Below, piece by piece: positions 1 through 64,000 of a stretch of 64,000 bases of DNA; the stretch's first letter is position 1; each line of letters starts with the position of its first letter. The notes below the pieces were generated by a model. That model ran no database searches. It was not told where the DNA came from and saw nothing but the letters and a program-made list of their open reading frames with translations. Both the position numbers and the translations under genes were made by a program. The DNA lies in assembly GCF_005871165.1 (NCBI RefSeq), contig NZ_SWKP01000009.1:1-64000 (forward strand), written 5' to 3'. Source of the DNA: Maricaulis alexandrii (GTDB lineage Bacteria > Pseudomonadota > Alphaproteobacteria > Caulobacterales > Maricaulaceae).

Positions 1-26
1 AGGTGCCCACGACCCGTCCGACGCCA

Positions 27-58
27 AGCCTGTCTGGCGGTGGTGCGCCAGACAGGCT
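27..58. repeat. Perfect 13-bp inverted repeat (hairpin)
   Basis: Positions 27-39 pair exactly with 46-58 around a 6-nt loop (AGCCTGTCTGGCG against its complement). It lies about 70 nt beyond the stop of the minus-strand DUF3137 gene. No run of T follows on either strand, so it is not a classical intrinsic terminator. It may stabilise a 3' end or belong to a feature left of the window. Confidence 0.5.
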
Positions 59-104
59 GTCCCGGAAGACAGCCCAATCTAGCACCCAACTCACATACAA
101 GGTG

Positions 105-129
105 CCCCGAAGGGGCGGATGAGGGGGCC
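105..129. repeat. Remnant of the GATGAGGGGG intergenic repeat family
   Basis: This short piece carries the CCCCGAAGGGG mini-palindrome followed by CGGATGAGGGGG. The same ending occurs in the longer repeats at 4041-4190 and 11321-11480, so it looks like a partial copy of that interspersed family. Confidence 0.45.
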
Positions 130-1110
130 TTAGCCCTCAGGCGCCGCATGCTCCCCGAACTGGGAGGGCTCGACGAGCAGATCAATGACCGAGAGGATTT
201 CCTCCAGTTCGCGGACCATGGTGTGGACGCGGTCCTTGTCGGCGAGCGGTTTAGACATGGAGCCGGGCTCGAACCGGTTGCCGGTTTCCGCGGCGATGAG
301 GAGTTCGCCCTGGCCGGAATGCTCGTCGAACATGGCGCGCACCTTCTTGCCGCCCATCGCCTCTTCAAGTGCCAGCAGGCGTTCCATGAAGGACGGGGTG
401 AGCATGTAGCGGGCGAGGACCTGGTCATTGCCATGGACCTCGAAAATCTTCTCGAACTTCGGGTCCACCAGGCCGATCCGCTCCAGCCCCTTGCCGCCAA
501 ATCCCTTGCCCAAACTGCTGAGCCCGTTGAACCAGCCGGCATCGCGCGAGATCACAGTGACGCCCTCCACCTTGCGCGGAAATGTTATGCGGATCAGGGC
601 ACCGCGGAAGACGGTGACGTAATAGGTGCGCTTCTTGGAGCGGCGCTTCTGCTCCAGATGCGCCTCATAGAGTTCGAAGGAGCATCCCTCCCGTTCACCC
701 TCGAAATGATCCTCGAAGGCGCGGCGGTTGTAGGAGGGCAGCAGGGAATATTCGCGGAAGGTCTCGAACCGGGCCGGCAGGAGCGGACGGTCGGAATAGG
801 TCAGGTTGAGCGCGTGCGCGATCGCGCTGTTGAGACGCTGCTTGACCTGACGCTTGAGCGCGCTGACGCGCTTATTGCCCACCACACCGCCGATCGCCAC
901 GCCGCCAATGGCGGCGAAGAAGGCGATTTGCGGGATCGGCCAGACGATGACGAAGAGGATGAAACAAACCACCGCAAAGGCGACAGCGCCCGCAATCCAG
1001 TAATTGCGCTGCTTGATGGCGGCAATGCGCTCACCCTCCAGCTCGCTGAGCCAGGGATAGAGCGTCTCATCCCACAATTTGTCCCAGTCGTAATTCTTGG
1101 GCTGGGTCAA
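130..1110 (-). CDS. DUF3137 family membrane protein
   Basis: The 326-residue protein matches the DUF3137 pattern: a short cytoplasmic N-terminus, two adjacent hydrophobic segments at about residues 39-59 and 61-79, then a long soluble C-terminal domain. Function is unknown in the family. The start is a TTG two bases after the valS stop; the only ATG there is followed at once by TAG, so translation probably follows valS by coupling. It is the last gene of the valS transcript. A 13-bp hairpin lies downstream. The family call rests on recalled sequence pattern. Confidence 0.8.
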   Translation of the reverse strand: MTQPKNYDWDKLWDETLYPWLSELEGERIAAIKQRNYWIAGAVAFAVVCFILFVIVWPIPQIAFFAAIGGVAIGGVVGNKRVSALKRQVKQRLNSAIAHALNLTYSDRPLLPARFETFREYSLLPSYNRRAFEDHFEGEREGCSFELYEAHLEQKRRSKKRTYYVTVFRGALIRITFPRKVEGVTVISRDAGWFNGLSSLGKGFGGKGLERIGLVDPKFEKIFEVHGNDQVLARYMLTPSFMERLLALEEAMGGKKVRAMFDEHSGQGELLIAAETGNRFEPGSMSKPLADKDRVHTMVRELEEILSVIDLLVEPSQFGEHAAPEG

Positions 1111-1112
1111 TG

Positions 1113-3917
<2,805 letters not shown>

Positions 3918-4040
3918 GGGATCCGCGTCTTGATTGGCCGCACAGAGCGGGCGTTTGCACTGTTATGGCAATCTGACGCGGAAAGTCAGCCCGGGAACTG
4001 CGGATGGGGTGATGCTTTCGGTCTTCCAGCACCGGGTTTC

Positions 4041-4190
4041 CCCCCTCTCCCGCCCCGGAGCTTGTCCTGGACCGGCCTTTGGCCGGATCCGGGGGGGCAC
4101 CCTCTCCCCAGGGAGAGAGAGGTGGGTTCAGCGCTGACGGCACTCCTTCTCCCCGGGGAGAAGGTGGTCCGAAGGACCGGATGAGGGGGA
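4041..4190. repeat. Intergenic palindromic repeat, CCCTCTCCC/GGGAGAGGG family
   Basis: The 289-bp gap upstream of valS is mostly filled by this GC-rich repeat: CCCCTCTCC at one end, internal CTCTCCCCAGGGAGAGAG and CTTCTCCCCGGGGAGAAG palindromes, and CCGGATGAGGGGGA at the other end. Related copies occur at 4603-4650, 11321-11480, 14281-14307 and 16021-16214, always between genes. It resembles REP/BIME-type elements. It carries no gene of its own. Confidence 0.7.
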
Positions 4191-4206
4191 AGCGAGGTTT
4201 TCGCCC

Positions 4207-4590
4207 TTACGGGTGGTTCACCGGATTGTCCGGATGAATGCCCCAATGAACAGCTTCACCAATCACCTCCATGATCGCGTCTGTCTCTTTGAGGATGTAG
4301 TGGTTCCAGAAGCGCAGCACGGTGTAGCCGCGGGACTCCAGAAACTCGGTTCGACGCTGATTCTCCTCTTCCGTATCCGCGTGTTGCCCACCATCCGCCT
4401 CGACAATCACACGGGCCGTTCGAGAGGCGAAATCGACGATGTAGGGACCGATGGGCACCTGACGCCGGAACTTCACGCCCATCAGATTGCCATTCCTGAG
4501 TCTCGACCACAGCCGGGCCTCGGCCGGCGTTTGTCGACGGCGAAAAGCGCGTGCACGGTTGATGTTCTTGTGTTGGGACTGGCTTGGCAC
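4207..4590 (-). CDS. DUF559 domain protein (Vsr/PD-(D/E)XK-like endonuclease fold)
   Basis: The predicted 127-residue protein matches the DUF559 family: RARAFRRRQTPAEARLWSRL, then FRRQVPIGPYIVDF, the acidic EADGGQH motif and the C-terminal RVLRFWNHYIL-type strand. The family has a Vsr-like nuclease fold, but its role is mostly unproven. I place the start at GTG 4590, because the frame runs open far upstream through a repeat into popZ without DUF559 similarity. The gene sits alone between two copies of the CCCTCTCCC repeat, which suggests it travels with repeat-rich DNA. Confidence 0.8.
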   Translation of the reverse strand: MPSQSQHKNINRARAFRRRQTPAEARLWSRLRNGNLMGVKFRRQVPIGPYIVDFASRTARVIVEADGGQHADTEEENQRRTEFLESRGYTVLRFWNHYILKETDAIMEVIGEAVHWGIHPDNPVNHP

Positions 4591-4602
4591 GGGCGGTGAC
4601 TT

Positions 4603-4650
4603 CCCCCTCTCCCGCCCCTTCGGGGCACCCTCTCCCCAGGGAGAGGGAGG
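4603..4650. repeat. Intergenic palindromic repeat, CCCTCTCCC/GGGAGAGGG family
   Basis: This short copy contains CCCCCTCTCCCGCCCCTTCG and a CTCTCCCCAGGGAGAG palindrome. It is a reduced version of the copy at 4041-4190, and the two bracket the DUF559 gene. Confidence 0.6.
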
Positions 4651-4703
4651 TCGCATCCAGCCTAACTCTGAGCCTCGCCCAACCTTGTGACGCCGCTCAC
4701 GCC

Positions 4704-4740
4704 AAAACAAAAAAGGCGCGCCCGGCTGGGCGCGCCTTTT
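4704..4740 (-). terminator. Rho-independent terminator of popZ
   Basis: A perfect 9-bp stem (4715-4723 with 4728-4736, GGCGCGCCC and complement) with a 4-nt loop is followed on the minus strand by TTTTTTGTTTT. It lies 24 bp beyond the popZ stop codon, so popZ is probably terminated before DUF559. Confidence 0.9.
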
Positions 4741-4763
4741 GAAACCGGGTGTCGGGGCCGGCC

Positions 4764-5363
4764 CTAGCGGCGGCGGCGGGCGACGCGGTCGATTTCGGCC
4801 TGGACCTTTTCGTCGACGATGGACGGCAGGTTGGCGTCGAGCCATTCCTTGAGCATCGGGCGAAGCAGGGCGCGAACGACGCCTTCCAGCGTGCGGCCTT
4901 CCTCTTCGGAAATGCGGATATTGTCGGCCAGCGTGTGGAAGGAGGACATGGCGGCACTGGCGGCCGGTTCCGACATGATGCCGTCGGAGACTTCCTCTTC
5001 CAGGGCGTCGAAATCAATATCCGGCTCGGGCTCCGGCTCGGCTGCAACGACCGGCTCTTCCTCGTCCTCGCGGTCGACTATCATCAGATCATCGTCCATC
5101 GCCATCGGGTCGGTGCCGGCATCGGCATCATCGACCTTTTCGGTCAGTTCGAGCACATCATCGCCGCCGGAATCGTCATCGCCGCCGAACAGGGCATCTA
5201 TATCGTCCTGGGATTGCGGCTCGTCCTCGACCGGTTCCGGCGCAGCGGCGGTTTCGGCTTCGGCTTCCGGCGCGGCTTCCTCATCATCCTCGTTAATGAT
5301 CCGGCGGATCGAGGAGAGGATTTCTTCCATCGACGGTTCGTTATCGGCGGTTTGCTCAGCCAT
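4764..5363 (-). CDS. popZ: Polar organizing protein PopZ (DUF2497)
   Basis: PopZ forms a polar microdomain that anchors the ParB-parS centromere and recruits cell-cycle regulators in Caulobacter. The 199-residue protein has the family layout: N-terminal helix EPSMEEILSSIRRIINED (residues ~9-26), a long acidic, proline- and alanine-rich disordered middle, and the C-terminal oligomerisation helices LEGVVRALLRPMLKEWLDAN and PSIVDEKVQAEIDRVA. Length and order fit C. crescentus PopZ. Flanking tolC and valS recall the Caulobacter neighbourhood. It has its own strong terminator. Confidence 0.93.
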   Translation of the reverse strand: MAEQTADNEPSMEEILSSIRRIINEDDEEAAPEAEAETAAAPEPVEDEPQSQDDIDALFGGDDDSGGDDVLELTEKVDDADAGTDPMAMDDDLMIVDREDEEEPVVAAEPEPEPDIDFDALEEEVSDGIMSEPAASAAMSSFHTLADNIRISEEEGRTLEGVVRALLRPMLKEWLDANLPSIVDEKVQAEIDRVARRRR

Positions 5364-5415
5364 GCGCCATTCCTTGCGATATGCGGGCGTTTTCTCTTCT
5401 AACGCGAATTAAACG

Positions 5416-5430
5416 GGCCGAAAATCGGCC
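5416..5430 (-). terminator. Weak hairpin downstream of tolC
   Basis: GGCCGA (5416-5421) pairs with TCGGCC (5425-5430) around three A residues, and the minus-strand sequence continues CGTTTAATT. It may be a weak terminator for tolC or part of the popZ upstream region. The T tract is short, so the call is tentative. Confidence 0.3.
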
Positions 5431-5457
5431 TGTCCAGTCCGAGAGTCGCCGGAAAGG

Positions 5458-6852
5458 CTAGTCCCAGGGCGTTAAGTCAAGGTTAGGGAAAACCGATTCG
5501 CGTCCATCATCTGCACCCGGGTCATAAATTTCTACATTCAGACCCAATTGACGGGCGGAAACGGCGCCCATCGCCTGGAGCAGATTATAGCCGGCCACGT
5601 AGGAATCGCGTTCCGCGGTCACCAGGGTCAGGCGGGATTCCAGCAATTCCTGTTCCGCATCAAGCACATCAAGCGTGGTCCGGATGCCGACATAGGCCTC
5701 CTGCTCCACCCCGTCGAGCGCGATCTCATTGGCGCGGACAGCCTGGCGCGAACTCTCGATCACGGCCAGGGAAGCGATATAGCCGCTCCAGGCATTGGTG
5801 ACGCCCTCGGTCACCTGACGGCGCGCTTCGCGGACCTGGAAACGGGCCTGCTCCTCCTGGGCGACCGCGGCGCGGACACGGGAGCGATTCAACCCGCCGG
5901 TGAGAATCGGCACGGACACCCGGCCCATCACCGAGACACTGTCGCGCTCATCCCCGGAGAAATTGCTGTCGCGGGCTGCCGAAGCGGTCGCGGACAGGGA
6001 GACTTCCGGCATGAGATTGCCGCGGGCGATGCGGATGGCGTGCTGGGAGGCCTGTTCATTGTACTGGGCGGCCAGCAATTGCGGCGAATTGGCAAAGGCG
6101 TATTCGGCCGCATCGGCCAGATGATCCGGCAGGTCCGGCAGGGCCGGCGGATCCTGCAGCGTGGCCGGCGGATTGCCGGTGACACGCTCATAGGCGGCAC
6201 GGCTGACCGCAAGCTGGGACTGGGCGGCGGCCAGCTGGGCCTGGGCGCCGGACAGGCGGGCCTCGGCCTGGGCGACATCGGTGCGGGTGATCTCCCCCAC
6301 TTCGAACCGGTCCGCGGCAGCTTCCAGGTGCTGGGCCAGCACGTCGACATTATTGCGGCGGATCTCGACGACCCGGGCATCGCGGCGAACGTCCATGAAG
6401 GCGGTGACCGCGCTCACCAGCACGGTCTGCTCGGTGGCGCGCAGGTTTTCGCGGCTGGCCATGATGACGGCGGTGGCCTGGTCAATGGCACCGGAAATCC
6501 GGCCGCCCTGATAAATCGCCTGGGAGGCGGTCAGGGAATAATTCTTCGGTGTCGCATCGCTTTCGCTGTTGGACGGCACGCGCTGGCCGTTGATGACGAA
6601 GGTGCTCTGCGATTCGACATGCTGGCGCGAGATGGAGGCCGAGGCGGAGACCGTCGGCAAACGTCCGGCGCGGGCCTGGACGCGTTGCTCGTCGACGGCG
6701 CGAAGACTGGCCCGCTGGGCCTGCAGTGTCGGGTTGGAATTATAGGCCTGGGACAGGGTCTCTTCGAGCGTCTGGGCCTGCGCAAACCCTGCGAAGGCCA
6801 ACAGGGACACGCTCCCGGCCAGCGCCATCGACCAATGCTTCAATCGCGTCAT
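5458..6852 (-). CDS. tolC: TolC family outer-membrane channel protein
   Basis: TolC trimers form the outer-membrane tunnel for efflux pumps and type I secretion. The 464-residue protein has a signal peptide at residues 1-27 (basic MTRLKHW, hydrophobic core, cleavage after AQAQ) and the duplicated helical outer-membrane efflux domains seen in TolC (SQAYNSNPTLQAQRASL; AEARLSGAQAQLAAAQSQLA; later AVRANEIALDGVEQEAYVG). I chose the ATG at 6852 because it opens the signal peptide and has AGGGGAAG upstream; an in-frame start 48 bases earlier would spoil the signal. It could be the RsaF-type partner of a type I exporter. Confidence 0.93.
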   Translation of the reverse strand: MTRLKHWSMALAGSVSLLAFAGFAQAQTLEETLSQAYNSNPTLQAQRASLRAVDEQRVQARAGRLPTVSASASISRQHVESQSTFVINGQRVPSNSESDATPKNYSLTASQAIYQGGRISGAIDQATAVIMASRENLRATEQTVLVSAVTAFMDVRRDARVVEIRRNNVDVLAQHLEAAADRFEVGEITRTDVAQAEARLSGAQAQLAAAQSQLAVSRAAYERVTGNPPATLQDPPALPDLPDHLADAAEYAFANSPQLLAAQYNEQASQHAIRIARGNLMPEVSLSATASAARDSNFSGDERDSVSVMGRVSVPILTGGLNRSRVRAAVAQEEQARFQVREARRQVTEGVTNAWSGYIASLAVIESSRQAVRANEIALDGVEQEAYVGIRTTLDVLDAEQELLESRLTLVTAERDSYVAGYNLLQAMGAVSARQLGLNVEIYDPGADDGRESVFPNLDLTPWD

Positions 6853-6947
6853 CCAACTTCCCCTGAAACCGGCGGGACAGTTCCACCGCCCCATATCCAT
6901 GTCATCATAACGCCCTCACCCCACATGGCCAGCGGCGCATTGACGCT

Positions 6948-6976
6948 GATATAGGGTGCCGGCATCAAAAAGTGAA
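6948..6976 (-). promoter_or_regulatory. Predicted sigma-70-type promoter of tolC
   Basis: On the minus strand, TTCACT (6971-6976) is followed after exactly 17 bases by TATATC (6948-6953), about 95 bases before the tolC ATG. The -35 hexamer lies inside the palindrome at 6970-6988. The hexamers are near-consensus, but no transcript evidence is available here. Confidence 0.5.
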
Positions 6977-6988
6977 CAGTGTTTACTT
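6970..6988. promoter_or_regulatory. 19-bp palindromic operator, TetR type, over the tolC -35
   Basis: AAGTGAACA-g-TGTTTACTT is a 9-bp inverted repeat about a single central base with one mismatch. Size and symmetry are those of TetR/AcrR-family operators of efflux genes. It overlaps the predicted -35 of tolC. No TetR-type gene occurs in the window, so a regulator would act in trans. Confidence 0.6.
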
Positions 6989-7086
6989 ACTTATTCTGCT
7001 AAGTTTGCAAATACACCGTCAGGCATGACACGGTCCAGTGCGAATTTTCCGTCGCAGCCGGGACAGGGTTTCTGCTCAAAAACAGA

Positions 7087-7740
7087 TCAGAAGGCGAAGC
7101 CGGCTTCCGCTTCAAAACCCGGCAGGACGGTCGCATTGGCGTCGAACACCACGCGCTCACCGATTCCGGCGGAGGATTTGGTGAAGACGGTGGCCTTGCC
7201 GACCGGACCCTTGCGCACAATCACGACCAGGCGGCCGCCATCGGCGAGCTGGTCGAACCAGGCGGTCGGAACGGCATCGACCGAACCATTGACGAAGATC
7301 ACGTCGAACGGTCCCTGTTTCGGCACACCGGCCTTGGGGTCGCCTTCGACGACCACGGCATTGTCGGCGCCGATATCGGACAGGAGGGTAGAGGAGCGGG
7401 ACAGCCCGTCCTCATCATTCTCCACGCCGACCACGGTCTCGGCCATGCAGGCCAGGATAGCGGTGGAATAACCGCGGCCATTGGCGATATCGAGCACGAT
7501 GTCGCCCGGCTGGATGTCGGCGGCATGGATCAGCTTGGCCATGTCGCGCGGACGCATCAGGGTGCGGTTGTCCGAGGTCACGACCTGGCTGTCGGCATAG
7601 GCCGAAGCCCGGCGCGAGCGCGGCACGAAAAGTTCACGCGGCGTGTTCAGGAAGGCGGCAATGAGACGCCGGTCGGTCACGTCGGACGGCCGGATCTGGC
7701 TGTCCACCATGTGTTTGCGTGCCTGGTCGAATTCGCTCAC
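7087..7740 (-). CDS. pcm: Protein-L-isoaspartate O-methyltransferase family protein
   Basis: The family methylates isoaspartyl residues in damaged proteins using S-adenosylmethionine. The 217-residue protein has the N-terminal pattern QARKHMVDSQIRPSDVTD seen in alphaproteobacterial members, a SAM-binding motif I (VLDIANGRGYSTAILA) and motif II (PFDVIFVNGSVD). Motif I differs from the usual EIGTGSGY form, so substrate range could differ. The GTG at 7740 is preferred, since AGGGAGAG precedes it and similarity begins there. It lies upstream of tolC with a 234-bp gap holding the tolC promoter. Confidence 0.85.
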   Translation of the reverse strand: MSEFDQARKHMVDSQIRPSDVTDRRLIAAFLNTPRELFVPRSRRASAYADSQVVTSDNRTLMRPRDMAKLIHAADIQPGDIVLDIANGRGYSTAILACMAETVVGVENDEDGLSRSSTLLSDIGADNAVVVEGDPKAGVPKQGPFDVIFVNGSVDAVPTAWFDQLADGGRLVVIVRKGPVGKATVFTKSSAGIGERVVFDANATVLPGFEAEAGFAF

Positions 7741-7909
7741 GGGTCTCTCCCTGCGGTCCGGAAGCCGCTGATATATCCTGTGTGCGCAAGGATCGGCAAC
7801 CACCAGACTGCGCGAAGCGCGGGGCAAAGCGCCGCAATCTCACATCGCTGTGAATTGGCGCATTGCTCCTGACGGCGCGTGGGGTTATAGCTCCCGGCTC
7901 CATTCCTGA

Positions 7910-7983
7910 GGCACCGTGGCGGAGTGGTTACGCAGAGGACTGCAAATCCTTGTACCCCGGTTCGATTCCGGGCGGTGCCTCCA
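7910..7983 (+). tRNA. tRNA-Cys (GCA)
   Basis: A full cloverleaf is visible: acceptor GGCACCG (7910-7916) pairs with CGGTGCC (7973-7979). The anticodon GCA is at 7942-7944 in loop CTGCAAA, the T-loop is GGTTCGATTCC, and the discriminator base is U, as expected for tRNA-Cys. The CCA end (7981-7983) is encoded. Confidence 0.97.
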
Positions 7984-7991
7984 CCCTTCCC

Positions 7992-8687
7992 CTAAAATTC
8001 GATCTTCGCACCCTTGTGGTCCCGGAATCCCCCCGAATCATCGGCGCTCAGTCCGGCGATGACGGTAAGCAGGTCCTGGGCGGCCTCGTCCGGCGGGCGG
8101 ACGTCGAGACCGGACTTGGAGAAGGGGTCGGACAGGCGCGTGTCCACCGTGCCGGGATGCAGGGCGATGCAGATGGCCTCCGGCTTGCGCCGCTTCATCT
8201 CGATGGAGACGCTGCGCAGGATCTGGTTCAGCGCGGCCTTGGAAGCGCGATAGGCATGCCAACCGCCCAGCCGGTTGTCCGAGATCGAGCCGACACGCGC
8301 TGACAGGGTCGCGAAGACCGACCGTCCCATGCGGGGCAGGAGCGGCAGGAAATGCTTCATCAGCAAGGCCGGCCCTGTCGCATTGAGCGCGAAGGCACGA
8401 GCGAAATGCTCCTGATTCAGCTCGCGCAGGCTGCGCTCGGGCGAGAAATCCTCATCATGCAGGAAGCCGGTCGCGTCGATGATGAGGCGGACAGGCGGAT
8501 CGGCGGTCTTGAAGGTCTCGGCCGCGGCGGCAATGGAGGCCTCGTCCAGCAGGTCCAGCGGCGGATCACTGCGGCGTGACAGGCCGGTCACCGTCCAGCC
8601 CTGCACTGCGAGCGCTTCAACCAGGGCCGAACCGATCCCGCCACTTGCGCCGATCACGATGGCCTGTCCGGTCTCACTGTCACTCAT
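7992..8687 (-). CDS. Short-chain dehydrogenase/reductase (C-factor/sniffer type)
   Basis: This 231-residue Rossmann-fold oxidoreductase binds NAD(P) through GASGGIGSA near residue 13. It has the active-site serine in ATLSARVGSISDN and the catalytic YRASK motif. The substrate is unknown. The carbonyl-reductase-like form resembles the C-factor/sniffer group. The frame is open far upstream, but the SDR fold starts at ATG 8687. It is transcribed away from the FeS photolyase across a 54-bp gap. SDRs of this kind recur beside such photolyases, so a shared light response is possible (inference). Confidence 0.9.
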   Translation of the reverse strand: MSDSETGQAIVIGASGGIGSALVEALAVQGWTVTGLSRRSDPPLDLLDEASIAAAAETFKTADPPVRLIIDATGFLHDEDFSPERSLRELNQEHFARAFALNATGPALLMKHFLPLLPRMGRSVFATLSARVGSISDNRLGGWHAYRASKAALNQILRSVSIEMKRRKPEAICIALHPGTVDTRLSDPFSKSGLDVRPPDEAAQDLLTVIAGLSADDSGGFRDHKGAKIEF

Positions 8688-8741
8688 ACCCGCATCCACT
8701 GGTCTGCTCTGCCACTGTCTACGTAAACAGGGCCAAAGCGG

Positions 8742-10265
8742 ATGGATGCGATGACAGACCTCGTCCTGGTCCTGGGAGACCAGCTCAATCACGATTTGCC
8801 CAGCCTGCGCCAGAAGCCGGACGCGGCCGATGTGGTGATGGCGGAGGTGACGGCAGAGACGGCGTATGTCTGGCATCACCGCAAGAAGATCGCCTTCATC
8901 TTCTCCGCCATGCGCCATTTCGCCGATGAGCTGCGCGCGAAGGGTCGGCGTGTGCACTATCACAGCTTCGACGAAGCCCCGCCCTGCCCCGACCTGGCCC
9001 GCGCCGTCGAGGACAGGCTCAAGACGGGTGAGTACGACCGGCTGATCGTAACCGAGCCGGGGGAATGGCGGCTGAAGCAGGCGATGGAGACCTGGTCCGA
9101 GCGGTTCGACGTGGAAGTGGTGATCCTGGAGGATGACCGTTTCCTGTGCTCCCACGACCGGTTCGCGCGCTGGGCCGAGGGGCGCAAGCAGTTGCGAATG
9201 GAGTATTTCTACCGCGAAATGCGGCGCGAGACGGGCCTCCTCATGGAAGGCGACAAGCCGGCCGGCGGGCGCTGGAATTATGATGCGGAGAATCGCGAGG
9301 CGGCATCCTCCAGCCTGTTCATGCCCAAGCCTTTCCAGGTCGAGCCGGACGCGATCACAGCGGATGTTCTGGACCTGGTGGAAGCGCGCTTTGAGGGGTT
9401 CGGGGATTTCCGCCCCTTCCATTTCGCCGTCACCCGCGAGGATGCCCTCAAGGCGCTGGACCATTTCATCGAACAGGCCCTGCCCGAATTCGGCACTTAT
9501 CAGGATGCCATGCTCAAGGGCGAAGCCTTTCTCTATCACTCCCTCCTGTCCGCCTATCTCAATGTCGGCCTGCTCGGCCCGCTGGAAATCTGCCAAGCGG
9601 TGGAGGCGGCGTGGAAGCGTGGCCATGCCCCGCTGAATGCGGCGGAAGGTTATATCCGGCAGATCATCGGCTGGCGGGAATATGTGCGCGGCATCTACTG
9701 GCGCGAGGGGCCGGACTATGTCCGCCGCAATGCGCTGGGCGCGGATCGGCCCCTGCCCGACTTCTACTGGAGCGGCGAGACCGACATGGCCTGCCTGGCC
9801 GCCGCGATCGGGCAGACGCGCCAGGAAGCCTATGCCCACCATATCCAGCGCCTGATGGTGACCGGCACGTTCGCCCTCATCGCCGGGGTCGACCCGCACG
9901 CCCTGCATGAATGGTATCTGGCGGTCTATATCGACGCCTTCGAATGGGTGGAGGCGCCCAATACGGTGGGCATGTCACAATTCGCGGATGGCGGATTGCT
10001 GGGCTCGAAACCCTATGCGGCGAGCGGCGCCTATATCGACCGGATGTCGGATTATTGCGCCGGCTGCCGCTATGATGTGAAGGACAAGACGGGCCCGAAT
10101 TCCTGCCCGTTCAATTCGCTCTACTGGGACTTCCTGGCCCGCAATGAGGACACGCTGCGCAACAATCCGCGCCTGGGTCCGGTCTATCGCAACTGGGACC
10201 GGATGAGCGACGAGAAACGCCAGGCCTATCGCGACCGGGCCGCCGAGGTACTGGACGGGCTCTGA
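8742..10265 (+). CDS. Bacterial FeS photolyase/cryptochrome (PhrB/CryB type)
   Basis: The 507-residue flavoprotein belongs to the FeS-BCP group, whose characterised member PhrB repairs (6-4) photoproducts with blue light. The N-terminal DUF523-unrelated Rossmann domain begins [16 protein letters not shown]. The four [4Fe-4S] ligands are visible as C351 (DMACLAAAI), C439 and C442 (DYCAGC) and C455 (NSCPFN), matching PhrB spacing with a one-residue offset. The [19 protein letters not shown] block is diagnostic. The start is ATG 8742 or the in-frame ATG 8751. The 3' end overlaps the convergent DUF2256 gene by 40 bp. Confidence 0.95.
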
Positions 10266-10408
10266 ACCAGTTTCGACCGGCGGCAACGCTCGGAACAGTA
10301 TTTCACCTCATCCCAGACGCTTTCCCATTTCTTGCGCCACTGGAAGGGCCGGCCGCAAGTCAGGCAGGTCTTGTCCGGCTTGGGTTTGCGGGAGACGTGC
10401 CTGGCCAT
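10226..10408 (-). CDS. DUF2256 small cysteine-rich protein
   Basis: This 60-residue basic protein contains [14 protein letters not shown] and [10 protein letters not shown], giving the CxxC...CxxxC pattern of a small zinc ribbon and the W/K-rich core that defines DUF2256. Function is unknown. It is convergent with the FeS photolyase and overlaps its coding end by 40 bp, so both sequences are constrained there. DUF2256 genes are repeatedly found near photolyase/cryptochrome genes (established association as I recall it), suggesting a role in the same process. Confidence 0.88.
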
Positions 10409-10445
10409 GACCGGCCAGATAGGCCGATCCGGGCGGTCGGAAAGG

Positions 10446-10802
10446 TCAGGCGTGTTCCGCTTTCAGCGTGCCGTCCGGGTTCACCCCCGCCTTCTCCAGC
10501 TCGGGCCCCAGCTTGCCCATGAGGAAGAGGCCGTACATGCGGTAATCGCTGATCAGCGACCAGAGCGGATAGGTGAAGGTCGCCGGTTTGTTGCGTTCGA
10601 CGAAGGCATGGCTGACCCAGGCGAAGAAATAGCCCGATACCGGCACGGCCAGCAGAAGCCACCAGGCCTGCGTCACCAGTGCCGCGACCAGCACGATCAG
10701 GGCCAGGGTCGAGCCGACATAATGCCAGTTCCGCGTCGCCGGCCGGGCATGCTCGCGCAGGTAAAAGGGCCAAAACGACTCAAATCGTGTGTGTTCCCGC
10801 AT
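10446..10802 (-). CDS. DUF962/Mpo1-like membrane protein
   Basis: The 118-residue protein fits the DUF962 family: [21 protein letters not shown] at the N-terminus, two hydrophobic segments at about residues 30-48 and 50-65, and the conserved [15 protein letters not shown] stretch. The eukaryotic relative Mpo1 is a dioxygenase in 2-hydroxy fatty-acid alpha-oxidation that uses conserved histidines; H27 and H65 could correspond, but this is inference. GAGAGG precedes the ATG. It may be cotranscribed with DUF2256, 37 bp downstream. Confidence 0.85.
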
Positions 10803-10815
10803 CGTCCTCTCCCGG

Positions 10816-10836
10816 GTGATTCGTTGCTCGAATCAC
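10816..10836. promoter_or_regulatory. Inverted repeat upstream of the DUF962 gene
   Basis: GTGATTCG (10816-10823) and CGAATCAC (10829-10836) form a perfect 8-bp inverted repeat with a 5-nt spacer, 14 bp before the DUF962 start codon. Each arm includes a GANTC site, the CcrM methylation target in this group. It could be an operator or a 5'-UTR hairpin. Confidence 0.4.
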
Positions 10837-10971
10837 ATCTGCTGTTTGTTCCGTCAGGATAAATCGGGATTTCGTGGTGAATCAAACATCGCCTCAAAAC
10901 GGCGCATTTCGATGATTCCATTAGGTTTTCGGCAAGGACGATAAACCAAATACCGAATTGCCCCTTTCCTG

Positions 10972-10986
10972 TTAACTCCGCTTTAA
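10972..10986 (+). promoter_or_regulatory. Perfect CtrA box (TTAA-N7-TTAA)
   Basis: TTAACTCCGCTTTAA matches the full CtrA consensus with exact 7-bp spacing. No protein gene starts downstream on either strand before tRNA-Asn, but a hairpin-terminated RNA does. The box would sit near -35 for a transcript starting around 11011. GANTC sites occur at 10879-10883 and 10914-10918. TTAA is rare in this GC-rich sequence, so a perfect double site is unlikely by chance. Confidence 0.65.
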
Positions 10987-11010
10987 GGGTTCTGACCCAA
11001 TTCTTCACAT

Positions 11011-11082
11011 GTCTTCCCGTGAAGACACCCCACCATCCACCCAATGCCTTTTCGGGAGCCTTCGTGGCTCCCGATTTTTTTT
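11011..11082 (+). ncRNA. Candidate CtrA-controlled small RNA
   Basis: The roughly 72-nt transcript would have a 5' hairpin (GTCTTC 11011-11016 with GAAGAC 11021-11026, loop CCGT), an unpaired C-rich stretch at 11027-11043 (ACCCCACCATCCACCC), and a terminator hairpin with eight U residues (11053-11082). This is the architecture of trans-acting sRNAs, and the C-rich stretch could pair with Shine-Dalgarno sequences. No open frame with a ribosome site is visible. The 5' end is inferred from the CtrA box spacing. It may belong to a known alphaproteobacterial sRNA family such as mmgR/suhB or alpha-r14; I cannot tell without a covariance search. Confidence 0.6.
11053..11082 (+). terminator. Orphan rho-independent terminator (sRNA 3' end)
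   Basis: CGGGAGCC (11053-11060) pairs perfectly with GGCTCCCG (11066-11073) around TTCGT, followed by A and eight T residues. It points in the plus direction, yet the nearest upstream plus-strand protein gene ends 790 bp earlier with two opposite-strand genes between. It therefore most likely ends a short non-coding transcript. Confidence 0.88.
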
Positions 11083-11172
11083 GCAGAAACGCCTGCAATT
11101 CAGCGCACAAGGGTGCTTGCGCGGCGGCGCGAAGCTCTGATACAAGCCACGCCTCGCTTGCGAGAAGAGTGT

Positions 11173-11248
11173 TCCCCGGTAGCTCAGTTGGTAGAGCAGG
11201 TGACTGTTAATCACCGGGTCGGCGGTTCGAGCCCGTCCCGGGGAGCCA
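11173..11248 (+). tRNA. tRNA-Asn (GTT)
   Basis: Acceptor TCCCCGG (11173-11179) pairs with CCGGGGA (11238-11244). The D-arm is TAGCTCAGTTGGTAGAGCA, the anticodon GTT is at 11206-11208 between GGTGA and TCACC, and the T-loop is GGTTCGAGCCC. The discriminator is G and the CCA end is encoded. Confidence 0.97.
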
Positions 11249-11320
11249 CTCTCGCGAATTTCCCTGATAGTGTTGGTGATTTGAGCGGTGTGCGGGCTTT
11301 AGTGGTCCGCTTTGCGGACG

Positions 11321-11480
11321 CCCCCTCATCCGCCCTCCGGGCACCCATCGTCACGTCAGACAGTCCCCCAGACTGTCTTTGGGCTCCTCTACCCGCAAGG
11401 GGAGAAGGGGGACGGTTAGCGCTCCATACTCCCTCTCCCCCTTGCGGGAGAGTGTGGCGCGTACGCGCCGGGTGAGGGGG
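11321..11480. repeat. Intergenic palindromic repeat, CCCCCTCATC...GGTGAGGGGG
   Basis: The gap between tRNA-Asn and the tyrA-like gene holds a long inverted repeat: CCCCCTCATCCGCCCTCCGG at one end and GCGCCGGGTGAGGGGG at the other. Between them are CTACCCGCAAGGGGAGAAG and TCTCCCCCTTGCGGGAGAG, which also face each other. It belongs to the same family as the copies near 4.1, 14.3 and 16.1 kb. Confidence 0.7.
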
Positions 11481-11503
11481 GCAGCGCGAAGCGCCCACCA
11501 AAA

Positions 11504-12229
11504 CTAGTCCACCAACCGCTCATCCAGTTTCCGCGCCGCGTCGAAAAACCGTCGCCGCAGATCTGCCGCGTGCGGGTTGTGACGCTCAATGGCGCGGAAC
11601 AACTCGTCGCTGTCCTCGGCGACCAGGCGGGCGGCTTCGGCGAGGAGGTCATAGGAGCGGGTTGTGTAGGGTGCGTCGGTAAGGCCCAGATCGGTGATCA
11701 CCTTGGACACCAGATGGGTGAGCGCCTGGACGCTGGCCATGGTGCGGTCATGGGTGTCGGCATCGGAGAGGTGGACGTCGAGGCCGAGCCGGTCCGTCAG
11801 GAATTCCGCGACACAATCGGCCTCCACGCCAGCCTCGGGACAGAGGACGATGGACTGGCCGGCCACGCCCTGCGCGGCCGATTGCGGACCGAAGAGCGGG
11901 TGGGTGCCGAGGATGCGGGTTCCGGCGGGCAGGATTTCACGCAGGATGCGCAAGGGTTCCAGCTTCACCGAAGCAACGTCGATGACCAGGGCGCCGGACG
12001 CCAGATGCGGGGCAATGGCCTCGGCCACACCCGCCAGAGCCTGGACCGGAACCGCGAGGATCACGACCGGCCGCGCCGCCGCTTCGTCCAGGGACACCCA
12101 ACGGCCGCCCGGCAGATCGCGCACGGACGGGTCATGCCCGACCAGATCGAAATGCGGTGCGAGATGCGTCGCGGCCAACCGGCCGAACGCGCCCAGGCCG
12201 ATGAGGCCGATCTGGCTGGTCTGCGTCAT
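11504..12229 (-). CDS. tyrA: Prephenate/arogenate dehydrogenase family protein
   Basis: This enzyme type oxidatively decarboxylates prephenate or arogenate in tyrosine synthesis. The 241-residue protein has an N-terminal nucleotide-binding GLIGLGAFGRLAA motif, the conserved DVASVK segment and GTHPLFGPQSA (family signature GTHPMFGP), then a helical C-terminal domain. It is shorter than many TyrA proteins (270-310 residues) and has no chorismate mutase or ACT domain. ATG 12229 is preferred over one 24 bases upstream because MTQTSQ directly precedes the Rossmann strand. The substrate cannot be decided here. Confidence 0.85.
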   Translation of the reverse strand: MTQTSQIGLIGLGAFGRLAATHLAPHFDLVGHDPSVRDLPGGRWVSLDEAAARPVVILAVPVQALAGVAEAIAPHLASGALVIDVASVKLEPLRILREILPAGTRILGTHPLFGPQSAAQGVAGQSIVLCPEAGVEADCVAEFLTDRLGLDVHLSDADTHDRTMASVQALTHLVSKVITDLGLTDAPYTTRSYDLLAEAARLVAEDSDELFRAIERHNPHAADLRRRFFDAARKLDERLVD

Positions 12230-12280
12230 GAAAACCCCGTTCTGCCCGCACATTAGCGGGAATCGGCCAACGGGGAATGC

Positions 12281-14194
12281 CTATTGCGCCGCGGGCGCCT
12301 CGACCGTGTCGGCGTCCAGGGTGAGTTCACCCCCCTCCCCGGCCTCGCTCTGGCGTTTCCACATGGCGGCGTAGAGGCCGTCCTTTGCGAGAAGTTCGGC
12401 ATGGGTGCCGTTCTCGGCGACATGGCCATCATCCAGGACGAGGATCCGGTCGGCACCGGCAATGGTGGACAGGCGGTGGGCGACGGCGATCGTGGTGCGG
12501 CCCCGGGCCGCTTCGGCCAGGGCGACCTGGACATCCTTCTCGGTCTGACTGTCGAGGGCCGAGGTGGCCTCGTCGAGCACGAGAATGGCCGGGTTTTTCA
12601 GGATGGCGCGGGCGACGCCGACGCGCTGTTTCTCACCGCCGGACAGTTTCAGCCCGCGCTCGCCGACCATGGTGTCCAGACCGTCCGGCAGGCCGTCGAC
12701 GAAAGCGGCCAGTCGCGCCCGTTCCACGACGTCCCGGATCTCCGCCTCGGTCGCGTCCGGACGGCCATAGATGATGTTGGCGCGCAAAGTGTCATTGAAC
12801 AGGACCACGTCCTGGGGCACCAGGGCGAGGATGTCGCGCAGGCTTTCCTGGGTGAGCTGACGCAGATCCTGGCCATCAATCCGCACCGTCCCGCTCTCCG
12901 GATCGTAAAAGCGGAAGAGCAGGCGCAACACGGTGGACTTGCCGGCGCCGGACGGGCCGCAAATCCCGACAAAACTGCCCGCCGGAATCTCGAAACTGAC
13001 ATCCCGGATCGATCGGGACCGGCCATCATGGGTGAAGCCGACACGGTCGAAGCTGACTGCGCCGCCCTTCACTTCCAGCGGCCTGGCATCGGGCGCATCG
13101 GCCACGTCCGGCTTGATCGCCAGCGTTTCGAAGACGCGCTCCATGTCGACCGCGCCCTGTTTGATCTCGCGATAGGCCCAGCCCAGAATGTTCAATGGCT
13201 GGTAGACATTCATCAGGATCAGCGTCACGGCGGCGACATCGCCCGGCTGCAACTGGCCGTTCCAGGCTTTCCAGCCGGCCATCAGCGCCATCGCCAACAA
13301 GCCGCCATTCATGATCAGCGCCTGGGCGCCATTGAGCAGGGCCAGGGAGGACTGGGACTTGGCCGCCGCCTTGGCATAGCGCGTCATGGAGGTGTCGAAG
13401 GCCTCTGCCTCGCGCCGCTCCGCGGCGAAGGCTTTCACGGTCTCGAAATTGATCAGGCTGTCGACGGCGCGGGCGGAGGCTTCATTGTCGGCCTCGTTCA
13501 TGGTGCGGCGGATCTGGACGCGCCATTCGGTCACCGACCAGGTCAGTCCCATATAGACGGCCACGGTGATGATCGCGATGACCGCGAATTCCCAGCCATA
13601 GGTCGTGCTCAGCACCAGTGCCGCCAGGCCCAGTTCCAGCAGGGTCGGCGCGATGTTGAAGATCAGGAAGCGCATCAGGAAATCGACGGCGCGGGCCCCG
13701 CGCTCGATGATCCGGTTGAGGGCCCCGGTGCGCTTGGTCTGGTGATAGCCGATGGAGAGCGTCTGGACGTGGGCGAAGGCGCGCACGGCCGTCAGGCGCT
13801 GGGCGTCCTGGCTGACCGGCGCAAACAGGGCATCGCGCAATTGCGGCGCCCCCACCGAGAGAAAGCGCGCCACGGCATAGACGATGAAGGCCAGGGTGAA
13901 GGTGGAAATGATCCCGGTCAGTGCCCCGGCGCCGGCCGGTGCCTCGCTGTCAGACGGTCCGCCCTGCCCGGCATGCTCGGTGATCAGATTGATCCCGTCA
14001 CCAAAGAAGACCGGCGCATAGACCGCAAAAATCTTGGCGATCAGGGTGAGGACCAGCGCCACGCCCATGCGGAAACGCCATTTCGCCATGTCCGGCGAGG
14101 CCAGCAGCGCAAACAGCCGCCACATCGTCGTGCCCAGAGAGCCTTTCGGCGCCTGCTTGGCTTCCGCTTCGGTATCGGTGGGCAAAGGTCTCAT
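12281..14194 (-). CDS. Atm1-type ABC exporter (half-transporter)
   Basis: This 637-residue half-transporter has an N-terminal ABC transmembrane domain (six helices, about residues 20-320) and a C-terminal ATPase with Walker A GPSGAGKST, signature LSGGEKQRVGVARA and Walker B AILVLDEATSALDS. Order and sequence (GALNRIIERGARAVDFL; the intracellular YQPLNILGWAYREIKQ) fit the Atm1/ABCB7 group, which exports glutathione-linked sulfur or metal compounds for Fe-S biogenesis and metal tolerance. ATG 14194 is preferred; the frame extends 72 bases upstream without similarity. Confidence 0.92.
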   Translation of the reverse strand: MRPLPTDTEAEAKQAPKGSLGTTMWRLFALLASPDMAKWRFRMGVALVLTLIAKIFAVYAPVFFGDGINLITEHAGQGGPSDSEAPAGAGALTGIISTFTLAFIVYAVARFLSVGAPQLRDALFAPVSQDAQRLTAVRAFAHVQTLSIGYHQTKRTGALNRIIERGARAVDFLMRFLIFNIAPTLLELGLAALVLSTTYGWEFAVIAIITVAVYMGLTWSVTEWRVQIRRTMNEADNEASARAVDSLINFETVKAFAAERREAEAFDTSMTRYAKAAAKSQSSLALLNGAQALIMNGGLLAMALMAGWKAWNGQLQPGDVAAVTLILMNVYQPLNILGWAYREIKQGAVDMERVFETLAIKPDVADAPDARPLEVKGGAVSFDRVGFTHDGRSRSIRDVSFEIPAGSFVGICGPSGAGKSTVLRLLFRFYDPESGTVRIDGQDLRQLTQESLRDILALVPQDVVLFNDTLRANIIYGRPDATEAEIRDVVERARLAAFVDGLPDGLDTMVGERGLKLSGGEKQRVGVARAILKNPAILVLDEATSALDSQTEKDVQVALAEAARGRTTIAVAHRLSTIAGADRILVLDDGHVAENGTHAELLAKDGLYAAMWKRQSEAGEGGELTLDADTVEAPAAQ

Positions 14195-14280
14195 TGCGGG
14201 AAGAGATAGGGCCCGGCGCGGGAAAGTGCCAGTGGGCGGGTGTTTTCTTCCCCGTATCGCACCCATGCCGGGGTGTGCGC

Positions 14281-14307
14281 CCCCCTTCTCCCCGAGGGAG
14301 AGGGGGG
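14281..14307. repeat. Short CCTTCTCCCC/GGGAGAGGGG repeat
   Basis: CCCTTCTCCCCGAGGGAGAGG is a short palindromic copy of the intergenic repeat family. It lies between the Atm1-like gene start and the 3' end of the LysM gene. Confidence 0.5.
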
Positions 14308-14325
14308 TCAGCCTTCGCTAGAAAC

Positions 14326-15333
14326 CTACCCCTCATCCTCCGCCGGCGCTTGAAGCACCTGGCCGGGATAGATCAGGTCGGGGTCGCGGATCTGGTCGCG
14401 ATTGGCTTCGTAGATCACCGTGTACTGGACGCCTTCGCCGTAGAGACGGCGGGCCAGGCGCCAGAGCGAATTGCCCGGCTGGACCACGACCGAGTCGGGG
14501 CCGAGATTGAGGGCTTCCGGGGCGACGCGCTCGAAGGGCAGGACAATGACGGCGGAGACATTGCCATCCGGATCGACCTGGTCGATCTGGAGATCATAGA
14601 CGCCCGGCGCCAGCAGGGATCCGGCCTGGAGATTCCAGCGGCCATCACGGCCGACACTGGTCTCGCCCACCAGGGCGCCATTGGCGAAGACGCGGACCGT
14701 GGTGCCGGTATCGGCACGGCCGGAGAAGATCACGGCACCGGTGGCATCATAGTCCACGGTTTCCAGCACCAGAGAGCCCATTTCCGCATCCAGGCAGGAC
14801 GGGCATTGCCAGACGCGGCTGGCCTCGCCAGGGCGTCCCACCACGACCAGCGGGGTCGGGCCGCGCTGTTCCGGGATGGAGACCACAACGACTTGCTCGG
14901 ACAGCATTTCACGGCCGTCGGGTGCGACCATGCGCAGGGAGAGTTCGACCGCGCCGGAGGGCAGCGGATCGTCCGGGATGATCACCCATTCGCCGCGCTC
15001 ATTGATCAGCTGCGTATCAGCGCTCTGGCCGTCCTCATCGGTGAAGGCGAGCGGTTCGCCATCGGCCAGGAGCTGGATCGTCGCACCGGGTTCGCCGCGG
15101 CCGGCGGTGACAGCGGAGCCGACCGGCGCCACGCGGACAATGTCGAACACGGGCGGCGCGATCATCGCGGCCGGCGCCGTGCCGGGCAGTTCGGTCGGTG
15201 TATCGGTTTCAGACAGGACCGGATTGTCCGCTGCGTCAGGCGCAGCCGGCCGGTACATGATGAAGGCGAGCGCTGCAGCAATCGCCAGCGCAGCCAGGGC
15301 AGCGGCAATGATAAAGGACCGCGTTGCGGTCAT
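14326..15333 (-). CDS. LysM peptidoglycan-binding protein with N-terminal anchor
   Basis: The 335-residue protein has one N-terminal membrane segment (residues ~5-27, FIIAAALAALAIAAALAFIM), then two or three Ig-like beta repeats (VRVAPVGSAVTAGRGEPGAT; VIFSGRADTGTTVRVFANGA). It ends in a C-terminal LysM domain (NSLWRLARRLYGEG...YPGQVLQAP) that should bind peptidoglycan. It is thus an envelope protein facing the periplasm. AGGAGAG precedes the ATG at 15333. It is divergent from the LOG gene. Exact function is unknown; similar proteins are annotated only by the LysM domain. Confidence 0.88.
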   Translation of the reverse strand: MTATRSFIIAAALAALAIAAALAFIMYRPAAPDAADNPVLSETDTPTELPGTAPAAMIAPPVFDIVRVAPVGSAVTAGRGEPGATIQLLADGEPLAFTDEDGQSADTQLINERGEWVIIPDDPLPSGAVELSLRMVAPDGREMLSEQVVVVSIPEQRGPTPLVVVGRPGEASRVWQCPSCLDAEMGSLVLETVDYDATGAVIFSGRADTGTTVRVFANGALVGETSVGRDGRWNLQAGSLLAPGVYDLQIDQVDPDGNVSAVIVLPFERVAPEALNLGPDSVVVQPGNSLWRLARRLYGEGVQYTVIYEANRDQIRDPDLIYPGQVLQAPAEDEG

Positions 15334-15466
15334 GTCAGCTCTCCTGTCGTCCGTCTGCCAGAGCGGCACATGTCTTCCAGCATCACCGTGCTGGATGCAA
15401 GCCTCGCGCCGACAGCCTTCGGCGAATACCATCCTGTCCCGATAAAGCAAATATGGGCGGTGTCAG

Positions 15467-16018
15467 ATGGCAAAAGTAAGGTCGATCGGAGTCTTTTGCG
15501 GTTCACGCATGGGTGAACGGACCGAATATCTTGATGCAGCCCGTCGTGTCGGCCGCGCCATCGCCGCGGCCGACTGCCGTCTGGTCTATGGCGGCGGGGA
15601 TGTCGGCCTGATGGGCGGCGCGGCCGCGGCCGCCGCAGAGGCCGGCGGTGCGGTGCTGGGGATCATTCCCGATTTCCTGATTGCCCGTGAAGGCCATCTC
15701 GACAAGGTCGAGGTGCGGATCGTCGACTCGATGAGCACCCGCAAGAAACAGCTGATCGAGGAATCCGACGCCTACATCATCCTGCCCGGCGGCACCGGCA
15801 CGCTGGAGGAAGTCTTCGACGTGGTCTCCCGCCAGCAGCTGGGACTGCACGACAAACCCATCGTCTTCCTCAACACCGCCGGTTTCTGGGCCCCGGTCAT
15901 CGAACTGATCAATCACACCGTCCGCGAAGGCTTCACCCCGCAGAGCCTGGCCGATCATCTCGACCTGGTGGATGAAGCGGAGGCGGCTGTGGCGCATCTG
16001 GTGGAGATGATGGGCTGA
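15467..16018 (+). CDS. LOG family protein (cytokinin riboside 5'-monophosphate phosphoribohydrolase)
   Basis: LOG enzymes hydrolyse nucleoside 5'-monophosphates (cytokinin ribotides; AMP in bacterial relatives) to a base and ribose 5-phosphate. The 183-residue protein has the fold's GVFCGSRMG start, VYGGGDVGLMG phosphate-binding loop, SMSTRKKQLIEESDA and the signature PGGTGTLEE. These residues are all intact, so it should be active. The 133-bp divergent region with the LysM gene presumably holds both promoters. The physiological substrate in bacteria is not settled. Confidence 0.93.
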   Translation: MAKVRSIGVFCGSRMGERTEYLDAARRVGRAIAAADCRLVYGGGDVGLMGGAAAAAAEAGGAVLGIIPDFLIAREGHLDKVEVRIVDSMSTRKKQLIEESDAYIILPGGTGTLEEVFDVVSRQQLGLHDKPIVFLNTAGFWAPVIELINHTVREGFTPQSLADHLDLVDEAEAAVAHLVEMMG

Positions 16019-16020
16019 GG

Positions 16021-16214
16021 CCTTCTCCCCTGCTGGGGAGAGTCAGGCTCTGACTCTCCTCGCCCTTGATGGGCGAGGGGGACCTCGGAGCGGTGGAGTG
16101 GGTGACCTTCAAAACTTGGAAGCGCTTTGCGCTTTCACCCCTTCCGGCCCTTCGGGCCACCTTCCCCATCAAGGGGAAGGAGGGCCGCGGAGTTTCTTCC
16201 CCATGGAATGGGGA
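16021..16214. repeat. Compound CTTCTCCCC/GGGGAGAG intergenic repeat
   Basis: Several short palindromes are packed between the LOG and XRE genes: CTCCCCTGCTGGGGAG, CCTCGCCCTTGATGGGCGAGG, GGCCCTTCGGGCC, CCTTCCCCATCAAGGGGAAGG and TTCCCCATGGAATGGGGAA. They form a cluster related to the other interspersed copies. The inverted repeats could end both convergent transcripts. No gene is seen here. Confidence 0.6.
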
Positions 16215-16220
16215 AGAAAA

Positions 16221-16421
16221 CTACCCCTCCCCCTTCGGATCGAACACGTCCTCGATCTTGAGTTCGAACGCATCGGCCAGAGCGAAAGCCAGCGTCAGGG
16301 ACGGATCGTGCTTGCCGGTTTCCACGGCATTGATGGCCTGGCGGGAGACGCCGACGCGGTCTCCCAGCTCGGCCTGGCTCCAGCGGCGCTCGGCGCGCAG
16401 GACGCGGAGACGGTTCTTCAC
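16221..16421 (-). CDS. XRE-family HTH transcriptional regulator
   Basis: The 66-residue protein is a compact lambda-repressor-like HTH domain: LRVLRAERRWSQAELGDRVG followed by the recognition helix SRQAINAVETGKHDPS and the ending ADAFELKIEDVFD. It belongs to the small YozG-like group usually cotranscribed with a membrane protein. Start GTG 16421 overlaps the previous stop (GTGA), which points to translational coupling. It is the last gene of a three-gene operon preceded by two palindromes, so it probably represses its own operon. Confidence 0.88.
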   Translation of the reverse strand: MKNRLRVLRAERRWSQAELGDRVGVSRQAINAVETGKHDPSLTLAFALADAFELKIEDVFDPKGEG

Positions 16422-16807
16422 CGTTCTGCCCGCCAGTAGAGCACGCCCTGGACGCATCCAAAAACGCCACAGATCGCCGGCATGACCCAGAGCAGGCTGA
16501 CCGTCGGGACTTCCACCGCCCCTTCCAGAAAACCATAGCCAAAGGCCGCAAAGCCGACGATGCCGGTCGCCCAGAGCAGGGCTTCGGAGGTGATACGCTG
16601 CTGGAATTCATCCAGGGACTTGTAGCGCTGGATGAAAGCCTTCAGCGCGTAGAGGGCGGGAATCAAGGGCGTCAGCGATGCCAGACCGGCGGACCAGCCG
16701 GACAATTCCCCGTTGCGGATGGCGATGATCGAGCCCACCAGCACCAGGGCGTAGGCAATCATCGCCAGGGTGAAATGCTTCACATAGCGGCGATTGGCAT
16801 CGGTCAT
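16418..16807 (-). CDS. Four-helix membrane protein of XRE-linked type
   Basis: The 129-residue protein has about four transmembrane helices (residues ~11-30, 38-56, 77-96, 101-121), with YKSLDEFQQRITSEAL in the central cytoplasmic loop. Proteins with this DEFQ(Q/R)RI loop are commonly encoded beside small XRE regulators; their role is unknown. The start overlaps the upstream small ORF by ATGA and its stop overlaps the XRE start by GTGA, so all three are translated as one unit. It may be a sensor or effector of membrane stress (inference). Confidence 0.82.
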   Translation of the reverse strand: MTDANRRYVKHFTLAMIAYALVLVGSIIAIRNGELSGWSAGLASLTPLIPALYALKAFIQRYKSLDEFQQRITSEALLWATGIVGFAAFGYGFLEGAVEVPTVSLLWVMPAICGVFGCVQGVLYWRAER

Positions 16808-16947
16808 TGCGCCACCTCCGTCTCGACGATCTCTGCCGCCGGTGTGGAATCCGACTGTGCCGACATTCCGCCAGCAAAGGCGGCGATCGCCGTGCTGATC
16901 GCGATGATCGCCCCGACGAGCGGCGTGACTTGTTTACAGGCTGGCAT
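16804..16947 (-). CDS. 47-residue single-pass membrane microprotein
   Basis: The small ORF encodes one hydrophobic helix (VTPLVGAIIAISTAIAAFAGG, residues ~7-27) with a short polar C-terminus. I chose ATG 16947 because GGAGAGAG lies just upstream; ATG 16959 has no ribosome site. It is the first gene of the operon and overlaps the next one by ATGA. It could be a real microprotein or a coupling leader. Function unknown. Confidence 0.65.
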   Translation of the reverse strand: MPACKQVTPLVGAIIAISTAIAAFAGGMSAQSDSTPAAEIVETEVAQ

Positions 16948-16977
16948 GTCTCTCTCCATCAACCATCCATGACATAA

Positions 16978-17027
16978 TGTCAGGACAACCTGACCAACTA
17001 CGCGAGACTTGTCAAGATAACCTGACA
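16978..17027. promoter_or_regulatory. Twin palindromic operators of the XRE operon
   Basis: Two near-identical inverted repeats precede the operon: TGTCAGG-ACAA-CCTGACC (16978-16995) and TGTCAAG-ATAA-CCTGACA (17010-17027). Their centres are 32 bp apart, about three helical turns, so dimers would bind the same face. The promoter-distal one contains a consensus TTGACA on the minus strand. They are the likely binding sites of the operon's own XRE repressor. Confidence 0.75.
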
Positions 17028-17056
17028 ATTGGTCGTGATGTCGCGACAAAGAAGAA

Positions 17057-17083
17057 GGCGGCACCGGGTCGGCACCGCCTTTT
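17057..17083. terminator. Imperfect hairpin downstream of gltX
   Basis: GGCGG (17057-17061) pairs with CCGCC (17075-17079), and CCG with CGG further in, across a two-base mismatch. TTTT follows on the plus strand and TTCTTCTTT on the minus strand. It lies 30 bp beyond the gltX stop and probably serves as its terminator, with modest strength. Confidence 0.5.
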
Positions 17084-17112
17084 CAGATCATGAAATCAGG
17101 GGTTTGCGGGGA

Positions 17113-18450
17113 TCAGGCCGTTTCGCCCTTGAGGCGTTTCAGCACGGTTTCCCGGCCCAGGAGCGGCAGAAGCACGGCCATTTCCGGTCCGCGCGGCTCG
17201 CCGGTCAGCATGAGGCGCAGCGGCATGAAGAGCTGCTTGCCCTTGCGGCCGGTGGCCTCTTTCAGCGCATTCGTCCACTCGCCCCAGCTCTCACCGGTCA
17301 GCTCGCCTTCGGGCAGGTGCCGGGCGGCGGCTTCGGCATAATCCGCCTCTTCGATCACCGGCGTGACCGGACCGGCGACCAGTTGGGCCCAGGATTTGGC
17401 ATCGGCCAGGGTTTCCAGATTGGGGCGGACCGCATTCCAGAAGGCTTCGCCGCCATCCGCGTCCAGAGCGGCCAGGCGCGGCTGGGCCGTTTCATAGCTC
17501 ATCGAGTGCAGCAGCTTGGCATTCACGCGCTTGAGTTCTTCCGGATCGAAACGGGCCGGCGAGCGCGACAGCTTGCCCAGGTCGAACCCTTCGAGCAGGC
17601 CGTCGATATCGGCGAAGGCATCAACCGCGTCGGACGTGCCGATCTTGGCCAGGAGCGACATGATCGCCATCGGCTCCAGACCGTCCTCATCGCGCAATTC
17701 CTGGATGCCCAGCGAGCCCATCCGCTTGGACAGCTTGCCGCCATCCGCTCCGACCAGAAGGGCCTGGTGCCCGAATTGCGGGGCAGACCCACCGAGCGCC
17801 TCGAACACCTCGATCTGGGCGCCGGAATTGGTGGTGTGGTCCTCACCGCGGATGATGTGGGTGATCTTGGCGTCGATATCATCCACCACGCTGGGCAGGG
17901 TGTAGAGATAGGAGCCGTCTTCGCGGATCAGGATCGGGTCAGACAGCGAGGAGGTCTCGATCGTCACCGGACCGCGCACCATATCGTCCCAGCTGACCGG
18001 ATTGCCGGAGAGTTTGAAGCGCCAGTGCGGCTTGCGGCCTTCCGCTTCCAGCTTGGCCTTTTCCTCGTCGCTCAGCGACAGGGCGGCGCGGTCATAGACC
18101 GGCGGCCGGCCATTGGCCATTTGCAGGCGGCGCTTGCGGTCCAGCTCTTCACCGGTCTCATAACAGGCATAGAGCAGGCCCATTTTCTTGAGTTTCTCGG
18201 CCGCCTGGCCATAGACGTCGAACCGGTCGGACTGTTTGAACGTATCGTCCCAGCTGATCCCCAGCCAGGTCAGATCCGCCCGGATCCCGTCCTCGAAGGC
18301 CTGCGTGGAGCGTTCCACGTCGGTATCGTCGATGCGCAGCAGGAATTGCCCGCCAGCCTTGCGCGCGAAGAGATAGTTGAAGATCGCGGTGCGAACATTG
18401 CCGACATGGAGTTTCCCGGTCGGGCTCGGCGCAAAACGGACTTTGGTCAT
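17113..18450 (-). CDS. gltX: Glutamyl-tRNA synthetase
   Basis: This class I synthetase attaches glutamate to tRNA-Glu and, in organisms lacking GlnRS, often to tRNA-Gln. The 445-residue protein starts MTKVRFAPSPTGKLHVGN, with the HIGH-type motif as HVGN (from residue 15). The KMSKS-type motif is KLSKR at 239-243. The C-terminal anticodon-binding domain is present. Alphaproteobacteria often carry two GluRS paralogues; which one this is cannot be told here. ATG 18450 is the natural start because the catalytic domain begins there. Confidence 0.95.
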   Translation of the reverse strand: MTKVRFAPSPTGKLHVGNVRTAIFNYLFARKAGGQFLLRIDDTDVERSTQAFEDGIRADLTWLGISWDDTFKQSDRFDVYGQAAEKLKKMGLLYACYETGEELDRKRRLQMANGRPPVYDRAALSLSDEEKAKLEAEGRKPHWRFKLSGNPVSWDDMVRGPVTIETSSLSDPILIREDGSYLYTLPSVVDDIDAKITHIIRGEDHTTNSGAQIEVFEALGGSAPQFGHQALLVGADGGKLSKRMGSLGIQELRDEDGLEPMAIMSLLAKIGTSDAVDAFADIDGLLEGFDLGKLSRSPARFDPEELKRVNAKLLHSMSYETAQPRLAALDADGGEAFWNAVRPNLETLADAKSWAQLVAGPVTPVIEEADYAEAAARHLPEGELTGESWGEWTNALKEATGRKGKQLFMPLRLMLTGEPRGPEMAVLLPLLGRETVLKRLKGETA

Positions 18451-18599
18451 CGGGGCAGGCCTTGGCTCTGTGTGAAGCCGCACGGCTTAGCGCTGTGCGC
18501 GGGTTGGGGCAAGCGGGGGTTCAGTATGGGGGTTGGATGCTCGCCTTTTTCAGGCGCTTGCGGTTTACTCGCGCTGAGAGTGTGGGGACGGGGTAAGGC

Positions 18600-20915
18600 A
18601 TGCTGTCTGAGGACGAAAAACAAGCGGCCATCAAGGCGGCCGATGAGGAATGGTGGAAGGGCTGGTGGGAAGAGGACTTTTCCTGGGAGGGACTGGCACG
18701 GCTGGATGAACGGGGTAGACTACGGCATCCTTGGCGGGGCTGGTCAGTCATAGACGAGACTCGATGCGTGCCTACAGACCAGGCTTCGTACGGCTCACGC
18801 GCAGCCACATTGCAGGATTATTTACGCTGGGATTTTGACACTGAAGAATTGCGTGAAGACATCGCGTTGGCCGAAGCTGGCCTGCTCATCGTAGACGATG
18901 TTCCAGCAGCCTTTCATATTCTCCACCTCCCAGAACAATGGCCGGACGGATCAAAGAGTTGGAAGGCCCAGCCAAAGCATGGCGCCTGGAAGACCGTCGC
19001 AACAGAATTGGCCAACCGACTTAGCCATGGTGGAGCAACAAAGACCGGCCGGTTCGGATACCTGATTGGGACGGATTTTCGCGCCCAATTGACAGGCATT
19101 CAAATCCGGGTTCTGCCCGGCTGTCCCAAGCCGAATGACCAAACGCCTGCCCCCTTACATCTGGTGGCCGCCTGGACTCGCTGGTTGGAAACCGCTGATT
19201 TCACGAGACAAGTATTTGGCTCGAGCACATCTTTTGCGGCGGCGCAGTTCTCTGGCGGGGTTTCAAACTTCATCAAAGCCCAATTTTTGGGCGCATACGT
19301 CACTTTCTACAAAGCACAGTTTTCAGGCGGAGGCGCCAATTTCTGCGATGCGCGTTTCTCTGGCGGAGACGCCAACTTTAGCAATGCACAATTCTCGGGC
19401 GGAGGCGTAATCTTCCGCGACGCGAAGTTCTCAGGTGGAGACGTCAGCTTCCACAGCGCGCAGTTCTCAGGTGGAGACGCTAGCTTCACGGACGTCCAAT
19501 TCTCTGGCGGAGACGCCCGCTTCGACTTCGCGCAGTTCTCCGGAGGATACGCCCACTTCAACAACGCACAGTTTTCTGGCGGAGACGCCAGCTACAACGC
19601 CGCACGATTCTCGGGCGGAAACGTCAGCTTCCACAACGCACAGTTCTCCGGCGGGGACGTCCGCTTCGGAAACGCACAATTCTCCGGAGGCGAAGTCAGC
19701 TTCTGCAACGCGCAATTCTCCGGCGGTGACGCCCGCTTCTACAATGCGCAATTTTCCGGCGGTGACGCCAATTTCAACTCGATTCTGAGCGTTGGCAACT
19801 TTTGGTCTGGAGTCGGCTCTAAGCGCTGTCAGGCGGCAACTCACACATTTCAGACTGTCCTATTCAACGATGCTGTTTGCCTCGGAAGAGTGGATTTTAC
19901 GAACCGTGACTTTGGGGAACCTGCCGAATTCGCCGGTGCTCTTTTTTTCGGTCGTGCCACTTTTCATGGTGCCAGGATTCACGAAGGGACGAACTGGAAG
20001 AATGCGCGCTTTCGCTTCAGCTCGGAGATTAAGCCTGGCCGCTGGGCCGGGCGGTACCTGACCCGCAGTTGGGTCCAGCGCGCAGTCTTGGCTTGTCAGC
20101 ATAGACTGGGTCGGTCGAACGGGCCTGTGTCGGACGATCACATCTCTTTTCCTACCTTGCCCACAGTTCAGGAAAAGGTACGCCAAAGAGCAAGGCGCGA
20201 CCTATCGGACCATGAAACAATCCAACTAAGAGACACATTCGCGGCGTCCCTCGACTGTTTCCAAAACCGCGGCTCTGAGGCCTATTCCCATGAATCGGAT
20301 TACAGGACGCTGAAACGCCTCATGGAGCACATCGGTGCGCGCAATGAGGAGCAGCGTTTTTTCGCGCTGGAGCTTAAAGCGCGCCGGGCCCGACGTTTGC
20401 CAGATCCGTCTGAGACAAACCAAACACGCGATCACGACGTCAAAGCATGGGAGGCCTTTTTCGCTGGCCTTTACGGTGCCATTTCCGATTATGGCCAAAG
20501 TCTGACTCGGATTTTCGGCTGGCTGGGCGGGCTCTGGGTTGTGATGGCGGGGGTGTATCTTTGCCTGGCATTGACCGTGCCGCGACCGGCTCCGACGCCA
20601 CCAGAGGCGGGCAGGCCGCGTCTGGTTTCGGCGCTGAATGAGGCGGCACCGCCCCCTCCGACACGCTGGCAGCAATACATGACGGACAATCGCACAGCGG
20701 CCTTCACCGGACCCCTCCTCTATTCGCTGGAAATGACTCTGGTCCCAGTGGTTAATCCGGGCGGGCATCATCCTTGGACCGATGCGCTGGAAGCACCCGG
20801 TGCCGGGCGTCATCCCTATTGGTTTGCCTTGGTGCGAATGGTGCACCGGCTGCTCTCCATCCCGTTGCTCTTCCTCTTCCTGCTGACGCTGCGGCGCCGT
20901 TTCCAGATCGACTAA
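18600..20915 (+). CDS. Pentapeptide-repeat membrane protein with 15 perfect 12-residue units
   Basis: The 771-residue protein has a ~200-residue N-terminal domain of unknown type rich in W and acidic residues. Residues 215-394 consist of 15 consecutive 12-residue units of the form AQFSGGDxxFxN with no gap, expected to form a quadrilateral beta-helix. A linker with looser repeats, a charged helical region (EEQRFFALELKARR) and a C-terminal pair of membrane segments (about residues 640-660 and 745-765) follow. The C-terminus matches membrane-anchored pentapeptide proteins of unknown function. Codon use is less GC-biased than in neighbours (TTA, TCA, ACA and CAA common), suggesting transfer. It is isolated between unrelated genes. 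Confidence 0.85.
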   Translation: MLSEDEKQAAIKAADEEWWKGWWEEDFSWEGLARLDERGRLRHPWRGWSVIDETRCVPTDQASYGSRAATLQDYLRWDFDTEELREDIALAEAGLLIVDDVPAAFHILHLPEQWPDGSKSWKAQPKHGAWKTVATELANRLSHGGATKTGRFGYLIGTDFRAQLTGIQIRVLPGCPKPNDQTPAPLHLVAAWTRWLETADFTRQVFGSSTSFAAAQFSGGVSNFIKAQFLGAYVTFYKAQFSGGGANFCDARFSGGDANFSNAQFSGGGVIFRDAKFSGGDVSFHSAQFSGGDASFTDVQFSGGDARFDFAQFSGGYAHFNNAQFSGGDASYNAARFSGGNVSFHNAQFSGGDVRFGNAQFSGGEVSFCNAQFSGGDARFYNAQFSGGDANFNSILSVGNFWSGVGSKRCQAATHTFQTVLFNDAVCLGRVDFTNRDFGEPAEFAGALFFGRATFHGARIHEGTNWKNARFRFSSEIKPGRWAGRYLTRSWVQRAVLACQHRLGRSNGPVSDDHISFPTLPTVQEKVRQRARRDLSDHETIQLRDTFAASLDCFQNRGSEAYSHESDYRTLKRLMEHIGARNEEQRFFALELKARRARRLPDPSETNQTRDHDVKAWEAFFAGLYGAISDYGQSLTRIFGWLGGLWVVMAGVYLCLALTVPRPAPTPPEAGRPRLVSALNEAAPPPPTRWQQYMTDNRTAAFTGPLLYSLEMTLVPVVNPGGHHPWTDALEAPGAGRHPYWFALVRMVHRLLSIPLLFLFLLTLRRRFQID
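19242..19781 (+). repeat. 36-bp tandem repeat, 15 units, inside the pentapeptide-repeat gene
   Basis: Fifteen in-frame units of 36 bp encode AQFSGG-type dodecapeptides. The third-codon positions vary while GCxCArTTCTCnGGCGGnGAC recurs, so the array is old enough to have drifted but selection keeps the protein pattern. Changes in unit number would keep the frame and alter helix length. Confidence 0.92.
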
Positions 20916-21346
20916 CTCCGCCCCGCCACCAGCCGATACACCGCGCCGCCGACCAGGCCGACGCCTCCAAAGAGCGCGCTGGCCAAAAGACCTTCTACAC
21001 CGGTATCGAGGGTGAAGACGAAGACCTGGATCATGACGCCGCCGGTCAGACCGCCCAGGAGGGCGGCCTGCCAGATCGCCTGCCAACGCATTGCGTGCAT
21101 CAGCCAGGCGGCGGCCAGGGTCGGGATGAGGGTGAAGGCGGCGATATAGGCGCCAAAGAGAAGGCTGGCGGGGATCAGGCCCTGGAGGAAGTCGAGCAGG
21201 TCGAGACTGGTTGTGACGCTCTCGAGCAGGCTGACCAGGCCGAAGCTGAGTGTCAGGGTGAGCCCGCTGGCGGCACTGGCGACCAGCCAGGCCAGGCTGG
21301 GACGGATGATGTGGACCGGACGTGTGGCGATTGCGGCAGGGCTCAT
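20912..21346 (-). CDS. Small multi-pass membrane protein, unknown function
   Basis: The 144-residue hydrophobic protein has about four transmembrane helices (SLAWLVASAASGLTLTLSFG; LIPASLLFGAYIAAFTLIPT; IWQAALLGGLTGGVMIQVFV; ASALFGGVGLVGGAVYRLVA). I recognise no family. ATG 21346 is preferred because GGAGG lies 7 bases upstream; other in-frame ATGs upstream lack a site. It converges on the pentapeptide gene with a 4-bp overlap of coding ends. A perfect palindrome lies ~20 bp upstream of the start and is probably its operator. Confidence 0.7.
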   Translation of the reverse strand: MSPAAIATRPVHIIRPSLAWLVASAASGLTLTLSFGLVSLLESVTTSLDLLDFLQGLIPASLLFGAYIAAFTLIPTLAAAWLMHAMRWQAIWQAALLGGLTGGVMIQVFVFTLDTGVEGLLASALFGGVGLVGGAVYRLVAGRS

Positions 21347-21365
21347 GACAGCCTCCATTTCCTTG

Positions 21366-21385
21366 ATTTCTGTTTTGACAGAAAT
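21366..21385. promoter_or_regulatory. Perfect palindrome ATTTCTGT-N4-ACAGAAAT
   Basis: An exact 8-bp inverted repeat with a 4-bp spacer lies 20 bp upstream of the small membrane-protein start codon. It is AT-rich against a GC-rich background, as expected of a promoter-overlapping operator. No candidate regulator gene is adjacent. Confidence 0.55.
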
Positions 21386-21453
21386 TTTAGAAGGCGTGGA
21401 TGTGGTGGGGTGTCGCAGAGGGATTTGGAGACTGATGGGGACCAAATCACAAC

Positions 21454-21622
21454 TTGTCATCCCGGCCGCATGGCCTGCGCAGGCAGGCCGGAGAGCCGGG
21501 ACCCATAAACACGAAAGTCGGCCGAAGCAGCCTTCACCGTCCGCTCAAGCGGGAAGTAAACCGGGATTATGGGTCCCGGATCTGCGCCCGGCTCAAGGCC
21601 GGGCATCCGTCCGGGATGACAA
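21454..21622 (+). repeat. ~170-bp inverted-repeat element (copy 1)
   Basis: The 314-bp gap between the membrane-protein and nadE genes holds an element with ends TTGTCATCCCGGCCG and CGTCCGGGATGACAA. Inner motifs GCCGGGACCCATAA and TTATGGGTCCCGGATC also face each other. A near-identical element lies at 31311-31480 in the opposite orientation. It encodes nothing and looks like a MITE- or BIME-type repeat. Confidence 0.8.
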
Positions 21623-21660
21623 GATAGAATAGAGCCCACCCATCAAGGGCGAAAACCGCC

Positions 21661-23331
21661 CTACCCGCCCGACTTGAAGTGGTTGGTGATGGGGTAGCGG
21701 CGGTCGCGGCCGAAATTCTTGGGGCCGATCTTGACGCCGGGCGGGGCCTGGCGGCGTTTGTATTCGGCGCGGTAGAGAAGGTTTTCGATGCGGCGGACCG
21801 TGTCCTCATCCTGGCCTTCGGCGACCAGGTCGCGGACCGAGCGCTCCTCCTCGATCAGGGCGTAGAGGATGGCATCGAGCACGTCATAGGGCGGCAGGCT
21901 GTCCTGGTCCTTCTGGTCCTCGCGCAGTTCGGCCGTGGGCGGTTTGGTGATGATGCGTTCGGGGATGACATCGCCGACCGGGCCGAGACCGGGGGCGCGG
22001 GTCTGGCCATTGCGCCACCAGGCCAGCTCGAAGACTTCCGTCTTGTAGACGTCCTTGAGGGCATTATAGCCCCCATTCATGTCGCCATAGAGGGTGGCAT
22101 AGCCGACCGCCATTTCCGACTTGTTGCCGGTGGACAGGACCATGGGGCCGAACTTGTTGGAGAGCGCCATCAGGATGACGCCGCGGGCGCGCGACTGGAT
22201 GTTTTCCTCGGTCGTGTCCGGCTCGGTGCCGCGGAAGGCGGTGGAGAGCGTCTTGCCGAAAGCCTCGATGGTCGGCTCGACATCGATGATGTCATAGCGC
22301 ACGCCCAGGCGCTCGGCGCACTCGCGGGCGTCTTCCAGGCTTTCCTCGGAGGTGTATCTGGACGGCATCATCACTGCCCAGACCCGGTCCGGCCCCAGCG
22401 CGTCGGCGGCGATGGCGGCGGAGAGCGCGCTGTCGATCCCGCCCGACATGCCCAGCACGACACCCGGGAAACCGGCCTTGTCGACATAATCGCGCAGGGC
22501 CAGGACCATGGCCTTCCAGTCCGCTTCCAGACCGATCACGCGCGGGGCCTGGCTGCCGCCGGTGGCGGTCCAGCCGGTCTCGGTGCGCTGCCACTCGACC
22601 CGGTCGAGGGCTTCCTCGAAGGCTGGCAGGCGCTGCACGATCTCGCCAGCCCCCTCGCCGGTGCGCGAATAGGAGGCGCCGTCGAAGACCAGCTCGTCCT
22701 GGCCGCCGACCTGGTTGATGAAGACCAGTGCCTTGCGGCCCGGCCAGGCGTCATACCAGGTGGAGAAGGCCGTGGTGCGTTCGCGCTCGATCGTGCGCCG
22801 CCAGGGCGAGCCATTGATCGCGATCATCATTTCCGCGCCCTGTTCGATCAGGGCCTGGGGCACGGTGCCGTACCAGAGGTCCTCGCAGATCGGCAGGCCG
22901 AGACGGATGCCGCGCCATTTGACGATCTCCGGCACCGGGCCCGCCTGGAAGACGCGCTTCTCGTCGAAGACGGCGTAATTGGGCAGTTCATGCTTGAAGC
23001 GCAGGGCTATGAGATGACCGTCCTCCACCAGCGCGACCGCATTGTGAAGTTTGGCGCCCTGCCGCCAGGGCAGGCCCATGAGAATGGCCGGACCGGATTT
23101 GGAGTCCTCGATCAGCTGGTCGAGCGCGCTCTTGCAGGCCTCCACCGCCGCCGGTTTCAGGACCAGGTCCTCCGGCGGATAGCCCAGCAGGAACATTTCC
23201 GGGAAGACGATCAGGTCGGCATCCTGGATACGGGCCTGGGAGAAGGCGGCACGCGCCTTGGCCAGATTGCCCTTCACATCCCCGACAACCGGGTTGAGCT
23301 GGGCGGTGAGAATGGAAATCCGGTCTGTCAT
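21661..23331 (-). CDS. nadE: Glutamine-dependent NAD+ synthetase
   Basis: NadE makes NAD+ from deamido-NAD+, ATP and glutamine-derived ammonia, the last step of NAD synthesis. The 556-residue protein has an N-terminal nitrilase-fold glutaminase with the E45-K113-C149 triad (FPEMFLLGYPPEDL, RFKHELPNYAVFDE, LPICEDLWYG), and a C-terminal synthetase with the P-loop SGGIDSA (296-302) and GNKSEMAVGYATLYGDMNGG. All key residues are present. Length is normal for the bacterial ~550-residue form. Confidence 0.97.
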   Translation of the reverse strand: MTDRISILTAQLNPVVGDVKGNLAKARAAFSQARIQDADLIVFPEMFLLGYPPEDLVLKPAAVEACKSALDQLIEDSKSGPAILMGLPWRQGAKLHNAVALVEDGHLIALRFKHELPNYAVFDEKRVFQAGPVPEIVKWRGIRLGLPICEDLWYGTVPQALIEQGAEMMIAINGSPWRRTIERERTTAFSTWYDAWPGRKALVFINQVGGQDELVFDGASYSRTGEGAGEIVQRLPAFEEALDRVEWQRTETGWTATGGSQAPRVIGLEADWKAMVLALRDYVDKAGFPGVVLGMSGGIDSALSAAIAADALGPDRVWAVMMPSRYTSEESLEDARECAERLGVRYDIIDVEPTIEAFGKTLSTAFRGTEPDTTEENIQSRARGVILMALSNKFGPMVLSTGNKSEMAVGYATLYGDMNGGYNALKDVYKTEVFELAWWRNGQTRAPGLGPVGDVIPERIITKPPTAELREDQKDQDSLPPYDVLDAILYALIEEERSVRDLVAEGQDEDTVRRIENLLYRAEYKRRQAPPGVKIGPKNFGRDRRYPITNHFKSGG

Positions 23332-23404
23332 GATCGCGACTTAGACCGCGCCGCGCCGCATCGCAAGAGGCAGGACGGCCGGGGCGGTCCGCAAGACGCG
23401 CGGA

Positions 23405-24334
23405 TCAGGCGCCGTAGCTGCGCGCGCCGTCAATCGCCCGGGCGGCATCCAGTGCGCGCAGGCCGGCAATTCCCGGCACGGCGACCGGCGCCCCGTCCAG
23501 CACGGAGGCGATGAAGGCATTCACATTGGCCCCCAGCGAATCCTTGGCACTCGGATCGTCGGCGAAATCGGGATTGAGATCATAGGGCGTGGAGTTCTCG
23601 AAGGTCTTGGCGACGAAATCGATCTCCAGCACGCCGGTCTCGTATTCGACGCGCATTTTGCGATCGCGCTCATGATGGACACGGCTGGCCTTCAGCTCGG
23701 CGACACAGCCATTGTCGAAGACCAGCTTGGCCTGGGCCACATCGGGCTGACCGAAACGGCCTTCATCGACAATGCCTTCCACCTCTTTCACGGCACAGCC
23801 CGCCAGCGCGATGACCAGGTCGAGATCGTGCACCATCAGGTCCAGCGTGACGGAGACGTCCAGGCAGCGTTCCGACGGCGGGCCCATCCGGCTGGCGACC
23901 ACGCGCAGCGGCTTGTCCGGCACGTTGAACAGGCCCATCGCATTGAAGACGAAGCGTTCCTGGTGGCCTACCTGCAGCACGCAGCCATGCGCGGCGGCCA
24001 GGGCGATCAGTTCGCGGGCTTCCTCGACGGAGGAAGCGATCGGCTTTTCCACCAGGACATGACGGCCATGGGCCAGGGCCGCGGCGGCGGCCTCGAAATG
24101 GTGCACGGCCGGGCTGGCCACGGTCACGGCATCGACCTCGGCCAGCATCTTGCCGAGATTGTCGAACGGTTTCGCGCCATGTTTCGAGGCGAGGTCCTTC
24201 GCACGCTGCAAATCCGGATCATAGATGCCGACCAGCTCCGCGCGGTCATGCGCGGCATATTTGGACGCGTGAAACCCGCCGAACACTCCGGCGCCGACAA
24301 CACCGGCACGCAGGATCTTGTTCTCCGAAGACAT
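23405..24334 (-). CDS. Gfo/Idh/MocA family oxidoreductase
   Basis: The 309-residue protein has an N-terminal NAD(P)-binding Rossmann fold (RAGVVGAGVFGGFHASKY), the family motif HVLVEKPIASS with the conserved E-K-P, and the HDLD-containing C-terminal sheet domain. Such enzymes oxidise or reduce sugars and related compounds. The segment GHQERFVFNAM resembles members found near lipid A genes in other alphaproteobacteria, but no lpx genes are here, so the substrate remains open. It lies upstream of nadE with a 73-bp gap. Confidence 0.9.
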   Translation of the reverse strand: MSSENKILRAGVVGAGVFGGFHASKYAAHDRAELVGIYDPDLQRAKDLASKHGAKPFDNLGKMLAEVDAVTVASPAVHHFEAAAAALAHGRHVLVEKPIASSVEEARELIALAAAHGCVLQVGHQERFVFNAMGLFNVPDKPLRVVASRMGPPSERCLDVSVTLDLMVHDLDLVIALAGCAVKEVEGIVDEGRFGQPDVAQAKLVFDNGCVAELKASRVHHERDRKMRVEYETGVLEIDFVAKTFENSTPYDLNPDFADDPSAKDSLGANVNAFIASVLDGAPVAVPGIAGLRALDAARAIDGARSYGA

Positions 24335-24437
24335 GGCATTTCCTTGTGTGACCGCGGGCGTGATACCGCCCTGCCCCGCTCAATCAAGCGGGGTCTGCAT
24401 CAAGACGTGTTTCCGGCGATTGCAGGAAACGGGCCGG

Positions 24438-24929
24438 TCAGCCGGCCAGCGTCTTGGCCATGTGCCAGTTCTTCAGGGCGACACCATGGCGGACCGGGGC
24501 CTGTTCGCGGACAATCTCCCAGCCCTGGCGCGTGAAGAAGGCCTTGGCCATGGTCGAGGCATCACTGGTCAACCGGGTCAGCCCGTCCGCCTTCGCCTCG
24601 GCTTCCAGAATGCCATAGAGATCATAGGCCACGCCCCGGCCGATATAGTCCGGTGCCACGAAGGCGAAATCGATATGGCCGTCCTGGCGCAGGGTCATGA
24701 AGCCGATCACCTCGCCCTCGCCATCTTCCGCCAGCCAGACCTTTTGCGGTGCGAGTCGCACCCGCCAGACTTCCGTTTCCGGCAGATCCGGGGCCCAGGC
24801 GGCGCGCTGACTTTCAGTATAGTCGGGGCCGGCGCCTTCGCGCACGGAGGTGAAGAAGAGACGTGTCAGGGCGCCCATGTCGGCATCACCGGCCCGGCGA
24901 ATTGTCCAGTCGCTTTGGCTCACGGCCAT
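24438..24929 (-). CDS. GNAT family N-acetyltransferase
   Basis: The 163-residue protein has a GNAT fold: N-terminal IRRAGDADMGALTRLF, a central VWLAEDGEGEVIGFMTL, then the acetyl-CoA-binding VAPDYIGRGVAYDLYG (motif A, R/Q-x-x-G-x-G/A) and ASTMAKAFFTRQGWEIV. The acceptor is unknown. GTG 24923 is an alternative start because GGAGG lies 6 bases before it and only one base before ATG 24929. It is divergent from the DUF3667-like gene. Confidence 0.9.
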   Translation of the reverse strand: MAVSQSDWTIRRAGDADMGALTRLFFTSVREGAGPDYTESQRAAWAPDLPETEVWRVRLAPQKVWLAEDGEGEVIGFMTLRQDGHIDFAFVAPDYIGRGVAYDLYGILEAEAKADGLTRLTSDASTMAKAFFTRQGWEIVREQAPVRHGVALKNWHMAKTLAG

Positions 24930-25010
24930 CCTCCCTACCTCAAACTGCAGCGTGCACGGCTTGCACCGGCTTTCGTCCGCTTTACCATGACATACGGGAG
25001 GGACTGCCAG

Positions 25011-25790
25011 TTGGACAATGAGGAAAAGCCGAAAGATCGGTCATCCGATCTGCTCGACTCCATCTCCATTGCCGCGTTCGACGTGGACGGGCGGATTTTC
25101 CGCACCGTCTGGCATTCCCTTGTCCGCGCCCCGGATGTGGCCCAGGCGGCCCTGTCCGGCGACTATACACGCTATATCGCGCCCATCCGCCTGTTTGTAG
25201 CGCTGTTCGGACTGCAGTTCGTTGTCGCGAATGTCTTCAACACGCCATTGACCGGCAATCTGGACCAGCTGGCCGGCACGCTGACGCCGGAACAGATCCA
25301 GGGCTGGCTGGCGACGGGTCAAATGCCCGATGGCAGCGCGGTCACGACCGCGGCGGTCGACCAGGCCATGGATGAATGGGGCAGCCTTTTCCTGTGGCCG
25401 ATCACCATCATCTCGTCCCTGCCCTATCTTCTTCTCTTGAAACTGTACCGGCCCTCGATACCCTTCTGGGGACATGTGCAGATCTATCTGACCTCCACAA
25501 ATGCCAGTTTCCTCTTCCTGATCTTCATGATCCCGCTGATCACCCTGTCCTACGGTGCCTTCATCGCCGGACTGGTGGTTGGCATGGTGATCTATTTCGT
25601 GGTCATGACCTGGCTGATCGTGCGCTTTTACAGCCGAACCGTGACCGGCACGGTGCTGCGCACGCTCGGCCTTCTGGCCCTGCTGCCGGTCACCTTGGCC
25701 ATCTCCTCGACGGGTCAGCTCCTGGTCATGGCCTGGACCTTCAATCACGAATTCAATCTCTCCTTCGCCGAGCTCATGCGGCTCTACTAA
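25011..25790 (+). CDS. DUF3667-like multi-pass membrane protein (paralogue A)
   Basis: The 259-residue protein has a soluble N-terminus with FDVDGRIFRTVWHSLVRAPD and DYTRYIAPIRLFVALFGLQF, then about five membrane helices. This layout resembles DUF3667 membrane proteins, though the zinc-finger start is lacking. I place the start at TTG 25011, since GGGAGGGA lies 7 bases upstream; ATG 24987 is an alternative. It is the first gene of a three-gene operon and is clearly paralogous to the third gene (26811-27551). Function unknown. Confidence 0.75.
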   Translation: MDNEEKPKDRSSDLLDSISIAAFDVDGRIFRTVWHSLVRAPDVAQAALSGDYTRYIAPIRLFVALFGLQFVVANVFNTPLTGNLDQLAGTLTPEQIQGWLATGQMPDGSAVTTAAVDQAMDEWGSLFLWPITIISSLPYLLLLKLYRPSIPFWGHVQIYLTSTNASFLFLIFMIPLITLSYGAFIAGLVVGMVIYFVVMTWLIVRFYSRTVTGTVLRTLGLLALLPVTLAISSTGQLLVMAWTFNHEFNLSFAELMRLY

Positions 25791-25815
25791 CCTCCCCCAA
25801 CCAAAGGAAATCCCG

Positions 25816-26811
25816 ATGAAATCGCGTGAAATCCATCTCAATGAATATCTCAAGGGCGAACCGCGCCCGGACAATTTCTCGCTGGTCGAGGTCGATGTCC
25901 CGGCCCCGAAAGATGGCGAGGTCACGGTCAAGAACCACTACATCTCCGTCGACCCTTATATGCGCGGCCGGATGAGCGGCATTCGCACCTATATCGGCCC
26001 GTTCGAACTGGGTCAGGTGATGGAAGGCGGCGCCGTGGGTGAAGTTGTCGAGTCCAAGGATGACCGTTTCAAGCCGGGCGATTTCGTCAATTCCATGCAT
26101 GGCTGGCGTGAAGCCTATACGGCCTCCGGTGACGGGCTGACCAAGATCGATACCGATCTCCTGCCGGCCCAGGCCTATCTCGGCCTCGCCGGCATGCCGG
26201 GCCTGACCGCCTATGCCGGGATCAAGCGCATCATCGGGCTGAAGGAAGGCGAGACGCTGTGGATGTCCGCCGGCGCCGGTGCGGTCGGCACCGCCGGCAT
26301 CCAGTTCGCCAAGGCGATGGGCGCCACTGTCATCGCCACGGCCGGCGGTCCGGAAAAATGCGACTTCGTGAAATCCCTCGGCGCCGACCATGTCATCGAC
26401 TACAAGGCGACCGACAATCTCACCGCTGCGGTCCAGGCCGTCGCGCCGAAGGGCATTGACGGTTATTTCGAGAATGTCGGCGGCACGCACTTCACGGCAG
26501 CGCTCAACGTGCTCAAGCCGATGGGCCGGATGGCCGCCTGCGGCATGATCCAGCGCTATAACGACACCGAAGCCTCGATGATCCCCGACAATCTCACCCA
26601 GATCGTCGGCAAGTCACTCAAGATCCAGGGCTTCATCGTCTCCAACCATTTCGATCTCATGCCGAGCTTCGTGGAAGAGCTGGGTGGCTGGATGGCCGCC
26701 GGCAAGATCCAGCTGGCCGAGACCGTCATGGACGGGATCGACAAGGCACCGGAAGCCTTCATGGGCCTCTTCACCGGAGCCAATACCGGCAAGATGCTGG
26801 TCAAGATCTGA
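25816..26811 (+). CDS. NADP-dependent oxidoreductase, CurA/leukotriene B4 dehydrogenase-like
   Basis: The 331-residue medium-chain reductase without zinc matches the CurA/PTGR group, which reduces activated C=C bonds of enones with NADPH. Typical features are VDPYMRGRMSG near residue 48, GLAGMPGLTAYAGI, the Rossmann loop AGAGAVGTAGIQFAKAMGA, IDGYFENVGG and C-terminal TGANTGKMLVK. AAAGGAAATCCC precedes the ATG. The stop overlaps the next ATG by one base (TGATG). The paralogous membrane proteins on both sides suggest a shared operon, with unclear functional meaning. Confidence 0.93.
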   Translation: MKSREIHLNEYLKGEPRPDNFSLVEVDVPAPKDGEVTVKNHYISVDPYMRGRMSGIRTYIGPFELGQVMEGGAVGEVVESKDDRFKPGDFVNSMHGWREAYTASGDGLTKIDTDLLPAQAYLGLAGMPGLTAYAGIKRIIGLKEGETLWMSAGAGAVGTAGIQFAKAMGATVIATAGGPEKCDFVKSLGADHVIDYKATDNLTAAVQAVAPKGIDGYFENVGGTHFTAALNVLKPMGRMAACGMIQRYNDTEASMIPDNLTQIVGKSLKIQGFIVSNHFDLMPSFVEELGGWMAAGKIQLAETVMDGIDKAPEAFMGLFTGANTGKMLVKI

Positions 26812-27551
26812 TGGCCGGACCGGGTCCCGAACCGGCGCACAAGAGCGATCTGGCAGAGCTGGCCGAAGACATATTCGGCCTCAACTTCCGGAGCTTGCGA
26901 ACGGTTCGGGACCTGGTCCTGTCTCCCGGCCGGGTGTTCGCCGCCTATGCCCGCGGCGATCACCACACCTACACACCCGCCGTGCGGATCTGGCAGACGC
27001 TGATCGGCCTCCAGATGATCCTCGCCCTGGTCCTGGGCGGCTATGGCGAAATCCTGTACGGCACGCTGTCCGAGGTGCCGCGGGAAGATCTGGACAGCTT
27101 CTTCGGAACCGGAGATCTGGGCCCGGAGGCCTTTCAGGCCTGGCTGGAGGCCATGACGGGCCGCTATGGCGACTGGGCTGCCCTGCTGCACGCGCCCCTG
27201 GTGGGCGCTTTCTCCGCGCTCAACCTCTTCCTGCTCAAGACGCGCACCCATCCGCTGGGCTGGGTGCGGCGGCTGAATATCACCTTCGCCATCCTGTCCA
27301 CCGGATCCCTGCTGGCCCTGCTGTCCCAGCCGCTACTGGCGATCGAGCCGGGCCTGGGCCTGCCGCTCATGCTGGTGGTTGCGACCATCTATGCGATCAC
27401 GATCATTCGCGGGGCGCCGGGCGTGCTCGTGGAAACGCGGGCCCAGGCCATTGGCCGCGCAATCGGCTACAGCGTCATCACCTTGATCCTCGCCGTCATC
27501 GGGGCCGGACTGGTCACCTTCATCGCCCTCTGCCTGGCGCTTCTCGGCTGA
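26811..27551 (+). CDS. DUF3667-like multi-pass membrane protein (paralogue B)
   Basis: The 246-residue protein has an N-terminal FGLNFRSLRTVRDLVLSPGR and HHTYTPAVRIWQTLIGLQMI followed by about five membrane helices. These two stretches align with the same positions of the protein at 25011-25790, so the two are paralogues from a duplication that now flank the oxidoreductase. Translation is coupled to the oxidoreductase by TGATG. Function unknown. Confidence 0.75.
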   Translation: MAGPGPEPAHKSDLAELAEDIFGLNFRSLRTVRDLVLSPGRVFAAYARGDHHTYTPAVRIWQTLIGLQMILALVLGGYGEILYGTLSEVPREDLDSFFGTGDLGPEAFQAWLEAMTGRYGDWAALLHAPLVGAFSALNLFLLKTRTHPLGWVRRLNITFAILSTGSLLALLSQPLLAIEPGLGLPLMLVVATIYAITIIRGAPGVLVETRAQAIGRAIGYSVITLILAVIGAGLVTFIALCLALLG

Positions 27552-27554
27552 GCC

Positions 27555-27710
27555 TCAGTCGCGCATCAGCCGACCGAGCGTCCAGCCGCCCGCGATCGCC
27601 CCCAGAATCGGCGACCAGGTCTCTCCCGCACCTGCGAGAATGGCGCACGCATAAGCCCCCAATCCTGCTGCAAGTGCGAACGGGAGCAGGCGAATCGAAC
27701 GATTCGTCAT
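27555..27710 (-). CDS. Small hydrophobic protein, 51 residues
   Basis: The predicted protein has two short membrane segments (LLPFALAAGLGAYACAILAG and SPILGAIAGGWTLGRL). ATG 27710 is chosen because the hydrophobic part begins there; no strong ribosome site is seen. It converges with paralogue B three bases away. It is plausible but not certain as a gene. The 5' end contains a CGAATCG-AA-CGATTCG palindrome at 27691-27706. Confidence 0.5.
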   Translation of the reverse strand: MTNRSIRLLPFALAAGLGAYACAILAGAGETWSPILGAIAGGWTLGRLMRD

Positions 27711-27950
27711 ATCCGCGTTAGGCTTTGGTTCACCCTGATACATGCCCCGAAATGTACGCAAATGAGGGGCCGAAGGCGAGTTTTGGCCGTTCTCCCAAGG
27801 AAATTGCAGTAAATCCGGCCCGATTCACCTGTTCTGGCTTGCAATCGGGTTTGGATATCGGCCTTCTTGCGGGGTCAACGAACACGCGGCAACACCAGCC
27901 GGTCACGATGACCGTGACCATCTGGCGCTGCGCCAACTGGGGGGAACCCT

Positions 27951-28217
27951 ATGAACAAGTCTGATCTCGCCAAAGCCGTCAGCGAAAAGACGGGCCTGTC
28001 CCGCACGCAAGCTGGCGAAGCCGTCGACGCCGCGATCGATGCCATCATCGGCTCGGTCAAAGGCAATGACAGCGTTCAGCTGGCTGGTTTCGGCACCTTC
28101 TACGCCAAGCACCGCGAAGCCCGTGAAGTCCGCAACCCGCGCACCGGCGAAAAAATGATGTCCAAAGCTCGCACCCAGGCGGCTTTCCGCCCGGCTGCTG
28201 CCCTGAAGGACATCTAA
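27951..28217 (+). CDS. HU-family DNA-binding protein
   Basis: HU is a small dimeric nucleoid protein that bends DNA. The 88-residue protein starts MNKSDLAKAVSEKTGLS, has the FGTFYAKHREAREVRNPRTGE arm with the intercalating proline region, and ends SKARTQAAFRPAAALKDI. All is typical of HU-beta-like proteins. GGGGGGAA precedes the ATG. The preceding ~190 bp hold no gene and presumably contain the promoter. A strong terminator follows. Confidence 0.95.
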   Translation: MNKSDLAKAVSEKTGLSRTQAGEAVDAAIDAIIGSVKGNDSVQLAGFGTFYAKHREAREVRNPRTGEKMMSKARTQAAFRPAAALKDI

Positions 28218-28244
28218 TCAGTCCATTCGGGTTCTGATGAACGA

Positions 28245-28278
28245 AACGCCGTCCGGGCAACCGGGCGGCGTTTTTGTT
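28245..28278 (+). terminator. Rho-independent terminator of the HU gene
   Basis: AACGCCGTCCGG (from 28245) pairs with CCGGGCGGCGTT (28261-28272) around GCAA with one bulge, followed by TTTTTGTTT. It lies 30 bp beyond the HU stop codon. Confidence 0.9.
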
Positions 28279-28337
28279 TGGGCTGAGGGGCCACCACGAC
28301 CGCAGAGCCCGGTTCAGCCAAGCGTCTCAAAAACACC

Positions 28338-28428
28338 GTCATCCCCCGGCTTGTCCGGGGGACCTCTCCCAACCTGCCGACAGCGTAGCTCAGGTCCCCC
28401 GGATGCCCTGCGGGCACCGTGGGATGAC
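28338..28428. repeat. Diverged short copy of the GTCATCCC...GGGATGAC element
   Basis: GTCATCCCCCGG at one end faces GTGGGATGAC at the other, with internal GGGGGACCT and AGGTCCCCC also inverted. At 91 bp it is half the size of the copies at 21.5 and 31.4 kb and more diverged. It lies between the HU and DAHP synthase terminators. Confidence 0.6.
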
Positions 28429-28446
28429 GCACGTGATAAGACGCGG

Positions 28447-28481
28447 AAAACAAAAAAGGCGAAGCCGAGGCTCCGCCTTTG
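28447..28481 (-). terminator. Rho-independent terminator of the DAHP synthase operon
   Basis: On the minus strand AAAGGCGGAGCC pairs with GGCTTCGCCTTT (one mismatch) followed by a TTTTGTTTTCC tract. It lies about 25 bp after the DAHP synthase stop codon. Confidence 0.85.
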
Positions 28482-28505
28482 TTCGTTTCGCTGTCAGCGC
28501 GCCTG

Positions 28506-29873
28506 TCAGGCCGCAGCAGCGGAATTGTTGCTCCGCACCCGCTTGAGGCTCTCGGCGATGCGGAAGGCCATGTCGAGGGCCTGGTCGGCATTGAGGCGCG
28601 GATCGCACTGGGTGTGGTAGCGCGCGGCCAGGTCGGCTTCGGTGACGGGCTTGGCGCCACCGGTGCATTCGGTGACGTCATGGCCGGTCATTTCGAAATG
28701 GACCCCGCCCGGATAGGCCCCCTCGGAGTAGAGGACATCCATGAAGCCTTCCAGCTCGGTCAGAATGCGGTCGAAATTCCGCGTCTTGTAGCCGGAGGAG
28801 GCTTTCACCGTATTGCCGTGCATCGGATCGGAGGACCAGACGACCTTGCGGCCGGCCTCGGTCACCGCGCGGGCCAGCGCCGGCAGGTTCTGGCGGATCG
28901 TGTCGGCCCCCTGACGAACGATCAGCACCAGACGCCCGGCCTCATTGTCCGGATTGATCTTGTCGATCAGCGGCAGGAGCTCGTCCGCCGTCATGGTCGG
29001 GCCGCACTTCACGCCGACCGGGTTGGAAATCCCGCTGGCATATTCCAGGTGCGCGCCATCGAGCTGGCGGGTGCGCTCACCCACCCAGATCATGTGCGCG
29101 GAGGTGGCGTACCACTGGCCGGTATTCGGATCGCGGCGCGTCAGGGCTTCCTCGAAGGGAAGGTGCAGCGCTTCATGGCTGGTGAAGAAGTCGACGGCTT
29201 CCAGGGACGGGGTGGAATCCCGGCCGATGCCGCAGGCCTTCATGAAGTCCAGCGCCTCGGAAATCCGCGCGGCGGTTTCCGCATAGCGTTCTGCCGCCGG
29301 GCTGTCCTTGACGAAATCCTGGGTCCACTGGTGGACATTGTGCAGGTCGGCATAACCGCCCGAAGCAAAGGCCCGCAGGAGGTTGAGCGTGGAGGCGGAC
29401 TGGTCATAGGCGCGGATCAGGCGCTGCGGATCCGGCTCGCGCGCTTCCGGCGTGAACTCGACGCCATTGACGCTGTCACCGCGATAGCTGGGCAGAGAGA
29501 CGCCATCGACCGTTTCCGTGTCCGAGGAGCGCGGCTTGGCGAACTGGCCCGCCATGCGCCCCACCTTCACCACCGGCTTGGAAGCCGCGAAGGTCAGGAC
29601 AACCGCCATCTGGAGCAGGACACGGAAAGTGTCGCGCACGCCTTCGGTCGAGAAGTCCTTGAAGCTTTCCGCGCAGTCGCCGCCCTGCAGGAGGAAGGCA
29701 TTGCCCGCACTGACATCGGCCAGCTGGCGGCGCAGCTTGCGCGCCTCGCCGGCAAAAACGAGCGCCGGACGCGCGGCGAGTTCGCCGATCACGCCATCCA
29801 AGGCGGCCGTATCCTTGTAGGTGGGCATCTGCATGACGGGTTTTTCCCGCCAGGATTTCGGAGACCAGGTCAT
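28506..29873 (-). CDS. Class II 3-deoxy-7-phosphoheptulonate (DAHP) synthase
   Basis: The enzyme condenses phosphoenolpyruvate and erythrose 4-phosphate in the first step of the shikimate pathway. The 455-residue protein is of the plant-like class II type: [17 protein letters not shown] at the N-terminus, [12 protein letters not shown] with the metal-binding cysteine, [48 protein letters not shown] and [12 protein letters not shown]. All metal and substrate motifs are visible. It starts one base after the glutathione reductase stop, so the two form an operon. Confidence 0.95.
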
Positions 29874-29874
29874 A

Positions 29875-31263
29875 TCACTCAGCTGCTTTCAACTCGGGCG
29901 GCGTCCATTTCTCCTTCATGGTCACCAGCTCTTCTGCACTTGTCGGATGCACGGCGCATGCCGCGTCATACTGATCCTTGGTCAGGCCCGCCTTCACGGC
30001 AATTCCGGCCAGCTGGATCATTTCAGGCGCATCCGGCCCGACAATATGCACGCCCAACACCCTCTCTGTCTCCCCGTCGACGACAAGTTTCATCATCATG
30101 CGGGAGGCGTCGTTGGAGAAGCTCTGCTTCATGGGGCGGAATGAGGTCTTGTAAATATCGATCTGCGCATATTTTTTGCGCGCATCAGCCTCCGAGAGAC
30201 CGACCGATCCAACAGGCGGCTGTGTAAATACCGCTGACGCAATGTCGTTGTGATCATAGGCGGTCGGCTTGTTGTCGAAGACCGTGGCCGCAAAGGCCGC
30301 GCCTTCACGGATCGCGACCGGGGTGAGATTGACCCGGTTGGTCACATCACCGACGGCGTAGATATTGTCGACAGAGGTCTTGGAATAGGCGTCGACCTTG
30401 ATGGCACCAGCCGGATCGAGCTCGACACCGGCCTTGTCCAGGCCCAAACCGTCCACGTACGGGACACGACCGATCGCATACATGACCACGTCGGCATCGA
30501 CATGCTGGCCGTTGTCCAGATGGACGCGCTTCTGCCCCTCGCCCAGATCCTCGATCTTCTCGAAGACCGAATGGGTAATGACCCGCACACCGGAGCGCAC
30601 AAGTTCTTCGTGGACGGTGGAGCGGATGTCGTCGTCAAAGCCGCGCAGCACGGTATCGCCGCGATAGACCTGGCAGACATCCACGCCGAGCCCGGCGAAA
30701 ATCTGCGCGAACTCGCAGGCGATATAGCCGCCGCCGGCGATCACGATGTGCTTGGGCAGGTCTTCCAAATCGAAGGCCTCGTTCGAGGTAATGCCCAGCT
30801 CGGCGCCTTCGATGTCCGGAATGAAAGGCGTGCCGCCCACGGCGATCAGGATCTTGTCCGCCGTCACGGTGCGGCCGGACTTCACCAGCTTGATCGTGTG
30901 CGCATCCAGCAGCTCGGCCCGGTCCTCGATCAGATCGACGCCGGTATTCGCCAGATTGCGGGCATAGATGCCGGACAGGCGCCCGATCTCGTCATCCTTG
31001 TTGCGGATCAGCTTGGACCAGTCGAACGCCGTCTCGCCCACGGACCAGCCGAAACCTTCGGCCAGTTTGAAGCTCTTGGAGAACTCACTGGCATAAACGA
31101 GGAATTTCTTCGGCACGCAGCCGCGGATCACGCAGGTCCCGCCGGGGCGGTATTCCTCGGCAATCGCGACCTTTTCCGCGCCATGGATCTTGGCCATGCG
31201 GGAGGCGCGCACGCCGCCGGACCCGGCACCAATGACAAAGAGGTCGTAATCGTAATTGCTCAT
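29875..31263 (-). CDS. gor: Glutathione-disulfide reductase
   Basis: This FAD enzyme reduces glutathione disulfide with NADPH. The 462-residue protein has the FAD motif [12 protein letters not shown], the redox disulfide C44/C49 ([13 protein letters not shown]), the NADP-binding [15 protein letters not shown] with a downstream VYRGD arginine, and the C-terminal catalytic HPTSAEE. ATG 31263 is used because the flavin fold begins there. It lies just upstream of DAHP synthase in the same operon. An inverted-repeat element sits upstream. Confidence 0.95.
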
Positions 31264-31310
31264 CTGACGAAACCTGTCTTTTTTTCTGCGGTCAGAATTC
31301 ACCAACCAGA

Positions 31311-31480
31311 TTGTCATCCCGGACGGATGCCCGGCCTCGGGCCGGGCGTAGATCCGGGCCCCATGGCTCCGCTCATCGACCGGTTCGCAATGCAGGTTGC
31401 GCCCGCTTTTGGGGCACATCCGCGTTTATGGGTCCCGGCTCGCCGCCCCGCCTGCGCGGGGCATTTGGCCGGGATGACAA
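31311..31480 (-). repeat. ~170-bp inverted-repeat element (copy 2)
   Basis: Ends TTGTCATCCCGGACGGATGC and GGCCGGGATGACAA. Read on the minus strand it matches the copy at 21454-21622 along most of its length, including GAGCCGGGACCCATAAAC and GCCGGGCATCCGTCCGGGAT. It lies between rpiA and gor. The two copies thus point in opposite directions. Confidence 0.8.
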
Positions 31481-31512
31481 GGAGATTGCAGTCAATCTGC
31501 CCAGCGGCAAAC

Positions 31513-32214
31513 CTACAGCTCCAGGACCCGGGCCTCGGTGTCCTCGCCGACGATTACCACGCGGGCGATGTCGATGAAGAGACCGTGCTCGACCATGCCC
31601 GGGATCGCCTTGAGATACTGGTCGGCAAGGCGGGCGTCGGGAATGGCTTCGCAGGCGCAGTCCAGAATGTAGTGACCGCCATCCGTGATCAAAGGGGCCA
31701 GCCCGTCACCCTTGCGGCGCAATTGCACATCCGGGGCCTTCACACCGGCCTTGCGGAGGGCTTCATAGATCTGGCCGGCGGTCAGCGAGAAGCCGAACGG
31801 ATCGACCTCGACCGGCAGCGGGAACTTGCCCAGCGTATCGACCAGCTTGCTCTCATCGACCATCACGACCATCAGGTCGGAGGCATGGGCGATGATCTTC
31901 TCGCGAAGGAGACAGGCGCCGCCGCCCTTGATCAGGCGGAAATGCCCGTCGACCTCATCGGCTCCGTCAATCGTGACGGCGATATGGTCGACATGATCCA
32001 CCTCGATCAGCGGCACACCGTTCTCGCGCGCCACATCGGCGGTGCGCTGGGAGGTCGGCACGCCGCGGACATCGAGCCCCTCCTTCACCCGCTCACCGAG
32101 CAGGCGAAGGAAAATCTCCGCGGTCGAGCCGGAGCCCAGCCCCAGCGTCATTCCGTTTTCGACATAGTCCAGGGCCGCTGCGGCAGCGTGGGCTTTCTGG
32201 CGCTGGGCGCTCAT
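31513..32214 (-). CDS. rpiA: Ribose-5-phosphate isomerase A
   Basis: RpiA interconverts ribose 5-phosphate and ribulose 5-phosphate in the pentose phosphate pathway. The 233-residue protein has GLGSGSTAEIFL, the substrate loop GVPTSQRTADVA, VTIDGADEVDGHFRLIKGGGACLLREKI with catalytic D, E and K residues, and GKFPLPVEVDPFG. The start overlaps the stop of gabD by ATGA (32211-32214), so it is translationally coupled to it. Its product is precursor to nucleotides and to shikimate-pathway erythrose 4-phosphate. Confidence 0.96.
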   Translation of the reverse strand: MSAQRQKAHAAAAALDYVENGMTLGLGSGSTAEIFLRLLGERVKEGLDVRGVPTSQRTADVARENGVPLIEVDHVDHIAVTIDGADEVDGHFRLIKGGGACLLREKIIAHASDLMVVMVDESKLVDTLGKFPLPVEVDPFGFSLTAGQIYEALRKAGVKAPDVQLRRKGDGLAPLITDGGHYILDCACEAIPDARLADQYLKAIPGMVEHGLFIDIARVVIVGEDTEARVLEL

Positions 32215-33701
32215 TCGTCGACCCCGCCGAGCAGGACGTATTTGAGTTCGGTGAACTCCTCGACGCCCCATTTGCCGCCCTCACGGCCGATCCCGCTTTC
32301 CTTCATCCCGCCGAACGGGGTGGAGGCCGCGCCGACCATCGGCGCATTGATGCCGATCATGCCGTACTCGATGCCTTCAGACAGGCGGTGCACCCGGCCG
32401 ACATCGCGCGTGTAGATATAGGCGGCCAGGCCGTAGGGCGTGTCATTGGCCAGCTTGATGATCTCCTCCTCGCTCTCGACCCGGTAGATCGAGGCAATCG
32501 GACCGAATATCTCGTTGCAGGCAACATCCATGGCCGGTGTGCTGCCATCGATCAGGGTCGGGGCGTAGAAGGAACCGCCCAGCTCCTCATCGAGGCGCTT
32601 GCCGCCGGTCACGATCTTGGCGCCGGCCTCTTTGGCCTGCTGGACCAGGGCATCGACCCGTTCCACTGCGCCCATGTGGATGAGCGGACCGAGATCACTG
32701 TCATCGGCAAAACCGTCACCCGGCTTCAGCTTGGAAATGCGCGCTTCCAGCGCCGCGACCAGCTGGTCCGCGACCTTGGGCTGGACGATGAGCCGGTTGG
32801 CGGAGACACAGGTCTGGCCGGAGACGCGGAATTTCGAGGCAATGATGCCATCGGCCGCCTTCTCCACATCGGCGTCATCCATGACGATGAAGGGCGCATT
32901 GCCGCCCAGTTCCAGGGCCACACGCTTCACGGTGGAGGCGGCCTGGCTCATCAGCAGTTTGCCGACCGCGGTGGAGCCGGTGAAACCGACCATGCGGACA
33001 TCTTCGGACCCCGTCAGCACGCCGCCGATCGCCGGGGCGTCGCCGCAGACCACATTGATCACGCCATCCGGGAAGCCGGCGCGCTTGGCCAGCTCGGCCA
33101 GGGCCAGGGCAGAGAGCGGGGTCTCCGGGGCCGGCTTGATGACCATGGTGCAGCCGGCGGCCAGGGCCGGGGCGCACTTGCGGGTGATCATGGCGACCGG
33201 GAAGTTCCAGGGCGTGATGCAGCCGACCACACCGATGGGCTGGCGGATCGTCCAGCCGCGCGAGCCCGGGAAGGGCGTGTCCAGGGTTTCACCATGGATG
33301 CGCTTGGCCTCTTCGGCCGACCATTCCACGAATGACGCGCCATAGACGACCTCGCCGAAGGCTTCGCGATAGGTCTTGCCCATTTCCAGCGTGATCAGCT
33401 TGGCCAGGTCCGACTGGGCCGCCAGGATCAGCTGGTTCCATTTCATCAGGATCTTGGAGCGCTCGAAGGGCGAGACCTTTTTCCAGCTCTCGAAGGCGGT
33501 CTTCGCCGCGGCGACGGCCTTGAGCGCCCCAGCTTCGCCGACATCCCCGATCTGGGCGATCACCTGGCCATTGGCCGGGTTGATGACATCGGTCGGATTG
33601 TCGCCGGAGACCCATTCCCCGCCGATGAAGCTGTCAGTGCGGAACAACGCCTTGTCGTCCAGGCGTTCCGCAATCGTGTCGGGACGATCGATAACGGTCA
33701 T
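32211..33701 (-). CDS. gabD: NAD(P)-dependent succinate-semialdehyde dehydrogenase
   Basis: GabD oxidises succinate semialdehyde to succinate. The 496-residue aldehyde dehydrogenase has the N-terminal FIGGEWVSGDNPTDVINPAN, TPWNFPVAMITRKCAPALAAG, GSTAVGKLL, the general-base ELGGNAPFIV and the nucleophile SGQTCVSANR. The C-terminus (GINAPMVGAASTPFGGMKESGIGREGG) is typical of GabD-type members. AAGGAGA lies before ATG 33701. It overlaps rpiA. Related semialdehyde dehydrogenases cannot be excluded. Confidence 0.92.
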   Translation of the reverse strand: MTVIDRPDTIAERLDDKALFRTDSFIGGEWVSGDNPTDVINPANGQVIAQIGDVGEAGALKAVAAAKTAFESWKKVSPFERSKILMKWNQLILAAQSDLAKLITLEMGKTYREAFGEVVYGASFVEWSAEEAKRIHGETLDTPFPGSRGWTIRQPIGVVGCITPWNFPVAMITRKCAPALAAGCTMVIKPAPETPLSALALAELAKRAGFPDGVINVVCGDAPAIGGVLTGSEDVRMVGFTGSTAVGKLLMSQAASTVKRVALELGGNAPFIVMDDADVEKAADGIIASKFRVSGQTCVSANRLIVQPKVADQLVAALEARISKLKPGDGFADDSDLGPLIHMGAVERVDALVQQAKEAGAKIVTGGKRLDEELGGSFYAPTLIDGSTPAMDVACNEIFGPIASIYRVESEEEIIKLANDTPYGLAAYIYTRDVGRVHRLSEGIEYGMIGINAPMVGAASTPFGGMKESGIGREGGKWGVEEFTELKYVLLGGVDE

Positions 33702-33803
33702 GAGTCTGTCTCCTTGCGAGCCTCGCGTGACGGTCACGCCTTGATTGGCATCCCCGATATAGGAAAAGTGCGCAAGCTTTGCGCCCTCTCCCGCTGCGGT
33801 TTT

Positions 33804-34808
33804 TCACGCCTTTCCAGTTTTTCCGGCGCTGACACCGGGCGCAACGTCCATGCCGGCGCTGAGCTGGGCATGGGGGCCGACCTCGGCGCCGGCGCCGATC
33901 GTGACGCCCTCGAGCCGGGAAAAGGCCCGGATCACGGCGTCTGTTTCGATCCGTACCCCGGACCCGAAAACCACATGCGGCTCGATCACCACATCGGCCG
34001 CACTTTGCGTGTCATGGGCAAAGAAGACCGTGTCGGGCGCGATCAGGCTCACGCCGGCGGCCATCATGGCCGTGCGCTTGCGCGCCTGGAAAGCGGCCTC
34101 GGCCTCAGCCAGGTCGGCGCGGGAATTCACGCCCAGAACTTCTTCGGCACTGGCGGTGACCACACGAGCCGTCAGCCCCCGGGCGCGGGCCAGGCCCACG
34201 ACATCGGTCAGATAGTATTCGCCATTGGCATTGTCATTGCCGACCTCATCGAGCAGGTCCAGCAGGAGCGGCGCGGGCGCGGCCAGGACCCCGGAATTGA
34301 CCAGGCGCACGGCGCGTTCATCCTCGTCGGCATCCTTGTATTCCACGATCCGGTCCAGCGTGCCGTCCGGCGCCAGGATCAGACGCCCATAGGCCGCCGG
34401 ATCCTCCGGCTCGAAACCGAGCACGGCAATCGCTGCGCCCTCATCCAGGGCCGCGAAGACCTTGGCCACCGTGTCCGGCGTGATGAGCGGCGTATCGGCA
34501 TAGAGGATGATCGCCTGACCGTCCTGCCCGGCCAGCGCTTCGCGAGCCGCCAGGACGGCATGACCAGTGCCCAGAGGTGGGTCCTGCAAGGCGGTCGCCG
34601 TGCCCAGCGCCTCGGCCGCGTCCTTCACGGCGGGAGAATGGGCGCCATAGACCGTCACGATCGTGTCCGCCTCGCACTGGCGCGCCAGATCCACGGTCCA
34701 GTCCAGCATGGCGCGACCGCCAACATGGTGCAGGACCTTCACAGTCTTCGACTTCATGCGGGTGCCCTGGCCGGCGGCAAGGATGATGGCAGCGCGGGAT
34801 TGAGACAT
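33804..34808 (-). CDS. GlmU-like uridyltransferase lacking the acetyltransferase domain
   Basis: Full-length GlmU (~450 residues) makes UDP-GlcNAc in two steps: acetylation of GlcN-1-P and uridylation. This 334-residue protein keeps the uridyltransferase half: LAAGQGTRMKSKTVKVLHHVGG (L10 on), QDPPLGTGHAVLAA, the YADTPLI metal motif and NSGV, NGEYYLTD. It retains only the first turns of the left-handed beta helix (VIEPHVVFGSGVRIETDAVI, GVTIGAGAEVGPHAQL). It then ends in an unrelated GVSAGKTGKA. Only 102 bp separate it from gabD, so the acetyltransferase half is absent here. Either another GlmU exists elsewhere or a separate acetyltransferase acts. Confidence 0.85.
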   Translation of the reverse strand: MSQSRAAIILAAGQGTRMKSKTVKVLHHVGGRAMLDWTVDLARQCEADTIVTVYGAHSPAVKDAAEALGTATALQDPPLGTGHAVLAAREALAGQDGQAIILYADTPLITPDTVAKVFAALDEGAAIAVLGFEPEDPAAYGRLILAPDGTLDRIVEYKDADEDERAVRLVNSGVLAAPAPLLLDLLDEVGNDNANGEYYLTDVVGLARARGLTARVVTASAEEVLGVNSRADLAEAEAAFQARKRTAMMAAGVSLIAPDTVFFAHDTQSAADVVIEPHVVFGSGVRIETDAVIRAFSRLEGVTIGAGAEVGPHAQLSAGMDVAPGVSAGKTGKA

Positions 34809-34934
34809 GGGGTTCGGGCTTCCGGAGCGATTCTTCAGGCGTGTCTGTCAGGCGCTATAGCCTATCGGACCCAAGCACGTAACCATGCTTTGGTGCCGCA
34901 GGGGTGCGGCAGAACGCACGGAGACAGGAAGACC

Positions 34935-35618
34935 ATGCTGACGCGCGACGACGCCGGACTGTTCCGGCAGGCTGCCATCGCCTTTGATCTGGACGGAACC
35001 CTGGTGGACACGGCACCGGACCTGGTGCGCGCCCTCAATGCCGTCACCCAGCGCTTCGGCCTCGCCCCCGTGCCGCTGTCGGATGTCCGCGCCATGGTCG
35101 GACGCGGCGCCCTCGCCCTGCTCCAGCGCGCCTTCGAGCGCGAGGGCCGGACGCTGGAAGACCCGGAAAGCCGGGTGAAGGAATTCATCGAGATCTACGG
35201 CCAGGCGGCCACCGTGGACAGCCGCGTCTTTCCCGAGGTCGAAGCGACGCTGGACTGGCTGGCGGAACAGGGAGCGAGCCTGTCGGTCTGCACCAACAAG
35301 CCGAGCGTGCTGTCGGACAAGGTTCTGGAGGAGCTGGGCCTGACGCGCCACTTCACCCGCATCATCGGGCCGGAACGCACGACGGCGAAAAAACCGGCGC
35401 CGGATCATGTGCGCGATGCGCTGGGCGACGGACATGAGCGGGGGGCCCTGGTCGGCGACAGTGCACCGGACGTGGAGTCAGCGGCCGCGGCCGGCATCCC
35501 CAGCGTCATTCTGAGCTATGGCTATAGTGAAAAACCGGCCGGCTCCTTGGGAGCCGGCCGGGTCATTCATGCTTTTCGCGATGTACCCCAGGCGCTGGCC
35601 GATCTGTGGCGCGCCTAG
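34935..35618 (+). CDS. gph: HAD-family phosphoglycolate phosphatase
   Basis: Gph dephosphorylates 2-phosphoglycolate, for example from DNA 3'-end repair. The 227-residue HAD hydrolase has motif I FDLDGTLVDTAPD (nucleophile and acid), a helical cap with VGRGALALLQ, motif II SVCTNKP, motif III lysine in KKPAPDHV, and motif IV VGDSAPDVESAAAAG. The open frame extends far upstream but similarity starts at ATG 34935, preceded by ACAGGAAGA. It is divergent from the GlmU-like gene. Specificity in this subfamily is assigned by similarity. Confidence 0.9.
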   Translation: MLTRDDAGLFRQAAIAFDLDGTLVDTAPDLVRALNAVTQRFGLAPVPLSDVRAMVGRGALALLQRAFEREGRTLEDPESRVKEFIEIYGQAATVDSRVFPEVEATLDWLAEQGASLSVCTNKPSVLSDKVLEELGLTRHFTRIIGPERTTAKKPAPDHVRDALGDGHERGALVGDSAPDVESAAAAGIPSVILSYGYSEKPAGSLGAGRVIHAFRDVPQALADLWRA

Positions 35619-35627
35619 GCGAGATGC

Positions 35628-35846
35628 TTACGCAGTGCGGCGTTCGCGGCCCGTGTCATTGGCCGGCCGGGTCGGCATGCCATTGACCAGGTTGGAACGG
35701 ACGTCGGTGCGCGCGGAGCGCATGGCCGGCATGAAGCCGGCGTCGACGAGATCAACACTCACATCATAGCCGCGCTCGGCCCAATAGGCTTCAATTCGCG
35801 CTTTAAGACGGCGAGCACCTTCGGGCGTGCACAGATCATTGCTCAT
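35628..35846 (-). CDS. Small conserved-looking protein, 72 residues, unknown function
   Basis: The soluble 72-residue protein begins MSNDLCTPEGARRLKARIEA, then YWAERGYDVSVDLVDAGFMP, and ends in a basic tail. I know no family name. GGAGG lies 8 bases before ATG 35846, a good ribosome site, which supports a real gene. It converges with gph nine bases away. It may relate to the LEAWxxRGF-type small proteins, but this is not established. Confidence 0.7.
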   Translation of the reverse strand: MSNDLCTPEGARRLKARIEAYWAERGYDVSVDLVDAGFMPAMRSARTDVRSNLVNGMPTRPANDTGRERRTA

Positions 35847-36097
35847 GAACAAAACCTCCTACGCGGCCGGGGCTACTCCGGCCGGGATTAACGTCCAATC
35901 GGGTGATTGAAGGAATCGACCCGAGGGCCGCATTTCCAGCTTGGGGAGGGCTGATATATGGGCCGGCTGCATATGACGAGTGCATGACGGTGTGGCAAGT
36001 TGTCGCACCCCGGTCGAGCCTGATATGCAGTTCAACTTCCACATGTAGTTGACCGGTCATCGGACCCTGCTTATACGAGCGCCTTCCGACATGGATC

Positions 36098-36172
36098 GGG
36101 CGATTAGCTCAGCGGGAGAGCACCTCGTTCACACCGAGGGGGTCACTGGTTCAATCCCAGTATCGCCCACCA
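36098..36172 (+). tRNA. tRNA-Val (CAC)
   Basis: Acceptor GGGCGAT (36098-36104) pairs with ATCGCCC (36162-36168). The D-arm is TAGCTCAGCGGGAGAGCA, the anticodon CAC lies at 36130-36132 between CCTCG and CGAGG, the T-loop is GGTTCAATCCC, the discriminator is A, and the CCA end is encoded. Confidence 0.97.
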
Positions 36173-36446
36173 TTTCCACCTTTCACGCAACATTCTCCCA
36201 CTTTCGCACCGGGGGCGGAAACCGCCCTCTCTCGACCTGCGTGGGCAAGTGTGGCAGGGGCCGCCGCAATCCGGCCGGTTTTGCGCCCGGATTCCGCATT
36301 CTTTATGCAACAAAAAAATTTTCGGCTTTTCCACCCGCGACAGCACACCGCAGGTCAGAAAGCGGGAATCCCTGCACGCTCTTCTTGCGAAGAATTCTCA
36401 ACAATGGCACTGGGTATCGGGACAGAAAGAGCCAAGGGGTGTTTTC

Positions 36447-37508
36447 ATGAAGTCTGCCATCTCCCTCGCCGCCGCCGGCGTCCTCGCCGGCCTGCTGGCC
36501 GCCTGCTCCCCCTCCACGTCCGAGACGGGAGAGACCGGTGCCAGTGATGCGCCCCGGGTGGTGAATGTGTATTCCGCGCGCCACTATCGCAGTGACGCCG
36601 CCGTCTATGCCGCCTTCACCGAAACCACCGGGATCGAAATCAATCTGATCGAGGCCAGTGGTGACCAGCTGATCGAGCGCGTCCGCGCCGACGGTGCCCG
36701 CAGCCCGGCCGACGTCATCATCACGGTCGACGCCGCCCGCCTGCACCGGGCCGAGGAAGCCGGCCTGTTTGCGCAAACCGACTTCTCCGAATTCGCCGCC
36801 GGTGTGCCGGACTATCTCATCGACCCGGACGGCTACTGGATCGGTTTCGCCAAGCGTTCGCGCGTGATCGCCTACTCGAACCAGCGCGTCCAGCCGGGCG
36901 AGATCACCACCTATGAAGACCTCGCCGATCCGCGCTGGGAAGGCCGGGTTTGCGTGCGCGAGAGCGGCAATGCCTATAACCAGTCCCTGCTCGCCTCCAT
37001 CATCGCCCGCTCGGGCGAAGAGGCCGCGGAAGCCTGGGCCGCCGGCATTGTCAGCAACATGGCCCGCGCCCCGCAGGGCGGTGACATCACCCAGATCATC
37101 GGCGTCGCCGCCGGCGATTGCGATGTAGCCATCACCAACCACTATTACTATGCGCTGATGACCCAGTCCGGTGACGTTGCCAACCGCGCCGCCGCCGACG
37201 CCGTCACCCTGCTCTTCCCGAACCAGGAAACGTCCGGCGCGCACGTGAACATTTCCGGTGCCGGGATCGCGGTGAATGCGCCACACCCGGACGAGGCCCG
37301 TGAACTGATCGCCTTCCTGTTCAGCGATGAGGCCCAGCGCATGTTCGCCGAAATGACCAATGAGATCCCGGTCATGCCCGAAGCGGAATGGGAGAACCCG
37401 ACCCTGGACGCGATGATGCCCTTCGTCGCGGACGAGCGGAATGTCTCCGAACTGGGCGACCATAACGCCACCGCCCAGCGCATTTTCGACCGCGTCGGCT
37501 GGCAATAG
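36447..37508 (+). CDS. fbpA: Iron(III) ABC transporter substrate-binding lipoprotein
   Basis: The 353-residue protein captures ferric iron in the periplasm for the following permease. A lipoprotein signal is visible (MKSAISLAAAGVLAGLLAAC, cysteine at 20). VVNVYSARHYRSDAAVYAAF opens the fold, and NHYYYALM contains the tandem tyrosines that coordinate Fe(III) in FbpA/FutA proteins. The stop overlaps the next start by one base (TAGTG). The 274-bp gap to tRNA-Val holds no gene; an AGAATTCT palindrome at 36391-36398 is the only regulator-like signal. Confidence 0.92.
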   Translation: MKSAISLAAAGVLAGLLAACSPSTSETGETGASDAPRVVNVYSARHYRSDAAVYAAFTETTGIEINLIEASGDQLIERVRADGARSPADVIITVDAARLHRAEEAGLFAQTDFSEFAAGVPDYLIDPDGYWIGFAKRSRVIAYSNQRVQPGEITTYEDLADPRWEGRVCVRESGNAYNQSLLASIIARSGEEAAEAWAAGIVSNMARAPQGGDITQIIGVAAGDCDVAITNHYYYALMTQSGDVANRAAADAVTLLFPNQETSGAHVNISGAGIAVNAPHPDEARELIAFLFSDEAQRMFAEMTNEIPVMPEAEWENPTLDAMMPFVADERNVSELGDHNATAQRIFDRVGWQ

Positions 37509-39133
37509 TGACGGCGGGCGCACACAAGGGGGTCTGGCCGGATCGCGCAACCGCGTTGGCGATCCTGGCTGCCCTTGTGTGCGCCGCTCCGGTCTTTGCC
37601 GTCGCCTGGATCGCCCTGACCGGGCAGAGCGATGACTATCTTCTCCACCTCGCCCGCACCCGCCTGCCCGTCTATCTGATCTATTCCGCCTATGTCGGAC
37701 TGGTCGCCGCAGGAGGCGCCGCCCTGATCGGGACCGGTCTGGGCTGGCTGATCGCGCGAACCGAATTTCCCGGTCGCAAACTCTTCTCCTGGGTGCTGAT
37801 CCTGCCCCTCGCCGTACCGGCCTATGTCGCCGCCTATGCCTGGCTGGACCTGTCCCAGGCCGGCGGTCCACTGCACAGCTGGACGGGGGGTCTCTTCCCG
37901 ACCGTGCGCGGCGGCTGGGGCTCGGGCCTGATGTTTGCCCTGGTCCTCTATCCCTATATCTTCCTGCTCGCGCGCGACGCCTTCACCGGCCAGTCCGCCG
38001 ACGCCTACAATGCCGCCCGTACACTGGGAGCCGGGCCGCTGAGCGCCTTCTGGCGCACCTCCCTGCCCATGGCCCGTCCGGCCCTCGCCGCCGGTGTCGC
38101 CCTGGTGATGATGGAGAGCCTCGCCGATTACGGCACGGTCTCCTATCTGGGCGCCCCCACGCTTTCCATCGGCCTGATCCGGGCCTGGAGCGGGGCCGGC
38201 TCGCTGGTCGATGCGGCGCGCCTCTCCTTGATCCTCGTGGCGATCGCCCTGGTCGTGTTCAGCCTGGAGCGCATGCAGCGCCGCCGCGCCCGCACGACGG
38301 CCGCCTCCGGCAAGCACAAGCCCGCTCCGCGGCTCGAACTGACCGGCTGGAAGGCCGGGCTTGCGACGCTGGCCTGCCTGACCCCGCTCGCACTGGGCCT
38401 CATCATCCCGCTGACCCGGCTGGCCTGGCTGGCGCTCAATGAACTGCCCGCCACCGGGCTGGTCGCCGCCACCTTCCACAGCCTCACCCTGGCCTCCATC
38501 AGCGCCGTCTGCGCCGCCATTCTCGGCATGGCCACGGCCTATGCCCTGCGCGGCGGCCGGGTGATGGCGACCGTGTCGGCTCGCGCGGCCGGACTGGGCT
38601 ATGCCGTCCCGGGCGCCGTGGCCGCCGTCGGCGTGATCGCCATCCTGTCGGGCACGCAGGGCCTGATCGACCCGGCCTGGCAATCCCTGACCGGCGAGGT
38701 TTTCCCGATCCTGCTGACCGGCGGCGCCGCGGCCCTGATCTTTGCCTATCTCTCCCGCTTTGCCGCCGCCGCCATCGGCCCGTCCGAGGCCGCGCTGGGC
38801 CGGGTGACACCGGCGCTGGATGGCGCTGCCCGGACGCTGGGCGCCGGCTCACGGGAAAGATTGTGGCGCGTGCACTGGCCGCTGATTGCCGCAGGCGTCA
38901 GCTCGGCCGGCCTTCTGGTCTTTGTCGAAGTGCTCAAGGAATTGCCGGCAACGATGATCCTGCGGCCGTTCAACTACGACACGCTGGCCATCATCGCGCA
39001 CAATTACGCGGCCGATGAGCGACTCGGCGAGGCGGCACTGCCCTCCCTCCTCATCCCGCTGGTCGCCCTCATTCCCATGATCTTCGTGGCGCGCTATCTC
39101 TCAAGAACGCGAACGCCTTCGGGGACGGGATGA
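37508..39133 (+). CDS. fbpB: Iron(III) ABC transporter permease, fused duplicate
   Basis: The 541-residue inner-membrane protein has about 12 helices in two tandem permease halves. Each half carries an EAA-type loop (YNAARTLGAGPLSAFWRTSLP in the first; LDGAARTLGAGSRERLWRVH in the second) that contacts the ATPase. This fused form is typical of FbpB/SfuB iron importers. The start is GTG overlapping the fbpA stop by one base; its stop overlaps fbpC by ATGA. The three genes form one tightly coupled operon. Confidence 0.93.
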   Translation: MTAGAHKGVWPDRATALAILAALVCAAPVFAVAWIALTGQSDDYLLHLARTRLPVYLIYSAYVGLVAAGGAALIGTGLGWLIARTEFPGRKLFSWVLILPLAVPAYVAAYAWLDLSQAGGPLHSWTGGLFPTVRGGWGSGLMFALVLYPYIFLLARDAFTGQSADAYNAARTLGAGPLSAFWRTSLPMARPALAAGVALVMMESLADYGTVSYLGAPTLSIGLIRAWSGAGSLVDAARLSLILVAIALVVFSLERMQRRRARTTAASGKHKPAPRLELTGWKAGLATLACLTPLALGLIIPLTRLAWLALNELPATGLVAATFHSLTLASISAVCAAILGMATAYALRGGRVMATVSARAAGLGYAVPGAVAAVGVIAILSGTQGLIDPAWQSLTGEVFPILLTGGAAALIFAYLSRFAAAAIGPSEAALGRVTPALDGAARTLGAGSRERLWRVHWPLIAAGVSSAGLLVFVEVLKELPATMILRPFNYDTLAIIAHNYAADERLGEAALPSLLIPLVALIPMIFVARYLSRTRTPSGTG

Positions 39134-40173
39134 GCCAAACGCAGACAGTGTTGAGCGTACGCGGTGCCCAGCGCCGCTATGTGAAGAAGGGTCAGGCCGC
39201 CCTGGCCTCGGCCGATCTCGACCTGCATGCGGGCCGGATCACCGCCCTGCTCGGCCCCTCCGGCAGCGGCAAATCCACCCTCCTGCGCGCGATTGCCGGC
39301 CTGGAGCGTCTCGATGGCGGGGAAATCCGCCTCGGTGACACAGTGTGGAGCGGCCACGGGGCCCATATCCCGCCGGAAACGCGCCGTGTCGGCATGGTGT
39401 TCCAGGATTACGCCCTCTTCCCGCATCTGGACGCCCTGTCCAATGTCGCCTTCGGCCTGAAGGGCAAGGATGCGAAGGACATCGCCCAGGCGCAGCTGGA
39501 AGCCGCCGAGCTGGGCCACAAGGCCAAGGCTTTCCCGCATGAACTCTCCGGCGGCGAGCAACAGCGCGTCGCCCTGGCGCGCGCCCTGGCGCCGTCTCCG
39601 GCCGTGGTCCTGCTGGACGAACCCTTCTCCGGTCTCGACCGCCGCCTGCGCCACGAGCTGCGCGACCGCACCGTCCAGACCCTCAAGGCTGCCGGTGCCA
39701 CCGCCATGATCGTCACCCATGATGCCGAAGAGGCCATGGCCGTCGCCGACGAGCTGGCCCTGATGGATGCCGGCCGCGTCATCCAGACCGGCACGCCGGA
39801 CGAGGTCTGGATGCGTCCGGTCAGCGCCGTGGCCGCCCGGCTGCTGGGCGATGTGGAGATCATCGAAAGCACGGTCGAGACCGGCCGGGCCGATACGCCT
39901 TTCGGGGCCGTGGATGCCCACGGGTTCGACGAGGGCGAAACCGTCCACGCCCTGATCCGACCGCAAGCCTTCGGCCTGTCGCTGGCGGAGGATGGCACTT
40001 TTACGATCACGCGCCGCCGTTCGGCCGGCACGCATCTGGTCTTCGAGTTTGCCCCGGCAGAGGGCGGCGACACGCACTGGCATGCGCACACGGCCTCGCC
40101 CTCACCGCTCCATGAAGGGGACCGGGTCAGTGTCTCGCTGGACCCCGCCTATCTCAGCGTCGTCCGGCGCTAA
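39130..40173 (+). CDS. fbpC: Iron(III) ABC transporter ATP-binding protein
   Basis: The 347-residue ATPase powers the importer. It has Walker A GPSGSGKST, Q-loop VFQDYALFPHL, signature LSGGEQQRVALARAL, Walker B VVLLDEPFSGLD and the H-loop IVTHDAEEAM. A C-terminal TOBE-like regulatory domain (~residues 240-347) is present, as in FbpC. The start overlaps fbpB by 4 bp (ATGA). A related polyamine or thiosulfate importer is unlikely given the FbpA-type binding protein. Confidence 0.93.
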   Translation: MSQTQTVLSVRGAQRRYVKKGQAALASADLDLHAGRITALLGPSGSGKSTLLRAIAGLERLDGGEIRLGDTVWSGHGAHIPPETRRVGMVFQDYALFPHLDALSNVAFGLKGKDAKDIAQAQLEAAELGHKAKAFPHELSGGEQQRVALARALAPSPAVVLLDEPFSGLDRRLRHELRDRTVQTLKAAGATAMIVTHDAEEAMAVADELALMDAGRVIQTGTPDEVWMRPVSAVAARLLGDVEIIESTVETGRADTPFGAVDAHGFDEGETVHALIRPQAFGLSLAEDGTFTITRRRSAGTHLVFEFAPAEGGDTHWHAHTASPSPLHEGDRVSVSLDPAYLSVVRR

Positions 40174-40202
40174 ACAGTCCGGGCCAGTATTCGGGGGAAA
40201 TC

Positions 40203-40787
40203 ATGGCTTTCATCGCGGCGATCCAGCACAATCTGAAAAACCTGACGAATTTCAGGGGGCGTGAGACAGCGGGGATCTACTGGCCCTATGCGGGCCTGGT
40301 CCTCGGCTTGATCCTCCTTGTCAGCATGATCGGCATGGCCGCCAGCTTCGGCGGCATGATCGAAGACATCGAAGCCCTGGCGGCCGAAAACCCCGACGCT
40401 GTTCATATCGAGCGCTCGCCCGGGCATTACTCGGCGACCATCGCGCCAGGCTCCGGCGTCATGCCGGACGTTTCGGCGATTTTCATCCCGATGGGTGTGT
40501 CCGTCTTCATCGGCGCGCTTCTGCTCGCGGCGGCAACGACGCGGCGCCTGCATGATCGCGGTCTGACCGGTTTCCTGGCCCTGGCGCCCGTGGCCCTCCT
40601 GTTTTCAGGTATGGCGATCTTCTCGATCCTGTTCAGCCAATTCGACACTGGCGAGCCCGATTTGCGTCTGTTCGCCGCAGGGTTCGTGAACAATATCGCC
40701 TACCTGCTCTGTCTGGTGCTTCTCCTGGTCCAGCTGGCCGGGGCCAGCACGACCAAACCCACCAAGCACGGCCCGATCCCCGACTGA
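40203..40787 (+). CDS. DUF805 family membrane protein
   Basis: The 194-residue protein fits DUF805: a first segment LKNLTNFRGRETAGIYWPYA, four hydrophobic helices and the family motif TTRRLHDRGLTGF. The insert between the first two helices (residues ~55-90) is long and acidic. Function is unknown. It starts 29 bp after fbpC and shares the bidirectional terminator beyond it, so it may be the fourth gene of the iron operon, or only a neighbour. Confidence 0.88.
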   Translation: MAFIAAIQHNLKNLTNFRGRETAGIYWPYAGLVLGLILLVSMIGMAASFGGMIEDIEALAAENPDAVHIERSPGHYSATIAPGSGVMPDVSAIFIPMGVSVFIGALLLAAATTRRLHDRGLTGFLALAPVALLFSGMAIFSILFSQFDTGEPDLRLFAAGFVNNIAYLLCLVLLLVQLAGASTTKPTKHGPIPD

Positions 40788-40796
40788 TCAGCGCAC

Positions 40797-40832
40797 AAAC
40801 AAAAACCCCGCCTCAATGAGGCGGGGTTTTCG
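40797..40832. terminator. Bidirectional rho-independent terminator
   Basis: CCCCGCCTC (40806-40814) pairs perfectly with GAGGCGGGG (40818-40826) around AAT. TTTT follows on the plus strand and TTTTTGTTT on the minus strand. It sits between the convergent DUF805 and amino-acid dehydrogenase genes and can end both transcripts. Confidence 0.92.
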
Positions 40833-40855
40833 GTTTCAGCGTCTGCCGGAATGGG

Positions 40856-41929
40856 CTAGGCCACTTTCGACAGTTTCGCAGCGCGCTTTTCCTCGATGCG
40901 CTGGCGAGCGAGCTCGTCGGCGATGAGGTTGGAGGGGCGGCCCTGGTCGGCGGACAGGTCAAGGATTTCGCCCAGCGTGGCTTCCAGACCGTCCAGCTTG
41001 CCCTTGACCCAGGCCGGATCGAAATCACCGGCAATCTCGCCCATCACATTGATGATGCCGCCGGCATTGATGACATAGTCCGGCGCGTAGATCTTGCCGC
41101 GCTTGAGGACTTCCTCACCCATTTCGCGGGTGGCGAGCTGGTTGTTCGCGGCACCGGCAATGATCTTCGCCTTGATGCGGTCGATCGTGTCCCTGTTGAT
41201 CACGGCACCCAGCGCACACGGGGCGAAAATGTCGACATCCTGGTCGTAGATCTCGTCCAGGCCGACAATCGTGGCGCCGTATTCGGCCTTCAGCTTGTCC
41301 AGACCGTCCTGGTTGATGTCGGTGATGAAGAGATCGGCACCCGCCTTGGCCAGATGGCCGGCGAGATAGGTGCCGACATGGCCCGAGGCGCCCTGGATGG
41401 CGACTTTCACGCCATTGAGGTCGCGCTTGCCCAGACCGCGCTCGGCGCAGACCTGGATGCCGCGGAACACGCCGTCAGCGGTCACCGGCGACGGGTCGCC
41501 CGACGCCGCCTTGCCTTCCGGCAGACCGACGACGTACTCGGTGGAGCGGCGCACGGCCATCATGTCATCGGGGCTGACGCCGACATCCTCGGCGGTCGTG
41601 TACTGGCCGTTGAGGCTTTCCACGGCGCGGCCGAAGGCCTCGAACAGGGCCTGGCGGTCAAAGGCGCCTTCCGGCTTCATGATGACGGATTTGCCGCCGC
41701 CGATCGGCAGGTCGGCCATGATATTCTTGTAGCTCATCCCCTGGGACAGACGCAGCACGTCGGTCAGGGCGGCCTCGGAATTGGGATAGGACCACATGCG
41801 GCAACCACCGCAGGCCGGACCGCTGGCCGTCGAGTGGACACCGATGATGGCTTTCAACCCGGTGACCTCGTCGGTCGCGAACAGAACTTTCTCGTGATTG
41901 TCGAAAGACGGATGCTCGAGAACACTCAT
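40856..41929 (-). CDS. Glu/Leu/Phe/Val dehydrogenase family protein (leucine dehydrogenase-like)
   Basis: These NAD-dependent enzymes oxidatively deaminate amino acids to 2-oxo acids. The 357-residue protein has the catalytic segment GGCRMWSYPNSEAALTDVLR, the lysines of MSYKNIMADLPIGGGKSVI, the GDPSPVTADGVFRGI junction and a Rossmann domain GASGHVGTYLAGHLAKAGA. The size favours Leu/Phe/Val dehydrogenases over GDH. ATG 41929 is chosen because AAGGG is 10 bases before it; ATG 41938 is an alternative. Substrate cannot be fixed from sequence. Confidence 0.9.
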   Translation of the reverse strand: MSVLEHPSFDNHEKVLFATDEVTGLKAIIGVHSTASGPACGGCRMWSYPNSEAALTDVLRLSQGMSYKNIMADLPIGGGKSVIMKPEGAFDRQALFEAFGRAVESLNGQYTTAEDVGVSPDDMMAVRRSTEYVVGLPEGKAASGDPSPVTADGVFRGIQVCAERGLGKRDLNGVKVAIQGASGHVGTYLAGHLAKAGADLFITDINQDGLDKLKAEYGATIVGLDEIYDQDVDIFAPCALGAVINRDTIDRIKAKIIAGAANNQLATREMGEEVLKRGKIYAPDYVINAGGIINVMGEIAGDFDPAWVKGKLDGLEATLGEILDLSADQGRPSNLIADELARQRIEEKRAAKLSKVA

Positions 41930-42036
41930 TACAGGCATACCCTTTTGAAGCGATGGCAGAGATGTCTGCGAAATCGGCGCTGGAATACCCTTTCACGAGC
42001 TTCCGTTCAAGCGCTCTAAACCGCCCCAAATCGGGT

Positions 42037-42627
42037 TCATGATAACATTTCTTCAATGCGGCATCGCAGCATCGGGAGAATTTTTGCCTCAAACCAGGGG
42101 TTTTTGCGAATCCAGGCATTATTTCGCCAGGAGGGGTGCGGCAGGGGCAGGAATTCCGGCGCATAATTCATTGCATTCCGGACCGTCTCGGTGAGTGTCT
42201 TGTGCATGCGCGAACCGAGGTGATAGCGCTGGGAATACTGGCCGACCAGCAGGGTCAGGCCGACGCGCGGCAGGGCCGCCCTCACCCGATTTTGCCAGAG
42301 CGGCGCGCATTCCCGGCGCGGCGGCAAATCCCCGCCTTTGGCGTCCAGGCCAGGAAAGCAGAAGCCCATCGGCGCAATCGCGATCCGGCTTTCATCATAG
42401 AACGTGTCTTCATCCACCCCCATCCAGTCGCGCAAACGGTCGCCGGAGGGATCGGTGAAAGGTTTGCCGGAGGCATGGACGCGCGTGCCCGGTGCCTGGC
42501 CGACAATCAGGATGCGCGCCGTCGCGGACGCCCGGATCACCGGACGCGGTTCATGGGGCAGCGCCGCGGCGCAATGCCGGCAGGCGCGAATCTCGGCGAG
42601 AAGCGGGTCGAGATCAGGCGCGGCCAA
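42037..42627 (-). CDS. Uracil-DNA glycosylase superfamily protein
   Basis: The 196-residue protein has the UDG fold: ILIVGQAPGTRVHASGKPFT (motif 1), FCFPGLDAKGGDLPP, LLVGQYSQRYHL and LPLPHPSWRNN (motif 2 with the catalytic-type HPS). A four-cysteine cluster is not obvious, since only one CRHC pair is seen near residue 16, so it may be a divergent branch without Fe-S. The start is TTG 42627, overlapping the DUF3253 stop by 14 bp. It likely removes damaged bases, but substrate is unknown. Confidence 0.85.
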   Translation of the reverse strand: MAAPDLDPLLAEIRACRHCAAALPHEPRPVIRASATARILIVGQAPGTRVHASGKPFTDPSGDRLRDWMGVDEDTFYDESRIAIAPMGFCFPGLDAKGGDLPPRRECAPLWQNRVRAALPRVGLTLLVGQYSQRYHLGSRMHKTLTETVRNAMNYAPEFLPLPHPSWRNNAWIRKNPWFEAKILPMLRCRIEEMLS

Positions 42628-42871
42628 TGCGCCAGACGCCTTTGAAATTCTCCGGATCCTCGACCGGCTTGCCCTTGCGCAGGATCGTCACCTTGCCCGC
42701 AACCGCCAGCCGGATCGCGGCCTGGCGGACATGGCCGAATTTGCGGTTGAAGCGTTCCGGATCAATCGCCTTGGCGACATCCGCCGGCGAGATGGAACGG
42801 CCTTCAGGGGCCTCGGACACCAGTTTCAGGATGGCCGCTTCAATGGGATCAATACCGGTGTCTTCGCTCAT
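42614..42871 (-). CDS. DUF3253 domain protein
   Basis: The 85-residue protein contains the DUF3253 pattern: an N-terminal helix IEAAILKLVSEAPEGRSISP, ADVAKAIDPE and RQAAIRLAVAGKVTILRKGK. It looks like a winged-helix-type fold. Function is unknown. It overlaps the UDG-like gene by 14 bp and lies 9 bp after the thioesterase gene, so all three are probably cotranscribed. Confidence 0.85.
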   Translation of the reverse strand: MSEDTGIDPIEAAILKLVSEAPEGRSISPADVAKAIDPERFNRKFGHVRQAAIRLAVAGKVTILRKGKPVEDPENFKGVWRIGRA

Positions 42872-42880
42872 GGCTCTCTC

Positions 42881-43312
42881 TTACGCCTTGGTGGGCGGCA
42901 GGGAATACGTTGCATGGGCCTGTGCGATCAACTCCCCTGTCTCAACCGAGGTGATGTCACAATCGGTGACCGCCAGCCGCTTGCCCAGTTTCAGCAGGCG
43001 GCAATGGCCGATCACGGCGCCCGGCGGGGCCTTGCGCAGGAAGTTGATGGAGAGATTGGTCGTGACCGCCAGGGCCTGCTCGCCGACATGGCCCAGGATC
43101 ACGGCATAGGCAGCGAAATCGGCCAGGGTGAAGAGGGTCGGCCCGTTCACCGTGCCGCCGGGGCGGAGATTGTTCTGGCCCGCTTCCTGGGTCACCTCCG
43201 CCCAGCCCGGCGTGATCGATTTGATCCCCAGGCCGCCGGAACTCCAGGCGGGAAACACCTCATCCAGATAGGCGGTCACCTGTTCTGCCGTCATCACGAC
43301 CGAGTGGTCCAT
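42881..43312 (-). CDS. PaaI-family (hotdog) thioesterase
   Basis: The 143-residue hotdog-fold protein fits PaaI-type acyl-CoA thioesterases: LRPGGTVNGPTLFTLADFAAY holds the characteristic glycine-rich turn and catalytic D/N region, then TTNLSINFLRKAPPGAVIGH. Substrate acyl-CoA is unknown. It is the first gene of a likely operon with DUF3253 and UDG. It is divergent from the acyltransferase gene. Confidence 0.9.
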   Translation of the reverse strand: MDHSVVMTAEQVTAYLDEVFPAWSSGGLGIKSITPGWAEVTQEAGQNNLRPGGTVNGPTLFTLADFAAYAVILGHVGEQALAVTTNLSINFLRKAPPGAVIGHCRLLKLGKRLAVTDCDITSVETGELIAQAHATYSLPPTKA

Positions 43313-43445
43313 ATCATCCCTCCGCGGCGCCCGGCCTGCACGGGAACCGAGACAGGCGGCGCATGTTATTGTCTGATTGCGCTCAGCATTCCTGCCGCGC
43401 CTGCCCGCGGCAAGCCCTAAAACCAGACGCTGAACGGACCCACGG

Positions 43446-44168
43446 ATGCGCCGCGACCACCGCCCCTATTGGATGCACAAGGCCTGGGAAGGTTTCGAGA
43501 ATGCCTGGGCGCGGCATTTCCTGGCACCGCATTTCGACGCGATCGGCGTGGATCCGAAGTTCGTCCTGCCTTGGCATGTCGAGGTGTTCGGCCCCAACAT
43601 CACCGCCGGCGAGCGCATCCATGTCGTCGCCACGGCCGCCGATCCGGTGCGCCTGACCGTCTGGGCGCCGCAAACCCAGGCGGGCCGGATCACCCTGGGC
43701 AGCCATGTCTTTCTGGCGCCGGGCACGAAGCTTCTGGCCGCCGGCTCCATCGAGCTGGGCGATGACTGCCTGATCGCCAATCGCGTGACGATCAGTGATT
43801 GCGACTGGCACTCCATCCATGACCGCGTCGACCCGCAGCCGGACTGGAAACCGGTCAAGCTGGAACGCAATGTCTGGATCGGCGATGGCGCCTATGTCGG
43901 CAAGGGCGTGACGATTGGCGAGCATTCCGTCGTCGGCGCCCGCTCGGTCGTGGTGAAGGATGTCGAGCCGTACACCATTGTCGCGGGCAATCCGGCCAAG
44001 GTGATCCGCCGCATCGATCCGGACGAACCCATGCGCGCGCGCAGCGACATGTTCGCCGACCCGGCGGGCATGGACCGTTTCTTCGACACGGCCTACCGGC
44101 AGAGCCTCAAGGGCAATTCCACGCTGGGCTGGCTGCGCTCGCGGCTGTTTCCGCGGCGCGGGGATTAG
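43446..44168 (+). CDS. Left-handed beta-helix acyltransferase (CatB/WcaF type)
   Basis: The 240-residue protein contains hexapeptide repeats (ITLGSHVFLAPGTKLLAAGS; IELGDDCLIANRVTISDCDW; KGVTIGEHSVVGARSVVVKD) and the C-terminal VAGNPAKVIRRI signature of acetyl-CoA-dependent O-acetyltransferases. The histidine in DCDWHSIHD may be catalytic. The N-terminal ~75 residues are unusual and include WEGFENAWARHFLAPHF. The acceptor is unknown; cell-surface sugars are the usual target. Its stop overlaps the convergent CNT gene by 4 bp. Confidence 0.88.
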   Translation: MRRDHRPYWMHKAWEGFENAWARHFLAPHFDAIGVDPKFVLPWHVEVFGPNITAGERIHVVATAADPVRLTVWAPQTQAGRITLGSHVFLAPGTKLLAAGSIELGDDCLIANRVTISDCDWHSIHDRVDPQPDWKPVKLERNVWIGDGAYVGKGVTIGEHSVVGARSVVVKDVEPYTIVAGNPAKVIRRIDPDEPMRARSDMFADPAGMDRFFDTAYRQSLKGNSTLGWLRSRLFPRRGD

Positions 44169-45442
44169 CCGAACAAGCCCTGCGGCAGCGCACCGACAGC
44201 CGCACCTGTCATCAGCGTGGCCAGCGTGCCGGAGATCAGCGCGCGGGGAGCGAGCTGCAGGATGTCTTCACGGCGCGACGGGGCGATGGCGACGAGGCCG
44301 CCGGTCAGGATGCCGACCGAGGAGAAGTTGGCGAAGCCGCACACGGCATAGGTCATGATCAGTCGCGAACGGTCGGACAGGGCATCGCCGGTGAGGGCGA
44401 GCTGGTCATAGGCATAGACCTCGTTCAGCGCGGTCTTGAGCCCCATGATGGAACCGGCCGTGGTCGCCTCGCTCCAGGGGATGCCCGCCAGCCAGACAAT
44501 CGGCGCGAACAGCCAGCCCAGGATGCGGTCGGCCGTCAGCGGGCCGCCGAACACGTCCGGGAAGAGACCCAGAAGCACATTCACCAGCGCGACCAGCGAG
44601 GTGAAGACCAGCAGCATGAAGATGATGTTGAAATAGAGCCGGATCCCGTCCGACACGCCCGTGGTCAGCGCGTCCATGGAGGAGTGGTAGATCTGGGTCG
44701 GGACCTTTTCCTTCAGCCGGTGCTGCTCGCCCTGCGGTTCCGCCGGCATCATGATGCGGGACAGAAGAACGGCGGCGGGCACGGAGATCAGCGAGGCGGT
44801 GAAGATATGGCCGGCCGCGCCATCGATCACGTCGGAAAGCTGGCTGACATAGAGCGCCATCACCGAACCGGCCACGGTGGAGAAGCCCACCGTCATGATC
44901 AGGAAGAGGTCCGAACGGGTCATGTCCGGCAGGCGCGGCCGGATCAGGACCGGGCTTTCCGTCATGCCCAGGAAGATATTGGCAGCGGCGCCCAGGCTGG
45001 CCGAACCGGACAGGTTCAGCAGGCGCTGGAAGGCATAGGCAAAGCCGCGCACCAGGACTTCGAGGATCCGCCAGCGCCACAACAGGGCCGACAGGGCGGA
45101 CAGGACGATGACCATGGGCAGAGCCTGGAAGGCAAAGAGGAAACCGGAGCCTCCCGCCGGATCGCTCTCCCAGGGCGCTTCACTGCCGGCCAGATATCCG
45201 AAAACGAATTGTGCGCCCTCATTGGTCACCTCCTGCAGCACGGCGACGACACCGGTGAGCGAGGCCAGAAAGGCGCGGAAGGGCGGCAAGGCGTAAAGCA
45301 GCCAGGCGATCAGCAATTGCAGACCGATGGCACCAGCAAACAGGAGGACCGGGAATTTTTTCTTCGGGCTGAGCAGCCAGGCAATGCCTGCAAGCGCAAA
45401 AAGGCCCACAAAGCTGCGGGCCTGCAGCAGAAGATCGTCCAT
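44165..45442 (-). CDS. NupC/CNT-family nucleoside transporter
   Basis: The 425-residue inner-membrane protein has about ten helices and the CNT signatures: QALPMVIVLSALSALLW, LGMTESPVLIRPRLPDM, GFSTVAGSVMALYVSQL, GGPLTADRILGWLFAPIVWL and CGFANFSSVGILTGGLVAIA. CNT proteins import nucleosides with H+ or Na+. It stands alone, with a divergent promoter region to DUF1289. Nucleoside preference is unknown. Confidence 0.93.
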   Translation of the reverse strand: MDDLLLQARSFVGLFALAGIAWLLSPKKKFPVLLFAGAIGLQLLIAWLLYALPPFRAFLASLTGVVAVLQEVTNEGAQFVFGYLAGSEAPWESDPAGGSGFLFAFQALPMVIVLSALSALLWRWRILEVLVRGFAYAFQRLLNLSGSASLGAAANIFLGMTESPVLIRPRLPDMTRSDLFLIMTVGFSTVAGSVMALYVSQLSDVIDGAAGHIFTASLISVPAAVLLSRIMMPAEPQGEQHRLKEKVPTQIYHSSMDALTTGVSDGIRLYFNIIFMLLVFTSLVALVNVLLGLFPDVFGGPLTADRILGWLFAPIVWLAGIPWSEATTAGSIMGLKTALNEVYAYDQLALTGDALSDRSRLIMTYAVCGFANFSSVGILTGGLVAIAPSRREDILQLAPRALISGTLATLMTGAAVGALPQGLFG

Positions 45443-45539
45443 GGAAGTCCCCAGTCACCGGAAAGCGGGACCTTATTCCGCCTGCCCCCACGGTCGCAAG
45501 CACTTGCCTCAATGCCAGCAGCAGGAAATGCTGCACTGC

Positions 45540-45734
45540 ATGAGCCGCAACCCCGTCAAAACGCCCTGCGTGCAGGTCTGCTTCGTCGATCCGAAAGCCG
45601 GCGTCTGCGTGGGCTGTTTCCGGACGATGGAAGAACTGGGCCGCTGGACGCGCTATACGGATGAGGAGCGGGCCGCGATCATGGCCGCCCTGCCCGGGCG
45701 GGAAGCCGCCTATCGCGATGCGAGGAAAGCCTGA
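45540..45734 (+). CDS. DUF1289 small cysteine-rich protein
   Basis: The 64-residue protein begins MSRNPVKTPCVQVCFVDPKA and has CVGCFRTMEELGRW, giving the four-cysteine CxxxC...CxGC pattern of DUF1289, which probably binds metal. ATG 45540 fits the family start; ATG 45528 is an alternative. The next gene begins two bases after its stop, so it is in operon with the protease-like gene. Function unknown. Confidence 0.88.
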   Translation: MSRNPVKTPCVQVCFVDPKAGVCVGCFRTMEELGRWTRYTDEERAAIMAALPGREAAYRDARKA

Positions 45735-45735
45735 C

Positions 45736-46440
45736 ATGCTGCGCCGTCTTGCTGCCCAGTCCACTTTCGCCCTGGTCTTCTTCGGGCTCGGCTTCCTGGT
45801 CCTGCGTTTTCTGGCCTGGCCCTTCGAGGGCAGTGTCGCGGCCCCGACCCGGCTGCTGATGGGGTCAATGGCCGGTCTCCTGCTGACCATTGCCTTCATC
45901 GCCACGGCGATCGCCGGCCGGGATCTGGCCCGGCGCAATCTGGCGGCCTGGGTCAGTGTCGGCGCCGCCTTCATCGCGATTGCCTTTGTCGACCGGGACT
46001 ATGATGCTTGGCAGATCGAGCGGGTCTGGGGTGATGCCGGCCCTGGCTCGGACTATCTGATGGCGGCGGCTGCCGACGGCTCGATCATCCTCAATCGCAG
46101 CCCGGACGGGCACTACTATATCGATGCCGACGTGAATGGCGGCTCTGTGACCTTCCTGGTCGATACCGGGGCCTCCATGGTCGCGCTCGATCTGGTTGAC
46201 GCCCGCGCCGTGGGTATCCGGACCCAGAATCTGGACTTCATGCTGCCGGTCCAGACCGCTGCCGGCCAGGCCATGGCCGCACCGGTCATCATCCCGACCC
46301 TCGACCTGGCCGGTCACCGTTTCGAGAATGTCCCGGGCGTGGTCATCCAGGGTGGAGGACGCTCCCTGCTGGGCATGTCCATCCTGAACCAGTTCGACGG
46401 GCTGGAAATCCGCGATGACCGCCTGATCCTGCGCCGCTAG
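45736..46440 (+). CDS. TIGR02281-type membrane-anchored aspartic protease
   Basis: The 234-residue protein has two N-terminal membrane helices (residues ~8-26 and 42-60, then a third hydrophobic stretch). A retroviral-type aspartic protease domain follows with active-site VTFLVDTGASMVAL and the second motif GRSLLGMSILNQFD. Such clan AA proteins act as homodimers at the membrane; targets are unknown. It converges on the TauE gene with a 4-bp overlap. Start ATG 45736 is two bases after the DUF1289 stop. Confidence 0.9.
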   Translation: MLRRLAAQSTFALVFFGLGFLVLRFLAWPFEGSVAAPTRLLMGSMAGLLLTIAFIATAIAGRDLARRNLAAWVSVGAAFIAIAFVDRDYDAWQIERVWGDAGPGSDYLMAAAADGSIILNRSPDGHYYIDADVNGGSVTFLVDTGASMVALDLVDARAVGIRTQNLDFMLPVQTAAGQAMAAPVIIPTLDLAGHRFENVPGVVIQGGGRSLLGMSILNQFDGLEIRDDRLILRR

Positions 46441-47255
46441 CCGGCGGCCTGGATCGCCTCGCGCACCAGCAGACAGCCGACAATCACCAGCCCCACGGCG
46501 AAGAAGCGTTTCAGCGTCCGCTCCGGCAGGGCATGGGCCAGTTTTGCACCCAGCGGCGCCACGAAAAAGGCCGAGCCGGCCAGCAGGGCAAAGCCCGGCA
46601 GGTTCACATAGCCCAGAGAATACGGCACCGCGTCCTGGCCCCAGCCATTGATGATGAAGCCGATCGCGCCCGGCGCGCCGATGGCGACACCGAAACCGGC
46701 GGCCGTCGCCACGGCGCGGTGGATCGGCTTGCCGCACAACGTCATCAGGGTCACGCCCATGACGCCCCCGCCAATCCCCATCAGGGCGGACAGGATGCCG
46801 ATAATGCCGCCCAGGACCCAGCGCAGCGGGCCCGAGGGCATCTCCTTGGCGAGGGTCCAGTCCGGGCGGCCGAAGAAGAATTGCGCCGACAGGATCACCG
46901 CCATGCCGCCGAATATCCCGGTCAGGATATAGCCGGGAATGATGTGGGCGATCCGCGAGCCGATCAGCGTGCCGATGATGATCCAGAGCGCCCAGCCGCG
47001 CAGCACGTCGAAATCGACAGCACCGCGCTTGGCATGGGCGTTCACGCTGCGCAGGGAGGTCGCGATGATCACGGCCAGCGAGGTGCCGACGGCGACCTGC
47101 ATGATGCGCGGATCGTCATAGCCCAGGAAGAGGAAGGCGTAATACATCGCCGGCACCATGACGATGCCGCCGCCAATGCCGAACAGGCCGGCAATCAGAC
47201 CGGCAAAGGCGCCCGTGGCCGCCATGGCCAGGACCAGGATCACAATGTCGGTCAT
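46437..47255 (-). CDS. TauE/SafE family transporter
   Basis: The 272-residue protein has about eight helices in two repeats, with the family motifs GLIAGLFGIGGGIVMVP near residue 19 and GILSALMGIGGGVMGVTLM near residue 150. TauE/SafE proteins export sulfur-containing anions such as sulfite or sulfoacetate. No sulfur-metabolism genes are adjacent, so the substrate stays open. It lies 3 bp after the dusA stop and is probably cotranscribed. Confidence 0.92.
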   Translation of the reverse strand: MTDIVILVLAMAATGAFAGLIAGLFGIGGGIVMVPAMYYAFLFLGYDDPRIMQVAVGTSLAVIIATSLRSVNAHAKRGAVDFDVLRGWALWIIIGTLIGSRIAHIIPGYILTGIFGGMAVILSAQFFFGRPDWTLAKEMPSGPLRWVLGGIIGILSALMGIGGGVMGVTLMTLCGKPIHRAVATAAGFGVAIGAPGAIGFIINGWGQDAVPYSLGYVNLPGFALLAGSAFFVAPLGAKLAHALPERTLKRFFAVGLVIVGCLLVREAIQAAG

Positions 47256-47258
47256 GAA

Positions 47259-48269
47259 CTACGCGGCCTCATCCCGCCGGGTTACGGCCGCCAGGGCCTC
47301 GTCAACAATCTCGAGACCGGCACCCCGCTTGGGCGCTTTCTCGGACAGGATGCGCCGCCACATCCGCGCACCGGGCTCCCCGGTGAACAGGCCCAGCATG
47401 TGCCGTGTGATGTCATGCAGGCGCGAGCCCTGCTCCAGGCGGCGGGCGATATAGGGCTTGTAGGCCTCCACCACGTCGAGCCGTGTGGCGAAAGGATCTG
47501 CCGCCGCACCGAAGACGCGGCTGTCTGCCTCGGCCAGGATGAAGGGCGTGTGATAGGCGGCACGGCCGATCATCATCCCGTCCAGCTCCTGCGTTTCGGC
47601 CAGGCCCTGCTCCAGCGTTTCCAGACCGCCATTGAGGATGATCTCCAACTCAGGGCGTTCGGCCTTGAGGCGGCGCACCAGATCATAGTCCAGCGGCGGA
47701 ATGGAGCGGTTTTCCTTCGGGCTCAGCCCTTTCAGCCAGGCTTTGCGGGCGTGGACGGTGAAACTGGTCACGCCGGCCTGGCGCACCGTGTCCACCAGGG
47801 CAAAGAGCGCCTCTTCGGGCTCCTGGTCATCCACACCGATGCGGCATTTCACCGTCACCGGGACCGAGACCGCCGCCTGCATGGCGGCGACGCAATCGGC
47901 GACCAGTTGCGGTTCCTGCATGAGGCAGGCACCGAAACGGCCCGACTGGACCCGGTCGGACGGGCAGCCGACATTCAGATTGATCTCGTGATAGCCATAG
48001 CCTTCGGCAATCCGGCTGGCTTCGGCCAGATCCTGCGGGTCGGACCCGCCCAGCTGGATGGCGACGGGATGCTCGTCCGCCTCGAACCCGATCAGCTTGT
48101 CGCGATCGCCGTGGATCACCGCCTTGTCGACCGCCATTTCCGTGTAGAGCAGGGTCTGCCGCGTCAGGACACGGTGAAACGCCCGGCAGTGCCGGTCGGT
48201 CCAATCCATCATCGGGGCCACGGAGAGGCGGCGATCAGGGTGAGCGGGCGTCGTCATGGTGCGCGACAT
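47259..48269 (-). CDS. dusA: tRNA-dihydrouridine synthase A
   Basis: DusA reduces U20/U20a in the tRNA D-loop using FMN and NADPH. The 336-residue protein has RRLSVAPMMDWTDRHCRAFH, INLNVGCPSDRVQSGRFGACLM with the catalytic cysteine, VTVKCRIGVDD, VHARKAWLKGLSPKENRSIP and NGGLETLE. These are the DusA-specific forms. The start may be ATG 48269 or 48257. TauE follows 3 bp downstream. Confidence 0.95.
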   Translation of the reverse strand: MSRTMTTPAHPDRRLSVAPMMDWTDRHCRAFHRVLTRQTLLYTEMAVDKAVIHGDRDKLIGFEADEHPVAIQLGGSDPQDLAEASRIAEGYGYHEINLNVGCPSDRVQSGRFGACLMQEPQLVADCVAAMQAAVSVPVTVKCRIGVDDQEPEEALFALVDTVRQAGVTSFTVHARKAWLKGLSPKENRSIPPLDYDLVRRLKAERPELEIILNGGLETLEQGLAETQELDGMMIGRAAYHTPFILAEADSRVFGAAADPFATRLDVVEAYKPYIARRLEQGSRLHDITRHMLGLFTGEPGARMWRRILSEKAPKRGAGLEIVDEALAAVTRRDEAA

Positions 48270-48389
48270 AGCGCGGGCGGACCGTCAGGCCAAGCACACA
48301 AAGACGGCAAAACCTCAAATTGGACCGATCGTGTTCACGCCGTTTCAACCTGGGCCTGTTGCAATACGCCTGGAGAGGGAGATCCGGTC

Positions 48390-48941
48390 ATGGCAAAGGC
48401 TGTCTATCACAAACATCAACGGGTCTATGTCTACCCGGTGGGAACCTGGGCCCTGATCGAACAGGTCAAGCCGCAATGGGTGAAGGATGTCGAGGAACCG
48501 GTCCGCGTCTTCTATGATTGCGGTCTGGGCCGGGATTTCACCGCCGACGAGCTGGCCACCGAGCAGGTGGAAAGCCTGGATGCCGACCACTGGCGCGTCC
48601 TGCGGGCCAAGAACAAGTGGCAATCCGCCGAGGAATGCGCGCGCCACCCCTTCCCCGGCACCTTTCCGGTCATCGTGACCGAGAGCATGGACTGGGGCGG
48701 TTGGCGGGTACCCGCCGCCGAATATGACCGCGACCCGAACCGGATCGAGGCCCAGGCCCGGCTGATGGCCAATGCGCCGCGCCTGATGGCACTGGCAGAG
48801 AGCCTGGTCGACATGGCGCGGGAAGATGCCGACCTGCCCCCCGCCATCGCCGAGCTGAGCCGTTCAGCCGCGGACATCCTCAAACAGGTCAATACGAAAC
48901 CTTCCGGAAAGCATAATTCCAATTCCCAGGAAGCGGCCTAG
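48390..48941 (+). CDS. Conserved-looking alphaproteobacterial protein of unknown function
   Basis: The 183-residue soluble protein opens MAKAVYHKHQRVYVYPVGTW and has FYDCGLGRDFTADEL, the ESMDWGGWRVPAAEYDRDPN motif and a C-terminal helix rich in acidic residues. I recognise no named family. GGAGAGGGAG lies upstream of ATG 48390, so translation is likely efficient. It stands alone between divergent dusA and the EAL gene. Use of a tight ribosome site and normal codons supports it as real. Confidence 0.8.
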   Translation: MAKAVYHKHQRVYVYPVGTWALIEQVKPQWVKDVEEPVRVFYDCGLGRDFTADELATEQVESLDADHWRVLRAKNKWQSAEECARHPFPGTFPVIVTESMDWGGWRVPAAEYDRDPNRIEAQARLMANAPRLMALAESLVDMAREDADLPPAIAELSRSAADILKQVNTKPSGKHNSNSQEAA

Positions 48942-48957
48942 CCAACTGCCTACAATT

Positions 48958-48972
48958 TTAATCACCGCATAA
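48958..48972 (+). promoter_or_regulatory. Degenerate CtrA-like motif upstream of the EAL gene
   Basis: TTAA (48958-48961) is followed after exactly seven bases by ATAA (48969-48972), one mismatch from the CtrA consensus. It lies 51 bp upstream of the likely EAL start codon. A single mismatch in an eight-base motif is weak evidence. Confidence 0.3.
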
Positions 48973-49022
48973 GGAATGCTCGTGAAACTGGCCGGTCTGT
49001 GCCCTGTATCCCGGATGTGTGC

Positions 49023-50585
49023 ATGCCCCTCGTTGAACAGCGTAACCGCTTCCTCTCCTTTGCTTTTGCGGCGTCCGACATTCTCGTCGAGACGGATCTG
49101 AACGGCCAGATCACCTTTGCTGCCGGCGCCACAGCGGCCCTGCCCGACGGACCGGAGGACCAGCCCGACCGGCTTGAAGCCCGTCTCGACCCGACCTCCC
49201 GGCCCATTTTCCGGGCCCTGTTGCAGCGGCGGCGGTCCAATCGGCGGCTCGGCCCTGCCGGCATCGCGATCAAGGGACGCCGGGCGCAGCTGAGCGGTTG
49301 GGTGCTGGACGATTCCGACCGGGTGCGCTGGACCCTGACCTTCGACGCCATGGATGCCCCGGACGAAATCGACCCGGAGGCCTTCGAACGCAGCGCCATC
49401 GAGGCCATCCGGTGCGCCCGCGAGAACAGCAAGCCACTGTCCATGTCGCTACTGACCCTTGAGTGCGATGATGATTGTGACCGTCTGCTCGGTCAGGATG
49501 ACGCCCACCGTCTGCACCAATCCATCGCGGCGACTTGCCTGATGTCGGTCGGCCCTGACGGGGTGGCCCGCCCGATCGATGCGCACAGGACGGCGCTGAT
49601 CCACTCGCGGGACATGGATGTTGAGGCCCTGAAACAGGAAGTCCGCAAAACGCTCGATGCGTTCGAGCTGGAAGAAGTCAGAATCTCTCTGGCGTCCGTA
49701 TGCGACGCGCCCGAACTGGATCCGCAAACCACGGTCCAGGCCTTCCTGCACGCCATCAATACGGTGGCCGAAAGCGGCGAAAACCTGGACGTGATCTCGC
49801 TGCAGGAAGCCGCGGCCCAAATGCTCGCGGAAACCAAGCAGCGCATGACCGAGCTGCGTACGACGATCGCCGGCCGTGTCGTGGAACCCCATGCCCAGCC
49901 GGTCATCGAACTGGCCACCGGGCAGGTCCATCATTACGAGCTGTTGCTGCGTCTGCCGGGCGGGCGTCCTGTGCAGGACAGTGTCGGATTCGCCGAAAGC
50001 ACCGGTCTGATCTACGAGATCGACTATGCCATGACCGAAATCGCGGCGAGCTTCCTGCGCGAGGATTATGACCGCCCCGCCCTCGCCGTGAATTTGTCGG
50101 GCAAATCCCTGTCCAATACCAATTGGGCGAAGAAATTCCTGGCCTTGCTGGCCGATTTGAAGATCGACCGGTCGCGCCTCATTTTCGAACTGACCGAGAC
50201 GGCCAGCATCAAAAACCCCAAGGCCGCCAATGCCGTGATCGCGAAGATCCGGGCCCGCGGCCACACGGTCTGCCTGGATGATTTCGGTGCCGGCGTGGCC
50301 GGTATCAATTATCTGCGCGATTTCCCGATCGACATGGTCAAGATCGACGGCAGCTATATCCGCCGCCATGACAGGACCGAGCGTGACCAACGCCTGCTGG
50401 GCGGCATGGTCGGCCTGGTCAATGCCATGGGCGCGGATGCGATCGCCGAAAGCATCGAGACCGAAGCCTGCGCCCGCCACATGACATCGCTGGGTGTGCG
50501 CTATGGGCAGGGTTACTATTTCGGTAAGCCTGTCGCGCTAAAAGAGCTGAAAGGGTCGCGAATCAATCCTAACCGTGCGGCCTGA
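49023..50585 (+). CDS. EAL-domain protein (probable cyclic-di-GMP phosphodiesterase)
   Basis: The 520-residue protein has an N-terminal PAS-like region (FAFAASDILVETDLNGQITF), a middle region of ~220 residues of unknown fold and a C-terminal EAL domain. The signature EAL is present as YELLLRL, and the metal and catalytic residues are visible: NLSGKSL, FELTETA, CLDDFGAG, VKIDGSYI, AESIETE and QGYYFGKP. An active phosphodiesterase is therefore likely. I use ATG 49023; GTG 48999 is possible. The response regulator follows 21 bp later. No GGDEF domain is present. Confidence 0.88.
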   Translation: MPLVEQRNRFLSFAFAASDILVETDLNGQITFAAGATAALPDGPEDQPDRLEARLDPTSRPIFRALLQRRRSNRRLGPAGIAIKGRRAQLSGWVLDDSDRVRWTLTFDAMDAPDEIDPEAFERSAIEAIRCARENSKPLSMSLLTLECDDDCDRLLGQDDAHRLHQSIAATCLMSVGPDGVARPIDAHRTALIHSRDMDVEALKQEVRKTLDAFELEEVRISLASVCDAPELDPQTTVQAFLHAINTVAESGENLDVISLQEAAAQMLAETKQRMTELRTTIAGRVVEPHAQPVIELATGQVHHYELLLRLPGGRPVQDSVGFAESTGLIYEIDYAMTEIAASFLREDYDRPALAVNLSGKSLSNTNWAKKFLALLADLKIDRSRLIFELTETASIKNPKAANAVIAKIRARGHTVCLDDFGAGVAGINYLRDFPIDMVKIDGSYIRRHDRTERDQRLLGGMVGLVNAMGADAIAESIETEACARHMTSLGVRYGQGYYFGKPVALKELKGSRINPNRAA

Positions 50586-50606
50586 CGAATGTAACGGAAC
50601 GACCCC

Positions 50607-51161
50607 ATGGCTGCTGACTTCAGTCGCGTTCGGACACTCATTGTCGATGACAATGGCTATATGCTGACCATCCTGCGCACCATCCTGCACGGGTTCGGCA
50701 TCAAGCAGATCCACGAGTCCCGCGACCCGGCCGACGCGTTCGACCTCGTGAAGTCGGATGCGGTCGACATCATCATCACCGACTACCAGATGGACATCCT
50801 GGACGGGCTGGACTTCGTGCGCCTGGTCCGGACGGCGGATGACAGCCCCAACCCGCTGGTTCCAATCATCATGCTGAGCGCCTACTCGGAAAAATCCCGG
50901 GTCATGGCAGCCCGCGATGCCGGTGTGACGGAATTCTGCTGCAAGCCGGTCACGGCAAAGGAAATGTTCTCCAAGATCGCCTCCGTGATCAACGAGCCGC
51001 GCCCCTTCATTCGCAACAAATCCTATTTCGGACCGGACCGCCGGCGGGCCGACCCGGACAAGGCCACCTATAAGGGGCCGGAACGCCGCAAGAGCCGGCA
51101 AAAAGACAAGACAGAGGATGACGGCGCGGAGAATGCGTCCGGCACCGGAACGGAAGGTTGA
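50607..51161 (+). CDS. Single-domain response regulator
   Basis: The 184-residue protein is a receiver: acidic pair D14/D15 (IVDDN), phosphoacceptor D59 (IITDYQMD), K113 (CCKPV). No DNA-binding output domain follows; instead the ~50-residue C-terminus is charged, with two FGPDRRR/KGPERRK motifs that suggest RNA- or protein-binding short segments. It sits between an EAL protein and a large PAS kinase, so it probably relays phosphate in a c-di-GMP or cell-cycle circuit. DivK is shorter, so it is not simply DivK. Confidence 0.88.
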   Translation: MAADFSRVRTLIVDDNGYMLTILRTILHGFGIKQIHESRDPADAFDLVKSDAVDIIITDYQMDILDGLDFVRLVRTADDSPNPLVPIIMLSAYSEKSRVMAARDAGVTEFCCKPVTAKEMFSKIASVINEPRPFIRNKSYFGPDRRRADPDKATYKGPERRKSRQKDKTEDDGAENASGTGTEG

Positions 51162-51204
51162 TCGGCAGTCGACACGGGCGGCCGACGCACCCTAGTTTGA
51201 TGAG

Positions 51205-54045
51205 ATGAATCAGATGCGGTTCGATACACGCCGGTCCCCGGACCCGGCGGCGCGTTCCTCCGTGGGGGGAACGAAATCGCATATCCGCAAACCCGAGTCG
51301 GACATTCCGAATACCAAGCGCGGCACCGGTGCGATCTGGATCGTGCTGGCCATGCTCCTCTTCACCCTCGCCTATGGCGGCATTCTCCTGGTGAAGATCC
51401 AGCAGGAGCGCGAAACCCTGGTCACCGAGGCCGAGCGCTCCCAGGCCAATGCGGCCGGCTATCTCGCCGAACGCGTCACCGCCCGCATGGCCGAGGCGCG
51501 CTACGCCCTCTCCTTCGCCAGCGCCGATCTGCGCGACACGCCGCTCGACGAGATCGTCCCCGCCGCCCGCGCCCGTCTGAGCGCCATCGGGGAATCCGAC
51601 ATTGTCGAGGACGTCGCCCTGCTCCTGCCCGATGGCCGTACCGTCTCGGCGGTCGAAGTGGCCCCCGGGCTGCGCGAAGCCGCCGGCACGGCGCTGGACT
51701 CGCCCTCCGGCCTGTCCGCCGAGATTGTCGATGGCGAGCGCGCCCATCTCATCCTGGCCGTTCCTGCCCAATTGTCCGACGGCACGGTCGGCGCCTTCGT
51801 GGCCCGGCTCAGCGCCGACACCATCCTGCCCGATTGGGGTGACAATCGCGTGGTCGCCCTGGCCGACCAGAATGGCGGCATGCTGGCCATTCGTCCGCAA
51901 ATGCGGACCGCCCGCCCCGGCACCCCGCTGGCCGAACGCTTCGGCCTCGATGCCGGTCTTATCGAACGCCTGGCCGACGGTGGCGGCGGCGCGACCTCCG
52001 ACGCCCGGTTCGGCGAGGAGCGCGTCACCTTCGCTGTGGCACCGATTTCCGGCACGGATCTGCGCGTCTATGCGCTCGGCGCCATGCGCATCAACCAGAA
52101 CGCCTGGTACCGCACCATTTCCTTCTACGGGCTGATGTTCATCGCCCCGATCTTCGTGGCGACCGGACTGTCCGCCCTGATCTTCATGCAGATGGGCCGC
52201 CTGAAATCCACGCGCCAGCAACTGGAAGACAATGAACAGCGCTTCCGCGTCGCCATCGAAGGCGCGCGTTGTGGCGTCTGGGACTGGAACCCGGATGCCG
52301 ACACCGTTTTCGTGACGGACAGCCTGGCCCGCATCCTCGGCCTGGAAGGCGCCATTGAGTGTACCGGCCAGGACTTCCTGCGCCTCTTCTCCCGCCCGGA
52401 CCGCGAACGCCTGCGCGCCTCGCTGCGCGGCGCGCCGAATGGCGGCGAGATCGATCTGGAAGTCCTCGCCGCCCATGCGCCGGTCTGGCTCCAGGTCCGC
52501 GGCCGCATCGTTTCCGGCGGTGCCGGCAGCCCGTCGGCCCGCATTGTCGGCGTGGCGCTGGATGTCACCGAACGCAAGGGCGCCCAGGCCCGCGTCGCCG
52601 CCGCCGAATCCCGCCTGCGCGCCGCCCTGGAATCCATGTCGGAGAGCTTCGTCCTGTGGGACAGCCGCCGCCGGCTCGTCCTTTGGAACCGGAAATTCCG
52701 CGATTTGTTCGATTTTGCCGAGGGCACGCTGCGTCCGGGCATGTCCTATGATGATGTCGAACAGGCCGCCTCACGGGCCATCAAGGCCGTGCTGGGCGGC
52801 GATGACGACAAGCAGTCCTACGAGATCGAGCTGGCCGATGGCCGCTGGCTGCACTATTCCGACCGCGCCACGGCGGATGGCGGCCTCGTCTCGGTCGGTG
52901 CCGACATCACCGACATGAAGCGCCACGAAGCCGCGCTGACGGACAACCAGACCCAGTTGCGCAGCACGGTCGACGACCTCAAACGCTCCCAGGCCCGCAT
53001 CGCCGAGCTCGCCCGCAAATACGAGACGGAAAAGATCCGCGCCGAGGAAGCCAACCGCTCCAAGTCCGAATTCCTGGCCAATATGAGCCACGAGCTGCGC
53101 ACGCCGCTGAACGCGATCAACGGATTCTCCGAGATCATGCTCAAGGAGATGTTCGGCCCGCTCGGGGATGAGCGCTATACCGGCTACATGAAGGACATCC
53201 TGACCTCGGGCCAGCACCTGCTGGAACTGATCAACGACATTCTGGACATGTCCAAGATCGAGGCCGGCAAATTCCAGATCCAACCGGAACCGACCGATGC
53301 CAGCGAGCTGGTCGAGCAGTCCATCCGCATCGTCCGCGGCCGCGCCGAGGAAAAGCGCCTGCAATTGCGCGCCGACGTCTCCGACCTGCCGGAAATGGAT
53401 GTCGATCCGCGCGCCTTCAAACAGGTCATGATCAATCTGGTCTCCAACGCGGTGAAGTTCACGCCGGAAGGCGGTCGCGTCACGGTGCACGGCTTCATGT
53501 CCGGTCTCGGTGTGGCCTTCCAGATCCGCGATACCGGGATCGGAATTGCCAAGGACGACCTGCCGCGCCTGGGCCGTCCCTTCGAACAGATCGAAAGCCA
53601 GCACTCCAAGTCCTACCAGGGCTCCGGCCTGGGCCTCGCCCTGTCCAAATCCCTGGTCGAACTGCATGGCGGCACGCTGAGCATTGATTCCGTGCTGGGC
53701 GAAGGCACCACCGTGACCGTCGTCATTCCGATCAGCCAGGACCAGCCGCTCGACCCGGCCTCGCTGGCGCGCGTGGAAGCCGGCGAAGACATCACCGATC
53801 TGGAAATGCAGCCGGCTCCGAACGCCCCGCTGGCGGCGGAGGAAGAGGCGGACGAAGCCGCCCTTCTCGATGAGGTCGATGCGGCCCTGATCGCGCGCTA
53901 TGAGGCCGAGGAGCACCCCGCCGATGCCGACATGGCCCGCGTGGCCAGCCTGCTCAGCGATGCGCTGGACGGCGATGATATCGAGTTCGAGGCCGAGGAT
54001 GAATTCGTCGATGGCGATGCCGCCATCGCCGGCCGCAAGGGCTGA
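51205..54045 (+). CDS. PAS-containing membrane histidine kinase (PleC/DivJ type)
   Basis: The 946-residue inner-membrane kinase has two helices (about residues 44-64 and 303-327) bracketing a periplasmic sensor of ~240 residues. PAS domains follow at about 335-455 and 475-570, with a coiled-coil linker. The HisKA box is FLANMSHELRTPLNAINGF with H629; the ATPase has NLVSNAVKFTPEGG, DTGIGI and GSGLGLALSKSLVELHGG. A ~100-residue acidic tail after the ATPase is unusual. The H-box is of the PleC/DivJ kind that acts on DivK. It could be PleC, but orthology is not proved. Confidence 0.85.
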   Translation: MNQMRFDTRRSPDPAARSSVGGTKSHIRKPESDIPNTKRGTGAIWIVLAMLLFTLAYGGILLVKIQQERETLVTEAERSQANAAGYLAERVTARMAEARYALSFASADLRDTPLDEIVPAARARLSAIGESDIVEDVALLLPDGRTVSAVEVAPGLREAAGTALDSPSGLSAEIVDGERAHLILAVPAQLSDGTVGAFVARLSADTILPDWGDNRVVALADQNGGMLAIRPQMRTARPGTPLAERFGLDAGLIERLADGGGGATSDARFGEERVTFAVAPISGTDLRVYALGAMRINQNAWYRTISFYGLMFIAPIFVATGLSALIFMQMGRLKSTRQQLEDNEQRFRVAIEGARCGVWDWNPDADTVFVTDSLARILGLEGAIECTGQDFLRLFSRPDRERLRASLRGAPNGGEIDLEVLAAHAPVWLQVRGRIVSGGAGSPSARIVGVALDVTERKGAQARVAAAESRLRAALESMSESFVLWDSRRRLVLWNRKFRDLFDFAEGTLRPGMSYDDVEQAASRAIKAVLGGDDDKQSYEIELADGRWLHYSDRATADGGLVSVGADITDMKRHEAALTDNQTQLRSTVDDLKRSQARIAELARKYETEKIRAEEANRSKSEFLANMSHELRTPLNAINGFSEIMLKEMFGPLGDERYTGYMKDILTSGQHLLELINDILDMSKIEAGKFQIQPEPTDASELVEQSIRIVRGRAEEKRLQLRADVSDLPEMDVDPRAFKQVMINLVSNAVKFTPEGGRVTVHGFMSGLGVAFQIRDTGIGIAKDDLPRLGRPFEQIESQHSKSYQGSGLGLALSKSLVELHGGTLSIDSVLGEGTTVTVVIPISQDQPLDPASLARVEAGEDITDLEMQPAPNAPLAAEEEADEAALLDEVDAALIARYEAEEHPADADMARVASLLSDALDGDDIEFEAEDEFVDGDAAIAGRKG

Positions 54046-54068
54046 TCCTCCTTCCGGATACGGACACG

Positions 54069-54102
54069 AAAAAGCCCGGCCTGCACGTGCAGCCGGGCTT
54101 TT
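54069..54102. terminator. Bidirectional rho-independent terminator
   Basis: AAAAGCCCGGC pairs with its complement GCCGGGCTTTT around a CTGCACGTGCAG inner palindrome. It lies ~25 bp after the kinase stop on the plus strand and 14 bp beyond the minus-strand metal-sensor gene, so it can end both convergent transcripts. Confidence 0.88.
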
Positions 54103-54115
54103 CTCTTGGACCATC

Positions 54116-54670
54116 CTACCGGCCGGGCTCGTCCCCGGGTGGCGGGCGGTCGCCGCGTGGCCCGTCCCTGTGACGGCGGCGATGCCAGGAACCGCGACCA
54201 GCCTCGATCGCCGCAGCCCGCACCTCCGGATCCAGATCCGCGACAATATCCAGCACGACCCGTTCCAGGTTCAGTTCCAGGACTTCCCGGGCCGCCCGCA
54301 TCTCGGCCAGTTCCGCAGAGACGGCTTCCGGGTCCAGCGTTTCGGCCACCAGCAAGGCTTCCAGGCGCTGCCGGGCTTCGCGATTGGCCTCGAAATGCGG
54401 CCGCATGTCCTCCAGCCCGGCGCGCAGGCGCGTGCGCGCCTCGTCACGGGCCTCGTCCGGCAGGGCAAAGAGGAAGCTGCGCATGTCGAACCCCTCCGCC
54501 GGTCCGCCGCGTCCTCCGCGGCGACGCTCGTGATGCGGGCCGTCATCATGGGCATGACGCGGCCGCCAGTCGGGCCCGTCCGCCGTGCGGTGAATCAGGA
54601 AGCCCGCGAGCGCGCCATTGGCGAGCACGGACACGAGAAGCGCAATGATCCAGGGTGTGGACGGTCTCAC
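54116..54670 (-). CDS. Periplasmic heavy-metal sensor-like protein (CnrX/CpxP/Spy type)
   Basis: The 184-residue protein has one N-terminal membrane anchor (WIIALLVSVLANGALAGFLI), a histidine/arginine-rich linker (HAHDDGPHHERRRGG) and a periplasmic four-helix region (LPDEARDEARTRLRAGLEDM, EANREARQRLEALLVAE, LAEMRAAREVLELNLERVVL). This matches the Metal_resist/CnrX-type family. It is last in an operon with an ECF sigma factor, recalling cnrYXH. The start overlaps the anti-sigma stop by 4 bp. The metal, if any, is not known. Confidence 0.82.
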   Translation of the reverse strand: MRPSTPWIIALLVSVLANGALAGFLIHRTADGPDWRPRHAHDDGPHHERRRGGRGGPAEGFDMRSFLFALPDEARDEARTRLRAGLEDMRPHFEANREARQRLEALLVAETLDPEAVSAELAEMRAAREVLELNLERVVLDIVADLDPEVRAAAIEAGRGSWHRRRHRDGPRGDRPPPGDEPGR

Positions 54671-55092
54671 ACATCACCTCCCAGCCAGTCGACCCAGTCC
54701 TGGTCGAGTCCATTGAACGCATCGGCATAGACGATGTCGTCGATTGTACTGTCCGACGCCGTCAGCGCACCGCTGGCAAAGCCGGCAAACACGCCGACCA
54801 GCAAGGCCGCAGCCGCGGCCACCGGAATCTGCCAGCGCGGCCGGGCGACCGGTGTCGCAGCCGGTGCGGCCGGAAAGGCTTTCAGGATCCGCCGTTGCAA
54901 CAGGTCGGAGGGCATGACCTCGTCCGCTTCCATCATCGCATCCAGGGCGGCCGCCTCGGCGAGGGCCTCCCCGACGGTGTCCGGATAGGCGTCGATGAAG
55001 GCGAGCATGGCGTCATGCTCCGCCTCCGGCCAGCGGGCCGGATTGGCACCATAGGCCTCAATGATCTCGAAAAACCGGTCTTGCTTCATCAT
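54667..55092 (-). CDS. Membrane anti-sigma-factor-like protein
   Basis: The 141-residue protein has a soluble, acidic N-terminus (DRFFEIIEAYGANPARWPEA) and one membrane helix (PVAAAAALLVGVFAGFASGA, residues ~90-109), then a short periplasmic tail. It lacks a zinc-binding HxxxCxxC motif. The position directly after an ECF sigma factor with overlapping ATGA/TGATG codons makes it the likely anti-sigma factor. Family assignment is by context and topology, not by strong motif. Confidence 0.72.
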   Translation of the reverse strand: MMKQDRFFEIIEAYGANPARWPEAEHDAMLAFIDAYPDTVGEALAEAAALDAMMEADEVMPSDLLQRRILKAFPAAPAATPVARPRWQIPVAAAAALLVGVFAGFASGALTASDSTIDDIVYADAFNGLDQDWVDWLGGDV

Positions 55093-55757
55093 GTTGCACC
55101 ATGCCGGGCCGTAGAGGGCCCTGTATAGCTTTCCATCAGGCCGGATGCATCTCCGGCCAGGATGGTCTTCAGTTTGCGCCGGCCGCGGGCCAGCAGGGAT
55201 TCAAGCGCATCGACCGACACCGTCATGATCTCGGCAGCCTCGATATTGCTCATTTCCTGGAAGTGGACGAGTTCGATCGCCTGTCTTTGCCGGTCGGGCA
55301 AGTCGCGCAGAGCCCGGGCAATGCGGTCGCCCGTCTCGGCCCGGCGCATGACCATTTCCTGGTCCGGCGCCTCATCGGCCTGTTCGGGCACTTCATCGGT
55401 CAGGACCTCACGCCGCTTGCGCAGCCGGTCATAACAGAGATTGATCGCGATCCGGCACATCCAGGTGGACACCTGCGCCTGCCCGGTCTGCCAGCGCCCG
55501 GCCGCGTTCCAGACCCGGATGAAGGTCTCCTGCGCGACATCCTCGGCCTCGATCCCGTCACCCAGCGTGCGACGGGCGAGGCCCAGGATCCGTGGCAGAT
55601 GACGCGTCATCAGGGTCTGGGCCGCGTCCCGGTCGCCCTGGGCGATCCGGGACATCAGCGCATCATCATCGGACGCGTCCCCTTGTTCGCGGACGCGGCG
55701 GGAAGCCAGGCGTGTCTGAGGCGATTGGCCTATATCCATACCGCGTCCGTCAAACAT
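55089..55757 (-). CDS. ECF RNA polymerase sigma factor
   Basis: The 222-residue sigma-70-family factor has region 2 (LARRTLGDGIEAEDVAQETF and RVWNAAGRWQTGQAQVSTWM) and region 4 (LRDLPDRQRQAIELVHFQEM, NIEAAEIMTVSVDALESLLARGR). ATG 55757 is chosen because GAGGT lies 5 bases upstream; an earlier ATG would read through the EF-hand gene. It follows the EF-hand gene by 7 bp and is followed by the probable anti-sigma, so the operon order is EF-hand, sigma, anti-sigma, metal sensor. Confidence 0.92.
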   Translation of the reverse strand: MFDGRGMDIGQSPQTRLASRRVREQGDASDDDALMSRIAQGDRDAAQTLMTRHLPRILGLARRTLGDGIEAEDVAQETFIRVWNAAGRWQTGQAQVSTWMCRIAINLCYDRLRKRREVLTDEVPEQADEAPDQEMVMRRAETGDRIARALRDLPDRQRQAIELVHFQEMSNIEAAEIMTVSVDALESLLARGRRKLKTILAGDASGLMESYTGPSTARHGAT

Positions 55758-55764
55758 TGTGACC

Positions 55765-56334
55765 TCAGTTGCGCCACCAGCGGCGGCGGTCTTCACGGCG
55801 TTCCCGGCGCTGCTCGACGGCGGCATCCAGTTCCTCCGGGGTCACCACACCATTCTCGTCCGCATCCAGGCGGTTGAACAGGGTGTTGTCTCGCTCGAGG
55901 AATTCGGCGCGGGAAACCCGGCCATCCTCATTGGCGTCGGCGCGCAGGTGCGGCGGCATGCCGCCATGCCCGCCCCGGCCACGACGGTGCCCACGACCTT
56001 CGCGCGGCGCATCATCGCCCCGCTCGGCGCGGTCCGCCTCCCGGATCGCCCGCATGCGGGCGCGCATCGGGTTCTCGTCCGCCTCGTCCAGGAAACCGTC
56101 GGCATTGCGGTCCATCCAGTCGAACATCTCGGTCTGGAGGGCATCGACTTCGGCCGCGGTGATGGAATTGTCGCCATTGGCGTCAGCCGCGCGCAGCATC
56201 ATCATCGCATGACCCGGTCCCCCGCGGCCGCGATCACCATGATGTCCGCCATGCGGGCCCTGGGCCTGAGCGGCGGTTCCAGCCAGCATCAGGCTCGACC
56301 CGGCCAGCAGAATGATCAGCTTGGAATGTTTCAT
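55765..56334 (-). CDS. Secreted EF-hand protein with four calcium-binding loops
   Basis: The 189-residue protein has a signal peptide (MKHSKLIILLAGSSLMLAGT, cleavage near AQAQ), then an H/G/R-rich stretch. Four EF-hand loops follow: DANGDNSITAAE, DRNADGFLDEAD, DANEDGRVSRAE and DADENGVVTPEE, in two pairs separated by an arginine-rich linker. Ligand positions 1, 3, 5 and 12 are mostly acidic. It should bind Ca2+ in the periplasm. It is first in the ECF sigma operon, so it may signal metal status. ATG 56334 opens the signal peptide. Confidence 0.88.
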   Translation of the reverse strand: MKHSKLIILLAGSSLMLAGTAAQAQGPHGGHHGDRGRGGPGHAMMMLRAADANGDNSITAAEVDALQTEMFDWMDRNADGFLDEADENPMRARMRAIREADRAERGDDAPREGRGHRRGRGGHGGMPPHLRADANEDGRVSRAEFLERDNTLFNRLDADENGVVTPEELDAAVEQRRERREDRRRWWRN

Positions 56335-56408
56335 GAGGAGAAATCCTTTGTCTTGTCCGCCTCGCTGAATATTCAACGCACGGGTGACGGCATTCCGTCG
56401 CGACACAC

Positions 56409-59288
56409 TCAGATTTTTCCGATCAGCCTGCGAAACAGCTTGCGGACCGCCTGGGTGCGGCCTTCCAGATCCAGAGCCAGGGCGTCCAGGTCCGGCAGGC
56501 CCGCCAGGCCGGCCAGGCGTTCCGCGAAACCGGCACTGGCCGTGGCCGGATCAAAGCCCGACCCGTGGGCGCTGCGCAGCATCTGCAACAGGCCCAGATA
56601 AAGCTCCAGATTGCCCGTCAGCACCGCCGCATCCCGGGCATGCAGGGCGCCGGCATCCTGCAGCGCCCGCAAAGCCACCTTGGTCGGCGGCCGCAGCACG
56701 TCCCGGCGCGGCGCATGGATGAGCTGCAGGGTCTGGGCGATGAATTCGATGTCCTGGATTCCGCCCGCCCGGGCCTTCAGATCCCAGATCCCCTTGGCCG
56801 GCTTGGCCTCCTCCAGCTTCTTGCGCATGGACAGGGCGTCCTCGCGCACGCCGCGCCCGTCCCGGTATTCCGTCAGCGCGGCGCGGATCGCGGCTTCGAC
56901 GCGGCGGGCCAGTTCATCATCCCCGGCGACGACGCGGGCGCGCGTCAGTGCCATCATTTCCCAGGTCCAGGCCTCGCCGGGATAATAGCCCTCGAACCGG
57001 TTGATGCTGACCGCCACCGGCCCCGCCTTGCCCGAAGGCCGCAATTGCATGTCGACCTCGAACAGATCGCCCTCTTCGGTCGGGGCGGAAATGGCGCTGA
57101 TCAGGCGCTGGGCGAAGCGGCCGAACCAGGACTGGGCCTCGCCGCCCTCGCCGTCAGCCTGATAGATGATCATCATGTCCAGATCGCTGTCAGAAGCGAG
57201 CTCCCGTCCGCCCAGCTTGCCCATGCCGAGGATGGAATAACAGCCCGGCTTGGGGCCGAACCGGCGCTCGGTCTCCGCCTGCGCCGCCTCGGCCATGGCG
57301 TGCAGGGCGACCTCTGCCATCTCGGTGAACGCCATGCCGGCACTGTCGGCATCGACCTGGCCGCGCAGGATCTGGGCGCCGATGCGGAAGCGTTCCTCGC
57401 GCACCAGACGACGCGCCGCATTGAGCGCCTCCTCATAGCCGCCGGCCCGCTCCATCGCGTCCTTCATGAGGTGCGCGAAAGCACCGGGCGGTTCCTCCGA
57501 CAGGGGTACGGAAAAACGCCGGTCCAGCATCGCGTCCAGCAGGTTGGGCCGCCGCGCCAGATCGGTCGCCATGCGCGGGGCCAGGGTCAGAATGCCGATC
57601 AGATCCGCCGCCAGGCCCGGCTCGTTGGACAGGAGGGAGAGCGGCTGCACGCCCATGGGCAGGCTTTCGAAAAAGCCGGCAAAGCGGACCAGAGCCGCAT
57701 CCGGCTCCCCGGTCGCCGACATCCGGTCCACCAATTGCGGGGCGATGCGGGCAAACAGGGTCCGCGCCCGGGTACTGCGCACTGCCCGCACCCGGCCCGC
57801 CGACCAGGCATTGAGGCGTTTCCAGACGGCGTCCGGTTCCGTGAAGCCCAGCGCTTCCAGGGTTTTCAGCGTGTCCGGTGTCGGCTCCACCCCGGTCAGG
57901 ATCAGCGTCCCGGCCGCCGAGGCGAGCGGTTTGTCATCCGCGAACTGGTCGGAAAAATGCCCGTGCACCCGCCGCAGGCAGGTCTCCACCGCCTGTTCGA
58001 ACGCCGCCCGCGTGTCGAACCCGGCCAGGGCGGCCAGCGCGGCCCGCGCCTCCTCGCTCTCCGGGATGGTCTGGCTGGCCTCATCCTGGCGCATCTGGAT
58101 CCGGTGTTCCCAGGCGCGCAGATCGCGATAGTCCGACGCCAGTGAATCCGCGGCATCGGCCTCGATGATGTCGAACTCGGCCAGCACCCGGAGCGCGTCC
58201 AGGGTGGCCGGCTTGCGGAGCGGCGCGTTTCGCCCGCCGAAGACGAGTTGGGGAATCTGGGCGTAGAACTCGATCTCGCGGATCCCGCCCCGTCCCAGTT
58301 TCAGATCATGTCCGGCCGGTCGGATTTCCGCGCGCCGGCCCACGGTCTGGATCTGGCGGGCCAGACCGCGAATGTCATCGACCGCCGCATAATCCAGCGA
58401 GCGCCGCCAGATGAAGGGCTGCATGTGGGCCAGGAAGTCCGCGGCCGCCTCCGCATCCCCGCCACAGGCGCGTGCCTTGATCCAGGCCGCCCGCTCCCAG
58501 GTCTGGCCCAGGCTTTCATAATAGTTCAGCGCGGCATCGGTGGAGATCACGACCGGGGTGGCACCCGGATCAGGCCGCAGGCGCAGATCGACCCGGAAGA
58601 CATACCCGTCTTCGGTCACGTCCTGCAGGGATTTTGAGACGGCCTGCACCAGGCGCGGCAGGCGCTGGCGGGGCTCCTGCCCCTCGGGCATCACCAGACG
58701 CTCGGCATCATAGAAGATGACTAGGTCGATATCGGACGAATAGTTGAGATCGCCCGTCCCCATCTTGCCCAGCGCCAGCACGAACAGGCCGGGCAGCGGG
58801 TTGGCGGGATCGGCGGGCGGCACAGCACGGCCGGCCTCCGCCATGAAGCGGACATGGGCCAGCAGCGCTGCCGCGACCGCGGCATCGGCCAGCCGGGTCA
58901 GGGCAGCGGTGACCTCTTCCACCCGCCAGCGGCCGGCCAGATCGGCCAGGGCAATCACCAGATGGGAATCGGCCTTGGCGGCCCGCAGCGCGGCATCCAG
59001 GGCCGTCTTGTCCGGGGCCGCTTCACCGGCAATGCGCAGATTGTCGATCGCCGCATCAATCAGCGCCTCCGGCGTGGCCGTGGCACAGGCGGCCAGCGTT
59101 GCCGGCCGCCGCTGCGCCAGCCGTCCCAGATAGGGCGCGGCATCGAACACGCCCAACAGGAAATCCCGCGCCGGCGCCAGCGGTGTCCGCACCGTCTCCT
59201 CCAGCCCGTCCAGGATATGGGCACAGCGGGCCCCGTTGCGGCCCGGCGGGACCGGCAGATCGGACGAAAGGAGCGGTGTATCAGTCAT
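56409..59288 (-). CDS. glnE: Glutamine-synthetase adenylyltransferase (bifunctional)
   Basis: GlnE adds and removes AMP on glutamine synthetase in response to nitrogen through PII. The 959-residue protein has two nucleotidyltransferase domains: N-terminal LGKMGTGDLNYSSDIDLVIF and C-terminal GMGKLGGRELASDSDLDMMI. The conserved DxD/SDxD pairs are intact in both, so both activities are expected. ATG 59288 is preferred to the TTG nine bases before. Length is normal. It lies 50 bp after the histidine-kinase stop, perhaps in one transcript. Confidence 0.95.
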   Translation of the reverse strand: MTDTPLLSSDLPVPPGRNGARCAHILDGLEETVRTPLAPARDFLLGVFDAAPYLGRLAQRRPATLAACATATPEALIDAAIDNLRIAGEAAPDKTALDAALRAAKADSHLVIALADLAGRWRVEEVTAALTRLADAAVAAALLAHVRFMAEAGRAVPPADPANPLPGLFVLALGKMGTGDLNYSSDIDLVIFYDAERLVMPEGQEPRQRLPRLVQAVSKSLQDVTEDGYVFRVDLRLRPDPGATPVVISTDAALNYYESLGQTWERAAWIKARACGGDAEAAADFLAHMQPFIWRRSLDYAAVDDIRGLARQIQTVGRRAEIRPAGHDLKLGRGGIREIEFYAQIPQLVFGGRNAPLRKPATLDALRVLAEFDIIEADAADSLASDYRDLRAWEHRIQMRQDEASQTIPESEEARAALAALAGFDTRAAFEQAVETCLRRVHGHFSDQFADDKPLASAAGTLILTGVEPTPDTLKTLEALGFTEPDAVWKRLNAWSAGRVRAVRSTRARTLFARIAPQLVDRMSATGEPDAALVRFAGFFESLPMGVQPLSLLSNEPGLAADLIGILTLAPRMATDLARRPNLLDAMLDRRFSVPLSEEPPGAFAHLMKDAMERAGGYEEALNAARRLVREERFRIGAQILRGQVDADSAGMAFTEMAEVALHAMAEAAQAETERRFGPKPGCYSILGMGKLGGRELASDSDLDMMIIYQADGEGGEAQSWFGRFAQRLISAISAPTEEGDLFEVDMQLRPSGKAGPVAVSINRFEGYYPGEAWTWEMMALTRARVVAGDDELARRVEAAIRAALTEYRDGRGVREDALSMRKKLEEAKPAKGIWDLKARAGGIQDIEFIAQTLQLIHAPRRDVLRPPTKVALRALQDAGALHARDAAVLTGNLELYLGLLQMLRSAHGSGFDPATASAGFAERLAGLAGLPDLDALALDLEGRTQAVRKLFRRLIGKI

Positions 59289-59338
59289 GGCAGGCAAACT
59301 GACCTGATCCGGCGGACAGGTGAAGCCCTGGCAGCCGA

Positions 59339-60772
59339 TTACGTCTCGGCGGGGGCCTTGGGGAAGACCAGGGCGGCGCGCAGGCCCGGACCATGGCCGT
59401 CAGCCACCACGCCGGGTCCTTCGGCCAGTTCGAAGCGGCCATTATGGACATCGGTGATGGCCTGGACGAGCGACAGGCCGAGACCGGAGCCCGGCAGGGT
59501 GCGCGAATTGTCCAGACGGACGAAGCGCTGCACGACCCGGTCGCGGTCCGCATCCGGCACGCCCGGCCCGGTATCGGTGACGGAGAATTCGATCATCCCG
59601 TCCCCGGTCTCGCGCAGGCGCAGGGTCACCGCCCCGCCCTCCGGCGTGTACTTGACCGCATTGTCGAGGATATTGGCGAGCGCCTGGGAGACCAGGCCGC
59701 GATCACCCAGCATGCACAGGCCGGACTGGATTTCGCTGTCGAAGGCCAGCCCCTCATCCTCGCACACCGGCTCGTAGAGTTCGGCGAGATCGCCGGCGAT
59801 ATCGGCCGGGTCCAGGCGCACGATGGAGGCGCGGCTTTCGCCCGCCTCAAGCCGCGACAGGGACAGGATGGCGTTGAAAATGCCCAGCAGCTCGTCCGTG
59901 TCGGCGACCGCGCGCTCCAGCGCCTGTTCACGCGCTTCCAGATCGCCATCCTCGCGCAGGGCTTCATCCAGCCGGTTGCGCATCCGGGTCAGCGGGGTGC
60001 GCAAATCATGGGCGATGCTGTCGCCGGTATGGCGCATGCGCAGCATCAGCGCCTCGACCCGGTCCAGCATGTTGTTGAAATTCTCGGAGAGCTCGTCCAG
60101 TTCGTCACCGGAATAGGTACGCGGGGCGCGCGGCTGGAGATCGCCGGCCCGCACGCGCCGGGCGACATTGTTGATCCGGTCGAGACGGCGCACGAAGCGC
60201 CGGCTGACGAAAATCCCCGCCGCCACACCGAGAGCCAGGGCCAGGGCCGAGGCCGCCAGGATGGTGTTGAGCATGCGCGAGACGAGCCGCGTCTCCTCAT
60301 GCACATCCAGGCCGACAAACAGGTAATAGCCGGAGGGCAGATTGATGATCTGGCCCCGCGCCGTGCGGTCATCCTTCTCCCCCTCGCCCACCCCGCCGGA
60401 CGCCAGCGGGCGGCGATAGGTGAATTGCAGGCGTCCCTCGGCATCGGGCTGCACATTCGGCAGGCCGGTCAGATTGCCGGACATGGTGCGTCCGTTGGGA
60501 TTGATCAGGAGATAGAGATAATCGGCACCACCGCCGACGGTGCGCTGCAGGATATAGCGGTTCACCGTGGCGATCCCGCCCGCCTGGAAGCGCTGGTCGA
60601 GCACTTCGACCTCTTCATTGATGGCCGCATCCGCCCGGCGCAGCATCATCCCCGCCGAGGCCGCATACACGAAGCCCAGGGTGACGAAGCTGGACAGGGC
60701 AAACAGCGCTGCCGACAGGAGGGTCTGCCGGAACGCTGTTGTCCTGAGAAAGGCTGTCGAGCGGCGCGCCAT
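59339..60772 (-). CDS. Sensor histidine kinase (HAMP type)
   Basis: The 477-residue kinase has an N-terminal helix (residues ~16-42), a periplasmic sensor of ~130 residues, a second helix (MLNTILAASALALALGVAAGIF), HAMP (RRLDRINNVARRVRAGDLQP), the phosphoacceptor H255 in SIAHDLRTPLTRM, and the ATPase with NILDNAVKYTPEGG, DTGPGVP and GSGLGLSLVQAI. It follows its response regulator with a 10-bp gap. The sensor domain signal is unknown; pairing with the DegP gene suggests envelope stress. Confidence 0.93.
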   Translation of the reverse strand: MARRSTAFLRTTAFRQTLLSAALFALSSFVTLGFVYAASAGMMLRRADAAINEEVEVLDQRFQAGGIATVNRYILQRTVGGGADYLYLLINPNGRTMSGNLTGLPNVQPDAEGRLQFTYRRPLASGGVGEGEKDDRTARGQIINLPSGYYLFVGLDVHEETRLVSRMLNTILAASALALALGVAAGIFVSRRFVRRLDRINNVARRVRAGDLQPRAPRTYSGDELDELSENFNNMLDRVEALMLRMRHTGDSIAHDLRTPLTRMRNRLDEALREDGDLEAREQALERAVADTDELLGIFNAILSLSRLEAGESRASIVRLDPADIAGDLAELYEPVCEDEGLAFDSEIQSGLCMLGDRGLVSQALANILDNAVKYTPEGGAVTLRLRETGDGMIEFSVTDTGPGVPDADRDRVVQRFVRLDNSRTLPGSGLGLSLVQAITDVHNGRFELAEGPGVVADGHGPGLRAALVFPKAPAET

Positions 60773-60781
60773 CCGTCCCGG

Positions 60782-61453
60782 CTAGGCCTGGAGGCGGTAG
60801 CCGGCACCCCGCACCGTGTGCAGGAGTGCACGCGGATAGGGTTTGTCGATCTTCGAGCGCAAACGCGAGATGTGCACGTCGATCACATTGGTCTGGGGGT
60901 CGAAATGATAGTCCCAGACCTTCTCCAGAAGCATGGTGCGGGTCACCACCTGGCCGGAATGCTTCATGAGGAATTCCAGCAGGCGGAATTCGCGCGGTTG
61001 CAGCAGGATCTCCTCTTCGCCGCGCATCACGGTGCGGGCCAGAAGGTCCATTTCCAGATCCCCGACCACCAGCTTGGTGCGCACGGTTTCCGGATCGCGG
61101 CGGCGGGCCAGGGCCTCGACCCGGGCCAGCAGCTCGGCGAAGGCATAGGGCTTGACCAGATAGTCGTCGCCGCCGGCCTTGAGGCCTTCCACGCGGTCAT
61201 CCACCTCGCCCAGGGCGGAGAGGATCAGCACCGGGGTGCGGTCCTCGTCCTTGCGCAGGGAATTGACCATGGTCAGCCCGTCCATGCGCGGCATCATGCG
61301 ATCGACGACCAGCACGTCGTAATCCGCCGCCCGGGCCATTTCCAGACCCTCCTCGCCATCGGCGGCGTGATCGGCGACATGGCCGCTCTCGCGCAGGCCC
61401 TTGCGGATGTAGCTCGCCGCTTCGCGGTCGTCTTCAACAATCAGAATGCGCAC
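60782..61453 (-). CDS. OmpR/PhoB-family response regulator
   Basis: The 223-residue regulator has a receiver with acidic D8/D9, phosphoacceptor D51 (VVDRMMP) and K101 (YLVKPYAF). A winged-helix DNA-binding domain follows (LLQPREFRLLEFLMKHSGQV, then NVIDVHISRLRSKID and HTVRGAGYRL). The start is GTG 61453 with AGGAGAAA upstream. It overlaps nothing, lying 10 bp after degP. Its operon is preceded by an 11-bp-phased direct repeat at 63046-63063, the type of site such regulators bind. Confidence 0.93.
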   Translation of the reverse strand: MRILIVEDDREAASYIRKGLRESGHVADHAADGEEGLEMARAADYDVLVVDRMMPRMDGLTMVNSLRKDEDRTPVLILSALGEVDDRVEGLKAGGDDYLVKPYAFAELLARVEALARRRDPETVRTKLVVGDLEMDLLARTVMRGEEEILLQPREFRLLEFLMKHSGQVVTRTMLLEKVWDYHFDPQTNVIDVHISRLRSKIDKPYPRALLHTVRGAGYRLQA

Positions 61454-61463
61454 GGATTTTCTC

Positions 61464-62969
61464 CTATTCTTCCGCGTCGAGCTGCAGCGCCACATAGCGC
61501 TGACCGCCCCGCGTCTCGACCAGCAGGAGAATGGCGCTGCGGCCATCCTCGCGAGCCTCATCGACGGCGGCGCTGAACGCGTCCGGCGTCGCAACGGGCT
61601 CACCGCCCGCTTCCAGAATGACATCGCCCGTGGTCAGACCCTTGCGCGCGGCTTCACTGCCCCGCTCCAGATCGTCCACGACGACGCCGGGCGTGTCCTC
61701 GTCCAGACCGCGCACGGCCCGGTCTTCTTCGCTCAGTTCCACCAGGCTCATGCCGAAATAGCGGACCTCGACCGGGACCTGCGTGCCGCTCTGCATCGCA
61801 TCGAGTTCATCATCGGTCGGGCGGTCACCCAGCGTGGCGCGGAGCGTGCGTTCGCGGCCATCCCGGATGATGCGGAAGCGCACGGTCTCACCGACCGCGA
61901 TATCGCCGATACGCCGGGTCAGGTCGCGGGAGGTCTCGACAGCCTCGCCATTGACCTCCAGCACGACATCCTCGCGCTCGAACCCGGCCTGGTCGGCCGG
62001 ACCACCGGAGACAATCGACGACACGATGGCGCCGCGGGTCTCGTCCAGCTCCAGGGCCTGGGCGATATCGTCGGTCACATTCTGGATCGACACGCCGAGC
62101 CAGCCGCGGGCCACACGGCCATCGTCGAGCAGGTCGTCGATGATCCGCGCGGCCACATCGGAGGGGATGGCGAAACCGATGCCGACATTGCCGCCGGTCG
62201 GGGAGAAGATTTGCGAGTTCACGCCGATCACGCGACCATTGAGGTCGAAGGTCGGACCGCCGGAATTGCCGCGATTGATCGGGGCATCGACCTGGATGAA
62301 GTCGTTATAGGTGGAATTGCCGATCGGGCGGCCGATGGCGGAGATGATCCCCGCCGTGGCGGTGCCGCCAAGACCGAAGGGATTGCCCACGGCCACGACC
62401 CAGTCACCGACGCGGTAATCATGCTCGGTGTCCAGGCTGACATAGGGGAAGTCGATATCGGCTTCGACCTGCAGCAGCGCCAGATCGGTCTGCTCGTCCG
62501 TACCGATGATGCGCGCTTCGTATTCTTCGCCATCGCTCATGCCGATCGTGATCTGGTCGGCACCGCGGACAACGTGGTGATTGGTGACGATATGGCCTTC
62601 CGCAGAGATGAAGAAGCCCGATCCCAGCGACTGGCGCGGCGTCGGCTGGCTCGGCGAACGGTCGCCGAACTGGCGCTCCAGCCATTCGCGGAATTGCGGC
62701 GGCATGCCTTCCAGGTCCGGACCGGCACCCTGCGGGTCTGCGCTGCCTTCCGCCTGGATGGTCACCACGGCCGGGCTGACGCTCTCGATCAGGTCTGCAA
62801 AGGACATCGGGGCACCGTTGGGAACGGCAGCGGCGAAGGGAGGCTGGACTTCCGTGCTCTGGGCGTGCGCCGGACCGGCCAGCGGGTCGATCATTGCGAC
62901 GGCGGCCAGGGTGGACAGGGCGATGAGCGAGACGCCACCGAGGCGGCGCATGCGTTCGACAGAAATCAT
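61464..62969 (-). CDS. degP: DegP/HtrA-type periplasmic serine protease
   Basis: The 501-residue protein degrades misfolded envelope proteins. It has a signal peptide (VSLIALSTLAAVAMIDPLAG, cleavage near AHAQ), and a trypsin-like domain with the triad H132 (TNHHVV), D162 (TDLALLQ) and S236 (GNSGGP). Two PDZ domains follow: RGWLGVSIQNVTDDIAQAL and VEVRYFGMSLVELSEE. All catalytic residues are present. It precedes its own two-component pair in the same direction, so the pair probably controls it. Confidence 0.95.
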   Translation of the reverse strand: MISVERMRRLGGVSLIALSTLAAVAMIDPLAGPAHAQSTEVQPPFAAAVPNGAPMSFADLIESVSPAVVTIQAEGSADPQGAGPDLEGMPPQFREWLERQFGDRSPSQPTPRQSLGSGFFISAEGHIVTNHHVVRGADQITIGMSDGEEYEARIIGTDEQTDLALLQVEADIDFPYVSLDTEHDYRVGDWVVAVGNPFGLGGTATAGIISAIGRPIGNSTYNDFIQVDAPINRGNSGGPTFDLNGRVIGVNSQIFSPTGGNVGIGFAIPSDVAARIIDDLLDDGRVARGWLGVSIQNVTDDIAQALELDETRGAIVSSIVSGGPADQAGFEREDVVLEVNGEAVETSRDLTRRIGDIAVGETVRFRIIRDGRERTLRATLGDRPTDDELDAMQSGTQVPVEVRYFGMSLVELSEEDRAVRGLDEDTPGVVVDDLERGSEAARKGLTTGDVILEAGGEPVATPDAFSAAVDEAREDGRSAILLLVETRGGQRYVALQLDAEE

Positions 62970-63045
62970 GGAAACAACAACCTTTTTCTCTGCGGGTTAC
63001 AGGGGCAATCTTTCAAACACCGGTTATCCCGGGTCTGTCTCAAAG

Positions 63046-63071
63046 ATTACAATAACATTACAAACGGTAAT
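63046..63071 (-). promoter_or_regulatory. Direct-repeat operator upstream of degP (OmpR-family type)
   Basis: ATTACAA occurs at 63046-63052 and again at 63057-63063, exactly 11 bp apart. On the minus strand this reads TTGTAAT twice, with GTAAATT a third weaker match beyond (63065-63071). One-turn spacing of direct repeats is the hallmark of winged-helix OmpR/PhoB regulators. It lies ~77 bp upstream of the degP start, at an activator-like distance, and its likely ligand is the operon's own response regulator. Confidence 0.6.
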
Positions 63072-64000
63072 TTACCCGTCATGTTCAGTGTGGGCAGGCG
63101 CGGACAGCTGTGTGCGGATCACGACCGGGGCGTTGAGCGTGCGATGAACCGGGCATTTGTCGGCAATCTCCAGCAATCTTTCTCGCTGCTCGTCACTCAG
63201 ATCACCCTCCAGGGTCAGCGTCCGCTCGATGATGTCCACCTTGCGCTCCTGCCCCTCGGCACACGCCTCACAATCATCGGCATGCCCTTTCTCATGATGC
63301 AGCGTCACACTGACCCGCTCCAGCGGCAATCCCTTGTGCTCGGCATACATGCGCAGCGTCATCGAGGTGCACGCGCCCAGGGCCGCCGCCAGGTATTGAT
63401 AGGGAGACGGGCCCGTGTCCTGCCCGCCCACACTGGCCGGTTCATCGGCATAGCTGGCATGATCGCCGGCCAGGACATAGTTCTGGAATTTGCCGCCCCC
63501 GGTCTCGGCGACCGTGACGCTTTCGCCCTGGCGGGCCTCGGGTGCGGGATAGCCCGCCGCCTCGATGGCATAGCGCCCTGCCCAGGCGCCGATGACATCG
63601 CCGATATAGGCGGCATCGCGCGGGTCATTGATCAGATGGTCCGCATGATCCAGCGAGACATAACTCTTGGGGTGCCGGGCCGCGCGGAAGAGGCGGCTGG
63701 CATTCTCGATACCCACGGTCTGGTCGATCGGCGAATGGGCGATCAGGACCGGCAGGTCCAGCGCCCGCACCGCCTCCTCCACCCTGTGACCGTCCACATC
63801 ATCCAGGAATTGCTTGCGGATGCGGAAGGGCCGCCCGGCCAGCGAGACCTCGGCCTCACCGGTTTCACGGATTTCCGCGACATCCTCGGAGAACATGGCG
63901 GTGACATGGGCGGCATCGGCAGGCGCGCCCAGCGAGGCCACGGCCTTTACCGAGCCGATCCGCGCAGCGGCCACCAGAACCGCGGCACCGCCCAGACTGT
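63072..64000 (-). CDS. Alpha/beta-hydrolase-OsmC fusion protein (N-terminus beyond window)
   Basis: The visible 309 residues run off the right edge. The first half is an alpha/beta hydrolase (SLGGAAVLVAAARIGSVKAV around the nucleophile elbow, LPVLIAHSPIDQTV, DHADHLI with acid and histidine). The second half is an OsmC domain (PSPYQYLAAALGACTSMTLR with the peroxidatic cysteine, and DKCPVHRTLN with the second). The fused form is a known bifunctional type acting on organic hydroperoxides or esters. The part right of 63974 extends the same frame to the window end. Confidence 0.92.
   Translation of the reverse strand, partial: SLGGAAVLVAAARIGSVKAVASLGAPADAAHVTAMFSEDVAEIRETGEAEVSLAGRPFRIRKQFLDDVDGHRVEEAVRALDLPVLIAHSPIDQTVGIENASRLFRAARHPKSYVSLDHADHLINDPRDAAYIGDVIGAWAGRYAIEAAGYPAPEARQGESVTVAETGGGKFQNYVLAGDHASYADEPASVGGQDTGPSPYQYLAAALGACTSMTLRMYAEHKGLPLERVSVTLHHEKGHADDCEACAEGQERKVDIIERTLTLEGDLSDEQRERLLEIADKCPVHRTLNAPVVIRTQLSAPAHTEHDG

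Follow-up and report, generated by a model that had tools for sequence, protein, structure and literature searches.

A conserved, probably CtrA-activated small RNA of Maricaulis alexandrii related to CC0196

The 64,000-nucleotide stretch of Maricaulis alexandrii DNA analysed here (the window) contains, ahead of a tRNA-Asn gene, a locus that quite probably encodes a CtrA-activated, independently terminated small RNA (sRNA) of 72 nt, acting in trans by base-pairing and homologous to CC0196 (Table 1). The boundaries of the gene, the layout of its promoter, its structure, its conservation and the homology to CC0196 are supported by comparison of related sequences. We infer that the C-rich core most likely acts by base-pairing in trans, and Hfq may be used, the U-tailed terminator being the one feature that points there.

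Table 1 Predicted elements of the sRNA locus and its conserved neighbour, in window coordinates
Feature	Position	Strand	Basis and remarks
CtrA box TTAACTCCGCTTTAA	10972..10986	+	Sequence; -39 to -25 relative to 11011, at the place of a -35 element
-10 hexamer AATTCT	10999..11004	+	A at -11 and T at -7; from aligned homologous promoters
Small RNA, 72 nt, predicted +1 at G11011	11011..11082	+	Models R1 and R2, promoter spacing, RF01519 scores of Caulobacter members at the same place
5' hairpin GUCUUC-CCGU-GAAGAC (16 nt)	11011..11026	+	Folding; paired in homologues
C-rich core ACCCCACCAUCCACCCAAUGCC, predicted unpaired; presumed seed for base-pairing	11027..11048	+	Near-invariance, folding
ACCCCACCATCCACCC, part of the C-rich stretch	11027-11042	+	Sequence
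Intrinsic terminator, 9-bp stem and eight T	11052..11082	+	Stem-loop 11052-11074, T run 11075-11082; covariation
tRNA-Asn(GUU), separate gene, conserved neighbour	11173..11248	+	Same-strand downstream in homologous loci

The box TTAACTCCGCTTTAA is, as a preliminary description of this DNA had claimed, a perfect TTAA-N7-TTAA, and it is the only one on either strand of the 64 kb, where 0.01 would be expected from dinucleotide shuffles. The 5' hairpin, the C-rich unpaired stretch and the strong terminator with its eight T were likewise found where that description had put them; the RNA, given before as about 70 nt, was corrected to 72 nt counted from 11011. The segment 11000-11082 had a folding energy of -26.7 kcal/mol (z -5.8), which none of 200 shuffled sequences equalled. 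Two terminator-like sites were found in 10200-12300 against 2.0 expected, so that the terminator by itself is at chance level. It is conservation that makes the case for a real locus. The terminator had been called an orphan, and this agrees with the nearest upstream plus-strand protein gene, which is photolyase-related, ending at 10265. Two minus-strand genes (DUF2256 and Mpo1-like) lie between it and the RNA locus; the second, named DUF962 in the preliminary description, is present as described but was assigned as Mpo1-like (PF06127) by the Pfam used, and starts at 10802, about 170 nt from the CtrA box. A small protein at the RNA locus was rejected by inspection, as the frames read through the terminator and the letters of the terminator are not conserved. 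Past the tRNA-Asn gene, at 11360-11480, apparent inverted copies of a C-rich/G-rich motif were seen by eye around CCCCTTGCGGG.

Homologues were sought by BLAST and with covariance models. A 141-nt BLAST query found a match in 43 of 61 genomes (own genome included) at E<=1, the weakest being at chance level, with 97% identity over the query in G001, a genome of the same genus (Maricaulis); in six further genera most of the RNA was 91-94% identical. The covariance model R1 was made with 16 sequences, all from the family to which the window belongs (f1). Of the order's 249 genomes it matched 209 at E<=1, of which the weak matches, many of them of family f5 among the matches listed, were near chance. 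A broader model of 45 sequences (R2) was tried on 20 hand-picked genomes, some of which had no R1 match, and matched all 20 at E<=1 and 19 at E<=4.7e-4, covering families f1 to f5; for G023, a member of the window's own family, no credible homologue was found, the R2 match reaching only E 0.62. In a class-wide model search, 31/385 genomes were matched at E<=0.01. Strong matches outside the order (E<=1.2e-9) came from families f8, f9, f95, f120, f127 and f141, and a further 12 matches outside it at E 5e-4 to 0.01 were not relied on, as about four would be expected by chance and the E-values are rough. Homologues are present in most of the examined genomes of the order and, beyond it, in a few neighbouring lineages such as Rhizomicrobium (Micropepsales). 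The hairpin, the core, the box and the spacing from box to RNA recur across genera; the CtrA box, hairpins and C-rich stretch that had been proposed as features to look for in relatives, between conserved neighbours, were found there with tRNA-Asn mostly downstream.

In an alignment of 70 distinct sequences, 98.6% of cells were paired overall with a covariation score of 0.640, compared with 44-56% paired and a covariation of at most 0.164 for slid versions of the structure; the pairing percentages lean towards the structure because the alignment was fitted to it. The 5' hairpin was paired in 99.8% of cells and its stem hardly varies: only two of the six pairs had changed on both sides (four sequences, all from f5, have A-U for G-C, and one has C-G for U-A). 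The terminator stem was paired in 97.7% of cells, and all nine of its pairs had changed on both sides among the 70 homologues. Within the core, CCCACCAU is nearly invariant and the stretch that follows it differs in length among homologues. The mean unpaired probability of the core was 0.99 in the window RNA, and the core was mostly unpaired in the six lineages folded (means 0.91-1.00), the f5 sequence having one position at 0.11.

For the promoter comparison, 132 non-redundant upstream regions were aligned on the first base of the hairpin. Counts of promoters, tRNA neighbours and GANTC sites were made on sequences fitting a regular expression for the hairpin and core, a filter that left the divergent members L077, L215, L220 and L223 out of them. 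The CtrA box was perfect in 86 of the promoters, had one mismatch in 45 and two mismatches in one, compared with 0.14% perfect and 2.6% one-mismatch boxes in mononucleotide shuffles of the same regions, and a box with at most one mismatch started at -40 to -38 in 129/132. The most informative columns were the TTAAC-N6-TTAAC half-sites (-38 to -23), A at -11 (87%) and T at -7 (80%), and a pyrimidine stood at -1 in 85%. The alignment places +1 at 11011 and the CtrA box where the -35 element would be, which is the layout of CtrA-activated promoters; a CtrA box can also act in repression. A generic sigma-70 scan gave no match for the hexamer AATTCT at 10999..11004, because the scan requires a -35 match. 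CtrA was encoded in all 15 genomes tried, as was GcrA (15/15), and the window genome's own CtrA is 83% identical to Caulobacter CtrA over residues 1-228.

When 80 homologous stretches (of at least 117) were read separately, all but three showed a box with one mismatch or none: L095 is truncated by a contig end, and L119 and L123 have two mismatches. In the Caulobacter-like genus g28 the boxes of several promoters are off by one or more mismatches. Second copies of the sRNA were observed in two genomes, L106 (in the same MAG as L101) and L077 (in G135), and both have kept a CtrA-like box, perfect in L106 and with one mismatch in L077. In favour of the CtrA-controlled sRNA that had been proposed for this place, ahead of tRNA-Asn, are the constant spacing of the box, the -10 element, the RNA's own terminator, the covariation and the presence of CtrA in the genome. 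Comparative evidence argues strongly for a real, conserved, independent sRNA gene linked to CtrA, and CtrA control of the window sRNA is, by the same kind of evidence, strongly supported; CtrA would presumably act as an activator, with the RNA timed by the cell cycle.

A site for CcrM methylation (GANTC) was observed at -22 to -16, between the CtrA box and the -10 element, in 25/133 non-redundant promoters (for example L042, L044, L046 and L054; the window's promoter is not one of the 25), so that about a fifth of the family's promoters hold a CcrM site besides the CtrA box. GANTC occurred anywhere in the 60 nt in 43 of the 133 promoters compared with about 25 in shuffles, which makes the clustering at -22 to -16 notable and suggests, from the promoter sequences, a second cell-cycle input in some genera.

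An Rfam scan of the window gave nothing over the cut-offs except tRNAs, and the window RNA was unmatched by RF01519 (CC0196) both at the gathering score (35 bits) and at E<=10. RF01519 was over its cut-off of 35 bits at four of 15 homologous loci scanned (L219, with 95.2 bits, L211, L117 and L067), L117 being a named Caulobacter MAG. It was also over the cut-off in 7 of 26 chosen genomes, all of family f3 among the matches listed (35.1-95.2 bits), a family that includes Phenylobacterium and Caulobacter, and in one of 14 named control genomes, taken to be Caulobacter vibrioides. R1, built from f1 alone, matched the RF01519 places in G094 (E 1.2e-5) and G198 (E 4.6e-7), among the matches listed. 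Because R1 and RF01519 find the same places, next to tRNA-Asn, and the two RNAs have in common their position before that gene, the 5' hairpin, the CCCACCAU core and the terminator, the window RNA is, as judged from sequence comparison, a previously unrecognised and divergent homologue of CC0196 that falls outside the Rfam model as built. The core continues as CACUGACUU in G179 and as CCACCCAAUGCC in the window RNA. CC0196 reportedly goes back to Landt et al. 2008. Its C. crescentus locus tag was looked for among R0004, R0025, R0139 and R0171, none of which could be placed with the table in PMC5988900.

Whether the RNA was new had been left open by the preliminary description, with alpha-r8 and alpha-r14 as possible families; alpha-r8 does not fit, and the relative is CC0196, reached only through Caulobacter members. 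The alpha-r8 RNAs (RF00519 suhB/mmgR, SisA-D) are likewise short, with a 5' hairpin, a pyrimidine-rich single strand and a terminator, but the score was 12 bits against a cut-off of 41, and the alpha-r8 core UUUCCUCCCU, as given in PMC12559287, is absent from the window RNA. For alpha-r14 there was no match at E<=10, and Rfam 15 may hold no model of it. The best sub-threshold Rfam match was RF02866 (ncS16 of Burkholderia), with CACCAU and a terminator common to both; at 23 bits against a cut-off of 48 it was rejected, and the match is probably due to chance or convergence. GspR of Sinorhizobium is also an sRNA tied to CtrA, but was rejected as the identity on its description in PMC5928217 as a 143-nt RNA conserved in Sinorhizobium/Ensifer that represses ctrA and has no known promoter signature. 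Literature searches on CtrA-linked sRNAs, covering main texts that were mostly open-access, found no sRNA described at this place, and no function for the RNA or for RF01519 CC0196 was found in the literature searched.

The neighbourhood of the RNA bears on two other readings of the locus. Of 166 loci, 158 have a tRNA-Asn gene downstream in the same orientation, at 127-1258 nt from the RNA start (median 165.5), the remainder being six loci with less than 700 nt of downstream sequence and two without tRNA-Asn; 92/166 have a same-strand tRNA-Cys upstream. In the genus g28 (L067, L208, L216-L219), several genomes have two tandem tRNA-Asn genes after the sRNA and others have one. This association would suit a leader or attenuator, in which CtrA drives tRNA-Asn and the hairpin and terminator control read-through, but we regard this as very improbable, because the covarying terminator stem closes the RNA ahead of the tRNA, L106, L174, L077 and L220 show no tRNA-Asn in the DNA examined, and in L215 and L223 tRNA-Asn is on the opposite strand; the wide range of RNA-to-tRNA distances also argues against it. 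That the box instead serves the divergent Mpo1-like gene, with the hairpin and terminator a chance occurrence or a relic, draws on the nearness of that gene's start and is scarcely credible, given the nearly fixed box-to-RNA spacing in 132 diverse promoters, a -10 element that points to the RNA, and an RNA that is itself conserved and covarying.

The suggestion that the C-rich stretch could block the ribosome sites of many mRNAs found no support in the pattern searches, or in two candidate mRNAs, which gave no conserved target. The exact complement RTGGTGGGGT occurs eight times in the own genome, once as the sRNA gene and seven times with no convincing start region. The pattern TGGTGGGG-N0-14-ATG, an exact 8-mer complement shortly before a start codon, had 147 matches in six genomes, and 69 loci were inspected (the full sets of 30 in the own genome and 21 in G010, and five places per genome in the other four), of which six were kept for having an open reading frame and a purine-rich stretch upstream. 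One of them was plausible, a LysR-type regulator in G010 that has no such site in the own genome, and no target of this pattern was common to two Maricaulis genomes. With the 18-nt complement at up to three mismatches, 12 places besides the sRNA genes were found in nine genomes compared with 14 for a reversed control, and nothing conserved among them resembled a target; the one site common to the own genome and G001 is probably antisense to a gene start. The duplex energies of the core with the start regions of ctrA and gcrA in 15 genomes gave z values of -2.2 to +2.3 (negative being better, against mononucleotide shuffles), the best being gcrA in G133 (-2.2) and in G189 (-1.7), and were overall no better than those of shuffled regions.

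These energies weigh against an action like that of CcnA (CCNA_R0094), an RNA with a CtrA box at its promoter and a C-rich effector stretch as described in PMC8959179, by which the C-rich stretch would open or block the ribosome sites of ctrA and gcrA. The window RNA is like CcnA in its promoter box and C-rich stretch, but CcnA is 182 nt long and lies inside the replication origin, whereas in two genomes judged to be Caulobacter (G179 and G189) the RNA is at 1.79 and 2.05 Mb, with dnaA at 6 kb and 0.8 kb, respectively, placing the homologues 1.8-2.0 Mb from dnaA and away from an origin of the CcnA type. CcnA was rejected as the identity of the RNA on size, place and predicted pairing, ctrA and gcrA not being supported as targets of the window RNA by the modelled duplexes, and a CcnA-like action is improbable. 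A somewhat better chance, still well short of an even one, is given to a decoy, with a role other than mRNA pairing, whose core would be the binding site of a protein or would pair with a second small RNA, as in a sponge. The near-absolute conservation of the core, together with the finding of no conserved mRNA complement in limited searches, would fit such a role, and sRNA sponging by CrfA is reported for Caulobacter in PMC12559287; against it, no partner was identified and the RNA is laid out like an ordinary trans-acting sRNA.

Under the preferred reading, a CtrA-activated sRNA acting in trans, CtrA would bind 10972-10986 in place of a -35 element and recruit sigma-70 RNA polymerase to the -10 hexamer, and transcription from G11011 to the terminator would give the 72-nt RNA. 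The 5' hairpin would be protective, and the exposed C-rich core with the U-tailed terminator would correspond to the plan of an Hfq-type trans-acting sRNA. CCCACCAU and the ACCC that follows would most likely pair with a small number of mRNAs in swarmer and predivisional cells, where CtrA~P is high.

Control of sRNAs by CtrA has been described before. The CtrA-bound, cell-cycle-regulated starts of C. crescentus are reported to include those of six non-coding RNAs (PMC4287350), and Table 3 of PMC5988900 gives full CtrA sites predicted at R0025, R0094 and R0171. The only one of the CtrA-linked C. crescentus RNAs found to be characterised in the literature searched was CcnA (R0094), and the Caulobacter homologue of the window RNA may be one of the six reported in PMC4287350. 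Only the Caulobacter branch of the RNA family was catalogued before, and the extent and promoter logic of the family were not found described in the literature searched; the RF01519 model is drawn too narrowly for the family and needs rebuilding.

What is distinctive about the family is that the box, the start site and the core are kept together across the order and beyond, while the flanks and the letters of the terminator turn over. This raises the question of whether CtrA has a fixed RNA arm, which is directly testable in Caulobacter since a homologue is already catalogued there. We propose, tentatively and as a possibility that falls short of an even chance, that the RNA is ancestral to the Caulobacter lineage and neighbouring ones and serves CtrA there as a dedicated post-transcriptional output, nearly always under a CtrA box, its near-invariant core silencing a conserved set of targets in CtrA-active cells; if this is true, the RNA would count as one of the most widely retained cell-cycle sRNAs.
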